From a virus: DNA of 43,002 nt. A model generated the notes under the pieces. The model was not told where the DNA came from, did not search any database, and worked only from the letters and a program-made list of their open reading frames with translations. Made by a program: the position numbers and the translations under genes. The stretch lies in the IMG/VR virus record IMGVR_UViG_3300021961_000197, positions 1 through 43,002 of that record, one strand, 5' to 3'. Of the stretch, positions 1-43,002 are shown one piece after another (the first letter of the stretch is position 1; each line of letters begins with the position of its first letter).

Positions 1-3000
1 CCTGTGCTAGCGCTGCCCGTGCGAGTAGCTTCAACGGCTTCTGAACCGCTGGTTTGACCAAGCAACAAATTCCCACTCGCATCCAGCGTCATCGCCTGCG
101 TGAAGCTGATTACATTACCTGCGGTGCCGGAGGTTGCGGTAGACCAAATATGTTGTGCGGCAGATGATTGTTGGTAAAGCGTTGCGGTACTTGAGCTTGC
201 TACATATCTCCAATTTGAGCCGTCGAAATACGCATTTCGAGTTAAACAGATTTCATCGGAACTGAGTGCGGCAGACAATGCGCCAGTCCAAGACCCTTGA
301 GTAAACTGAAAAGCCGTTGTTGTACTCCCCCACCCACTCGGCGTAACCGCCAAGCCCAGGTTGCCGCTGGAGTCGATGCGGAGGCGTTCGGACGCGGTAC
401 TGGCGCCGTACCAGATGTGCGTACCGTTAGAGCCGACAAGGTACTTGGTGTACTGCGAATCAGTTAGCGTGGTGTTGTTGTTGACCGTAAGGCCAAACGC
501 TTCACTGCCAGTGGTCGTGCTGTAGGTGTGGTAGAGGTTGGAGCCGTAGGTCGCACCGTATCGCACAATAGCGATGCCACAGTCAGCAGCATTATTGCCA
601 GATAGGCCGCCATCGACGGTTATCTTCTGGACAGCAGATGTTGTGTTAACCAGCAGGTTGCCGGAAGAGTCAAATGTCGCCCGCAGGTTATTGCCGTTCG
701 TGTAGACGCGGAATCCGTTGCCAGAAGTGGCGTAGACGGCAAGGTCTTGCGTAGTGTTGCCCAGCAGAGAGCCAATCGTTCCGAAGTAACCAGCAGCCGT
801 GCCGCCAGTACGGATAGCAATGTTGCTGCCCCAACCGTTGGCGTTTGTGTTATTAAGATCAAGTGTTGTTACTACGTCGGAACTTGTAAAGTATCCAGCA
901 GTTGATGCAGTTGCTGAAACATGCAGCCTGTACCCCGGCGAACTCGTACCGATACCGACTTGGCCGCTGGAGTCGATGGTGACCCTTTGCGTCCCACCTG
1001 TAGCAAAAGCAAGAGTGTCCGCGCCCGCCGGGTAAATACCCGTGTTCAGGTCGTTGTCAAACGAATACGACGGGGCGCTTACAGTCCCGCCACCGTCAGC
1101 GAGAACCTGACCGTTCGGAATAAAGAGGTCGCCAGAAGTATTCCCGACCGTGAGGTTGCCACCGAAGATAGTGTTGTTCGCAACGTCGAGGTCGTAGGTC
1201 CAGACTTTCGCCCACGCATAACCCGATGCACCCAGCGCGTAGGTGTTATTAACACTCGGCGCAAACGCTCCTGCAATCGTGAACGCCCCGCTGAACTGAC
1301 CAGCTCCGACATTCGCCGCCGGGACTGTGCCCGTGGAGATCGTCCCGAGCGTAGTGATGCTAATCGAGCCCGCCCACCCGGAGAGCGCGGTGTTTTCGAC
1401 ATTGCCGAGGCCGACCTGAGACTTGGTTACTGAGTGCGGGTTGCTCGTGTTGCCGGTGTGGCTGGTCAGGTCCGCGGCTGCCGCTATGCCGGCCTCCGCC
1501 AGAGTACGATTTACCCACCCGGTGTTGTACCCGAGAACCTCTCCCGCCCCGACGCTAGTGATGGTGACATCTGTCAGGGAGCCAAGGGTAGAGTAGGACG
1601 CGGCCTGGGCTGTCACTGCCCACACACTACCATTGGCGTCCCAGTAAAGAATGTCGCCGTCCTGCTTACCCGTGTTATCTACGTTGGATAGGCTGTCGAG
1701 CGTGTGGTTGTGTGAAACAGAGGCGAACGAAGCATTGTCGAAGCTAGTGGAGACGAGCTCGCTGCCGTTGTACCAGATGAACTTGCTGGCAGTGAAGGAA
1801 GTCTGCCCCGTACCCCCTCGTGCTACGGGCAAAGTCCCACTGGTGATTTCACTGGCCGAGTGGTTGTGAGATGGCAAATCACCCGCGGCAATCGTAGTGT
1901 TCTGCCAGCCCGTACCCGTTAGGTAGCGAAGGTACTGACCAGTGCTCGGGCTCGAGAGGGATACATCAGACAATCCTCCCAGTGTACCGATGGACTGGGC
2001 TGTTGCAGCCCAAACCGAACCATTTGCATCCCACACCAGGATGTCTCCATCCTGCTTACCCGTGTTGTCTACGTTCGACAGATTATCAATCGTAGTGCTG
2101 TGCGGGTTGTCGGTGTCATTAATATGGGTGGTGAGGACCGAGCTCGAGGCAATACCGGCCTCGGACAGGGAGGCGTTAACCCACACACTCCCGTTGTAGC
2201 GCAGCAGGTCACCTAGGGTTTCGGTCGCGATGCTAACACCGTCAAGACTACTAAGACCGGGGAGTATAGACCCGGCCAAAATGGTGCCCGACATTTGTAG
2301 GGACGAGCCGTCCCAGTGCATATAGTCGTTGCTTGGGTCGCCTACACGAAACTCGTAAGTAGAGGGCCCGTCAAGACCAAGAAAAACCCCAACGCCAGTC
2401 ATCGGCGCTGTGGCTGACCCAATTAGAATTCGTTCACTTGAAGCATTTATTGAAAACGATCCGGACGACAACGAACTCGAAGATAGAGTCCACCCGCCGA
2501 CAGTACCTGTGTCGGCTGTGATCGTTTTCGTCGAGATGTTTAGGGACGCGATATTCGCGCCCGTGATCGTGTTTGACGCAATTTCGGTCGCTGTGATTGT
2601 GCCCGCGTCGATCTCGTTTGCGGTAATCGTGCCAGCGGCAATCTCGTTCGCGGTGATCGTGCCCGCGGCGATCTGGGTAGCGGTGATCGTGCCCGCGGCG
2701 ATCTGGGTAGCGGTGATCGTGCCCGCGGCGATCTGGGTAGCGGTGATCGTGTTTGACGCGATCTCGTTTGCTGTGATTGTGCCCGCGGCGATCTCGTTCG
2801 CGGTGATCGTGCCCGTAGCAATTTGAGTGGCGGTCACAACACCCGCGGCGATAGTCCCCGCGGTAACGGCCAACGCCGCGATTTTACCCGCGACTACAGC
2901 GTTTGCGGCAATCTGACCCGCAGCGATGGTCCCTGGCAGAGAAGTAAGCGAAACCTGTCCGCCTCCCGCTCCGGTGAGAGTACCGTCCGCGTTAACCGTA

Positions 3001-4298
3001 ACGTTAGAGTTAATTAGTCCGGCGTCGGCAAACGCAGAGGTAAGAGTACCAGAAATTTGATTGCTTAGATTGATGATGGGGCTATTTACTGTGCCGTTAC
3101 CCCCACCGTATACAAGGTACGAAGCGTTCTGCGTACCACCCGATGGCGTACAAATAGCCACCAAAATTTTGTTACCCCCGACGGCGCTGGTGGCGGTACT
3201 CGTTGTCTGTAGGGCGGTGGTACTGACGTCCGTGTCTAGATACACGTACGTTGTGTCTACCATGTTCCCTGTGTTCGCGCTCGTAATCGAGTACGAAGTA
3301 CTGTCAGACAACGTAATAGCCCCGGACGACCACTGAACCGTATCCGCGTCTACAGCGGAAAACGTCATGCTGTTAATCCAACCCAAAATGCTTGGGCTTG
3401 AACCAACCGCGGGGGTCGTTATGAGACCATTTTTAAGGGTAAGAGAGGTTCCGTTCCAGTGCATGTACGAACCCGCGGGGTCACCCACCCGGAACTCGTA
3501 ATCCGACCCGTCTTTACCAAGAAATACACCAATACCCGTTAGCGGCGCCGATGCCGCCCCGAGCAGGATGCGTTCAGTTGTCGCGTTAATTGACACAGAC
3601 CCAGACGACAACGAACTCGACGACAAAGTCCACCCGCCGACAGTACCTGTGTCGGCTGTGATTGTTTTCGTCGAGATGTTTAGGGACGCAATGTTTGCGC
3701 CTGTGATCGTGTTTGACGCGATCTCGTTTGCTGTGATTGTCGCCGCATCAATTTCAGTTGCGGTAATCGTGTTTGACGCAATCTCGTTCGCTGTGATTGT
3801 GTCCGCCGCGATTAGGTCCGCGGTAAGCAGTTCAAGTTTTTGCGAGTCAGCTCCGCCAAACACTTGAAACACAGCACTCTTACCAGCCGCAACGTCGTTC
3901 GCTACCGCAACCAAAATCCTGTTAGTACCGACTGCCGAAGACGCTGATGTCGTAATTTGTAGCGCGGTAGTGCTAACACTTATGTCCAAATAAATGAACA
4001 CTGGCGCGGTCATATTACCTGTGTTACCTGACCCGATAGAGTACGCCGTACCATCAGACAAGGTAATGGTGCCAGAACTCCAGGCGACCGTATCGTGGTC
4101 CGTAGATGAGAACGTTAGATCATGAACCCAACCACGAATAGACACAGGAAAACCAGTACCGCTCGCCAGTTTAGCGATAAGTACTTGCGTAGAATTTGCT
4201 GAAATATCTTCAAAAGCCCGAGCCACCGCGGCCCGGAACTGAGCTTCATTTTTTGCGTCGTAAGAGACTGGAGCATTGGGTACCCGCGGTGCCTGCAT
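1..4298 (-). CDS. Giant tail fibre protein, N-terminal 1,432 codons (continues at 43002)
   Basis: The frame starts with ATG at 4298, directly after the TAA of the upstream gene, with GGAGG about 10 nt upstream. It stays open to base 1; the split codon (bases 2, 1, 43002) joins in frame to the open frame ending at 41421, giving 1,959 aa in total. The N-terminal roughly 150 residues are probably the virion attachment part. Next comes a duplicated beta-rich module (WVHDLTF / WINSMTF versions), then decapeptide repeats of the TITATQIAAG type, LSNVDNTGKQDGDI repeats, and LDASGNLGVGT / GIGTSSP repeats near base 1. Such repeats are typical of trimeric phage fibres. Role: host recognition at the cell surface. 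No Peptidase_S74 or other intramolecular chaperone was recognised in either part. Confidence 0.9.
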   Translation of the reverse strand, partial: MQAPRVPNAPVSYDAKNEAQFRAAVARAFEDISANSTQVLIAKLASGTGFPVSIRGWVHDLTFSSTDHDTVAWSSGTITLSDGTAYSIGSGNTGNMTAPVFIYLDISVSTTALQITTSASSAVGTNRILVAVANDVAAGKSAVFQVFGGADSQKLELLTADLIAADTITANEIASNTITATEIDAATITANEIASNTITGANIASLNISTKTITADTGTVGGWTLSSSSLSSGSVSINATTERILLGAASAPLTGIGVFLGKDGSDYEFRVGDPAGSYMHWNGTSLTLKNGLITTPAVGSSPSILGWINSMTFSAVDADTVQWSSGAITLSDSTSYSITSANTGNMVDTTYVYLDTDVSTTALQTTSTATSAVGGNKILVAICTPSGGTQNASYLVYGGGNGTVNSPIINLSNQISGTLTSAFADAGLINSNVTVNADGTLTGAGGGQVSLTSLPGTIAAGQIAANAVVAGKIAALAVTAGTIAAGVVTATQIATGTITANEIAAGTITANEIASNTITATQIAAGTITATQIAAGTITATQIAAGTITANEIAAGTITANEIDAGTITATEIASNTITGANIASLNISTKTITADTGTVGGWTLSSSSLSSGSFSINASSERILIGSATAPMTGVGVFLGLDGPSTYEFRVGDPSNDYMHWDGSSLQMSGTILAGSILPGLSSLDGVSIATETLGDLLRYNGSVWVNASLSEAGIASSSVLTTHINDTDNPHSTTIDNLSNVDNTGKQDGDILVWDANGSVWAATAQSIGTLGGLSDVSLSSPSTGQYLRYLTGTGWQNTTIAAGDLPSHNHSASEITSGTLPVARGGTGQTSFTASKFIWYNGSELVSTSFDNASFASVSHNHTLDSLSNVDNTGKQDGDILYWDANGSVWAVTAQAASYSTLGSLTDVTITSVGAGEVLGYNTGWVNRTLAEAGIAAAADLTSHTGNTSNPHSVTKSQVGLGNVENTALSGWAGSISITTLGTISTGTVPAANVGAGQFSGAFTIAGAFAPSVNNTYALGASGYAWAKVWTYDLDVANNTIFGGNLTVGNTSGDLFIPNGQVLADGGGTVSAPSYSFDNDLNTGIYPAGADTLAFATGGTQRVTIDSSGQVGIGTSSPGYRLHVSATASTAGYFTSSDVVTTLDLNNTNANGWGSNIAIRTGGTAAGYFGTIGSLLGNTTQDLAVYATSGNGFRVYTNGNNLRATFDSSGNLLVNTTSAVQKITVDGGLSGNNAADCGIAIVRYGATYGSNLYHTYSTTTGSEAFGLTVNNNTTLTDSQYTKYLVGSNGTHIWYGASTASERLRIDSSGNLGLAVTPSGWGSTTTAFQFTQGSWTGALSAALSSDEICLTRNAYFDGSNWRYVASSSTATLYQQSSAAQHIWSTATSGTAGNVISFTQAMTLDASGNLLLGQTSGSEAVEATRTGSAST
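66..125 (-). repeat. 60-bp exact direct repeat in the fibre gene, copy 1
   Basis: Identical to 42276-42335. It encodes the repeat TAGNVISFTQAMTLDASGNL. The two copies are about 0.8 kb apart across the circular junction, in the same frame and gene. Confidence 0.9.
2461..3713 (-). repeat. Duplicated fibre module, period about 1.13 kb
   Basis: The stretch around 2461-2585 recurs at about 3589-3713 with few changes, both encoding NISTKTITADTGTVGGWTLS. Further paired copies exist upstream and downstream (WVHDLTF/WINSMTF; the GKQDGDI blocks near 2050 and 1660), so the shaft grew by several internal duplications. Confidence 0.8.
2545..2940 (-). repeat. Tandem 30-bp repeats encoding TITATQIAAG-type decapeptides
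   Basis: Three perfect 30-bp copies lie at 2651-2680, 2681-2710 and 2711-2740, flanked by diverged copies on both sides. Protein repeat: TITATQIAAG / TITANEIAAG. Coding, in frame, inside the fibre shaft. A shorter related array is at about 3640-3840. Confidence 0.9.
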
Positions 4299-5813
4299 TT
4301 ACCGGTAACCTCCAAGTTCTACGTCAGCTCTCAGTGTACCTAGACGCCACCCGGGCTGGTCTTGCACTACCTTCAAACGAACCTGCCTAGCGGTAATACG
4401 AATATCTGTAGGGTTTGCTGGCGTGTACGGCCCGTATGTCGTTTCGGTATCGGTCGGGTAAAACGAACCAATGATGTAAAGATCTACATCGCCAAGCGTT
4501 TTTTCGTCGGGAATGACGGACTGCATGACCAGCACCCTATCGCCGCTCCCGATTTCAACAGGCCCGGAAACCGCGGTAGGGGTAGCACCGCCGTAGTTGC
4601 TGCCGATTTCATGGCGCCAAAGTTTACCCGATGGGTCGAACGCTACGGGGTACGGAATCGCGCCACGGTCTTCCCCGGCCGTGCGAGCGATTGTGTTATT
4701 ATACCAAAAACCTTCTGCGTGGTTGTAGGTCACGCTTTTGTTACATTCTTCGCTGTTATAGCTTGGGTAATGCCAAGTTATTTCGTTAAACTCTGAACGC
4801 ACTTCGCACCAAATTTTAGCGTGCTGGTTCGGGTTAAGATCTGAAAAAAGATTATCTCCAAGCGGGGATTCAATAGACTCGGTGTACCCGTTGTACACGT
4901 GGAACCCGCGCCTGCTCATCCAGTACACAAGAGAACCTACGACAGCGTAAGCGCGGCGAGAAATAATCCCCGCGGCGCCCACTTGGTGGGCCTGGTAAAT
5001 AAACGGCCCGCCGGTAAAACGCACGCTGTAGACATCAGTTTCGGTCCAAACCATTGTTTCCTGTTGAGACCTGGCGCCGCACATAATCGCGCCCTTACTT
5101 GCTACTGTCAGGTCCCCCGCTTGGTTTGTGCTTGACGGTGTCCAGTTCGTAACATCGTCTTGGTCGGCCCAGCTAATTTTTCTTGGGTTTCCACCGGCGC
5201 CGAGGGCAAAAATAAAATTCTCAGGGGTGACCACGACGCCTGTGTTTGAGGTAGGCGCGTTAGCCAACAAAGTAGCGGTAGCTGGATCGCCGGAGTTTCC
5301 GTCCATGTCGCTGTAGTACAACCCGCCGTCGGACAACGCTACAAAGACTAGATCTTCTCCGTAGTTATCCATCTGGAAACTCTGACCTTCTTGCAGGGCG
5401 TCTGCCATTTCATCGCCAACGCCGTACAACCCAACGCCGTAATACCCTTGCCCGTAGTTTCCGCTAGTAATAGCTGATGAAGCTTTGCCAGATGTAAGTC
5501 CGCCCGGCGTGATATTATATACAACCCCGCCGCGGTAGATACGTACAAGCGACGAGGGCGTTACGCCGTCGTCGGAGCTCCCGTACGCTAGCACCGGGAG
5601 GTCGTCATTGTCTCGCCACGAGTGCGTGCCGCTTACGCGTTCGGCTGCGTCGATTTGCGAACCACCACTTTCAACTGGGTCGAAACCACCAACGGCTTGC
5701 ATGATCCCGTTGTACCAGCGAACCCACAAAGTGTCGTACCAACGGCCTTTCGCGTCGTAAACGGTACCCGGCTTTACTACACCCGGCGGGGGAGTGATTT
5801 TTGCAAAAGGCAT
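4299..5813 (-). CDS. Virion structural protein, possible P22 gp10-like tail hub / DNA stabilisation protein
   Basis: 504 aa. I chose the ATG at 5813 (MPFAKITPPPG) because the upstream gene stops at 5816; the longer frame from 5849 would overlap it. The protein is rich in aromatic residues, Gly and short beta-like segments (VYSVRFTGGPF, YWMSRRGFHVYNG), compatible with a beta-propeller-like tail hub. It sits between a beta-rich virion protein and the giant fibre, where podoviruses place hub or head-closure proteins. The size is close to P22 gp10 (472 aa), but assignment to that family is from context and general resemblance. No strong Shine-Dalgarno is visible, so translation is probably coupled to the upstream stop 2 nt away. 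Confidence 0.6.
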   Translation of the reverse strand: MPFAKITPPPGVVKPGTVYDAKGRWYDTLWVRWYNGIMQAVGGFDPVESGGSQIDAAERVSGTHSWRDNDDLPVLAYGSSDDGVTPSSLVRIYRGGVVYNITPGGLTSGKASSAITSGNYGQGYYGVGLYGVGDEMADALQEGQSFQMDNYGEDLVFVALSDGGLYYSDMDGNSGDPATATLLANAPTSNTGVVVTPENFIFALGAGGNPRKISWADQDDVTNWTPSSTNQAGDLTVASKGAIMCGARSQQETMVWTETDVYSVRFTGGPFIYQAHQVGAAGIISRRAYAVVGSLVYWMSRRGFHVYNGYTESIESPLGDNLFSDLNPNQHAKIWCEVRSEFNEITWHYPSYNSEECNKSVTYNHAEGFWYNNTIARTAGEDRGAIPYPVAFDPSGKLWRHEIGSNYGGATPTAVSGPVEIGSGDRVLVMQSVIPDEKTLGDVDLYIIGSFYPTDTETTYGPYTPANPTDIRITARQVRLKVVQDQPGWRLGTLRADVELGGYR

Positions 5814-5815
5814 TT

Positions 5816-6625
5816 TTAATTTTGCACGATAACGATAGAGTAATGACAATCGACAGCGGTAATAGCGCCGTTTCCTCGAGCGTCAAACCAAATGTCGCTT
5901 AGTGCGGGAAACACGAGAGGGCTAGTAAACAGAACGTCGTTTTCTCCTTGTACGGACGCCCACTGGTGTACAACACGAGCGGCCCCGTATGGCGCGGTAG
6001 TAGTGTAAGCGTTTTCGCGGGTCCACATCCGAACATCAGCGTCTTTATTCGCGCCGGCAGCCACGTCGATACCAACACACAGTAAATACCCAGTATAGCC
6101 CGCTGGGATTGTGTACATAGACAACTGCGTTGTGCTGATCCCCGCTGCTATAAAAGCTAGTACCGCGTTTGTTGAAGTATTTTCAATTAAAATGTTGCCG
6201 GTGTTAGAGCCCCCGTACGTGCCGGTTTCACTTACCCAGGCGCGGATAACGCGGCGCCCCGTGCCGGTAGTAGCCGCGGACGCGGAAGCGCCGGCCAGAA
6301 CGAGCTCTTCCTCTTGCTCGTTCCCGTTTCCGTCTAGGTATACTATTTTGATTTTTCTAGCGCCGGCTCCGTTAGCGGTATCCGCAGCGTTTCCCCCAGC
6401 CGCAACGCGAAAACTTTCGGTAGTGGTAGGCCAGTTATAAGTTGGGTCTGTTGGTCCGTACGCCCAAATATCAGCGTACGAACCGTTCGGCACCGCGCCG
6501 TTATACCCGAACTTGTTTACTGCTTTCCGGTCAGTATAAACGCCTTTTGAAATATCAAAAAAATGGTCGTTAATGCTGCGAATTTTAAGCGGTTCGGCGT
6601 CTTCAGCAAAACGAATAAATGACAT
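5816..6625 (-). CDS. Virion structural protein, beta-rich, unnamed family
   Basis: 269 aa starting at ATG 6625 with GGAG nine nt upstream. The middle (about residues 45-130) has the pattern IWAYGPT...YNWPTTTESFRVA followed by NAADTANGAGAR, which I associate with virion proteins of environmental phages. The rest is Gly/Ala/Thr-rich with many predicted short beta strands and no Cys-based motif. It lies in the late unit directly before the hub-like gene, so a role in the tail, collar or virion surface is likely. I cannot name the family or a specific position in the particle. Confidence 0.65.
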   Translation of the reverse strand: MSFIRFAEDAEPLKIRSINDHFFDISKGVYTDRKAVNKFGYNGAVPNGSYADIWAYGPTDPTYNWPTTTESFRVAAGGNAADTANGAGARKIKIVYLDGNGNEQEEELVLAGASASAATTGTGRRVIRAWVSETGTYGGSNTGNILIENTSTNAVLAFIAAGISTTQLSMYTIPAGYTGYLLCVGIDVAAGANKDADVRMWTRENAYTTTAPYGAARVVHQWASVQGENDVLFTSPLVFPALSDIWFDARGNGAITAVDCHYSIVIVQN

Positions 6626-6853
6626 TTAACCTATCTCCATGTGGAACCCGACGCCGCAAATAACTACACACGCGCGCAGGCGCCGGCCGACGCCGCGGTT
6701 CCACCTACGTTGCGTCCCCCAGACCGTGCCTACTTGAAAACAAAATTCAAAAAAGTGAATAAATTTGCGTGGCGTTATAATGTTAAAATCCACATTAAAA
6801 AACAAAAAAGAAAACTCTTTGTTTGTCGCCCGGCGTTCGTAACTGTTAGCCAT
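6626..6853 (-). CDS. Possible small protein of 75 aa; may not be a real gene
   Basis: The ATG at 6853 overlaps the TAA of the upstream peptidase as TAATG, GGAAG lies just upstream, and the stop directly abuts the next ATG at 6625, so the spacing looks like a real operon gene. However, composition is odd: an aromatic, AT-rich N-terminal half (FSFLFFNVDFNI) and an Arg-rich C-terminal half, with no family I recognise. An opposite-strand frame (6641-6856) is equally open. The stretch may instead be a 5' leader for the gene at 6625, since 6730-6830 is much more AT-rich than its surroundings. Confidence 0.3.
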   Translation of the reverse strand: MANSYERRATNKEFSFLFFNVDFNIITPRKFIHFFEFCFQVGTVWGTQRRWNRGVGRRLRACVVICGVGFHMEIG

Positions 6854-7218
6854 TAATCTTCCGCTACGTGTCGGCCTTTCGGGTCGTACTCGACGTGAAT
6901 GTGAGCTACTCGGTTCTGGTAACGCACATCGCGGGCGGCGGGGCCTTCGACAATAACATCAAAATCTTCTCCGAGCCGCTTTTGAAGTTCTTCCGCGTAC
7001 GCGTGCTGCCGTTGAGCTGAATCTAGCGCCCAAACACGAAGATCCATTGCCTGCCCGATTTCGTGTAAAGAACTACCACCTGGGCTTTTCTTCCGGCGTC
7101 CCGAAGTAATCACCAAGTCCTGTTTAGTCATCTCTACGTGAAGCGCGCGCGCGACTTCCCGGGCCATCCACATCGACGGGTGCATATCGCGCCACGCTGC
7201 GTCCGAAAAAGAAGTCAC
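6853..7218 (-). CDS. Small M15-like peptidase, probable endolysin
   Basis: 121 aa. The start is GTG at 7218, overlapping the holin stop as GTGA and preceded by GAGGAG eight nt upstream; longer frames run back through the holin in the wrong phase. The core has a His/Asp pair in SSLHEIGQAMDL (H52, D59) and a HIHVE motif (H107, H109), the arrangement of zinc ligands expected for Peptidase M15-like D,D/L-Ala-D-Glu peptidases. Expected role: cleaving peptide cross-links of peptidoglycan at the end of infection. No signal peptide is visible, so export would depend on the holin next to it. It is short for an endolysin and has no cell-wall-binding domain. Confidence 0.7.
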   Translation of the reverse strand: MTSFSDAAWRDMHPSMWMAREVARALHVEMTKQDLVITSGRRKKSPGGSSLHEIGQAMDLRVWALDSAQRQHAYAEELQKRLGEDFDVIVEGPAARDVRYQNRVAHIHVEYDPKGRHVAED

Positions 7219-7628
7219 TGTACCCGCTCCTCTGATTTCAATGAAGCCAGAACTGTAGGAACGGTCTTTTCGAAAGACCGGCCTATTACATAACCGCCCA
7301 GACCCAGATTGAGTAACGGCCACATGTCTTCCGGGACTGGTCCAGTAAAACCCAGTTGCGCCGCTACGATAAGTACAAGAAAAGTAAGCATTGTAATCGG
7401 GCGCCACGCGGACGTTAGCCAGTGCGTGCTAGAGGCTTCCGCCGTAATAATTTGTGCTTGCATTTCAGCCATCTTAGATTGCGCCGAAATGACTTCAGAA
7501 ATGACACCAGCTTGAATAGTAAGCAGTGACGATTTAAGCGTTAGCTTTTCTTCGGTGGATGTATGGAGCTCGTCAACAACGTTCAACGCCCCACCAAGAA
7601 GATCGCCGATTTTAGCAAGGAGATTCAT
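7215..7628 (-). CDS. Holin of the gene-transfer-agent 3TM type
   Basis: 137 aa, ATG at 7628 overlapping the upstream stop as ATGA. A Lys/Glu-rich amphipathic N-terminal half (about 1-65) precedes the hallmark WLTSAWRPITM (about 70-80), then a membrane segment (about 79-96) and a second one (about 104-120). The WRP motif followed by two or three membrane helices is characteristic of GTA_holin_3TM (PF11351), common in phages and gene transfer agents of Alphaproteobacteria. It would form the inner-membrane lesion that releases the peptidase encoded immediately downstream. Confidence 0.8.
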   Translation of the reverse strand: MNLLAKIGDLLGGALNVVDELHTSTEEKLTLKSSLLTIQAGVISEVISAQSKMAEMQAQIITAEASSTHWLTSAWRPITMLTFLVLIVAAQLGFTGPVPEDMWPLLNLGLGGYVIGRSFEKTVPTVLASLKSEERVQ

Positions 7629-7918
7629 TCGTTATGGCTTTTATCAATTTTAGCTTCAATACGCGCTAAAGAAGTTTGGATCGCCGTCATCGCTGCGTCG
7701 TATTCTCTTTGGGTAATATGGTCCCTATTTGCGGAATACAGACCCTGTTCAATGACAGTAACGCGGTTATCTATAACATCAAATTTCTTACTGATTGTTA
7801 CGATTTCTTTAGTACCCCACCCAAACAAACCGGTTATAAGGAACGCGCACAAACCCAAGATCCATTGAACGGCTTTATTTACCTCAATCACAATTACTTC
7901 TTTGCCGGGCGTAGTCAT
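7625..7918 (-). CDS. Small membrane protein with coiled coil, lysis cassette
   Basis: 97 aa from ATG 7918 (the TGA of the upstream gene overlaps as TGATG); a GTG one codon earlier is an alternative start. One membrane segment at about residues 17-35 (AVQWILGLCAFLITGLFGW) is followed by a helical, charged tail (IDNRVTVIEQ, MTAIQTSLARIEAKI) that should form a coiled coil. Placement directly before the holin and peptidase suggests an accessory holin, antiholin or spanin-like role. No lipobox or clear i-spanin feature is present, so the exact function is open. Confidence 0.65.
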   Translation of the reverse strand: MTTPGKEVIVIEVNKAVQWILGLCAFLITGLFGWGTKEIVTISKKFDVIDNRVTVIEQGLYSANRDHITQREYDAAMTAIQTSLARIEAKIDKSHNE

Positions 7919-8349
7919 CACAAGATATTTGTTTCTGTGCCGATATTTCCGCCGCCAGAAATCGCGCCGGTGCCCCCGGGATTGCCGCCCGGCTGGGTCC
8001 CGCCAGGGACAGTAACGCAGCCGTCAGGGTGGAGCGCGATTACCCAGCTAGTGGTTTGGGCGTTTTTAATGTGCCGGACCCACCAGAAACAGCGCGTTTC
8101 GGTACCAGTCTCGTACGATGTTACGCCAGAGCCTTCGGTCCAATAAACCGACGATGGCTGCGTAGAAACATCTACTGACAACCCGATTTGTGTTTGCGCT
8201 GTAATGTCTTTATTAGTCCACTGCACGCCCACTTTCGTGCTCGAGTAAAAATACGCGGACGCGTTCGTCGGTGGACCAGACGGCGGGGACGAGTCTGGGT
8301 CTTCTGCTGCGCCCGACGCCGCCGCTAAACCAACAAAACCGGGAAACAC
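7918..8349 (-). CDS. Fn3/Ig-like small virion protein
   Basis: 143 aa, GTG start at 8349, two nt after the stop of the upstream gene; no clear Shine-Dalgarno, so probably coupled. Residues about 25-105 have the strand pattern of a fibronectin-III/Ig-like domain (YFYSSTKVGVQWTNKD, then SVYWTEGSGVTSYETG). The C-terminal roughly 30 residues are Gly/Pro/Thr-rich (GGTQPGGNPGGTG). Such small beta domains decorate tails and fibres and help carbohydrate binding. It may be attached to the neighbouring fibre-like protein at 8352-8852. Confidence 0.5.
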   Translation of the reverse strand: MFPGFVGLAAASGAAEDPDSSPPSGPPTNASAYFYSSTKVGVQWTNKDITAQTQIGLSVDVSTQPSSVYWTEGSGVTSYETGTETRCFWWVRHIKNAQTTSWVIALHPDGCVTVPGGTQPGGNPGGTGAISGGGNIGTETNIL

Positions 8350-8351
8350 AA

Positions 8352-8852
8352 TTACGAAGCGTTAGCGATAGCGAGCGCCCCGTACCACGTGGTGCCGCTG
8401 TCGTAAGTATAGAACGTGAGAATATCAGTCCCGGAAGCCGCGAGCGATGGCTCCGTCCCGCCGGCCCACAAAACCGCTCCGGGCCATGTGACCGTATACA
8501 CGCCGCCGCCGTTGGTAAGCGCGACCGTCACAAAGCAAGCACCGGTCGGTACGTTAGAAAAAGACAGCGTAACGTTACCGGTTACGGAAGCTGAAAAACT
8601 GTTTGCGATGTCCAGATCGAACGCGTGCGCTGCGCTGATATTACCGGCGCTCGAGTGCGTCCAGACCTGGGTAAGCGTTACAATCTCGCCCGTCATAGTC
8701 CCGCCGGCTTTTGGCAGAGCCGCGTTAGCGGTAGTTTGAACAGACGCCAGATCGCCGTCTACGTCTTCAAAAGCCTCGTTAATAGTAGTGCCCCACGTTC
8801 CGCTGCTTCCGCCGACGTTAGGGGTGACCCACCCGAACGTGCTAGTCGCCAT
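8352..8852 (-). CDS. Short tail-fibre-like protein
   Basis: 166 aa, ATG at 8852 with GGAGG seven nt upstream. It begins WVTPNVGGSSGTWGTTIN, a typical opening of phage fibre proteins, followed by the LPKAGGTMTGEI motif at about residues 48-60, a recurrent fibre repeat. The C-terminal part (TLSFSNVP...YTVTWPGAVLWAGGTEP...YDSGTTWYG) resembles the beta-rich tip domains of short fibres. It lies between the adaptor and the lysis cassette. It may be a second, minor receptor-binding or tail-tip protein. Confidence 0.65.
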   Translation of the reverse strand: MATSTFGWVTPNVGGSSGTWGTTINEAFEDVDGDLASVQTTANAALPKAGGTMTGEIVTLTQVWTHSSAGNISAAHAFDLDIANSFSASVTGNVTLSFSNVPTGACFVTVALTNGGGVYTVTWPGAVLWAGGTEPSLAASGTDILTFYTYDSGTTWYGALAIANAS

Positions 8853-8855
8853 CTT

Positions 8856-9485
8856 TTATCCTCCGATAGGCGTGTACTGCCGGCCGCCGATAGTGCCACC
8901 AAATTGAGCATCGACTGCGGCCAGGTGGTGAGTTTCAACCAGTCCCTCTAGTTTCATAGCGCACCGGTCTGCTTGTTCCGGATCCCGGAGGTACTCCCAC
9001 GCTTCAACAAGCGCGCCGTACAGGTAAATATCCGGGCGGGTACTAAGGAGCCAGTTATCGGTATTTGAATTAGATAGACTCGACAGCGTCTGCCAGTACG
9101 TCATTTTGGTAGAATAAGTCGCGTCTGGTTCTGGAGCAAAGCGAACAATACCGTTGGTGATAGCGGCAAACTCTGGTACACCCCGGTCGCCGTAAGCGGC
9201 CTTAAGTTTACCGATTTGATCCGCGCCAACGATAGTAATAGGCCCGAAATACGTAGGACCGTCATGGTACCACGATTCTAGCGAGTATAGATCAGAAGGA
9301 AGTAGCAGGCCGTCCGACGAAACGTTTACAGCCCCGCGGTTTGTTAGGCGGCGAAGACGAAAGTCGTCCTTAGCTCTCGCTTCAAACTGCTGAATAAAAT
9401 TAGGAATAACGTTCGTCAAATCAGAGCGGTTAAGAGTATCCGCTATGTGGCTCTTAAGAGAGCTGTAATCAGTTACTAGAGCCAT
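8856..9485 (-). CDS. Head-tail adaptor protein (phage SU10 adaptor type)
   Basis: 209 aa, ATG at 9485; the first 17 nt overlap the end of the glycosyltransferase gene. The N-terminus (DYSSLKSHIADTLNRSDLTN, then IPNFIQQFEARAKDDFRLR) matches the start of the SU10-type adaptor family, which extends the portal and docks the tail. The length of about 200 aa is normal for the family. Genes for portal, capsid and this adaptor all fit the same SU10-like short-tailed morphology. Confidence 0.75.
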   Translation of the reverse strand: MALVTDYSSLKSHIADTLNRSDLTNVIPNFIQQFEARAKDDFRLRRLTNRGAVNVSSDGLLLPSDLYSLESWYHDGPTYFGPITIVGADQIGKLKAAYGDRGVPEFAAITNGIVRFAPEPDATYSTKMTYWQTLSSLSNSNTDNWLLSTRPDIYLYGALVEAWEYLRDPEQADRCAMKLEGLVETHHLAAVDAQFGGTIGGRQYTPIGG

Positions 9486-10215
9486 TACCGGTTCCTTGCT
9501 GTGCTTCGGCCGGTTCGGTTTCTGTATCCCGAACCGATTCTGTAGTTAGTGGGTGATAAAACTTGTATTCAAACCCACCGATATGCGAAACATGTTTCGT
9601 TAAATCGTGGTCTACAAAAACTCGTTCGTTTAGATGTTCTTTTACCATTTTAAGGCAAAAATAAACATCTTCTCCGATTTCGTGACCGAAACGAGTTTTC
9701 TCGAACCAGAACCACGGAGTATAATTGGGGTCAGGAAGGTCTCGAAGTGCGGCTGCCTCCATCATGAACACACCAAACCCAAGGGCGTCTACTTCTTCAA
9801 GACCAGTTGAATCGTCGTTTGTTTTTAGGCGTTCGCCGTCCCAGGGGTCATCGCCAAGCGGGATATGTTTAATCCCTACGAACTCAGGCGGCATACGACC
9901 AGTGGAGTAGTTACACCCAACAAACGAAACCTGGCGCTGTAGGAGCCGAATAGCGGCGTCCTGCGGGAAACGCATGTCAGAGTCTAGCCACAAAATATGC
10001 GTAGCGGGGCCGGAAAGCGCGTCCTGTAGCAGCTCAGTACGGGACTTGTGGATGTAGGTCCCGATGTTCATATGGAGCCCGATACTGCAATTTTCTGGCA
10101 TAACGGCTGTAGTAAAAGCCATCATCTGCGCCATATCGTAAGCAAACAACGCATCGACTTTAAAGTGTGTCGGGACGCAGATTGCGATATGAATGGGCGA
10201 GCCTGGGTCTCTCAT
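9469..10215 (-). CDS. Glycosyltransferase, GT-A fold, in the structural operon
   Basis: 248 aa, ATG at 10215. The N-terminal Rossmann-like start (HIAICVPTHFKVDALFAYDM) is followed by a DxD metal/nucleotide-sugar motif in ILWLDSDMRFP (D78, D80), and by ALGFGVFMMEAAAL and a downstream acidic segment (HEIGEDVYFCLKM), as in GT-A fold glycosyltransferases. It would transfer a sugar from a nucleotide-sugar donor to a protein or glycan acceptor. Position between the capsid and adaptor genes suggests modification of virion proteins or late modification of the cell surface. The C-terminal tail is Gln/Glu/Gly-rich and probably disordered. Confidence 0.7.
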   Translation of the reverse strand: MRDPGSPIHIAICVPTHFKVDALFAYDMAQMMAFTTAVMPENCSIGLHMNIGTYIHKSRTELLQDALSGPATHILWLDSDMRFPQDAAIRLLQRQVSFVGCNYSTGRMPPEFVGIKHIPLGDDPWDGERLKTNDDSTGLEEVDALGFGVFMMEAAALRDLPDPNYTPWFWFEKTRFGHEIGEDVYFCLKMVKEHLNERVFVDHDLTKHVSHIGGFEYKFYHPLTTESVRDTETEPAEAQQGTGNGSSN

Positions 10216-10523
10216 CGGGAAAGTTTCCCGGGGCGAGTCCGGAACATCCAGTTATCCCGGTCGTCAAGCCACTTTCTCAAACGCTTTTCGTCGTTCGCAA
10301 TTCCCTGCGGCACGAGATAATCGTACCAAACTGATACGGGAATTTCAGCGTACTGCGCCCATTCACCGTGACGGGCGTGTTCGTCGATTAGCGCCATTCG
10401 AGCTTTATTTCGCTCGACAATGTCGGTCACATCCTGCTTTGACTCGATAATATACTCATCACCGCTAGAGGTGATGTGCATATTTGTGACCTTCTTTGTA
10501 ATCGGGTTAGCTGTAATTCTCAT
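10212..10523 (-). CDS. Conserved-looking hypothetical protein, 103 aa
   Basis: ATG at 10523; the stop overlaps the glycosyltransferase start by 4 nt (ATGA). The N-terminal third is beta-like (RITANPITKKVTNMHITSSG) and the rest helical and charged, with a WYDYLVPQGI...RLRKWLDDRDNW segment. I do not recognise a family. It is the first gene after the terminator that follows the capsid gene. A hairpin (10531-10565) overlaps its leader and may limit translation. Confidence 0.55.
   Translation of the reverse strand: MRITANPITKKVTNMHITSSGDEYIIESKQDVTDIVERNKARMALIDEHARHGEWAQYAEIPVSVWYDYLVPQGIANDEKRLRKWLDDRDNWMFRTRPGKLSR
10216..10230. repeat. Perfect 7+1+7 inverted repeat before the glycosyltransferase start
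   Basis: CGGGAAA-G-TTTCCCG ends directly upstream of the ATG at 10215, inside the last codons of the preceding gene. In RNA it would be hard to close with a 1-nt loop, so a protein-binding dyad or chance are both possible. Confidence 0.4.
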
Positions 10524-10530
10524 GTGGTGC

Positions 10531-10565
10531 CTACCCCAGTGCGAAGTTAAAATGTGGTGGGGTAG
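10531..10565 (-). other. Hairpin in the leader of the 103-aa gene
   Basis: Arms 10531-10538 and 10558-10565 are perfectly complementary (CTACCCCA / TGGGGTAG) with a 19-nt loop. The structure ends 7 nt before the ATG at 10523, so it would cover the ribosome-binding region. There is no T-run, hence it is not a terminator. Confidence 0.4.
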
Positions 10566-10575
10566 AAAAGACGAC

Positions 10576-10598
10576 GGGGCCTACCGCACACAGGCCCC
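10576..10598 (-). terminator. Second GC-rich hairpin after the capsid gene, weak terminator
   Basis: Stem GGGGCCT/AGGCCCC (10576-10582 with 10592-10598), 9-nt loop. On the minus strand it is followed within a few bases by TCTTTTC, a poor T-run. It lies 54 nt beyond the stronger terminator and may back it up. Confidence 0.4.
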
Positions 10599-10640
10599 AC
10601 ACAAGCCCATAGGACCCCGCCGCCTTTCCACCCCTAGGTT

Positions 10641-10684
10641 AAAAAGACCGCGGGGCCTAGTAACAAGCGACGTTACTAGGCCCC
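10641..10684 (-). terminator. Rho-independent terminator downstream of the major capsid gene
   Basis: A perfect 13-bp stem (10672-10684 with 10652-10664; GGGGCCTAGTAAC / GTTACTAGGCCCC), 7-nt loop, starts 7 nt after the capsid stop. On the minus strand it is followed by GCGGTCTTTTT (T-run at 10645-10641). It probably lowers expression of everything downstream relative to the capsid gene, a common way to set capsid copy number. Confidence 0.85.
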
Positions 10685-10690
10685 TGACGA

Positions 10691-11671
10691 TCAGCTGGTG
10701 GTGAGGTCGAAAGCACCGCCCAGCGCCGCTTCCTGCTTCACGACGAGGGTGACTTCCTGCACCATCATACGCTTCTCAGCGTCACCGGTCTTCGCCAGCT
10801 TGATCTGACGCAGGTCCCGGAGGTACCGCAGCTCAACGTACTCCCAGTCGATGAACCACGCATCCCGCTCACGCTGGAAACGGTTCGGGACAACCCGGAG
10901 CACACCGAAATCGTGAACGTAGACATCAATCGACGCGATAGCCGCCATGGGCTTGGCCGCGACGTTCGACATGTCGTAGTTCCGGGTAGCAATACCGGAG
11001 AAATCCGTCGAAACCCGCTGCTTGTTAACCGGGCCAACCATCAGCGTGCTGAAGTTAGCGCCGTTCGTCCAGCCGGACTGAATGACCGACTTGGCGATGG
11101 TCTCGGTGAAAGCACGCAGCGTGCCGCCGTCAGTACGCGCAGCGCCAGGCACGCCCGACGTATACGTCGGGTCAGCACCGTCAACGGCGTAGAAGTCCGT
11201 GTTGGTCTTCAGCCACGCGTTAAGGCCAGCGAGCGTACGCGCCGCGCCGGCGGAACCGGCGGCGCCGCCCTGGGCCCGGAGACACACGGTCTCGAGATCG
11301 CGCTTGAGCTCCGCGCCGCGCTTGGCGAGCTGGTACGCAAGCTCACTGCGGCGTCCGGCCTTGTCTACCTCTTCGAGGGTATCAGACAGGACCAGCGTCT
11401 TCCGCATGATCTGGGTGTAGTTACCCACGCGGGTCGTCGCAGCGGGCGTGCTGAACGAAGCGTCGTCGCCTTCGAGCTGGGCATTAGACCCGTCCGCCGA
11501 GGCGAGCGTATCAGTCTGCCACTCCTCGAGCGTCTGCTTGGCGTTCGGGCCACGGCCAGCGCCGGAAATGAACGGAGTGTCCTCCGGCGAAATATTGTAA
11601 ATACGGTCGTGCAGGCTTTCCCGCAGACCCTTCATGTCGTACCGAGTAGCGGTACCAGAAACAAGTGCCAT
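10691..11671 (-). CDS. Major capsid protein, SU10 / DUF5309 type
   Basis: 326 aa, ATG at 11671 with AAGGA nine nt upstream. It has the family start (YDMKGLRESLHDRIYNISPEDTPF), the conserved EEWQTDTLASAD region, and VGNYTQIMRKTLVLSDTLE, all features of the HK97-fold SU10-like major capsid family. Length is normal. It follows the scaffold gene by 27 nt and is followed by a strong terminator, fitting its expected role as the most abundant virion protein. Confidence 0.9.
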   Translation of the reverse strand: MALVSGTATRYDMKGLRESLHDRIYNISPEDTPFISGAGRGPNAKQTLEEWQTDTLASADGSNAQLEGDDASFSTPAATTRVGNYTQIMRKTLVLSDTLEEVDKAGRRSELAYQLAKRGAELKRDLETVCLRAQGGAAGSAGAARTLAGLNAWLKTNTDFYAVDGADPTYTSGVPGAARTDGGTLRAFTETIAKSVIQSGWTNGANFSTLMVGPVNKQRVSTDFSGIATRNYDMSNVAAKPMAAIASIDVYVHDFGVLRVVPNRFQRERDAWFIDWEYVELRYLRDLRQIKLAKTGDAEKRMMVQEVTLVVKQEAALGGAFDLTTS

Positions 11672-11698
11672 TTGTTTTTGTCCTTAGATGTTTGGCTC

Positions 11699-12778
11699 TC
11701 AGAAGTCTTCTTCCGCGAGCGCGAGTTCGATTGCGCGAGCCGCGTCTGTTACGCTGCCCGTTTGTGCCGCTTTTGCTTCGGCCATGCGCCGCTGCTTTTT
11801 CGCGCTTTGCTTACGAGAAGCCTGGCGGTTTGCCGCACCGGGAACAAGCTTTTTAGAGCTTTTCTTCCGTTGCTCGACCTTTTGCTTGCCCGTATCTCGA
11901 GCGCGCTTAAGATCGTGGTTCTCTTTTAGCATTAGGAGAAGTCTAGAATCCGCAAGGTTATCGAGCTCTACGTCCGTAAAACCAAGATCGTTTTTTGCAA
12001 ACTCTCTTAGTTCTAGCAAATCCGTTTGTGCTCTCTTTGTGTCCTGCCACTCCGGGACAGCTACAACCACCTTATTCCACTCTGCGTTAACGTAGTTTTT
12101 AGTGGCTTCAAGCTGCTCTTCAGTCATTTCCGCTTGGACATAACCCTTCGCGGTTCCGACTTCATTGAGCGTCATCTCGAACTCGTTGTACTCCGCCATT
12201 TGAGCGGCGTACTCCCCCGGATTACTCTTTCTAAGAGTGGCGTCCGGCTTCTTGGGCCCGAGCTCCCGGAGCGTTGCTTCTAGCTTTTCCAATCCAGCAG
12301 CATACGCATCGCGTTTGCTACGAGTTTCTTCCAGCATCTGCGAGTGTTCCGCAGCATCGCGCTGGCGTTTTCTCGTATAGTCTTCCGTACGGCTGTACCC
12401 CGCTCGCAGCTCGTCAAGGCTTACCTGCGCCTTCTCGCCACCCGGTAGAGTGACTTCGTACAGGGCCTCTTCGTTACTGTCCGCTTCGTCTCCGTCTTCA
12501 GACTCGTCCTCGTCGCTATCGTCTTCGGGCTCATCATCTCCGCCCTCGTCGTCAAGCTCCTCGGACTCCCCGTCGTCTTCAGACTCCTCGTCATCGTCGT
12601 CGGGTGCGGCCTCTTCGCCGTCGCTTATTGGTTCCTCGGAGAATTCATCTTCCGAGCCAAGCATCTCGAACAGGCCATCTGCCGCTTCTTTGGGTGAGAC
12701 TCCATCATCGGGCAAAAGCCCTGCGGGTATATCTCCCCTGGACGCGGGTACTTCAATTGACTGTGTGGTTTTCGCCAT
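11699..12778 (-). CDS. Capsid scaffolding protein
   Basis: 359 aa, ATG at 12778 with TGGAG upstream. Residues about 40-105 are an extreme acidic run (DDDDEESEDDGESEELDD and more). The centre is long helical coiled coil (about 125-310), and the C-terminus is strongly basic (RKKSSKK, SRKQSAKKQRRM). This acidic-helical-basic layout is typical of scaffolding proteins, whose basic end binds the capsid protein. Position directly before the major capsid gene agrees. It should be absent from mature virions. Confidence 0.8.
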   Translation of the reverse strand: MAKTTQSIEVPASRGDIPAGLLPDDGVSPKEAADGLFEMLGSEDEFSEEPISDGEEAAPDDDDEESEDDGESEELDDEGGDDEPEDDSDEDESEDGDEADSNEEALYEVTLPGGEKAQVSLDELRAGYSRTEDYTRKRQRDAAEHSQMLEETRSKRDAYAAGLEKLEATLRELGPKKPDATLRKSNPGEYAAQMAEYNEFEMTLNEVGTAKGYVQAEMTEEQLEATKNYVNAEWNKVVVAVPEWQDTKRAQTDLLELREFAKNDLGFTDVELDNLADSRLLLMLKENHDLKRARDTGKQKVEQRKKSSKKLVPGAANRQASRKQSAKKQRRMAEAKAAQTGSVTDAARAIELALAEEDF

Positions 12779-12820
12779 GTGTGACTCCAGTGTAAAAGGG
12801 AGGGCCCCTTCGGACTATGC

Positions 12821-13108
12821 TTACTCCAACAAACCTGTGTTTGATTCGTTGATTCTGCGTATAGCTTCCCGAGCGACAGCTCCCTCGCTATCAATGTCCC
12901 GGAACGCTTCCATAAGACGTTCCAGCGCCCGCAGCTCCGCGTGCAGGTCTTCTCGCTCTTTCGGTGTAGCGGCTACCGCCCACCCATCGAAAAGGCGCGC
13001 TCTTACTAGCGTTAAACTCGTCTGAAAAGATTCAGTTTTGAGAATACGCTCCATTTCTTCGCCAAGACGCGCGAGCTCAGTAAGCTCCCGTTGTGTGGTG
13101 TCTTGCAT
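12821..13108 (-). CDS. Small helical protein between portal and scaffold
   Basis: 95 aa, ATG at 13108, two nt after the portal stop. It is almost entirely charged helix (REDLHAELRALERLMEAFRD), likely a coiled coil. No family recognised. Position suggests a minor assembly or head protein. Confidence 0.6.
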   Translation of the reverse strand: MQDTTQRELTELARLGEEMERILKTESFQTSLTLVRARLFDGWAVAATPKEREDLHAELRALERLMEAFRDIDSEGAVAREAIRRINESNTGLLE

Positions 13109-13110
13109 GA

Positions 13111-15237
13111 TTAATTGTCACTTTTAATAGACGCGACTTTTTGCTTCAACTCGTTATCAACAATTTTTGCTTGGTATTGGAGCTCGATTTCGTACTCCCG
13201 GAGAGCAAACTCGCGCGCGGCCTTGTCTCTCTCGCGCTCGTCCTTCAAGCGAATTTCAAGTTCCTTAAGCTCCTGCTCGCGCTGCTTCATGGCGATATCG
13301 GCCTGGATTTTCAGCTCCTCTACATCAACCACGCGCTGGGCCGGGTCCTTTTCGGCGTTCTTAGCGGCTTCCGCTTGCTGCTGCTCAAACTGGGCCTGCT
13401 CCTGCGCGCCCCACGGCCTCCAGAAAGCGTCGGTGTCTTTGTAGCCCATTAGGTCAGCGATCTTACCGTAGGTCGCCCGTAGTTCCGCGAAAGAAACAAT
13501 AGGCGAGCCGGCCATCAGGTGCTCCTTTTGCTCCGTAGCGAGAGTAAAAAGATTCTGTAGGCGCGACGTTACAGACCCCGTGCCGAGACCGACGTTGATC
13601 GTGACGTCCATGTCCGATTCCCAGTACGCTGGGTTGACGGACACGTACTTTCCGCGGAGCTTTACGTACCGCTCACGCTTCTGGTGCTTTACAAGGAGCC
13701 GGTAAATACCCCGGAAAAGTTTCTTAAAACCAGTCTCGGCGTAAACACGGGCGAGCATCCGAATCCGCTGCTGGGACTTTGAGAGCGTGCTCGCCACCGC
13801 CTCCGCGGTCGTGGACTGCATGATGTTTGGGTCCATGCCCTCCCGCGGCCCAGCGCGGCCAGTTCTGTCGGCCTTAATCTGGTCGTAATACTGGAGCACA
13901 GGGAGCGTGTCACCGCCAATAAACGTGTGTTTAATTTCCCGGACAGCGTTTACGTCGGAACGGACACGAATCAGACCAGAAATTTCCGGGGAAATGAGGT
14001 CCCGGATATTGACCTGTGCCTGCGACACGATCATCTGGTTTTCAATGCTCTGAGCGAGGCTGTTGAGCTGGCCGCGCTGGATTTGCGACTTAACTCGCTG
14101 GACCTCACGCAGGTAATCAAAATTGCACAGACCCGGGATCGTGTGGGGCTCCGGATCGGGAGTAAACACGGCAATCGGGACCTCGTCTACCAGCTCTCCG
14201 TCGCCGTTAAAAATAGTGTACTGCGGACCGACACACTGGAACATACGGAGCTCCGCAATTCCGTCGTCGTCGGTATCTACGAGCATATAAACTTCAGCAA
14301 ACCGGATCGGCTGCTGGGACTCGTCGTACGTGGCCGCGTCCCGGTCCATGGCGCCGGCCGAGCTACCGTAAAACTGCCGCGCCCACTTCAAAGACTCGGT
14401 AGATGTAGAAGACACCGGGCCCATGTGCTCTTCAATAAAATCCTCGTTAATGCCGAGCGCGATAAGCTCTTCACGCGGCACGTCCCGAACGTGGGCGACC
14501 ATTGGCGCGCGGTCAAAGCTCCTAGCTTCGGGTGTCCATACAATTTCTTCAGGCGGGACAGCCTCGACCCGCACGCACCCGTAGTCCCGGTACTGCACCT
14601 CGATATCATGCAAAATACCCTGGCCGAGACCCGTAGCGCCGCTCTCTGGGTCCTGCTGCTCAACTACGCCAACGTACTGGGCAACGATCTCGTACTCCAC
14701 GCCGAGCTCTTCGAGGTACATCAGCTCGTTTTCGGAGAGGCCGGACATGCTCGAGCCGTGCACGCGCGCGCCCTCTTCCCACATCCACTTAACGTACCCG
14801 AGCCTGCGGACGCCGGCGTCCTTTAGCACCGCGTTAAGAATCAAGAACCCGGGGTTATCTTCGTAGAATACGTAGTTAGCGAAGTCCGTTGCTTGCTCCG
14901 CCTGCTCTACTACGTCAGGCCGGTCCGGCTTGTAAGCGACCACGGAGTCCGAACCCATGAAAATCTCGAGGAGCTCAGGGATCTGGTCGAGTGTCGCGTC
15001 CCGGAGGTCCGTGCTGATTACGTTTGACCGCCCGGAAACGCTTGGTAGGTCATCTGTAGTACGACCGAAATAGTAGTCGGTCGCTTTAGCCATGTCGGGC
15101 TCAATGTTTTCTTCAAAATGAGAAATCGCGTCCTCTACAGAACGAGTAACAAGGCTCTGTAGATCGGTCATGTCTTTTTCCGGAACGGTCGTCGCTTCGT
15201 TCGATCCTAGAAGCACTACATCTTCAATTTCGGCCAT
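13111..15237 (-). CDS. Portal protein, P22-like
   Basis: 708 aa with the chosen ATG at 15237, which overlaps the terminase stop as TGATG; a longer frame from 15276 would run 39 nt into the terminase gene. Typical portal features include SRSNVISTDLRDA-like N-terminal segments (about 80-95), QATDFANYVFYEDN, and EVQRVKSQIQRGQLN in the stem region. A long charged C-terminal coiled coil (EELKIQADIAMKQREQELKE onwards, about 635-700) may form the barrel. The size of about 700 aa matches P22-like portals. It forms the dodecameric DNA channel at the capsid vertex and docks the terminase and the adaptor. Confidence 0.85.
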   Translation of the reverse strand: MAEIEDVVLLGSNEATTVPEKDMTDLQSLVTRSVEDAISHFEENIEPDMAKATDYYFGRTTDDLPSVSGRSNVISTDLRDATLDQIPELLEIFMGSDSVVAYKPDRPDVVEQAEQATDFANYVFYEDNPGFLILNAVLKDAGVRRLGYVKWMWEEGARVHGSSMSGLSENELMYLEELGVEYEIVAQYVGVVEQQDPESGATGLGQGILHDIEVQYRDYGCVRVEAVPPEEIVWTPEARSFDRAPMVAHVRDVPREELIALGINEDFIEEHMGPVSSTSTESLKWARQFYGSSAGAMDRDAATYDESQQPIRFAEVYMLVDTDDDGIAELRMFQCVGPQYTIFNGDGELVDEVPIAVFTPDPEPHTIPGLCNFDYLREVQRVKSQIQRGQLNSLAQSIENQMIVSQAQVNIRDLISPEISGLIRVRSDVNAVREIKHTFIGGDTLPVLQYYDQIKADRTGRAGPREGMDPNIMQSTTAEAVASTLSKSQQRIRMLARVYAETGFKKLFRGIYRLLVKHQKRERYVKLRGKYVSVNPAYWESDMDVTINVGLGTGSVTSRLQNLFTLATEQKEHLMAGSPIVSFAELRATYGKIADLMGYKDTDAFWRPWGAQEQAQFEQQQAEAAKNAEKDPAQRVVDVEELKIQADIAMKQREQELKELEIRLKDERERDKAAREFALREYEIELQYQAKIVDNELKQKVASIKSDN

Positions 15238-16709
15238 CAGACCATCATCCTGTGTCGGGAAATCGGCTGGTTCCATCCGTGCTGGCCCCAGCCGTCGTTA
15301 CTGCCATGAATTAGTGTCGCCGGTTCGCCGGCGAAGGTTAAAACAAACGCGTCCGCCAGGTCGGGGCTTTTGTAGCCCCGCTTTTTTAGGTCTCGCTTAG
15401 ATTCTGCGAGGTATTTACCCCCGGACGTAACGTCGTATTTCAGTGTCGTTAGTTCGGCCGCCAACCGGTCATGAACACAAGTCTGTCTGTCCCTGCAAGT
15501 GCCGTCGCAAACAGGGAGCTTGTGGTCCCGGCTCTCGAGCCACTGGCGGGCGGTAAACCAGAGCTCCGTTCGGAGATTCCGGTAGGTTTCACTAAACATA
15601 GAGGTCTCAGAGACGTTGACACCACGGACTGGTAGACCAAGCTCGTGCAAACGGTCTACAACAGCAGCGCCCATGCCGATTACGTCTACCAGAATCTCGG
15701 ACGGCCGTTCGCTCGCGGGGGTGTCTTTCCACATACGGTGGATGCGGTTCGAGGTCCCCATAGTGTCGAGCTGGTCCCAGACCGTAATATCCGGGAGCAC
15801 GGCTATGTTGTTGCGCTTTACTACGACCGTGCTGTCGTCGCCAAACCGCGCGACGTCTACCGCCCAGACCGTGTTAAGGTGTTTAGGTACAACGATATCG
15901 CGCGTCCTGGCGCTCTCTACCAGCTCAAACGGGATAAGCGCGTCGAGGTCGCTGCGCGGGAACTCCCCGAGACACCGGACCCGGAACGTGTTTGAATCGC
16001 GGCCGTACCTGCGGGCCATTTCCTCTACAAACTCGTCCGAAACACGGGTCGAGTCTTCGTGGGAAATCTTAATCGTAAACCACGCGTCTTTTTCGCGGTT
16101 ATGGGTGTCGAAAAAGAAACCGGACGTACGGGTGGGGTTGGACAGCAAAATAGTCTGGCAGTTGTGGCCGGACATGGAGCCACCAGCGGACTCGAAGATC
16201 TTTTCGTGTACACCCGAGGCCTCGTCTACGAGCAGAACGACCCACCCTTCGTCCTCGTGGATACCCTGGAGCGCCTCCGGGTTTTCAGGGCGTGCCGTAC
16301 GCGCCTCAAAGTACGCGCGCTTTGCTGCGGCCTTTAGCTCCACGCTCATAGACTTGACTTCGAGCAGGTTCTGGAGCTCCGGGGGGAGTTTTGTGACCCA
16401 CTTGACGATCTCCGACATAAGAGCGCCCTCGAGCTGCCCTCTCGAGGGGGCGGTAGCTACAGCCCGGAGCGGAAATCTGAAAATCAAGCTGTAAACCAGG
16501 CAAATTGCGGCTGCCGCGGTCTTACCAGGGCCGTGGCACGCGGCTACAGATATCTTTCTGGTACCTTCCCCAAAATTATACAGAAAATCAATCTGCCACT
16601 TGTCCATGTTGACGCCAAGGATTTCGTGGGAGAACAAAAGCACGCCCAGGCCCCCGGTGTGGGAGCCGTACCGTTCAATAAACGGAATAAGCGGGTTTTC
16701 GCGTGCCAT
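15237..16709 (-). CDS. Terminase large subunit
   Basis: 490 aa, ATG at 16709. ATPase: Walker A in AACHGPGKTAAAA (about 56-68), Walker B VVLLVDEAS (about 157-165), and a coupling segment TILLSNPTRTSG. Nuclease: WAVDVARFGDD (D285), VDVIGMGAAV (D342), and C-terminal SPDLADAFVLTF, the three acidic positions of the RNase H-like nuclease. A CxGTCRDRQTC segment near residue 425 is unusual and could bind metal. It packages DNA into the prohead through the portal encoded next. Confidence 0.92.
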   Translation of the reverse strand: MARENPLIPFIERYGSHTGGLGVLLFSHEILGVNMDKWQIDFLYNFGEGTRKISVAACHGPGKTAAAAICLVYSLIFRFPLRAVATAPSRGQLEGALMSEIVKWVTKLPPELQNLLEVKSMSVELKAAAKRAYFEARTARPENPEALQGIHEDEGWVVLLVDEASGVHEKIFESAGGSMSGHNCQTILLSNPTRTSGFFFDTHNREKDAWFTIKISHEDSTRVSDEFVEEMARRYGRDSNTFRVRCLGEFPRSDLDALIPFELVESARTRDIVVPKHLNTVWAVDVARFGDDSTVVVKRNNIAVLPDITVWDQLDTMGTSNRIHRMWKDTPASERPSEILVDVIGMGAAVVDRLHELGLPVRGVNVSETSMFSETYRNLRTELWFTARQWLESRDHKLPVCDGTCRDRQTCVHDRLAAELTTLKYDVTSGGKYLAESKRDLKKRGYKSPDLADAFVLTFAGEPATLIHGSNDGWGQHGWNQPISRHRMMV

Positions 16710-16712
16710 AGG

Positions 16713-16949
16713 CTAAAGCCGGGCTGCGTTGGCCGCCGCAACGATTAAATACACAAGCCCGGCGGCCGTAACTGAGAGCGCGCCCGCTACCACGTACGCG
16801 CGCGTCTCTTGGTCGTACTTTGCACGGGCGGCGATAGTAGTGCGCTCTTCGTTTTGCACATTTTTCCACCAACCGTGAAAAATAAAAGTCGCCCCTACGC
16901 CTGTAACGGCGGTGGCGATATACAAAACAGAAAAAAGTGAAATTTCCAT
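16713..16949 (-). CDS. Small protein with two membrane segments
   Basis: 78 aa, ATG at 16949, ending 3 nt before the large terminase start. Hydrophobic segments are at about residues 5-25 and 52-74, separated by a charged, helical loop (KNVQNEERTTIAARAKYDQ). No family recognised. Two-helix membrane proteins next to terminase genes are sometimes holin-like, but a better holin exists at 7215-7628. Confidence 0.55.
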   Translation of the reverse strand: MEISLFSVLYIATAVTGVGATFIFHGWWKNVQNEERTTIAARAKYDQETRAYVVAGALSVTAAGLVYLIVAAANAARL

Positions 16950-17337
16950 GCGTCAGCTATGTCCGTTGTGGCAATGTGAATTTTTAGCTGGGTCCCAAAA
17001 ATTTTAAACGGGACTCCAGGCACAGTGCACCCGGCGTCTGCCACCCCCCGGGGGGTCCCTCGAGGCCGGGGGGCCTGCGGACTTCGCCCTGCCGCAGTGG
17101 CACTCTGCCACGGTGGCATAGTGGCACAGGGGCCGCCCGGGCCACCGTCGCCCGCAGTCTATGCGCCACGGTGCCGCATTGGCCGGGCGCGGTCCCGCAG
17201 CTTATGTGCCACCGTGGCACTGTGGCCCCACAGCCCGCAGCTTATGTGCCACCGTGGCACTGTGGCACTGTGGCACTCGAGGCGTCACGCGCACGACCAA
17301 GGTGCACAGTGGGCAAAGCGGCCGGTTTTCGGCGAGG
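16950..17337. other. Gene-free region between small and large terminase genes, repeat-rich
   Basis: 388 bp with no convincing gene on either strand; the open frames seen are low-complexity shadows. It holds the GTGGCAC dyads and direct repeats at 17097-17277 and a very GC-rich stretch with CCCCGGGGGG near 17045-17055. Position beside the small terminase gene makes it a candidate packaging (pac/cos) or regulatory region. Confidence 0.5.
17097..17277. repeat. Cluster of GTGGCAC / GTGCCAC dyads and tandem repeats
   Basis: The 15-bp dyad GTGCCAC-C-GTGGCAC occurs at 17206-17220 and 17246-17260, inside a 33-bp direct repeat (17193-17225 and 17233-17265). A related dyad TGCCACGGTGGCA is at 17106-17118, single GTGGCAC copies are at 17097 and 17121, and three head-to-tail GTGGCACT copies run 17254-17277. 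A degenerate third copy of the direct repeat begins near 17151. Likely a binding array for a phage protein. Confidence 0.75.
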
Positions 17338-17880
17338 TCACTGGTCCTCCCACTCTGCCTCCTCGACCCGGCCCTCGAGAGCCCCACGAGTCTGAGGAGC
17401 GAGCTCCCTAGCCTTTACTGACTGGAGCGCGTCGAGGTGCAGGCTCCCGATGTTGAGGTGCACCTGGGCCGCGGCGTTCTGTTCTCCGAACGTGTCCGGG
17501 TCCTTTCGCGCGGCTAGCCACTGCCGGAACTTGGCGCGCCCGGTCACCAGCCCGACCTCGCTCTGTGTCGGGACCCGCCGGATCTCCTCCCCGGTCACCG
17601 CGTCCACGTCGATCACCCGGTCGAGGCGCTCGAAGTCCGCCATCGCTTTCTCTACCTCGACTTCCGCCGACATCTTCATAGCGGCGTCCCACATTCGCTT
17701 GAACTCGCCGTTCCACTGGTCGAGGTCTCGAAGCATGTAGACGTATCGCCTCGAGCACCCCAGAGCCCCGGCGACCTCGCGAACGGTCATGCCGTCGGCG
17801 ATCATGTCGCAGACCCAAGCGGGCCCGCCCTCGTCGTTAACGCGCTTCACGAGCGCGGCCATAAAGGGTCGTCCGGGCAT
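17338..17880 (-). CDS. Terminase small subunit
   Basis: 180 aa from ATG 17880, chosen because AGGAGG lies eight nt upstream; a frame extending to 17982 lacks such a site and covers the dyad at 17949-17966. A helix-turn-helix sits at about residues 25-50 (GMTVREVAGALGCSRRYVYM), followed by helical segments (WDAAMKMSAEVEVEKAMADF) and a conserved-looking FRQWLAARKDPDTFG. This architecture (N-terminal HTH, helical oligomerisation part, short C-terminus) is that of small terminases, which bind the packaging site. It is the first gene of the late unit; the large subunit follows 389 bp further on. Confidence 0.8.
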   Translation of the reverse strand: MPGRPFMAALVKRVNDEGGPAWVCDMIADGMTVREVAGALGCSRRYVYMLRDLDQWNGEFKRMWDAAMKMSAEVEVEKAMADFERLDRVIDVDAVTGEEIRRVPTQSEVGLVTGRAKFRQWLAARKDPDTFGEQNAAAQVHLNIGSLHLDALQSVKARELAPQTRGALEGRVEEAEWEDQ

Positions 17881-17948
17881 CCCGACATCCTCCTGTGCAC
17901 GTGGTAACGCCGTCAGTTTACCCGCAGGGTTGTGCGCCGTCATTGGTC

Positions 17949-17966
17949 GGTGGCACAAGTGCCACC
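17949..17966. repeat. Perfect dyad GGTGGCAC-AA-GTGCCACC
   Basis: Two 8-bp arms separated by 2 bp, on the other side of the small terminase gene from the cluster at 17097-17277 and sharing its GTGGCAC half-site. Candidate operator in the leader of the late unit. Confidence 0.7.
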
Positions 17967-17967
17967 A

Positions 17968-18237
17968 ACTCCACAACTCCACTCCACTAGCGTGTCAAAA
18001 CTTTCCCTATAGAAAGCACACTACAGAGCCCCTTACGACCTTCTAACTACCTATAGACTTTTAGATAAAATATAAGTGGAGTAATGGAGTACAGAGCTGT
18101 AAGCCATTGATTTACAACGATTTAGACCCACTCCACTCGTAAAAAGTCAGTGGAGTTCACTCCACTACTATTGGAGTACCGTGGCCACGGTGGCACATCT
18201 TCACCTTGGCACAGCCGTCCCTCGAGTGGAGTAATGG
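17968..18237. repeat. Iteron-like ACTCCAC / GTGGAGT heptamer cluster
   Basis: Copies seen: ACTCCAC at 17968, 17976, 17981, 18130 and 18159; GTGGAGT at 18076, 18150 and 18226; and a variant ATGGAGT at 18084. The pair at 18149-18166 is a perfect palindrome, AGTGGAGT-TC-ACTCCACT. The 12-mer GTGGAGTAATGG occurs at 18076 and 18226. Such density in a gene-free region points to multiple binding sites for one protein (origin iterons or operators). Confidence 0.75.
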
Positions 18238-18272
18238 CGCCCCCTGCTGAACTCCTTTGTAACAATGTATGC

Positions 18273-18319
18273 CAAGGTGGTAATTGCCACCTTGACATTA
18301 TTTTTCGCCATAGTATTGT
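18273..18319 (+). promoter_or_regulatory. Early promoter with overlapping inverted repeat
   Basis: A consensus -35 TTGACA (18292-18297), 16-bp spacer and TATTGT (18314-18319, 4 of 6 matches) face the early genes, about 50 nt before the first ATG at 18375. The inverted repeat CAAGGTGG-TAATTG-CCACCTTG (18273-18294) overlaps the first three bases of the -35 box, the usual place for an operator. Confidence 0.6.
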
Positions 18320-18374
18320 TCACCAGTAAGCCGAACATCACGCCACCACCACTACCACCACTGAGGACACGACC

Positions 18375-18893
18375 ATGACGAACCTTGACAAGTGGCGCAC
18401 CCAAGTAAACGCGACGATGAAGAAGCTGTACGGGATCACCCTCGAGGACGCCGGCGTTCCGGTTGAGTACCTCGAGCTCACGAGCGCCGCGAACCACGAC
18501 CCCCGCGAGTGGGTCGATTGGTTCGCTGGGAAGCACGGGCTGGAGGCGGCCCAGCCCACCGCCACCACTGAGGACACGACCACGACGACCCAAGACTACT
18601 TGAAACAGCGCGCTACCGTAGTGACACAGATCGCCGACTTCGTGGCCCGCCTCAACGCCAAGCACGGCGGCACGCGCGACTCGTTTTACTCTGATAAGCC
18701 CGGCCCGAAATTCACGCGCATCGTGCACGAGTCGTGGGGCTCGCGGGTCGTGCAATGCTTCGTGGATAACGCCACCGGCGACATCCTGAAGGCGAACGGA
18801 TGGAAGGGCCCGGCGAAAGGCGTCCGCGGTCACGTCACCGACGAGGTCCCGGAGAACAGCCTGCACGTCTACTACTACGACGGCTACCGCTGA
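18375..18893 (+). CDS. First early protein, unknown function
   Basis: 172 aa, ATG at 18375 with GAGGACACGACC upstream. A helical N-terminal half is followed by a Thr-rich linker (TTEDTTTTTQ, about 65-74) and a C-terminal beta-like part with WGSRVVQCFVDNATGDILKA and NGWKGPAKGVRG. The phrase 'DILKANGWKGPAKGVRG' resembles a small conserved protein found in many phages, whose function is not known to me. The same leader-like bases (ACTGAGGACACGACCA) occur again inside the gene near 18566, exactly in the linker. Confidence 0.7.
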   Translation: MTNLDKWRTQVNATMKKLYGITLEDAGVPVEYLELTSAANHDPREWVDWFAGKHGLEAAQPTATTEDTTTTTQDYLKQRATVVTQIADFVARLNAKHGGTRDSFYSDKPGPKFTRIVHESWGSRVVQCFVDNATGDILKANGWKGPAKGVRGHVTDEVPENSLHVYYYDGYR

Positions 18894-18896
18894 CCG

Positions 18897-18918
18897 ACAC
18901 ACACACACACACACACAC
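18897..18918 (+). repeat. (AC)11 dinucleotide repeat between two early genes
   Basis: An uninterrupted run of 11 AC units separates the TGA at 18891-18893 from the ribosome-binding region of the gene at 18932. Runs like this can change length by slippage and so alter spacing. Confidence 0.85.
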
Positions 18919-18931
18919 TAGAGACACGACC

Positions 18932-19576
18932 ATGACGACGTTCTACCTCAACCTCCGCCACGCCACCAGCTTCCACGAGAACGCCGACGGCCTCCACTCC
19001 CGCGGAGTATACTGCCTCGAGTGCCTGCCAGAGGCGGCGAATAACCTCCGTTTCATCGCCCTGAATCCGGACACCTACACCGCCACCTGCTGTAACTGTG
19101 GCCGCCAGACGACCGGCGACCGGGTCGAGGGCGAGGCCGGGCTCGAGGTCTGGATCGCCGCCCCCCGGCGCACTCAGGAAGACGTAGAAGAGGAGATCGC
19201 GGCGGCCCTGTGGATGTCACCAGACGGCACCTACCGCATCGACCGCGCCGTTTGCGCCACTGAACCCAGCACGCTTACTAGGCAATTCCGTCTGACGGGT
19301 TACCAAGTCGGGCGTCCCGACATCGCCAAGGGCGTCGTTAACCCAGGGTTCACCGCCCTCCGCGACTGGCTGTTCGTTAACGACAACCCCATGGTCGACC
19401 CGGGTTACGCGGTCAGCATTGGGAAGTGGACCGACCCGGAGACAGGCGACTGCTACTTCGACGCGAGTGTGTGCACCTTGGACCGCGACAAAGCCATCGC
19501 GGTAGCCCGCCGCGTCGGCGAGAAGGCAATCTGGTGCTGGGCCACCTCCACCTCCATCAACGTCCACGAGAGCTGA
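18932..19576 (+). CDS. Early protein with a Cys cluster, unknown function
   Basis: 214 aa, ATG at 18932 with GAGACACGACC upstream, almost the same leader as the gene at 18375. Residues about 26-51 hold YCLEC...CCNCGR, a possible zinc site. An acidic segment follows (QEDVEEEIAAALW), then a beta-rich C-terminal part (YAVSIGKWTDPETGDCYFDAS) ending in a helical ALDRD-like stretch. No family recognised. A frame reaching back to 18800 is not likely because it overlaps the previous gene. Confidence 0.65.
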   Translation: MTTFYLNLRHATSFHENADGLHSRGVYCLECLPEAANNLRFIALNPDTYTATCCNCGRQTTGDRVEGEAGLEVWIAAPRRTQEDVEEEIAAALWMSPDGTYRIDRAVCATEPSTLTRQFRLTGYQVGRPDIAKGVVNPGFTALRDWLFVNDNPMVDPGYAVSIGKWTDPETGDCYFDASVCTLDRDKAIAVARRVGEKAIWCWATSTSINVHES

Positions 19577-19578
19577 CC

Positions 19579-19779
19579 ATGAACTTGCTAACTGCTTTCG
19601 CCGTGTCTCTGCTCTGCACGGGCCTCCCGGTTCTCGCGGCTGAGTCCCTCGCGACCGCCCGCCGGGGCTGGCGCTACGAGCCGCTCTATGCTCTCACCCA
19701 CGTCGCCGGCGCTTTGTCGGCGTGCGTCCTGTCGGCGGTCACGTGGACCATCGTGGTCCTCTACCTCGTCGGTGCCTGA
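19579..19779 (+). CDS. Small two-helix membrane protein
   Basis: 66 aa, ATG at 19579, two nt after the previous stop. Hydrophobic helices at about residues 3-20 and 40-63 with a basic linker (ARRGWRYEPLY). Probably inserted in the inner membrane early in infection; superinfection exclusion or host takeover are possible but not shown. Confidence 0.6.
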   Translation: MNLLTAFAVSLLCTGLPVLAAESLATARRGWRYEPLYALTHVAGALSACVLSAVTWTIVVLYLVGA

Positions 19780-19898
19780 TACCTGGGTCCAAAAACCCTA
19801 CCGGAATGACCTCCCAAGGGAGCACGACCGCCGCAGGTTGACAGCGACAACCACCGACCGCGAGATTTACCACTATGACAACGCACAAGGAAACAACC

Positions 19899-20147
19899 AT
19901 GACCACGCAAGAGTTCAGGGCCGCGGTAAAGCCCGGCCAGATTTTCGGGTGCACGTTCACAAAGAGGGACGGCACCGTCCGCACCGGGGCGTTCCGGCTG
20001 GGGGTCCAGAAGGACCTGACCGGGGCCGGCAGTAGCTACGACCGCGACGACCGGGGCCACCTGACCGTGTGGGACATGCACAGGGGCGGGTACCGCACCA
20101 TCCGGCTCGACTCAATCCTCACCGTCTCCCCCAACGTGGAGCTCTAA
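19899..20147 (+). CDS. Small SH3-barrel (WYL_2-like) phage protein
   Basis: 82 aa, ATG at 19899 with AAGGA seven nt upstream; an ATG at 19875 would add 8 residues. The pattern FTKRDGTVRTGAFRLGVQK...YDRDDRGHLTVWDM...YRTIRLDSIL is that of a widespread small phage protein family annotated as SH3 beta-barrel fold, WYL_2 (PF10902). The function of the family is not established. About 120 bp before it (19780-19898) are gene-free and contain TTGACA at 19838 without a good -10. Confidence 0.65.
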   Translation: MTTQEFRAAVKPGQIFGCTFTKRDGTVRTGAFRLGVQKDLTGAGSSYDRDDRGHLTVWDMHRGGYRTIRLDSILTVSPNVEL

Positions 20148-20149
20148 CC

Positions 20150-20380
20150 ATGTCGCGTAAACCAACCGTCACGGAAGCCATGTCCGGCGTTCTGGGCGCG
20201 ATGATTTTGTCGGTCCGCGCCGACGATGAAACACAGAGCGACAAGTACCTGAATTACGCGCACCAGCTGATAGACAACAGCGGTATGCCCGCGCGCGTGT
20301 ACGAGGCTCTTTCGGAGCTCGCGGCCGAGTACCTATTCTACGAGAGGTGGTACGAACGCAGGCACGAGGTGGTGTCATGA
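20150..20380 (+). CDS. Hypothetical early protein, 76 aa
   Basis: ATG at 20150 immediately after the previous TAA plus two bases. Mostly helical (VTEAMSGVLGAMILSV, VYEALSELAAEYLFYERWYE). No family recognised. The end overlaps the next ATG by 4 nt (ATGA). Confidence 0.55.
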   Translation: MSRKPTVTEAMSGVLGAMILSVRADDETQSDKYLNYAHQLIDNSGMPARVYEALSELAAEYLFYERWYERRHEVVS

Positions 20381-20592
20381 GGGCCTACGTCCTCGCCGCC
20401 GACAAGAAGCACAGGGGCTTGCGCTGGTACCCGCTCGACGGTGATCTCCACGCTGGCCCGGACGCGGTGTGTGTATCGTGCCAACGGCCCGACACTATCA
20501 TGGTGCCGAACGACGAGGCCCTCGAGTCCAAGTCCCCGGCGGCTGAGTGTGTCGAGTGCGGGTGCGATCACATGGTGGAGATCGACGCGTGA
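20377..20592 (+). CDS. Small zinc-ribbon-like protein
   Basis: 71 aa, ATG at 20377 overlapping the previous stop (ATGA), GAGGTGG just upstream. Two CxxC pairs (CVSCQRP at about 34 and CVECGC at about 59) would form a zinc ribbon. No family recognised. Confidence 0.6.
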   Translation: MRAYVLAADKKHRGLRWYPLDGDLHAGPDAVCVSCQRPDTIMVPNDEALESKSPAAECVECGCDHMVEIDA

Positions 20593-20804
20593 GCGCCACG
20601 CAGGAGGTCCGGCGTCTCGAGAGCAGGGTCCTAAAGCTGGAGCACGAGGTACTGCGTCTCGAGCTCGCTCTAAAGCACGAGGAGCGCGCGTACGACCGGC
20701 TTCAGGCCGCGGTCCGTGCGATGCCGTGCTCGTGCACCGAAGACCGCCGGTGTTCCAGGTGCACGGAACTCGACGGGGAGGACGCTAGCTGTGAGCACGA
20801 GTGA
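20589..20804 (+). CDS. Small coiled-coil protein with Cys-rich tail
   Basis: 71 aa, GTG at 20589 overlapping the previous stop (GTGA), GGAG upstream. An N-terminal heptad-repeat helix (VRRLESRVLKLEHEVLRLEL) is followed by CSCTEDRRCSRC, a compact zinc-binding candidate. No family recognised; could be a small transcription- or replication-modulating protein. Confidence 0.55.
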   Translation: MSATQEVRRLESRVLKLEHEVLRLELALKHEERAYDRLQAAVRAMPCSCTEDRRCSRCTELDGEDASCEHE

Positions 20805-21126
20805 CTCCGTCCGGAGGGCGAAACCCGTACGCAAGTTCCGGGGCGACGAAGCCGGCAGGGACCAGCGCCTGTGCCGGCGGTGCCACCGGGTGGTGGGAGG
20901 TAGCGGCGTGTTCTGTAGGTTCCACAATAAGCCCATCAGCATGGCCACGCCCACCGCGGACGCGTGGGCCGCGTTCGAGGAGATCACGGAGGCGGTCAGG
21001 GACGTTATGTGGGAGAAGGATAGCAGGGCACGCCGGGGCCACCGCCAGCTACCGCGCAACTCTCCTCTCTGGGCCCGGCTCCGGATGGCGCAACGGCGGG
21101 CGGAAGATTTTCTGGTGGCCGAATGA
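20791..21126 (+). CDS. Small basic protein with zinc-finger-like motif
   Basis: 111 aa, GTG at 20791 with GGAGGA upstream, overlapping the previous gene by 14 nt. A C-x2-C-x9-C-x2-H pattern (LCRRCHRVVGGSGVFCRFH, about residues 25-43) looks like a zinc finger. The remainder is helical and Arg-rich (WARLRMAQRRAEDF). Nucleic-acid binding is plausible; no family recognised. Confidence 0.55.
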   Translation: MSTSDSVRRAKPVRKFRGDEAGRDQRLCRRCHRVVGGSGVFCRFHNKPISMATPTADAWAAFEEITEAVRDVMWEKDSRARRGHRQLPRNSPLWARLRMAQRRAEDFLVAE

Positions 21127-21263
21127 CTTTCATTGATATTGTCCAGTGTTTCGGCGTCGGGCTAACGGTCCATTTTCTTATGGACGCCGCTCTGGTCGTC
21201 GCGCTTCTGGTGGGCCCCAGCTGGGCCGTGGCGAAACTCAAAACCCGTAACAGAGAGGGCTAG
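21123..21263 (+). CDS. Very small single-membrane-segment protein, 46 aa
   Basis: ATG at 21123 overlaps the previous stop (ATGA) and its TAG (21261-21263) sits one base before the next ATG. A hydrophobic stretch (LTVHFLMDAALVVALLVG, about residues 14-31) is followed by a basic end (KLKTRNREG). The tight packing between two genes supports it as real despite its length. Confidence 0.55.
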   Translation: MTFIDIVQCFGVGLTVHFLMDAALVVALLVGPSWAVAKLKTRNREG

Positions 21264-21264
21264 C

Positions 21265-22458
21265 ATGGACGCACGCACGTACGACCACGCTTTGATAGCG
21301 TCCCTACGTGAGGCACGCCACACGTGGCAGGAGATAGCGGGCCGGCTGGGGGGCGACCCGAAGCGGCTCCGGCAAGCCCACAGCCGGTGGTGCCAGCGAC
21401 AGGCACAGAGCGACGACGTGGAGATCGTTGACGGGGGGCGGGTCGTCCAGAAGTGGCTACGGGGCCCGGATGGCACGGTCCACGTTAAGATGGGCGCCAC
21501 GGAATCCCTTTCCGACAGCGCGGCCGCGTTCTGGGAGGACGCGAGAGAGGCGTTCCTCCGGTGGCAGCCACCGAAGGACCCGCCGGGCCTGTCGTTCATC
21601 GGTTCCCAGCCGAACCTAGCGGTCCTCTCGATTTACGACGCCCATTTCGGGATGCGTGCGGACGCCGACGAGATCGGATCCCTGGGCGAGGATCAGGACC
21701 TAAGCATCATATCCCGGGCCTTCGACGCGACCGTCGAGAGGCTCGTGGCGCTCTCTAGGGTCTACGCCCCGGAGCGGTACCTGATCCCATTGGGGCATGA
21801 TTTTTCCCACGTAAACCAGTACATGGGGAAAGCCATGACGACCCGGAGCGGCACGGAGCAGGATGTCGATTCCCGGCTGTGGAAGATCCACCGGGCGGTA
21901 TGTGAATCGGCTGTCCGGATGATCGACTGCGCCCGCTCGACCGGCAGGCCCGTGGACGTTGTCCTCGTACCCGGGAACCACGATCCCGACGAGAATTTCA
22001 AGCTCGGGGAGTTTCTCCGGGCGTGGTACAGGCACGACGTCGGTACGGGGATTATGAACACCCCGACCCAGCACAAGTACTACGGGTACGGGAGCAACGC
22101 CTTTATGCTGACGCACGGCGAGCACTACATGAAGTCGAACGGCCAGAGCCCGCTGCTGGTGTTTGCCAACGAGTGCCCGCCCGATATCTGGGCGCGCGGC
22201 TACAAGGGAGGGCGCTACATTTTGTCGGGCCACCTACACGCGCGCCGGGCCGGCCGCTACACCCCGACGTCGGACGTCTCTGAGGAGGCCGGGATCATTA
22301 CGTACGTTCTCCCGGGGCTTACGGCCACCGACGACTGGCACCAGCGTTCGAACTACAGGCACCAGCGCGCCGCTACGTTACAGATTTTTAGCCGCGAGGG
22401 TGGGCTGTTTGGACACCACGAGATTAACCCCACCAAGGTAGGCAACGAAAATGCGTAA
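21265..22458 (+). CDS. Metallophosphoesterase with N-terminal HTH-like segment
   Basis: 397 aa, ATG at 21265 with GAGAGGG upstream. Calcineurin-type motifs in order: YDAHFG (D125, H127), GHDF (177-180), PGNHD (N238, H239, D240), LTHGEH (H284) and SGHLHARR (H323, H325). The second motif has GHD where many members have GD. The first 50 residues (ALIASLREARHTWQEIAGRL...RLRQAHSRW) look like a helix-turn-helix. Possible roles are nuclease or phosphatase in DNA metabolism; similar stand-alone enzymes are frequent in phages of this size. It starts the recognisable enzymatic part of the early unit. Confidence 0.85.
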   Translation: MDARTYDHALIASLREARHTWQEIAGRLGGDPKRLRQAHSRWCQRQAQSDDVEIVDGGRVVQKWLRGPDGTVHVKMGATESLSDSAAAFWEDAREAFLRWQPPKDPPGLSFIGSQPNLAVLSIYDAHFGMRADADEIGSLGEDQDLSIISRAFDATVERLVALSRVYAPERYLIPLGHDFSHVNQYMGKAMTTRSGTEQDVDSRLWKIHRAVCESAVRMIDCARSTGRPVDVVLVPGNHDPDENFKLGEFLRAWYRHDVGTGIMNTPTQHKYYGYGSNAFMLTHGEHYMKSNGQSPLLVFANECPPDIWARGYKGGRYILSGHLHARRAGRYTPTSDVSEEAGIITYVLPGLTATDDWHQRSNYRHQRAATLQIFSREGGLFGHHEINPTKVGNENA

Positions 22459-22828
22459 GTACCGGGAAGTAAAAAACTCGACCCCGGAGTACCTACTCGA
22501 GAATGTTTCTCGAGTTAGTCTGGAGCTCTGTGGGCACCCTACAGGGGGGAATGTCGTCCCGAAGCCGCTGTTCAGTATCCGCTGCGCGCCCGGCGATGTT
22601 ATGCTTCTCAGTAGCGGGGACATCGTTATGTACCTGGGCCACGGGGAGTATATTATGCTCGCTAACGTTGAGGACGAGCTTATGTACACGCCTTTCGTTC
22701 TTCTGTCCGACGACCTTCTGGGTGAGTTACAGGTCATAGCCGCGCTCGATATGAACATGCAGGTCGGTATCTTCGACGGGGAATCGCGGCTCGAGGCGAT
22801 CCGGAAGACCCGCGAAGACATAAACTGA
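22451..22828 (+). CDS. Hypothetical protein, 125 aa
   Basis: ATG at 22451, overlapping the metallophosphoesterase end by 8 nt. The middle is beta-like (VMLLSSGDIVMYLGHGEYIML), the end acidic/helical (ESRLEAIRKTREDIN). No family recognised. Confidence 0.55.
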   Translation: MRKYREVKNSTPEYLLENVSRVSLELCGHPTGGNVVPKPLFSIRCAPGDVMLLSSGDIVMYLGHGEYIMLANVEDELMYTPFVLLSDDLLGELQVIAALDMNMQVGIFDGESRLEAIRKTREDIN

Positions 22829-22833
22829 CGAGC

Positions 22834-23187
22834 ATGGAAATTACGTTTCAACTCCACGAGCTTAAGGGGCTAGTTCTTTCCGGCGCGTTGTCCGTGATGT
22901 ACGAACGTTCCGACGAAAGATCTACTCTCGCTTACGTGGCGCTGAGACGTATTTCCGCGAGAATAGAGACAGCCCCGAAAAACAAGCCCGTCACCGTGGT
23001 TCTTAGTCCCGACGCGGTCGCGGCTTTATTCGAGATCGTTGCCCCTATGGGCGACATGCAGGTTTTAACGGACGTTCTCGCGGCCGTTATAGCCGCGGGC
23101 GCGCTAGCAGACCCAGGTACACGAGCTAAACCCACAGCGCCATCAGAGACGGTCCGCCGTCGGCGCACTTACAACTTCCACAGATAA
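22834..23187 (+). CDS. Hypothetical protein, 117 aa
   Basis: ATG at 22834, 5 nt after the previous stop. Helical N-terminus, hydrophobic alpha/beta centre (VTVVLSPDAVAALFEIV, VLTDVLAAVIAAGALA) and a basic tail (RRRRTYNFHR). No family recognised. Confidence 0.55.
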   Translation: MEITFQLHELKGLVLSGALSVMYERSDERSTLAYVALRRISARIETAPKNKPVTVVLSPDAVAALFEIVAPMGDMQVLTDVLAAVIAAGALADPGTRAKPTAPSETVRRRRTYNFHR

Positions 23188-23198
23188 AGGAGACCACC

Positions 23199-23441
23199 AT
23201 GAAGATCAGCGAGCTCGCGACTATTATCGAAGACCGGTACGGCGACCCGGCGCGGTTTCTTAGTAACCTCAAGCTCTGGCTGTACGAGAGTAAGATCAGC
23301 CAGATCTCTCTCGCCACGGAGGCCGGAATGGATCCCTCGAACCTTAACCGATGGCTTAACGGGCACGTGGTACCGAGCGTGAAGAACATGCTCGTACTAG
23401 ACGAGGCGCTCGAGCGGCTGTTGGAGCAGAAGAGGTCATGA
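23199..23441 (+). CDS. Small helix-turn-helix (XRE/Cro-like) protein
   Basis: 80 aa, ATG at 23199 with AAAGGAG upstream. A classic five-helix HTH: SQISLATEAGMDPSNLNRWL (about 36-55) holds the recognition helix, followed by a NGHVVPSVKNMLVL segment like that of lambda-Cro/P22 C2 family members. It is the only clear stand-alone transcription regulator in the window and could act at the repeats in 17881-18374. The stop overlaps the next ATG by 4 nt. Confidence 0.75.
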   Translation: MKISELATIIEDRYGDPARFLSNLKLWLYESKISQISLATEAGMDPSNLNRWLNGHVVPSVKNMLVLDEALERLLEQKRS

Positions 23442-23827
23442 GACCGCAGTCCGCTAAGGCCAAGGGCCGCCGCCTCCAGCAGTGGGTGCGGGACGCCTTA
23501 CTGCGCGCGGCGATATGGCTCGAGGCGGACGACGTACGTTCGACCTCTATGGGGGCCAGCGGGGAGGATCTCCTGCTCTCGCCCCGGGCCCGGGAGATTT
23601 TCCCTTTCGCCCCCGAGTGTAAGAACCAAGAGAGTCTGAATATCTGGAAGGCCATGGAGCAGGCCGAGGCAAACGCCGGGGACTACACGCCGGTGTTGTT
23701 CTTCAAGAGGAACAAGTCCCCCGTCTACGCTTGCATCCCGGCCGAGGCTCTTATCGGGCTGTACACGCAGCGGGCGCGTACCACGGCGGCTGTGGTGGAG
23801 CACGTAAAACAGGAGTTGAGTTTGTGA
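23438..23827 (+). CDS. PD-(D/E)XK nuclease, Holliday-junction-resolvase-like
   Basis: 129 aa, ATG at 23438 (ATGA overlap). KGRRLQQWVRDAL at the start, then GASGEDLLLSP (E43, D44), then PECKN (E60, K62), the acidic-acidic-lysine order of PD-(D/E)XK nucleases. A late segment (TPVLFFKRNKSPVYACIP) fits the last core strands. Small proteins of this type next to a helicase and polymerase usually resolve branched replication or recombination DNA. Confidence 0.7.
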   Translation: MRPQSAKAKGRRLQQWVRDALLRAAIWLEADDVRSTSMGASGEDLLLSPRAREIFPFAPECKNQESLNIWKAMEQAEANAGDYTPVLFFKRNKSPVYACIPAEALIGLYTQRARTTAAVVEHVKQELSL

Positions 23828-25041
23828 ATCTTTTCCCATACCAGCAGCAGGGCGTTCAGTTTCTTATGGAACGCCGTCGGGCGTACCTCGCGGACCAGAT
23901 GGGTCTCGGCAAGACGGTGCAAGCCCTAGCTGCCGCTCGCCTTCTCAAGCTGGAGAAAGTCCTTGTCATTGCGCCGGCCTCCACGTTGCCCAACTGGCGG
24001 CGCGAGGCGGAAGAGTGGGGCACTCCTGGGTGGGGTTTTTCGGCGATCTCGTACGCGGACCGGCGTCTCCGGGATAACGTGATACATGGCAGTGACTGGG
24101 ACGTTGTTATCATAGACGAAGCCCACTACGTAAAGAACCGGAAAGCTAAACGGACGAACGTGGTGCTCCGCGTGGCGTCCTCGGCCCCCCGGGCGTGGCT
24201 CCTGTCAGGGACCCCGATGCCCAACGACCCTACAGAGCTTTGGACCGTATTCGACGCGCTGTGGCCTGAGCTACTAGACAGGCATTTCCGCAGCTACCAC
24301 CATTGGCTTACGCATTTCTGTCGGTTTACCGCCACCGCTTACGGGATCAAGATTTGGGGCGTTAAAAACTCGTCTACGTTGCGGTGGCTTTTGCGTAAGG
24401 TAATGCTCCGGCGCAAGCTCGAGGACGTGGACCTCGAACTCCCGCCGCTGCGGGTTACCCTCTCTACGCTACCGAAGCCGAGCAACTGGGAGCTCACGAC
24501 GGAAGAGGAAGCCACACTCCGTCGCATTGAAAGGGAGGAGCAAGTAGACGGCTCGATGTCCCGGATCCGGCGACTACTGGGGCAGTTAAAGGCGCCTCTT
24601 ATAGCGCACCAGATCGCCCACGAGATTCATGACCGCGAGTACGACAAGATCGTGGTGCTCTACCACCACACTACGGTCGGCGATATATTCGCTAAAGAAC
24701 TGAAAAAGTACGGGGTTGTTCGCGTAGACGGGAGCAGCGCGCCCGCCCACCGGGAGGACGCGGAGCTAAAGTTTCGCACGGACGCGAACGTGCGTGTGTT
24801 TCTGGGGCAACAGATATCCGCGGGCACTGGGTTGAATTTACAGGCGGCGTCTGAGATCGTGCTTGTTGAGCCCAGCTGGACGCCCGACGAGAACCGTCAG
24901 GCGATCAAGAGGATCCACCGTATCGGGCAAGATAAGCCGTGCCGTGCCAGGGTGTTCGGTGTTGAAGGCACGCTCGACGAGGCGGTAATGAAGACATTAG
25001 CGCGTAAAACTACGATGCAGGAGGAGGTGGGGGTGAAATGA
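23824..25041 (+). CDS. SNF2-type SF2 helicase / DNA translocase
   Basis: 405 aa, GTG at 23824 overlapping the nuclease stop (GTGA), AGGAG upstream. Motif I DQMGLGKT (24-31), Ia LVIAPASTLPNW, II DEAH (98-101), III LLSGTP (about 126-131), V QISAGTGLNLQAAS, VI QAIKRIHRIGQ. It is a compact SNF2/HepA-like enzyme without accessory domains. With the resolvase, Fe-S nuclease and ssDNA-binding protein it forms a recombination/replication-restart set. Confidence 0.88.
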   Translation: MNLFPYQQQGVQFLMERRRAYLADQMGLGKTVQALAAARLLKLEKVLVIAPASTLPNWRREAEEWGTPGWGFSAISYADRRLRDNVIHGSDWDVVIIDEAHYVKNRKAKRTNVVLRVASSAPRAWLLSGTPMPNDPTELWTVFDALWPELLDRHFRSYHHWLTHFCRFTATAYGIKIWGVKNSSTLRWLLRKVMLRRKLEDVDLELPPLRVTLSTLPKPSNWELTTEEEATLRRIEREEQVDGSMSRIRRLLGQLKAPLIAHQIAHEIHDREYDKIVVLYHHTTVGDIFAKELKKYGVVRVDGSSAPAHREDAELKFRTDANVRVFLGQQISAGTGLNLQAASEIVLVEPSWTPDENRQAIKRIHRIGQDKPCRARVFGVEGTLDEAVMKTLARKTTMQEEVGVK

Positions 25042-25226
25042 GTTGGACGGCGGTTGGCGGGGACGACATGCGCCCCACGGGTGTGTGTCTAGATTGCGGG
25101 GAATTTCTGGAAGACTGTGTGTGCTGCATATACTGCGGCCTCCCGGAGTGTTACGGGTACGCGTGTGTATTCGACGAGCTCGACTCGTCTATGTTTACGG
25201 AAGAGGAGGACGACAGCGATGAGTGA
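25038..25226 (+). CDS. Small Cys-rich protein
   Basis: 62 aa, ATG at 25038 (ATGA overlap). Nine cysteines within residues 17-44, including CLDC, CVCC and IYCGLPEC, then an acidic tail (FTEEEDDSDE). Likely binds one or two zinc ions. No family recognised; overlaps the start of the next gene by 8 nt. Confidence 0.6.
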   Translation: MSWTAVGGDDMRPTGVCLDCGEFLEDCVCCIYCGLPECYGYACVFDELDSSMFTEEEDDSDE

Positions 25227-26475
25227 AACTAGAGCGCACGCTACACTCGGGGCTTCGTCTTCTAAGAGGTGGATGAACTGCCCCGGGAGCGTGCAGCTGT
25301 CCGCCCAGTTTCCGGACACCACGAGCTCGTACGCTATTGAGGGCACGCTCGCTCATGGGTTGGGGGAGCACGTGCTGGCCACGCGTTTGCTGGGCGCAGA
25401 AGGAGAGGACTCAGTGTTCGCTCTCGTCGGGCAAGAAATTTCGATAGACGGCGTAACGGGTGTCGTAACTGAGGGCATGGCTGCCGCCGTGAATGAGTTT
25501 GTAAACACGGTCGAAGACTATTATCGCGCCTATGCTGCGGATCATACGCACACGAGCTTGTACCTCGAGGAGCGTTTTGACCTTAGTCCACTCGGCCCGC
25601 CGGCTCCGATGTTCGGGACCGCTGACGTCGTAATCTGGGCCGAAGATCATCTCCACGTGATTGATTATAAGCACGGGCAGGGGGTTGTGGTTGAGGCGAC
25701 CGAGAACAGCCAGTTAATGTATTACGCTCTCGGCGCCGCGGTCGCTGCGGGCAGGATCCCGCAGACTATCGCGGTGACGATTGTCCAACCCCGGGCCCAG
25801 CACAGTGACGGCCCCGTACGTACGTACGTGTTCGACCGCACGCGTCTGGTGGAGTTCAAGAAAGAACTTTTTGAGGCCGCTAGACTTACTCAAACGAGCG
25901 ACCCCGCGCTCAATCCTGGCTCGTGGTGCAGGTTCTGTAAAGCCACGGCCGTATGCCCCGCGCAGATGAAGCAAGCGGAGAGCGTAGCCATGACCGTGTT
26001 CGCGGACGACAGAAAGCCCACCCAGCCACCCGCGCCGTCCGTTCTTTGCGACGAGGATATTGCTAAAGTACTAGCGCGCGGGTCGGAGGTGATGCAGTGG
26101 ATCCGGGACGTTGAGGCGTACGCGCTGGCACGGATGGAGAACGGTTACGAGATCCCGGGCTACAAGCTGGTGCGGGGACGGTCGAACCGAGTTTGGATTG
26201 ACGAGGAAAAAGCGTCCCGCTATCTTGGCCGGAACGGTGTGAAGGCCGAGGACCGGTACACCAAAAAGCTTGTAAGCCCGAACGCAGCGGAGAAACTTCT
26301 CAAAGCCAAAGGAGGTGACACCCAAGCACTAGAAAAGTATTGGGAGAAGCCGGAGGGCGCGGCCAAGATAGCACCGGTCGCTGACTCCCGACCCGCACTG
26401 CCCCCGGCAGCACAACGGATCTTCGGACTCCCCGAAGAACTAAAACACGACAGCATCGAGAGCATCGAAAAATGA
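25219..26475 (+). CDS. DUF2800 nuclease with Fe-S cluster signature
   Basis: 418 aa, ATG at 25219, GAGGAGG nine nt upstream. A PD-(D/E)XK core is seen as EGTLAHGLGEHV (E41), GTADVVIW (D136) and VIDYKHGQG (D149, K151). Four cysteines, C21 (NCPGS) and C237, C240, C246 (WCRFCKATAVC), are arranged like the 4Fe-4S clasp of AddB/Cas4-type nucleases. This is the layout of DUF2800 (PF10926), which in phages sits next to DUF2815 and DNA polymerase. Probable role: exonuclease in recombination or replication. Confidence 0.85.
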   Translation: MSETRAHATLGASSSKRWMNCPGSVQLSAQFPDTTSSYAIEGTLAHGLGEHVLATRLLGAEGEDSVFALVGQEISIDGVTGVVTEGMAAAVNEFVNTVEDYYRAYAADHTHTSLYLEERFDLSPLGPPAPMFGTADVVIWAEDHLHVIDYKHGQGVVVEATENSQLMYYALGAAVAAGRIPQTIAVTIVQPRAQHSDGPVRTYVFDRTRLVEFKKELFEAARLTQTSDPALNPGSWCRFCKATAVCPAQMKQAESVAMTVFADDRKPTQPPAPSVLCDEDIAKVLARGSEVMQWIRDVEAYALARMENGYEIPGYKLVRGRSNRVWIDEEKASRYLGRNGVKAEDRYTKKLVSPNAAEKLLKAKGGDTQALEKYWEKPEGAAKIAPVADSRPALPPAAQRIFGLPEELKHDSIESIEK

Positions 26476-27089
26476 GCAACACGACAGTCATTACCCCGGT
26501 CGGGCGCCTTAGCTACCCGCACCTCTTCACCCCGCAGGACCCGATGAACGACGGCGAGGAAGGCAAGTACGGGGCCGCCATCGTTTTCGAGGAAGGGACG
26601 GATCTTTCCGAGCTCAAGGCCGCTATCGCTGGCGCCGCTACCAGTTTTTTTGGAGCGGAGCAGGCCAAGAAGCTGATGGCCGCGGGCAAGCTCCGCCTCC
26701 CGCTCCGGGAGGACGGCGAGGATAAGGGCTACCCAGAGAACTCTGTGTTCTTCAACGCCCGTACCAAGAACCGTCCGAGCACCGTGTCGCGGTACATCGA
26801 CCCGGCCACGGGAAACATGCGAGTTATCACCGACCCGAGTGAGCTGTACCCAGGCTGCTATGTGAAGATGCAAGTCTCTGCATACGGCTACGACGTGAAG
26901 GGCAACAAGGGCGTGGCGTTCGGTCTTAACCACGTCCTGAAATACGATGACGGCGAGCGCCTCGACGGGCGCACCAACGCGACCTCAGTGTTCAGCACGG
27001 ACGCTGTTGCGCCAAAGGAAGTGGACCTGTCCGACATGGATCGGCCCACCCACGTGGACGACGACGCGGACTTGTCGGCGTTCATGTAG
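26472..27089 (+). CDS. ssDNA-binding protein, DUF2815 / Enc34-like
   Basis: 205 aa, ATG at 26472 (ATGA overlap). N-terminal GRLSYPHLFTPQDP and KYGAAIVFEEG, later YPGCYVKMQVSAYGYD and GVAFGLNHVLKYDDGERL are characteristic of the DUF2815 family (OB-fold, T7 gp2.5-like). An acidic C-terminal tail (HVDDDADLSAFM) with a terminal aromatic residue is the usual partner-binding end. It coats ssDNA during replication by the polymerase and helicase that follow. Confidence 0.88.
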   Translation: MSNTTVITPVGRLSYPHLFTPQDPMNDGEEGKYGAAIVFEEGTDLSELKAAIAGAATSFFGAEQAKKLMAAGKLRLPLREDGEDKGYPENSVFFNARTKNRPSTVSRYIDPATGNMRVITDPSELYPGCYVKMQVSAYGYDVKGNKGVAFGLNHVLKYDDGERLDGRTNATSVFSTDAVAPKEVDLSDMDRPTHVDDDADLSAFM

Positions 27090-27097
27090 CACCCGGT

Positions 27098-27123
27098 GGC
27101 CCGGTCCCTTCGGGGGCCGGGCC
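27098..27123 (+). other. Very stable UUCG-capped hairpin upstream of the tmRNA-like gene
   Basis: Eleven-base arms (27098-27108 and 27113-27123), one G-T pair, closed by a TTCG tetraloop on a C-G pair. It starts 8 nt after the preceding stop and ends 6 nt before the RNA gene. No T-run follows, so it is not a typical terminator; it may protect the mRNA 3' end or guide processing. Confidence 0.7.
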
Positions 27124-27129
27124 CCACCC

Positions 27130-27207
27130 GGGGGTGAGAAAGGTTTCGACACTTTGAAAGCCGCACGCGGCCCAGAGTGGACCACGGTTCGAGTCCGTGC
27201 ACCTCCA
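27130..27207 (+). ncRNA. Minimal tmRNA-like RNA: tRNA-like domain without mRNA-like domain
   Basis: Seen: a 7-bp acceptor stem GGGGGTG (27130-27136) with CACCTCC (27200-27206), the third pair G-T (G3-U70, the alanine identity pair), discriminator A27207. A 14-nt segment ends in GGTTTCGAC (27142-27150), the tmRNA D-loop signature. A 7-bp helix 27150-27156 / 27173-27179 sits where tmRNA has P2, then an AAA/C bulge and a GCCG-CACG-CGGC cap. GGAC (27179-27182) leads into a T arm (CACGG, TTCGAGT, CCGTG; 27183-27199). Compared from memory with E. coli ssrA, the segment lengths 5' of P2 (14 nt) and the GGAC junction agree. No CCA is encoded. No anticodon arm can be drawn, so it is not an ordinary tRNA. 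Predicted to be charged with alanine and to bind SmpB; these are inferences. Confidence 0.8.
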
Positions 27208-27230
27208 GTCCTCACATCGGAAAAATCGAC

Positions 27231-29444
27231 ATGTTTGTCTCCATTGATTTTGAGACTCGCTCCACCGCCGACCTCCGTAAGGTTGGCGTTTATGTCTACG
27301 CGGAGCACCATAGCACAGACATTCTTTGTATGTGCTACAGTTTCGAGGGCGAGAGCGCGGTCCACACGTGGGTCCCCGGGGGCACTCTCGACGCGGACGA
27401 CCTCCGGCTGCTCCAGCACGTACGCGCCGGTGGTGTACTGCGCGCCTGGAATAGCGGCTTCGAGTACGCAATATGGAACGCGGTCCTCGCGCTCCAGCAT
27501 GATTGGCCCCCCACCGATGTCACGCAGTGGGTTGACACGGCCGCCGAGGCCGCCGCTATGGCTCTGCCTCGTTCTCTCGGCGCCGCCGCCAAGGCACTCG
27601 GGATGGACGAGGAGAAGGACGACGAGGGCCACCGACTTATGATGAAGATGGCCCGGCCCCGGGCCGTGGGTGCGTGGTGGGTTGGAGAGTACGGGCCCTA
27701 TGCTACAAAGGCCGAGGCCGAAGTCCGCCGTCGTACTCTCCGCCTTTACGAGAAGACTGAGCCCGTGAGGGACGAAGACACCGTGGTCTGGTGGAACGAT
27801 AGTATCATGCTCCGCCGGCTCATTGACTACTGCGAGCAGGACGTTCGCACGGAGAAGGCCATCGCCCGCAAGCTCCGGGAGCTCATGCCCGCCGAGCGGG
27901 CGGTCTTTCTTATGACGCAGCGCATGAACGACCGCGGCGTCCCGGTAGACACGGACCTCGTCGAGGCCGCGAAGGATATGCTCGACGTAGCTATGGACGA
28001 GGCGAACGCCAGGATATCGGAGATCACTGGGGGCGTGGTCACGGGCGTCACCAAGGTCAGTGACCTACGGGAGTGGGTCGCGGCCCGCGAGCCCGGGCTC
28101 GGACTCGAGGACCTGCGGAAGGACACCGTCCGGGACATCCTGAACGACCTGGGTGGTGACCTACAGCCGGAGGTGCGTGAGGTCCTCCAGCTCCGACAGG
28201 ACGCCGGGAAGACCTCTACGGCGAAGCTGGACGCGTTCCTGCGCTGCACGGGAGTGGACGGTAGGGCCCGGGGCCTCTTGATGTACCACGGGGCCTCTAC
28301 GGGCCGCTGGGCGGGCCGGCTGGTCCAGCCCCAGAACTTCCCTCGACCAGAGGTCAGGGACGTCGAGCAGTATATACCGCTCGTGCTGGCCCGCGACTAC
28401 GATGGCCTGAAGGCCACGGGGGTCTCCGTTCCCGTTCTTATTTCGTCTATGCTGCGGTCTATGTTCCGGGCGGAGCCGGGTTCGGTCTTCATGGCCGCGG
28501 ACTTCTCGCAGGTCGAAGCCCGGGTCCTCGCGTGGATCGCGGGGCAAGACGACCTCGTCGAGCTCTTCCGCACGGGCGGCAAGATCTACGAGACCATGGC
28601 CTCGTACATCTTCAAGGTCCCGGTGGACGAGATCGGGAAGGACAGCTTCGAGCGCCAGATCGGAAAGAACTCCGTGCTCGGCGCGGGCTTCCAGATGGGG
28701 GCCGACCGGTTCGCGGAGCAGGTAAGGGAGCAGACGGGGATCACCCTCGACCGGGGCGGCATCTTCGCCACCTGCTTCTCCTGCCGCTATCAGGAGCGGG
28801 TGAAGGACTACATGATCGGCTTTGGTACCTGCTGGCGGTGTGGGAAGAACACTGTCGAGTGTGACACCATGGAGGACATGGCCGCTAAGGCCATCAACGG
28901 GTACCGGACCCTCTACTCAAAGATCCCCGCGTTCTGGGAAGGCATCAACGCCGCGGCCATCAAGGCCACGACAACGCCCGGAAAGACGTTCGATGTGGGC
29001 GCAAGCCCGACCCCCATCCGGTTCAGCGTCCGGGGAGAGTTCCTTTGGTGCCGGCTCCCGTCCGGTAGGTTCCTCGCGTACGCCAAGCCGGAGGTCATGG
29101 ACCGGTCTCTGCCCGCGCCGTACGAGCACGTAGTGAAGCCCGCGTTGGGGTACGTGGGCGTGGACTCGATGACCGGGAAGTGGCGCCGGCACTGGACTTA
29201 CGGTGGGCATTTGACCGAGAACGTGGTCCAGGCCATGGCCCGCGACCTACTCGCCGGGGCGATGCTCCGCTTGAGGAGAGAAGGGTACGCACCTATCTTG
29301 ACCGTCCACGATGAGGTTATCACCGAAACCAAACCGAACGCGAGCTTCGAGAGATTCATGCAGCTAGTCACCATCGTCCCCAAGTGGGCCGAGGGATTGC
29401 CCCTCGCCGGCGAGGGCTGGACAGGAGAAAGGTACCGTAAATGA
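27231..29444 (+). CDS. DNA polymerase, family A, with 3'-5' exonuclease and zinc-ribbon insert
   Basis: 737 aa, ATG at 27231. Exonuclease: SIDFETRS (D6, E8), AWNSGFEYA (N73) and YCEQDVRTEKA (Y200, D204). Polymerase: motif A AADFSQVEAR (D424), motif B RQIGKNSVLGAGFQMG (R476, K479), motif C TVHDEV (H693, D694, E695). The residue matching E. coli Pol I Phe762 is Leu483. Between motifs B and C an insertion with C515, C518, C534, C537 and a nearby C544 should bind zinc. This is the replicative polymerase; it works with the ssDNA-binding protein and the primase-helicase. Confidence 0.93.
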   Translation: MFVSIDFETRSTADLRKVGVYVYAEHHSTDILCMCYSFEGESAVHTWVPGGTLDADDLRLLQHVRAGGVLRAWNSGFEYAIWNAVLALQHDWPPTDVTQWVDTAAEAAAMALPRSLGAAAKALGMDEEKDDEGHRLMMKMARPRAVGAWWVGEYGPYATKAEAEVRRRTLRLYEKTEPVRDEDTVVWWNDSIMLRRLIDYCEQDVRTEKAIARKLRELMPAERAVFLMTQRMNDRGVPVDTDLVEAAKDMLDVAMDEANARISEITGGVVTGVTKVSDLREWVAAREPGLGLEDLRKDTVRDILNDLGGDLQPEVREVLQLRQDAGKTSTAKLDAFLRCTGVDGRARGLLMYHGASTGRWAGRLVQPQNFPRPEVRDVEQYIPLVLARDYDGLKATGVSVPVLISSMLRSMFRAEPGSVFMAADFSQVEARVLAWIAGQDDLVELFRTGGKIYETMASYIFKVPVDEIGKDSFERQIGKNSVLGAGFQMGADRFAEQVREQTGITLDRGGIFATCFSCRYQERVKDYMIGFGTCWRCGKNTVECDTMEDMAAKAINGYRTLYSKIPAFWEGINAAAIKATTTPGKTFDVGASPTPIRFSVRGEFLWCRLPSGRFLAYAKPEVMDRSLPAPYEHVVKPALGYVGVDSMTGKWRRHWTYGGHLTENVVQAMARDLLAGAMLRLRREGYAPILTVHDEVITETKPNASFERFMQLVTIVPKWAEGLPLAGEGWTGERYRK

Positions 29445-29632
29445 GTGAGACGAACGTGGGGCGGTGGGCAGTCTGTGGGGCCGGGTACATTGGAAAGATT
29501 ACCCGGGTTCTCCACGACGGGACGCACGTGGGGTACACAATTAACAAGCACAGCTGGCGGAGTATGGCACCGCAACTACTCTCGAGGCAGTACGAAACGG
29601 TCCTCGACAAGATCTCCGAGGAAAACCAGTGA
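29441..29632 (+). CDS. Small protein between polymerase and primase-helicase
   Basis: 63 aa, ATG at 29441 (ATGA overlap with the polymerase stop), end overlapping the next GTG by 4 nt. N-terminal half beta-like (RWAVCGAGYIGKITRVLHDG), possibly an SH3-type barrel, C-terminal helix. No family recognised; position suggests a replication accessory. Confidence 0.55.
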   Translation: MSETNVGRWAVCGAGYIGKITRVLHDGTHVGYTINKHSWRSMAPQLLSRQYETVLDKISEENQ

Positions 29633-31938
29633 GCGCCACCGCCCTTTACGCCGCGGGCTACACGGACCTCGTGAAGGTAGCCCGGGGTGACAAGCGCCCG
29701 GTGATGACCGGCTGGCAGGACCTACAGGTCACAGCTGAGATGGCCGCCGCGTGGGACACCGAGGGGATGAACATTGGACTCCGGGGCGACAGGTTCCCGG
29801 CCGTGGACATTGACCTAGGCAACAACACGCAGATCGCCGAAGAGATTGTGCAGCTTGCGGCCCGGGCGCTGGGTGGGGCGCCGAAGAGGTTTAGCCCCAA
29901 GCCCGGATCCCGGCTACTTGTCTACGCGACCGACGAGCGGTTCCTGAAGATGACCCTCACTCTCCCAAACGATCTCGGCGCGGTCGAGGTCCTGCCCGCC
30001 GGGCGCCAGTACCTCGTGAAGGGTACGCACCCGGCTGGGGGACCGTACGCGTGGAACAAGCGGGACCTTTGGGACATCGACTCGGCCCGGCTGACAAAGA
30101 TCACGGAAGCCAAGGCTCTAAAGTTTCTCGAGCTCGTGAGGCAGGAGTACGGGGGCCGGATCCATGTTGCCCGGGAGGCTAAAGAGTCCGCGCTATCGCC
30201 CGAGGAGCTCATGGCCCCGAGCATTGAGGCGGTCGAGGAACTCCTACGTTCCTTCCCCAACAACGACGCCTTCCTCGCTCTGGCTTTCCCGTCCGCGGGG
30301 GACGCGAGGGATACGTGGGTGGCGCTTGGGCACGCAGTCAAAGGCGCCGCCGGTGAAGCGGGGCTCCCGGCTTTTCTTGAGTGGACCTCGAGATACGAGG
30401 ACGGCGTAGCGGACCTGGCGTTGGCCGAGTCTGCGTACCACGGTTTCCACCCCGAGCGGTACGGGTGGCCCACGCTCCAGCGTATCTACACCACGCTCGT
30501 AGTTACTCCAGACGATGTCTTTGCTGATGACATCACGGACGAGGAAGAGGAGGTCGTTTCGGGCGACGTTCGTCCGCCAACGGAGGAAGATATGGTCTCG
30601 CTCCTGCTCCCGTACCTCAAGCCCCGGATCGTGTACGTGGCGGGCTCGTGGTGGGTATGGGGCGGCGCGAAATGGGAGGCGGACGACAAGGAGGGGCTCC
30701 GCGCCGAGATGATTCTCCGGGAGAAACTCGGGCCTATGGCTGCTATCCTTATGGCCCAGGGGGAAGGGATGGGCAAAGAGGGGGCGCCCTTCCGGACCGC
30801 GGCTAAGAGGTTCCAGAGCGCCGACGGGATCCGGGCGGTCTTCCGGCTCTGTCGGGGCCCGCTCTCGAAAGAGATGAGTGATTTCGACCGGGACGTCATG
30901 GCCCTTAATACGCCAGCGGGGCTCGTGGACTTACGGAGCGGGAAGTCAAGAGCCACGGAGCCCGGCGACTACGTGTCCCGCTCGACGAGCGCGGTCATGC
31001 CGGACGAGTATATCGAGGAGAAAGCTCCGCACTGGGAGGCGTTTCTCGAGTACCTGTCGCACGGGGACGAAGAGTACAAGAAGTTTCTACAGCGGTACAT
31101 GGGCTACAGCCTTACCGGCAATATGGGCGAAAAGAAGCTCGTCTTTATTTACGGCGCGGCCTCGAACACGGGTAAGTCCACGTTTGTTAACGCGATTCTG
31201 TACGCCATGGGTGATTACGCGGCGTCGGTTGATGTGGATATGTTTATGAGCCGGAACCGCTCGAACACCGACGACCTCGCGCAGCTTCCGGGCGTACGGC
31301 TTGTGACCGCTACGGAGCCGAGTGCCGGCCAGAAGTGGGACGACAAGCTTATCAAGTCTGTGACAGGCGGGGACCCGATTATTGCGCGGAGGCTTTACCA
31401 GAGCCATTTTACTTTTAACCCGCAGTTCAAGATTCTTATAGCCGGTAACCACCAGCCCGAGCTTAAGAACGTAGACACCGCTCTACTGAAGCGCGTTATG
31501 ATCGCGCCGATGGACCGGGTTGCTACAAACCCGGACCGGACGTTGGGGCTTAAGCTACAGGACGAGGCCGGCATGATCCTCCGGTGGATGCTCGAGGGCT
31601 GCATCGCGTGGCAGCGTGATGGACTGGCGCCCCCGCCCAGGGTCGTGGAGGTTACCGAAGCGTACGAGGCCGACGAGGACACGATGGCCGCGTGGCTGGA
31701 CGAGGAGTGCGAGTTTTCCGATGAAGCTTGGACTACTACAGAGGAACTTTACCAGTCGTGGCAGCAGTGGATGAACCGGCAGGGTGTGAGATTTATACCG
31801 TCTTCCCGGTTATTTAACCGAGAGCTCTCGTCTCGTACGGGGCAACTGGCGGTAGAGACGGGGTTTGACGTACGCCGGTTGAAGCGCAATAAGTGGGGTT
31901 ACAAGGGGCTGGAACTGAAAACCGTGAGAGATTTCTAA
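29629..31938 (+). CDS. Primase-helicase (N-terminal prim-pol, C-terminal SF3 helicase)
   Basis: 769 aa, GTG at 29629 (GTGA overlap). Residues about 1-175 are an archaeo-eukaryotic-type prim-pol: AVDIDLG (D60, D62) and KGTHPAGG (H134). A linker precedes a D5_N-like region (about 340-480). The SF3 ATPase has Walker A GAASNTGKST (509-518), Walker B-like RLVTATEPS (E563) and sensor 1 KILIAGNHQP (N607). A C-terminal winged-helix-like part (TTTEELYQSWQQWM) ends it. It primes and unwinds DNA for the family A polymerase. Confidence 0.92.
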   Translation: MSATALYAAGYTDLVKVARGDKRPVMTGWQDLQVTAEMAAAWDTEGMNIGLRGDRFPAVDIDLGNNTQIAEEIVQLAARALGGAPKRFSPKPGSRLLVYATDERFLKMTLTLPNDLGAVEVLPAGRQYLVKGTHPAGGPYAWNKRDLWDIDSARLTKITEAKALKFLELVRQEYGGRIHVAREAKESALSPEELMAPSIEAVEELLRSFPNNDAFLALAFPSAGDARDTWVALGHAVKGAAGEAGLPAFLEWTSRYEDGVADLALAESAYHGFHPERYGWPTLQRIYTTLVVTPDDVFADDITDEEEEVVSGDVRPPTEEDMVSLLLPYLKPRIVYVAGSWWVWGGAKWEADDKEGLRAEMILREKLGPMAAILMAQGEGMGKEGAPFRTAAKRFQSADGIRAVFRLCRGPLSKEMSDFDRDVMALNTPAGLVDLRSGKSRATEPGDYVSRSTSAVMPDEYIEEKAPHWEAFLEYLSHGDEEYKKFLQRYMGYSLTGNMGEKKLVFIYGAASNTGKSTFVNAILYAMGDYAASVDVDMFMSRNRSNTDDLAQLPGVRLVTATEPSAGQKWDDKLIKSVTGGDPIIARRLYQSHFTFNPQFKILIAGNHQPELKNVDTALLKRVMIAPMDRVATNPDRTLGLKLQDEAGMILRWMLEGCIAWQRDGLAPPPRVVEVTEAYEADEDTMAAWLDEECEFSDEAWTTTEELYQSWQQWMNRQGVRFIPSSRLFNRELSSRTGQLAVETGFDVRRLKRNKWGYKGLELKTVRDF

Positions 31939-32138
31939 TGATCGAGATACTCCCAGACGTATGGCTTTACCCCGGACCTCTTATTGGGTTTAAGTATTCC
32001 GGTGAGGGCGCGAAAACCGTTACCGTTTTCTGCGGGAACGGGGACTACACCCACACATTTACTTCTCGTCGCGAGGCAGAGGAGTGGATGCAAACCGTTC
32101 GTCTACAGCTAGAGGCCGTCGATGAGCCTGCCGAGTGA
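31938..32138 (+). CDS. Hypothetical protein, 66 aa
   Basis: ATG at 31938 shares its A with the previous TAA (TAATG). Beta-like N-terminal part (VWLYPGPLIGFKYSG, TVTVFCGNG) and a C-terminal helix (EAEEWMQTVRLQLEAV). No family recognised. Confidence 0.55.
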   Translation: MIEILPDVWLYPGPLIGFKYSGEGAKTVTVFCGNGDYTHTFTSRREAEEWMQTVRLQLEAVDEPAE

Positions 32139-32454
32139 TTCGAGAGAGCGTAAAGAGACCCCAGTTTTTTCTGGGTTTTTCCGGTATTTCCCGTCCGCAA
32201 TCGCGGAGGTAGCCAAGCTCTCTAAGATCGGGAACGACAAGCACAACCCAGGAGAGCCGCTGCACCACGCGCGGGGTAAGTCGAACGACCACGCGGACTG
32301 CCTCCTGCGGCACCTGATGCAGCTAGGTGAGCCCGACGACGACGGACTCTCGCACACCGTGAAGGTGGCGTGGCGTGCGATGGCGCTCCTTCAGGAGGAG
32401 CTCGAGGCCCGGGGCGCCCCGCTCGCTCCGGCGGCTAGACTACCGGATCAGTAG
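32122..32454 (+). CDS. dATP/dGTP diphosphohydrolase-like (DUF5664) protein
   Basis: 110 aa, ATG at 32122, overlapping the previous gene by 17 nt. The layout YFPSAIAEVAKLSKIGNDKH...DHADCLLRHLMQLGE...LSHTVKVAWRAMALLQEELE matches the all-helical DUF5664 / dATP-dGTP diphosphohydrolase N-terminal family (PF18909) as I remember it. This would hydrolyse dNTPs to dNMPs and so adjust nucleotide pools. No PurZ is present, so it is not evidence of a Z genome. It is the last early gene; its stop overlaps the end of the opposing ejection gene by 7 nt. Confidence 0.65.
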   Translation: MSLPSDSRERKETPVFSGFFRYFPSAIAEVAKLSKIGNDKHNPGEPLHHARGKSNDHADCLLRHLMQLGEPDDDGLSHTVKVAWRAMALLQEELEARGAPLAPAARLPDQ

Positions 32455-35400
32455 CGCCGGGCCGTGCGGCCCTCGCGCTCGTCCCGGAGGCGATCCGATG
32501 CGCTGCGGACACCGAGGGCCCCGGCCACACTGTAGAGGGCCCTACCCGTTTTTGACCGGTTGTACCGCTCCGCGGCCTCAAAAAGCGCGGCGGGGTTAAT
32601 CTCGACGCCGGCGCCGGCACCGAAACCGGAGGGTTTGATTTCGCTGGGCACGCCCCGCCCCAGAGCGCGCAAGCGTTCCGCGTTCTCCGGGCGATGTAGG
32701 AGCGTCCCGATGGAGTGGTTGTCTCCGATCCACTCAGCGAGCGTCATGTCGCCACGGAGAGGCATATCCGACATCAAGCCACCGTTTTCGAAAAGGCGTG
32801 TGAGCGTGGCGACCGGATCTTCTTTTCCTCCCGCCTCGTTGAGCGCGCGGATAAAGCTCCACGACATCTCCTGTACCTCAGAGGGCGTTACCTCCACGCC
32901 GGTCCAGTCTGACAGTATACGCGCTGCCTCGATGTGTTTTGCCTCGCCAGCGAGACTCCGGCTCGAGACACCAGGTGCGCCACCGCCGAGGAGCCTACCG
33001 GTATGAACGTCTTGCGTTACAAAGTTTGGGTCCCCGAGCAAATTCTTTCGGAACGGCTCGACCTTCGGGCCGGATAACAGGACGTTGTCTGTTCGTGCGA
33101 GCTCCTCGGGGCTGGCCTGAAAAACCCGGACCATGTTGTCCGCGAAGTCCGCAAGCCCGGGCTGCCTGTTTTTAGCTATCGCGCGGATAGTGGCTTCGTC
33201 AGTAGTCCTGCCCGCCCGAATCCAGTCCCCATAAATGTCGAGCGCCGCGGTCACATTTGTGGGGACCGGGACGTTCGGGGAAGAGGCCGCGAGGATCGCA
33301 GTAAAAACAGGAGCGTTAACCCCGAACGTAGACCGAATGGCTTGCTCGGAGGAGGTGTACCAGCCCCGCGCCGCGCGGCCGGCAAGGGCCGCGTGCGCCA
33401 GGGTCTCGGCGTCAATGCTCTTCGCGTACGCTTTGATTGTGTTACGCTGCCCGGCCGCGTTCATACGTAGAAACTCGTCCGCACGCTCGAGCGGGAGCAA
33501 GGAAGCAATGTGGTCTCGGGTTTGCTCGAACGCGCGGGTAGACTGGGTGGCCTTTCTGTAGGCTTCACCGGCCCTAGTGCCAGTGGTCCGGGCGTGCCGC
33601 ACAAGATCGGCCACGGGCGTAGTGGGCGACGGGGGCGGGACCACAGTGGTGGGGGGCGTCAAGACGGATCCCCCGGGACCGCCGGCCACACTCGACATGT
33701 CTTCCGGAAGAATGTTTGCTTTCTGCGGAGCGAACGCACGCTCCGCCGGGCCGAGGTAGCCCTCGTCCCCCTGCCGCAGAGTCTGCCCATCTGCGCCGCG
33801 CATCTGGGGCCCAAAGTTTACCCAGCTGTTCTGGCCTCGGGTCTCAAAGGACATGGCGGGGCGGGCGGCGGGCGAGTACATGGCCGAGTGCAGACCCCAC
33901 GCATTTTCCTCACCCCTGGGCCCGAACTGGAAGCCCTCCGCAGCGTGGCCGAAGTAGTCGTGGACCGCGCGGAAGAGGTCGTTGTAGACCATCTCCTGCT
34001 GCGTCCCGTCCGGCATGTCCATCATAATGCCGGTCTTCTGCGCGAGCGGGTGGTCCGCGGGAAAGTCGTTGAGGTCCGTGAGGAAGAACCGCAGGCGGTT
34101 GTTCTCCCGGACGTCGGCGATCATATCGGCGGAGGACTTGTAGGGATCGTCCACCGTGGCCTCAAACCTGACGCCTTTTTCCCCGGTGAGGTAATTCCAC
34201 TGGTCCATAGTTTCGTCCGCGAACGCGCGGTACGACTGCTGGACGCGCGGGTCGTTAGGCGCGTGCGGCAGGGACTCGTAGATGTCCGCGATAGCGCGGC
34301 CCTTGTCTTCCGATACGGGTAGGTACTCGTAGCTCGTTGCCGGTGGGTCCAGCGGACGACCAGCGGCCCTGGCGCGTTGAGCGTACTCGAACGCTTGCGA
34401 GGCGACCCGCTCGATACCATTGCCACCGGCCCCAGTCGGTTTGGTCTCCGCGCCCTCCCGGAACGGACGGAGATCGGTCGGGGTCCACTTGAGCGCGGTC
34501 CCGCTGGTGGTGTCAATAAGGCCCTCAACCCCGTCGGCTACCGCGAGCTTCTCAGCTGCGCTCGCTACCGCGGCACGGTCCTGGGGGTTATCAACAACCT
34601 CCTCGGCCCTCCGCATGTACTCCGCCCACCCGTCCGGGTTTAGAAACTTCGACGCGTCAACCTCGACGTCCACGTACGGCTGGCCCGTCAGAGCGCGCTC
34701 TGGCATAGGGCCGCGGCCTACCAGTTCCGGGATATAGAAGTGCGTGGCGAGCTGCCTGTCGGCCCGGGCTCGCTCCCTGCCAGCAGCGGGGCCGGTGCCG
34801 GAGAAGGCCGGGTCAAGGATGTCTTCGTTGGCGCCGCGCCCGTAGTGGCGCATGACGATAGGCTGCGGCCCGCCGGCGTGGCTCAGGCGCTCCGCCCCCT
34901 CCGCCGAGCGAACAAGGGCCGGCACAGAGAGATTCTGCGTACGAACCGTTTCGAGGGGTGTACCTGCTCCTGAACTTTTTACCCGAGTGCCCCCTATTGA
35001 ATTCACCTCCAGCCCTAATTCACGTAGCTGGGACACTAGGTCCCGTGACAACCGACGTACTTCCCCCGGACCAAGTTCTCCCCGCCCTGCGAAGGGCATG
35101 ACGTCCACCTTGAGATCCTTAGTCTCAGGGTCGAAAACTCCTCGAACGGAACCCATTTCTCTACCGGGTCCAGTAACGTCGAAGTTCACGTAGTGCCGCC
35201 CGCCCTCCTCCACGTGCCCAGCGAGTCTAACCGCGTTCTGTACGGGCCCGCGCATACCCCGGACCATGTCGAGGGGCACACCGAAGAGGGGCACACCCGA
35301 CGCCGCGGCCACGGTGCCCCATACCGGGTGGCCCTGGGCAAAGAGCTCCGGGGCATCGTGGGCTATTGCCTTGATATCGCCCGCGCCCGGAGTGAAGTCG

Positions 35401-35627
35401 GTGACCGTACCGAGCGCGCGACCGTACGCGCGCTGGGTCTCTTCCTTTTGTGGGTCGGCCACGGCGAGCGTGAGCAAGCGGCCCATCGTCTGCTCGCCGA
35501 GTTTGTCCAGGAAGCCCCCGAACTGCCGGACCCGTTGGCCTACGCTAACGGGCTCCGGGTCCGGGCCGCGGTTAAAGAACCGCTGGGTTGCGTCCTGCTG
35601 CGCGAGAAGACGAAGGTACTCGTCCAC
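32448..35627 (-). CDS. Large multidomain ejection-type virion protein
   Basis: 1,059 aa, GTG at 35627 one nt after the upstream stop. Segments: about 250-330 (MRHYGRGANEDILDPAF, ATHFYIPELV) resembles ADP-ribosyltransferase-like domains of polyvalent proteins. About 431-607 is a distinct domain with AVHDYFGHAAEG (H556, D557, H561), EENAWGLH (E573, E574, H580) and ETRGQNSWVNFGP. A Pro/Thr linker lies at about 640-665. About 685-1000 (WYTSSEQAIRSTFGV...FTAILAASSPN, VLLSGPKV) resembles a domain found alone in other phages. It is the last late gene. Such giant proteins are usually packaged and injected with the DNA. Confidence 0.75.
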   Translation of the reverse strand: MDEYLRLLAQQDATQRFFNRGPDPEPVSVGQRVRQFGGFLDKLGEQTMGRLLTLAVADPQKEETQRAYGRALGTVTDFTPGAGDIKAIAHDAPELFAQGHPVWGTVAAASGVPLFGVPLDMVRGMRGPVQNAVRLAGHVEEGGRHYVNFDVTGPGREMGSVRGVFDPETKDLKVDVMPFAGRGELGPGEVRRLSRDLVSQLRELGLEVNSIGGTRVKSSGAGTPLETVRTQNLSVPALVRSAEGAERLSHAGGPQPIVMRHYGRGANEDILDPAFSGTGPAAGRERARADRQLATHFYIPELVGRGPMPERALTGQPYVDVEVDASKFLNPDGWAEYMRRAEEVVDNPQDRAAVASAAEKLAVADGVEGLIDTTSGTALKWTPTDLRPFREGAETKPTGAGGNGIERVASQAFEYAQRARAAGRPLDPPATSYEYLPVSEDKGRAIADIYESLPHAPNDPRVQQSYRAFADETMDQWNYLTGEKGVRFEATVDDPYKSSADMIADVRENNRLRFFLTDLNDFPADHPLAQKTGIMMDMPDGTQQEMVYNDLFRAVHDYFGHAAEGFQFGPRGEENAWGLHSAMYSPAARPAMSFETRGQNSWVNFGPQMRGADGQTLRQGDEGYLGPAERAFAPQKANILPEDMSSVAGGPGGSVLTPPTTVVPPPSPTTPVADLVRHARTTGTRAGEAYRKATQSTRAFEQTRDHIASLLPLERADEFLRMNAAGQRNTIKAYAKSIDAETLAHAALAGRAARGWYTSSEQAIRSTFGVNAPVFTAILAASSPNVPVPTNVTAALDIYGDWIRAGRTTDEATIRAIAKNRQPGLADFADNMVRVFQASPEELARTDNVLLSGPKVEPFRKNLLGDPNFVTQDVHTGRLLGGGAPGVSSRSLAGEAKHIEAARILSDWTGVEVTPSEVQEMSWSFIRALNEAGGKEDPVATLTRLFENGGLMSDMPLRGDMTLAEWIGDNHSIGTLLHRPENAERLRALGRGVPSEIKPSGFGAGAGVEINPAALFEAAERYNRSKTGRALYSVAGALGVRSASDRLRDEREGRTARRY
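32459..32472. other. Palindromic hairpin at the convergent gene ends
   Basis: GGGCCG-TG-CGGCCC lies just past the end of the early unit and inside the last codons of the opposing gene. The 2-nt loop and lack of T-run make it a poor terminator; nothing better is visible between the two units. Confidence 0.35.
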
Positions 35628-35628
35628 G

Positions 35629-37188
35629 CTATTTCACGCCCATGCCCCGGACGAGACCCGCGCGACCCGCGACACCCGAGCCGCGCTCGAACAGGCCCGT
35701 CAGCCTCTCCGTACCGAGCTCCAGCCTCGCCGTCTGTAGCCACTCCGCGTACTGCCGGTCACCACGGGGGCCGCTGGGGAACAGCGCGCGCATGATGTTG
35801 ACGTCACCCTTCCGCCCGGAAGCGGCCTCGAGCGCTACGTTGACCCAGCGCTGGCCCTCGGAGCCGATCGCCTGCGTGACGAAGTTGTCCCGGAGTCCTG
35901 CCCGGAAGGCCTCGTCCGCGGCGGGGTTCTCGAACCCGGGCCTCCTCCAGCTTTCGAGGAGGACCTCGAGCCGGTCGGTGTCAGAAAACGCCGCAAGCGG
36001 GTCGAGCTCCGTGAGCCCCTCCCGCTGGGTCATCCCCGCACCAAGACGGTAAGCCTCCTCGACCTCTGCGGTCCGGGAGTAAAGCCTGTTCGCTTCGCTG
36101 TACAGGCCCCCCGTGCTGGCGTCGAGTAGCTCCTCAAGCTGGTCCGCCATCGCCTTGATGGTCTCGGTGTCGGCCTGCGACTTCGGGTCGGTTGCCTTCA
36201 TGCGGGCCATCTCCTTGAGCCGCCGGTGCAGCTGGCGTGCCTCGGCGAAGGTCCACTCCTGGGTCTGGCCGGCCTTCGTCTGGACGCGCCGCTTGATGTT
36301 GTTGATGAGCGGCCCGGTCACCGGGTGGCCGCGCATCTCCTCGAGGAAGTCGGAGGTCGTGGGCACGAGCTTAGTGCCATCGAGCCGACCGAAGGTCTGC
36401 TCGCCGGCCAGACGGGTCTGCTCCGCGAACCCGGTCAGCCGGCCACGCATGGTGGGCCTCGCCCGGTCTACCAGTGCGGACGCGGTCCGCTCGCCGGTGG
36501 CGCCGCCGTAGAAGGGGGGCTCGATGCCCTCCGTGAGCTCCACCAGCCTGCCCGCGAGCCGCGTGCCCGTGTCGGACCCGACGCCCGAACGGCGCGCAGC
36601 GGCGGCCGGGACGGTGAGCATTGTCCCCAGACCGCCGGTACCCGCACCGACGCCCGCGCCTATGAGCGTGTTGCGCGCCCGGTTCGGGTCGTCGGAAGGG
36701 GTGTACCCGAACCCGGCCACCCCGCCTTCCGCGGCGCCGAGAAGACCACCCCCGATAGCACGGGCGAAGAGACCAGCCCCGCCGCGCATCATGAGACTAG
36801 CCGGCGCTCCCCCGGCGGAGAGCAGACCCGCAGCAATCGACGCAATCGGGTGCTCAGACTGTACCCTCTGGGCGCTCTCTTCCATGGCGGCCCCGAGCCC
36901 TGGGTCTAGCAGCCGCGCGACGTCGTCGGCCGTGCCGAGGGTCAACGCCTGCATCCCGGTCGTGAGGACGTCCCCGAGCGCGGCGCCCACACCCCTCACA
37001 GTGGCATTACGGCCAGCGGCCACCTCTTCCCGGGTGGGCGCGAGCGTCTCGGCGTACTGCTTACCTAGAGTCTGAAAGTCAGGGTAGGAGTTGCTACTTA
37101 GCCACGCCGCCGCTTCTTGGGGCGTGGCGCGGCCGGCCTGGATGTCTCCCCTGATAGCTTCGTATAGTTGCTTAAGTTCCGGGTCCAT
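35629..37188 (-). CDS. Ejection-type virion protein with glycine-rich membrane-active segment
   Basis: 519 aa, ATG at 37188. Residues about 100-205 are Gly/Ala-rich hydrophobic repeats (GGAGLFARAIGGGLLGAAEG, GAGVGAGTGGLGTML), like the membrane-active parts of podovirus ejection proteins such as P22 gp16 or T7 gp15/16. The rest is helical (WTFAEARQLHRRLKEMARMK, MADQLEELLD). Inference: it forms part of the channel that carries DNA across the envelope. Confidence 0.65.
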   Translation of the reverse strand: MDPELKQLYEAIRGDIQAGRATPQEAAAWLSSNSYPDFQTLGKQYAETLAPTREEVAAGRNATVRGVGAALGDVLTTGMQALTLGTADDVARLLDPGLGAAMEESAQRVQSEHPIASIAAGLLSAGGAPASLMMRGGAGLFARAIGGGLLGAAEGGVAGFGYTPSDDPNRARNTLIGAGVGAGTGGLGTMLTVPAAAARRSGVGSDTGTRLAGRLVELTEGIEPPFYGGATGERTASALVDRARPTMRGRLTGFAEQTRLAGEQTFGRLDGTKLVPTTSDFLEEMRGHPVTGPLINNIKRRVQTKAGQTQEWTFAEARQLHRRLKEMARMKATDPKSQADTETIKAMADQLEELLDASTGGLYSEANRLYSRTAEVEEAYRLGAGMTQREGLTELDPLAAFSDTDRLEVLLESWRRPGFENPAADEAFRAGLRDNFVTQAIGSEGQRWVNVALEAASGRKGDVNIMRALFPSGPRGDRQYAEWLQTARLELGTERLTGLFERGSGVAGRAGLVRGMGVK

Positions 37189-38326
37189 TAGCCCCTCTAT
37201 TCCTATCGTTCCACGCTTGCGCGGGGGCGCCGACAGTGGGGGCGCTCTCGTCCGGTGCCATGGGGGCGCTTCCGTCCTCTACGAAGGGGAGGTTGTACAC
37301 GGTGGCCACGGCCTTGACTGCTTCCTTGGTGGACGCGCCGTTGCCGCGGGCGTTCACGTACGTAGTGATGAGTCGTCCCTTGGCGATTTTGGTTTCGTCC
37401 GTGTCCGTGACGCGGGGCATCATGAACCCGTCCATGAAAGTACGCTCCGCCTCGGTCATCTGCTTACCAGACAGGTCCTGCTGCATGGCCATGAGGGCCA
37501 TACCGGCGGCGCTGTTCGCGATCTCCGCGTCGGGACCGGTGAACAGACCGCCCATAAACCGGGCGCCTCGGGCAAACAGCCCCTCCCCACGCATACGCTC
37601 CATCGTCGAGGCCATCGAGCCCACGGAGACCCAGTCCTGCGGGGTGATCTCGTTCAGCCGCTGGGACGCGATGTCCATGATCCCGGTCTCCTGCGCCGTG
37701 AGCAGCTGCCGGGGTATGAAGACCCCGTTCTCTATGATACCCGAGAAGTTGCCGCCGGTCGGGAAGCCAAACATGGCCGCCGCCTCCGCGCTCATGGGTT
37801 GGATGCTGTTTTTCTCGGTCGTCTCTTTCGGAGCGGCCGGCAGGGCCGAGTAGAAGTCGTACGCGTTGGTACGGGGGTTCCGGGGCACCTGTAGCGTCGT
37901 GACCCCGGGCCAGCGCTGCTGGACCTCCGGGGGCGCCGCGCCTATGGGCACATCTACCATCTGGGAGTTGACGCCCTGCTGCTGCTGCGAGCCGAGAGAC
38001 TTGTAGATCTCGGAGATATACTTCGCTTCCTCGACCATCCCGCTACCGAGGGTCTTAAGAAAAATCTGCATAAGACCGTCTGGCGACATGCCCACTTCCG
38101 CGATCAGCGCCGCAAGCTCCCGCTGGTTTTTCTCTTGGAGGGCCTTCTCCTCGAGCATCATCCGGACCTGCATACCCGTCTGGGCAGCGTGGCCGAGAGG
38201 GGCTAGGCCCTGGGCGCCCTGTCCGCTGGCGATAAGGGCGGCGGCGCCGGCCTGCGTGGTAGCCTCACCCCCGCCGCCAAACGGCGCGAGCAGGCCCTCC
38301 TTCATCTTGTCGAAAAGCCCCGGCAT
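37172..38326 (-). CDS. Ejection-type virion protein
   Basis: 384 aa, ATG at 38326 (MPGLFDKMKEG), one nt after the previous TAG; a frame from 38395 would overlap that gene. The N-terminal half is Ala/Gly/Gln-rich and helical (AALIASGQGAQGLAPLGHAA, ALQEKNQRELAALI), the second half alpha-helical (TEAERTFMDGFMMPRVTDTD). Ends 17 nt into the next gene. Placed among the ejection genes, so probably internal to the virion; no named family. Confidence 0.6.
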   Translation of the reverse strand: MPGLFDKMKEGLLAPFGGGGEATTQAGAAALIASGQGAQGLAPLGHAAQTGMQVRMMLEEKALQEKNQRELAALIAEVGMSPDGLMQIFLKTLGSGMVEEAKYISEIYKSLGSQQQQGVNSQMVDVPIGAAPPEVQQRWPGVTTLQVPRNPRTNAYDFYSALPAAPKETTEKNSIQPMSAEAAAMFGFPTGGNFSGIIENGVFIPRQLLTAQETGIMDIASQRLNEITPQDWVSVGSMASTMERMRGEGLFARGARFMGGLFTGPDAEIANSAAGMALMAMQQDLSGKQMTEAERTFMDGFMMPRVTDTDETKIAKGRLITTYVNARGNGASTKEAVKAVATVYNLPFVEDGSAPMAPDESAPTVGAPAQAWNDRNRGANGPGT

Positions 38327-38327
38327 A

Positions 38328-39080
38328 CTAGTACCCCGCGGGGCGGGGGATGTCGGGAAGCCCCTGCATGAATTTCCGCTGGTATGCGGGGTCAAAGACA
38401 GAACCCAGAGTCGGATTCACGACGCCACCGCCGGGCGCGGCGCCGTACGTAGACATGGCCCCGCGGGCCACGGCGGCCGGCTTACCAGTGAACGCGCCGG
38501 CGGCCATCAGACCAAGCCCGGCGATGTCACCGACCAGGTTGCCGGGAGTGACTTGGGTCATGGTCTGGCCCGTCGGGCCGAGCCCGCCCTGGAGGAACTG
38601 CTGCGCCATCTGCTGGCGGAACATAGGCTCCTGGGCCTGGCGCTCCCTGAGAGCGCGCATGTACTCCGAGTGCTGGAGTCCCTGCTGCATCGCGGCGTTA
38701 AACTGGCCCGACAGGAGCCCGCCTACCTGCTGCATCTGGGCGCGGTCGAGGGCCGCGAGGCGTTCGGCCTGAAGGACATTGTGGCGGGAACTACCAAAAG
38801 CATTGGCGCGGGTTGCTTCTTGGTGAGCCCCGACCGCCGCCTGCTGCCGCAGCCGGTCGAACTCCGTGCCGAGGTTCCCGATCACCGACTGGGTGTACGG
38901 GTTCATGAACTGCGCGATCTGCTCCGAGATCGGGCGCTCGTCCGGGCCCAAGAACATGGCGTTCGGGTTCTGGAGAATAGACCCGGCCGCTGCCTGCGCC
39001 CTCCCCCTGATCTGGTCCTGATACGCCTGTGAATTCGGGTCGAGACGCGTTGTCGTCGTCTGCCTCTTGTCCTTACCCAT
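38328..39080 (-). CDS. Gln/Ala-rich virion protein
   Basis: 250 aa, ATG at 39080. Contains FMNPYTQSVIGNLGTEFDRL and AFGSSRHNVLQAERLAALDR, a pattern I have seen in virion proteins of marine short-tailed phages, followed by Gln/Met-rich helices (FRQQMAQQFLQGG) and a Gly-rich segment (GLGLMAAGAFTG). Probably an internal or ejection protein. Confidence 0.6.
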   Translation of the reverse strand: MGKDKRQTTTTRLDPNSQAYQDQIRGRAQAAAGSILQNPNAMFLGPDERPISEQIAQFMNPYTQSVIGNLGTEFDRLRQQAAVGAHQEATRANAFGSSRHNVLQAERLAALDRAQMQQVGGLLSGQFNAAMQQGLQHSEYMRALRERQAQEPMFRQQMAQQFLQGGLGPTGQTMTQVTPGNLVGDIAGLGLMAAGAFTGKPAAVARGAMSTYGAAPGGGVVNPTLGSVFDPAYQRKFMQGLPDIPRPAGY

Positions 39081-39447
39081 CCAGCCTCCGCACCATTTCT
39101 ACTGAGTGGGGCTCCCAGCCTTCGGCGGCGAGAGCCTTAAGCCATCCACGACGACCGGACAAGGTAGCGACTGTGCACCCGCAGTCCCGGCCCCATGCCA
39201 TGACCTTATTCGACAACGCAATAACGTCACCGAGGGTTCCTGTCGCTAGCCAGAAGTGTAACGTCCTCATGTTCGGCGCGTCATTGACCTCTGTGACAAT
39301 ACATGCGTCTTTTTCCAACCAAAGCTGCGCGTCCCCGTCCCTAACGGCCGACAAGACATGCTCGATTGAATGCGTCCCGCCCCCGTGCTGTAGCGCCTTC
39401 TTAAGTCCATCAACGTGTATGTAGATCCTCTGGATGTCTTCACTCAT
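39073..39447 (-). CDS. Small protein with GNAT-like layout
   Basis: 124 aa, ATG at 39447, end overlapping the next gene by 8 nt. The alternation VLSAVRDGDAQLWLEKDACIVTEV, a strand-rich middle, VMAWGRDCGCTVATLSGRRGW and KALAAEGWEPH resembles a family of short GNAT-fold phage proteins often placed near ejection genes. The acetyl-CoA loop is not convincing, so it may be structural. Confidence 0.55.
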   Translation of the reverse strand: MSEDIQRIYIHVDGLKKALQHGGGTHSIEHVLSAVRDGDAQLWLEKDACIVTEVNDAPNMRTLHFWLATGTLGDVIALSNKVMAWGRDCGCTVATLSGRRGWLKALAAEGWEPHSVEMVRRLDG

Positions 39448-39625
39448 CCTGGATTTTAATTTGCGGGTCTTCGAGGTTAGAAATATCTAGCACGGCGTTC
39501 TCACCCCCGATAGATAGCGTGAGATCCGCGAGCACGGCCCTGGCGATGCTCGCCATTTCCGTTGCCCTCTTGAGCTCCCCTACCCACTTTAGGATTAGCA
39601 GCCGGTGCGCGTCTGTGGTTTCCAT
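39440..39625 (-). CDS. Hypothetical protein, 61 aa
   Basis: ATG at 39625, overlapping the next gene by 8 nt. Helical N-terminal half (LLILKWVGELKRATEMASIA), acidic end. No family recognised. Confidence 0.5.
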   Translation of the reverse strand: METTDAHRLLILKWVGELKRATEMASIARAVLADLTLSIGGENAVLDISNLEDPQIKIQDE

Positions 39626-39626
39626 G

Positions 39627-39992
39627 TTAGTTACTCGGTTCCGCGCGAACTACGCCGGTTTTAGTCAAAACGAAAATAGCGCTGTCGTCGGCTACCGAAA
39701 GAGTTTCAAGTTCGGGTAGATGGACTTCCGGGAGATCAACGGTCAGCTCTTCCTTCAAAATACCTTCTAGTTCATTTTGCTCGTCGTCAGTAAGATCGAG
39801 CTTAATGTTGCCTTTTTCGTTAAGAAATGGCTGCACTCTTTCAGCGAACGCTTTTCTCAAAACTTCGAGTTCTTCTGAGATCTTACTGAACTTGTAAGAA
39901 AGCATAACGGGGCGCGCGCCGGTCAGTTTACCGAGCGCATCCATCGTCGGGACAATCTCAAAACCCTTGAGGGTTACAGTGTGGTTTGCCAT
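39627..39992 (-). CDS. Hypothetical protein, 121 aa
   Basis: ATG at 39992. Short beta start (TVTLKGFEIVP), then helical, charged segments (FSKISEELEVLRKAFAERV, LTDDEQNELEGILKEEL). No clear Shine-Dalgarno; the 53-bp gap before it (39993-40045) is AT-rich (GTTAAAAATAAC and similar) and could hold a promoter, but no good -35/-10 pair is visible. Confidence 0.55.
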   Translation of the reverse strand: MANHTVTLKGFEIVPTMDALGKLTGARPVMLSYKFSKISEELEVLRKAFAERVQPFLNEKGNIKLDLTDDEQNELEGILKEELTVDLPEVHLPELETLSVADDSAIFVLTKTGVVRAEPSN

Positions 39993-40045
39993 GATGATTT
40001 TTTAGTTAAAAGAAATGGTAAAACATAAGTGTTAAAAATAACTTT

Positions 40046-40366
40046 TTACGGCGCCGGCGCAATCGCGTCATGCCACGGCACGCCATAAGCCTCGACCGGA
40101 TTCTTGAGCTGGTCGATCTGCGCGATCAATGCCGCCTCAATGTCGTCGCGATTCATTTGCTCCCAAACCCATCCGAGGACCACGTCTTCGGTGAGATCAT
40201 CGTAGGCGATGAAGTCGTCGGAGGTCGGATCGGGCGCGAAACCGCACCCGCCGTAGTTTGTCGCGCTGTGCCCGTCTTCGGTCGCAATGACGCGCCAGTA
40301 CGCGGTTACGACGCCGCCATTGGCAACCTGGCGGTTCATCTGCTCAATCTTCCAAACGATTTCCAT
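40046..40366 (-). CDS. Conserved small phage protein (DUF7936-like)
   Basis: 106 aa, ATG at 40366 chosen because GGAG lies eight nt upstream; a TTG two codons earlier is less likely. It starts WKIEQMNRQVANGGVVTAYW and contains APDPTSDDFIAYDDLTE and WVWEQMNRDDIEAALIAQID, the pattern of a small family common next to tail genes of environmental phages. I believe this is DUF7936, but I am not certain of the number. Function unknown. Confidence 0.65.
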   Translation of the reverse strand: MEIVWKIEQMNRQVANGGVVTAYWRVIATEDGHSATNYGGCGFAPDPTSDDFIAYDDLTEDVVLGWVWEQMNRDDIEAALIAQIDQLKNPVEAYGVPWHDAIAPAP

Positions 40367-40368
40367 TG

Positions 40369-40506
40369 TCAAATCTCCGTATCTGAACGCTTACCTGCCT
40401 GACCACCAGAGCCGCGCTTCTTGGGCGGCACCACCGTTTCGACGCGCTTCTTCGTGCGCCAGAAAAGGAACCCGCCGACCGCGACTGCGAGAATGATGTA
40501 GAGCAT
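40369..40506 (-). CDS. Very small single-membrane-segment protein, 45 aa
   Basis: ATG at 40506 with AAGGA six nt upstream, TGA at 40371-40369, packed between two genes. N-terminal membrane segment (MLYIILAVAVGGFLFW) followed by a strongly basic tail (RTKKRVETVVPPKKRG). The good ribosome-binding site and spacing support it. Possibly a small holin-like or virion membrane-active peptide. Confidence 0.6.
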   Translation of the reverse strand: MLYIILAVAVGGFLFWRTKKRVETVVPPKKRGSGGQAGKRSDTEI

Positions 40507-40515
40507 TGTTTTTCC

Positions 40516-41421
40516 TTAGATGAGGTTACAAACAGCCGACACAGTGCCGGACATAGTTGACCACTGATCGGGTGAAACGTCGTTATACCGCAGACGATAT
40601 TTATAGTTAGAGCCAGACGCGCGGCTTAGGTCGATTGAACTGGAGCCCGCACTAATCGTTGTAACGAAAGTCCAAGCGCCGCCGTTGACCTGCTCCTCAA
40701 GCCGTCCCGTGCTTGGCCCTTCCATAGAGAACGACACGCGGAGCGTCACGTTTTCCCCGACAAAGCAAGAGTTGGGGTCGGTGAGCTGGACCGCAGTCAC
40801 GGTGCCCGGCACGGTGTTATAGGCACGGACGAGAATCCCGATGCCCGCGCCTTGGAGAAGTTGCTGGCCAGAGGCACCCGAATATGCGCCGTTATCGTTG
40901 GCCTCGTAGGTGGTCACCGAGTCGTACCAGCGGCTTTTGACTCCCAGCGCAACGTACCGACCAGAGTAGGACGCGAGGTTGACCGAGGCGGAGGTGCCGT
41001 CTCCGAGGCCCTGTGACTGCGAGGGCGACGAGAACGGGTTCACCGCGAGCGCCGTGGAGTTAACGACGGTCTGGCCGGTGTCTTTCGCGTACAGATACTG
41101 GTCGCAAAGGCTGTCCAGGTATCCGCTCGGCTTCGACCACGAGACGGAGATGCTTCCGTACCCGATCGTGTACGCGAGATTGGAGCCCGGCGCGCAATAG
41201 CTCTGCGTATACCCGACCCACGGCGACAACTTCCATTCGGTTGATGTCGAGTTGGGATCGTCCGCCCGGCCAGCCGCGACCTCGTAGGGGTTCACGCGCT
41301 TATAGCCATCGCTCGCAAATGTGCGAGTGTAGCCGTTGAGCCGGAGCGTCTTGAGACTTACGATCTGGCCCGTCGTGCGGCCAAGTTGAATCCCGGTGGC
41401 GCGAAGCGACACGTCAGGCAT
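40516..41421 (-). CDS. Ig/Fn3-like fibre-associated protein
   Basis: 301 aa, ATG at 41421 sharing its A with the fibre stop (TAATG), so translation is coupled to the giant fibre. The C-terminal roughly 95 residues form an Ig/Fn3-like domain (VTAVQLTDPNSCFVGENVTL...KYRLRYNDVSPDQWS). The N-terminal 200 are beta-rich, with SYCAPGSNLAYTIGYGSISV and two more cysteines. Probably a fibre tip, receptor-binding protein or fibre chaperone. It is GC-rich, unlike the AT-richer fibre end before it. Confidence 0.65.
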   Translation of the reverse strand: MPDVSLRATGIQLGRTTGQIVSLKTLRLNGYTRTFASDGYKRVNPYEVAAGRADDPNSTSTEWKLSPWVGYTQSYCAPGSNLAYTIGYGSISVSWSKPSGYLDSLCDQYLYAKDTGQTVVNSTALAVNPFSSPSQSQGLGDGTSASVNLASYSGRYVALGVKSRWYDSVTTYEANDNGAYSGASGQQLLQGAGIGILVRAYNTVPGTVTAVQLTDPNSCFVGENVTLRVSFSMEGPSTGRLEEQVNGGAWTFVTTISAGSSSIDLSRASGSNYKYRLRYNDVSPDQWSTMSGTVSAVCNLI

Positions 41422-43002
41422 TAGACGGTAGCCACTACGTCACCGACGACGTGAAGCTTATAACTGGGACTCACAGTACCGATACCGACGTAGCCGGTGT
41501 TATTTATGGTAAGAAATGCGTGTGTTAGTTGGGCCGCCTCGACGGATGAAGCAAGGGTGGCAGTTGAAGACTTTCGGTTAATACTAAATGTATCTGCACT
41601 GATATAGTTCGTACCAACATACCATGTGGTAGCATTTCCTTGATTAAAGAGATATGTACCTTGACCGCGGTATTGGGGGCTGCTGTCTGTTCCACCGGAA
41701 AGGAACAGGGCACCTTGAGTATATCCCGCCCCGGAACCCAAGGTCGCTATTGGTAACTCTACACCTTTAACTTCGAGGGGAAAGCCGGGGCTCGCCGTAC
41801 CGATACCGACGTAGCCAGTACCATTATCAATTCTCATACGTTCAACAAATGATGCTGAAGTAATAGGAGAAGTACTATAACCAAATACCAGATCATCAGC
41901 TGATGCTGTTGATACGAGACCCAGCCGCTGGGTGCTTAATGCTGCAATACCACCTCTACTGTTACCATTATAGTGAACTATGATTGATGCATCTGTACCT
42001 AATGCTTCAATATTTCCCGTAGGCGTTGTGGTACCGATACCGACGTTACCATCCCCAGTTACCCGTATACGTTCAACATTATTTGTATACAGAGAAAACG
42101 GCATATTAGATGCCGTATAAAATCCCCAGTTATCCGAAGTGCCGGATGAATAAAATTCTACATTTGCGCGAGATGAACCAACGCGAACACCAGCAGCGGT
42201 TGTGCCGCTTGTCGACAGGTGTAATACTTTAGCATCCCCAGACCACAAAGATGATGGACTTGCAGTCCCCACGCCCAAATTCCCACTCGCATCCAGCGTC
42301 ATCGCCTGCGTGAAGCTGATTACATTACCTGCGGTACCAGAGGGGGCGGTGTACCATAAAAATGAACCGGCATTTTGTCTAAAGAACGAAGCGGCTGCTG
42401 TGGCTTTATAATAATAAGCTCCACCAGAAATGTAGCCGTTGTTTGTAAAATCTGAAGACGCCCCGCTATTTGTGGACGCGAGACTTGTTCTAGATCCTAT
42501 ATCAAAAGCTCGTGCTGTGTTGTCCCACGCACTCGGCGTAACCCCCAAGCCGAGGTTGCCGGAGCTGTCGATTAAAGCAACTTGAGATGGAGTGCCGGGA
42601 TTTCCTCGACCAATTAAGAAAGAAATCCCTCCCTTGCCTGTGCTTGCGGAATTATTCTGTATATTTAATGTTTCTGTCGATTGCACATGACGCAGTGCGC
42701 TATAGTAATATGCGTCATTCGTTCCCAAGGCGCCTAAATAAATGCCGCCGTCTGCATAATTATTAGATGTAGATGCAACCCTTAGTTGATACGTTGTGTT
42801 ATTGACAACATCCAACCTCGCAGCAGGCGAACTCGTACCGATACCGACGTAGCCGGTGCCTTTAATTCTCATCAGTTCACTACGCGAAGATGCACCAGTT
42901 CCCGCAAAGAACACATGGTCATCACCTGTAGTGTAAACCGAATACACAAATGTGCTACCTTCTACACCAAGTCCATAAAATTGATAATCATTATTTGCGC
43001 CT
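41421..43002 (-). CDS. Giant tail fibre protein, C-terminal 527 codons (starts at 4298 across the junction)
   Basis: This is the continuation of the fibre frame that begins at 4298. The join reads through GSASTGGANNDYQFYGLG without stop or frame change. An internal ATG at 42947 would give a 508-aa protein but has no reason to be used. The segment contains at least four GYVGIGT-type repeats and a 60-bp exact copy of sequence at 66-125, encoding TAGNVISFTQAMTLDASGNL. By eye it is more AT-rich than its neighbours, suggesting that the distal fibre was exchanged horizontally. The stop TAA (41423-41421) overlaps the ATG of the next gene as TAATG. It ends in a short repeat module rather than a recognisable chaperone domain. 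Confidence 0.9.
   Translation of the reverse strand, partial: GANNDYQFYGLGVEGSTFVYSVYTTGDDHVFFAGTGASSRSELMRIKGTGYVGIGTSSPAARLDVVNNTTYQLRVASTSNNYADGGIYLGALGTNDAYYYSALRHVQSTETLNIQNNSASTGKGGISFLIGRGNPGTPSQVALIDSSGNLGLGVTPSAWDNTARAFDIGSRTSLASTNSGASSDFTNNGYISGGAYYYKATAAASFFRQNAGSFLWYTAPSGTAGNVISFTQAMTLDASGNLGVGTASPSSLWSGDAKVLHLSTSGTTAAGVRVGSSRANVEFYSSGTSDNWGFYTASNMPFSLYTNNVERIRVTGDGNVGIGTTTPTGNIEALGTDASIIVHYNGNSRGGIAALSTQRLGLVSTASADDLVFGYSTSPITSASFVERMRIDNGTGYVGIGTASPGFPLEVKGVELPIATLGSGAGYTQGALFLSGGTDSSPQYRGQGTYLFNQGNATTWYVGTNYISADTFSINRKSSTATLASSVEAAQLTHAFLTINNTGYVGIGTVSPSYKLHVVGDVVATV
41476..42857 (-). repeat. Dispersed GTACCGATACCGACGTAGCC repeats
   Basis: Copies at 41476-41498, 41797-41819, 42031-42046 (shorter), 42835-42857, plus a partial one at 946-960. 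They encode the GYVGIGT repeat of the fibre. Sequence identity is higher than needed for the protein alone, suggesting recent duplication or gene conversion. Confidence 0.8.
42276..42335 (-). repeat. 60-bp exact direct repeat in the fibre gene, copy 2
   Basis: Identical to 66-125 over all 60 bp, with neighbours differing on both sides. Recombination between the copies would delete or duplicate a fibre module of about 0.8 kb in frame. Confidence 0.9.

Follow-up and report, generated by a model that had tools for sequence, protein, structure and literature searches.

A conserved viral tmRNA reduced to its tRNA-like domain probably interferes with host ribosome rescue

Known tmRNAs without a message part

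Bacteria rely on tmRNA to release ribosomes that have become stuck. It has been reported that the tRNA-like domain (TLD) of tmRNA is charged by AlaRS and bound by EF-Tu and SmpB, and that its alanine then receives the nascent chain (PMC8012679). Among phages, the tmRNA of Mycobacterium phage DS6A (tmID 11587) is listed as "TLD only" (PMC4131195) and is also named in PMC11915505, and it is the sole phage case named in these two papers. PMC4131195, citing Mao 2009, states that tmRNA is strongly inhibited by a molecule like that of DS6A, chargeable or not; as cited in PMC11915505, this inhibition was in E. coli. The tmRNA database of 2025 holds 97,179 sequences, of which nine are standard-form tmRNAs without a tag frame, with DS6A as the named phage example (PMC11915505). 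An earlier survey of phage tmRNAs used ARAGORN (PMC9004378) and is not expected to have seen TLD-only genes, because ARAGORN misses nearly all members of the family described below. In organelles, message-less mitochondrial tmRNAs (RF02544; jakobids, oomycetes) and the ~65-bp plastid forms of Mallomonadaceae have kept the TLD and lost the message part.

The window analysed here is a stretch of 43,002 nucleotides of viral DNA (IMG/VR record IMGVR_UViG_3300021961_000197), and it contains one RNA gene of the same reduced kind. The window RNA has a complete TLD in standard order, no CDS and a phage origin, as in the "standard, no CDS" type of DS6A, to which it is likened by description. The first-pass annotation, which knew of no established phage case, was mistaken on this point, and with the DS6A precedent a TLD-only phage tmRNA is an already known kind. 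Mitochondrial message-less tmRNAs usually derive from permuted organelle genes, whereas the window RNA is one unbroken virus gene. No literature on a wider TLD-only family was found in the searches made; as far as searched, the family's breadth and the invariance of its alanine identity are new, with at least 165 distinct TLD-only genes collected here compared with the nine standard-form tag-less entries of the 2025 database.

Structure of the 78-nt RNA gene

As shown in Table 1, the gene encodes a complete tmRNA TLD, and the mRNA-like domain is absent. Its 78 nt read, in order, GGGGGTG-AGAAA-GGTTTCGAC-ACTTTG-AAA-GCCGCACGCGGCC-CAGAGT-GGAC-CACGG-TTCGAGT-CCGTG-CACCTCC-A. The acceptor stem of 7 bp carries G3-U70 and is followed by A73; a 5-nt spacer separates its 5′ strand from the D-loop signature; P2 has 7 bp, including one G-U; and a central 4-bp hairpin, which holds the recurrent CCGCAYGCGG motif, caps P2 where the mRNA-like domain would be. 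CCA is not encoded, the bases after A73 being GTC. The minimum free energy (MFE) fold of the 78 nt recovers the acceptor stem, P2, the central hairpin and the T arm (z -2.2), and the folding energy is equalled by just 5 of 200 shuffles. The first-pass annotation had listed the acceptor stem with G3-U70 and A73, the D-loop with its spacer, P2, GGAC and the T arm, all of which are present where it had placed them; its view that a 4-bp hairpin replaces the message part agrees both with the MFE fold and with the alignment to RF00023, in which ~310 message-part positions of the model are deleted.

Table 1. Features of the RNA gene and its neighbourhood in the window
Feature	Position	Strand	Evidence or remark
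Upstream gene, ssDNA-binding protein (Enc34 type, PHROG 112)	26472..27089	+	
Strong G+C-rich hairpin just 5′ of the RNA	27095..27125	+	putative processing or transcription signal
TLD-only tmRNA gene	27130..27207	+	A73 = 27207; RF00023 49.8 and 52.6 bits; model R1 64.0 bits, E 2.6e-15; MFE fold
Acceptor stem 5′ strand GGGGGTG	27130..27136	+	G3 = 27132; pairs with 27200-27206
D-loop signature GGTTTCGAC	27142..27150	+	sequence; final C of the motif is the first base of P2
P2 5′ strand CACTTTG	27150..27156	+	MFE fold; P2 covariation in relatives
Central hairpin GCCG-CACG-CGGC	27160..27171	+	MFE fold; conserved and covarying in relatives
P2 3′ strand CAGAGTG	27173..27179	+	MFE fold
GGAC junction	27179..27182	+	sequence
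T arm CACGG-TTCGAGT-CCGTG (5-bp stem)	27183..27199	+	sequence; MFE fold; RF00023 match
Acceptor stem 3′ strand CACCTCC	27200..27206	+	U70 = 27204; sequence; MFE fold; RF00023 match
Downstream gene, family A DNA polymerase	27231..29444	+	

Assignment to the tmRNA class

When a 97-nt piece was scanned, the gene matched the tmRNA model RF00023 at 49.8 bits against a gathering score of 47, over model positions 1-371, and a separate search gave 52.6 bits. Routine scans returned less: ARAGORN found nothing in the window; Rfam at the gathering threshold gave no match over the whole window, the tmRNA match being lost to filters; and in a lax Rfam scan of a 301-nt piece it was lost again, the sole listing being a weak permuted-tmRNA match. 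A second measure was a covariance model, R1, for which 34 other sequences were used, each differing in spacer length from the window gene, which was itself excluded; it places the gene at 64.0 bits (66.2 bits with filters off), and its runner-up within the window reaches 11.7 bits.

Several identities can be set aside. A chance fold is ruled out by the R1 score and the covariation of the relatives. The G3-U70 and A73 identity and the T arm are common to tRNA-Ala and the window RNA, but the latter has no anticodon arm, and its D-loop and GGAC junction are tmRNA-specific; ARAGORN reports no tRNA, and tmRNA is the top match of its clan, lower clan matches being dropped. A permuted or two-piece tmRNA (RF04321) scores 17.1 bits against a cut-off of 47, and the acceptor strands stand in the standard order. 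The Infernal scan with Rfam and custom models suggested in the first-pass annotation thus returns tmRNA rather than tRNA. Full-length tmRNA (RF00023), of ~270-360 nt, has the acceptor stem with G3-U70 and A73, the D-loop (GGNTTCGAC), GGAC, the T arm and P2 in common with the window RNA, whose score lies above the cut-off, whereas the resume codon, tag frame, stop codon and pseudoknots are absent from its 78 nt. The window RNA belongs to tmRNA by covariance score, yet without one defining half.

Distribution of the family

The TLD-only tmRNA is a large virus-borne family. With the region as query, a distant BLAST search matched Streptomyces phages LuckySocke and GiJojo (74% identity); in the former the site falls within a tRNA array, in a gap that carries no annotation, and in the latter it lies beneath a doubtful ORF. 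The annotated "hypothetical protein" over the TLD-only gene of GiJojo (gene 44; L002 2499-2741) is probably no real gene, and the same holds for the one that overlaps the TLD-only gene of Stenotrophomonas phage Jojan60 (L211 2001-2080).

Three patterns were then used. The first, in which the D-loop, GGAC and T-loop were fixed and positions 3, 70, 73 and P2 were left free, gave at least 120 stretches in viral sequences, and 118 of the 120 listed pass the acceptor and T-stem checks; among the matches listed, G3-U70 and A73 are present in all 99 distinct sequences, neither being imposed, and CCA directly follows A73 in 23 of the 99. The second, for the D-loop variant GGATTCGAC, imposes neither position 70 nor A73 and gave 28 further viral stretches, each of which reaches 45.5 bits or more with the family model. 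In the third, the D-loop and the 5′ acceptor strand were free while T70 and A73 were imposed; all 86 distinct sequences have a perfect 7-bp acceptor stem beginning GGG, hence G3, and the free D-loop is mostly GGNNTCGAC, with rare departures. In total, the scans yielded at least 165 distinct sequences in at least 240 loci, nearly all viral, with G3-U70 and A73 in 165/165 distinct sequences among the matches listed. Contigs of bacteria and archaea, 257 billion bases in all, yielded 47 pattern matches, of which six pass, and at least two of these six are on phage-like contigs beside phage head or terminase genes. Besides LuckySocke, GiJojo and Jojan60, named carriers include Streptomyces phages pSt2308, BRock and Shaeky.

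A phage-encoded SmpB was found in none of 54 TLD-carrying records, several of them fragments, by a search that was positive in 10 of 14 control genomes; a full-length tmRNA was likewise found in none of the 54, every tmRNA match above the cut-off being TLD-sized (several records being fragments). The phages whose records are complete would therefore have to rely on host factors. Two different TLD-only genes (L043 6175-6254 and L069 8192-8271) lie far from each other on a single viral contig of 136 kb; their central hairpins differ and both still pair. In four 64-65-nt forms (L086, L098, L119, L152), the central hairpin is gone too, and a small loop closes P2.

Conservation and covariation

P2, the acceptor stem and the T stem covary strongly in the relatives. 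Among the 34 aligned members, both sides change in 18 of 23 pairs (paired cells 95% versus 70% in shuffles; covariation score 0.655 versus 0.152), so that the compensatory changes in P2 and the acceptor stem for which the first-pass annotation had proposed to look are found. In P2, which was never a filter, the first two pairs that vary remain paired in 97-99% of the sequences compared with 42-48% when shuffled, and the second of them is G-C, A-U, C-G, G-U, U-A or U-G in 98-99% of sequences. Acceptor pairs 1-3 are invariant, and pairs 4-6 vary freely, with compensation. Since G3-U70 could turn into G-C or A-U and still pair, its invariance most plausibly reflects selection for alanine identity, and together with the free variation elsewhere it points to selection for a charged RNA. 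The covariance scores, the compensatory changes and the conservation across viruses strongly support the identity first proposed, namely a TLD-reduced phage tmRNA rather than a product of random decay.

Homologues keep the P2, T and acceptor pairing, with Alone3 and Riptide as rare exceptions. The flanks of the gene in Streptomyces phage Alone3 (L209 1501-1577) and in LuckySocke (L001 2501-2578) are 98-100% identical while the TLD genes are only 81% identical; the Alone3 allele is partly broken, its D-loop being altered and its P2 and T stem containing mismatches, and it seems replaced or mosaic, which could reflect allele exchange, escape or inactivation. The variant of Streptomyces phage Riptide (L212 1477-1553) has an intact acceptor stem, P2 and T arm, with GGTTAGAT as its D-loop and TGAA in place of the GGAC junction. 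LuckySocke, GiJojo and contig L021 carry identical 78-nt genes between flanks whose similarity is at the shuffled baseline.

Genomic setting

The window is a tailed-phage contig with portal, SU10-type capsid, scaffold, terminase and tail fibre genes; its replication side comprises, in order, exonucleases, a SNF2 helicase, the ssDNA-binding protein, the RNA, the family A polymerase and a primase. The polymerase likely starts at ATG 27231, because the longer GTG start at 27177 falls within the RNA. The hairpin upstream is very stable, has a TTCG loop and no U tract, and ends 4 nt before the RNA; it is a possible processing or termination signal. No sigma-70-type promoter was found near the RNA.

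The nearest named relatives of the window are Sinorhizobium phage phiM5 and uncultured Manatee Spring phages, with protein identities of 35-46%; close relatives of its DNA polymerase were not found in the viral contigs searched. In phiM5, an exonuclease, DUF2815 and the polymerase stand in similar order with no TLD between them, and four distant relatives (MW202496, phiM5, MW202879, MW202711) gave no convincing TLD, the best match scoring 19.2 bits. Given the broken alleles such as that of Alone3 and the absence of the gene from phiM5, the TLD is dispensable in some phages, a point that weighs against the function proposed below. Elsewhere the gene lies in tRNA arrays (several Streptomyces phages), beside the DNA primase gene (Jojan60), or near genes for the major head protein, a head protease or a helicase, and it looks like an accessory gene that has been acquired or moved repeatedly.

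Proposed function and rival explanations

The reading that we favour on balance is that the window encodes a functional TLD-only tmRNA which competes with the host tmRNA and inhibits trans-translation. We infer that it is transcribed and charged, that it binds SmpB and the ribosome and that the net effect is inhibition, as follows. The RNA would be transcribed along with the early replication genes, trimmed in the manner of a tRNA and given its CCA; host AlaRS would charge it with alanine, and host SmpB and EF-Tu would bind it; the charged TLD would then compete against the host tmRNA at stalled ribosomes, and the nascent chain would be accepted on its alanine with no template at hand. Because the RNA has no resume codon or tag frame and thus offers no template, no degradation tag would be added, and normal trans-translation would be inhibited during infection. 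A decoy that does no more than titrate SmpB would need no alanine identity, so the invariance of this identity counts for a natural RNA that acts in its charged form at the ribosome and not merely by titrating SmpB. The first-pass proposal that the RNA blocks, mimics or bypasses host trans-translation would fit, by analogy, the published experiment with the DS6A-like molecule. For the family as a whole, we put forward more tentatively that it may be a widespread and virus-specific charged anti-trans-translation agent, in which alanyl-TLD and host SmpB capture nascent chains on stalled ribosomes without offering a template. Phages would thereby stop ssrA tagging, or convert it to the addition of alanine or to release without a tag, as a general means of takeover or counter-defence.

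The main rival to inhibition of host tagging by competition is an untagged minimal rescue factor, in which the charged TLD and host SmpB take the nascent chain at stalled ribosomes and these dissociate or the chain is hydrolysed without a tag; this would free ribosomes for the phage and spare truncated phage proteins from proteolysis, as has been proposed for message-less mitochondrial tmRNAs. The strict alanine identity, which implies that the charged RNA is used for transpeptidation, would suit such a factor, as would the persistence of CDS-less mitochondrial tmRNAs alongside SmpB (PMC11915505); however, the RNA offers no hint of a later release of the ribosome, and the only test of a similar RNA found, as cited in PMC4131195, reports inhibition, so that we consider untagged rescue rather unlikely, if a serious competitor. 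It is less probable again that the RNA mimics a tRNA for a purpose away from the ribosome, for instance to sequester AlaRS, EF-Tu or SmpB, or to mark where the operon transcript is processed. Its place within tRNA arrays in several Streptomyces phages and the strong hairpin adjoining the 5′ end of the window RNA speak for a mimic, but the tmRNA-specific D-loop, GGAC and P2 are conserved beyond the needs of AlaRS or RNase P, and the gene occurs in settings as different as tRNA arrays, head-gene regions and replication-gene regions.

That the gene is the decayed fossil of a full phage tmRNA is very improbable. Full tmRNAs are known in other Streptomyces phages, for example Forrest (tag ANSNFALAA), and the Alone3 and Riptide alleles have damaged D-loops; against this stand the compensatory changes throughout the P2, acceptor and T arms and the identical genes between unrelated flanks, which refute decay for the family, while for the window the intact pairing and the 64-bit score argue against it. 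Certain phages are known to use attB sites overlapping the host tmRNA gene for their integration (PMC10865867), and a fragment of attP from a phage integrating in host ssrA is the least credible of these explanations: an att core would copy the 3′ end only, and the presence and covariation of the 5′ acceptor strand, the D-loop and the capped P2 contradict it. As isolated Streptomyces phages already carry the gene, it can be tested directly whether attack on bacterial ribosome rescue, or its rewiring, is common among phages.

Other RNA elements in the records searched

Microbacterium phage Dismas (L215 739-827) carries an unannotated 89-nt TLD-like element that scores 31.6 bits with R1 and has G3-U70, A73 and a T arm, although its D-loop is aberrant and its central hairpin long; records of the Dismas group gave similar matches. 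A permuted tmRNA (RF04321, 75.8 bits) that is absent from the annotation of the record was found in Caulobacter phage CcrSC (L213 1491-1796). The Rfam RNA motifs RAGATH-24 (L098 9494-9696) and DUF3800-VIII (L055 796-867) occur on contigs with TLD-only genes.
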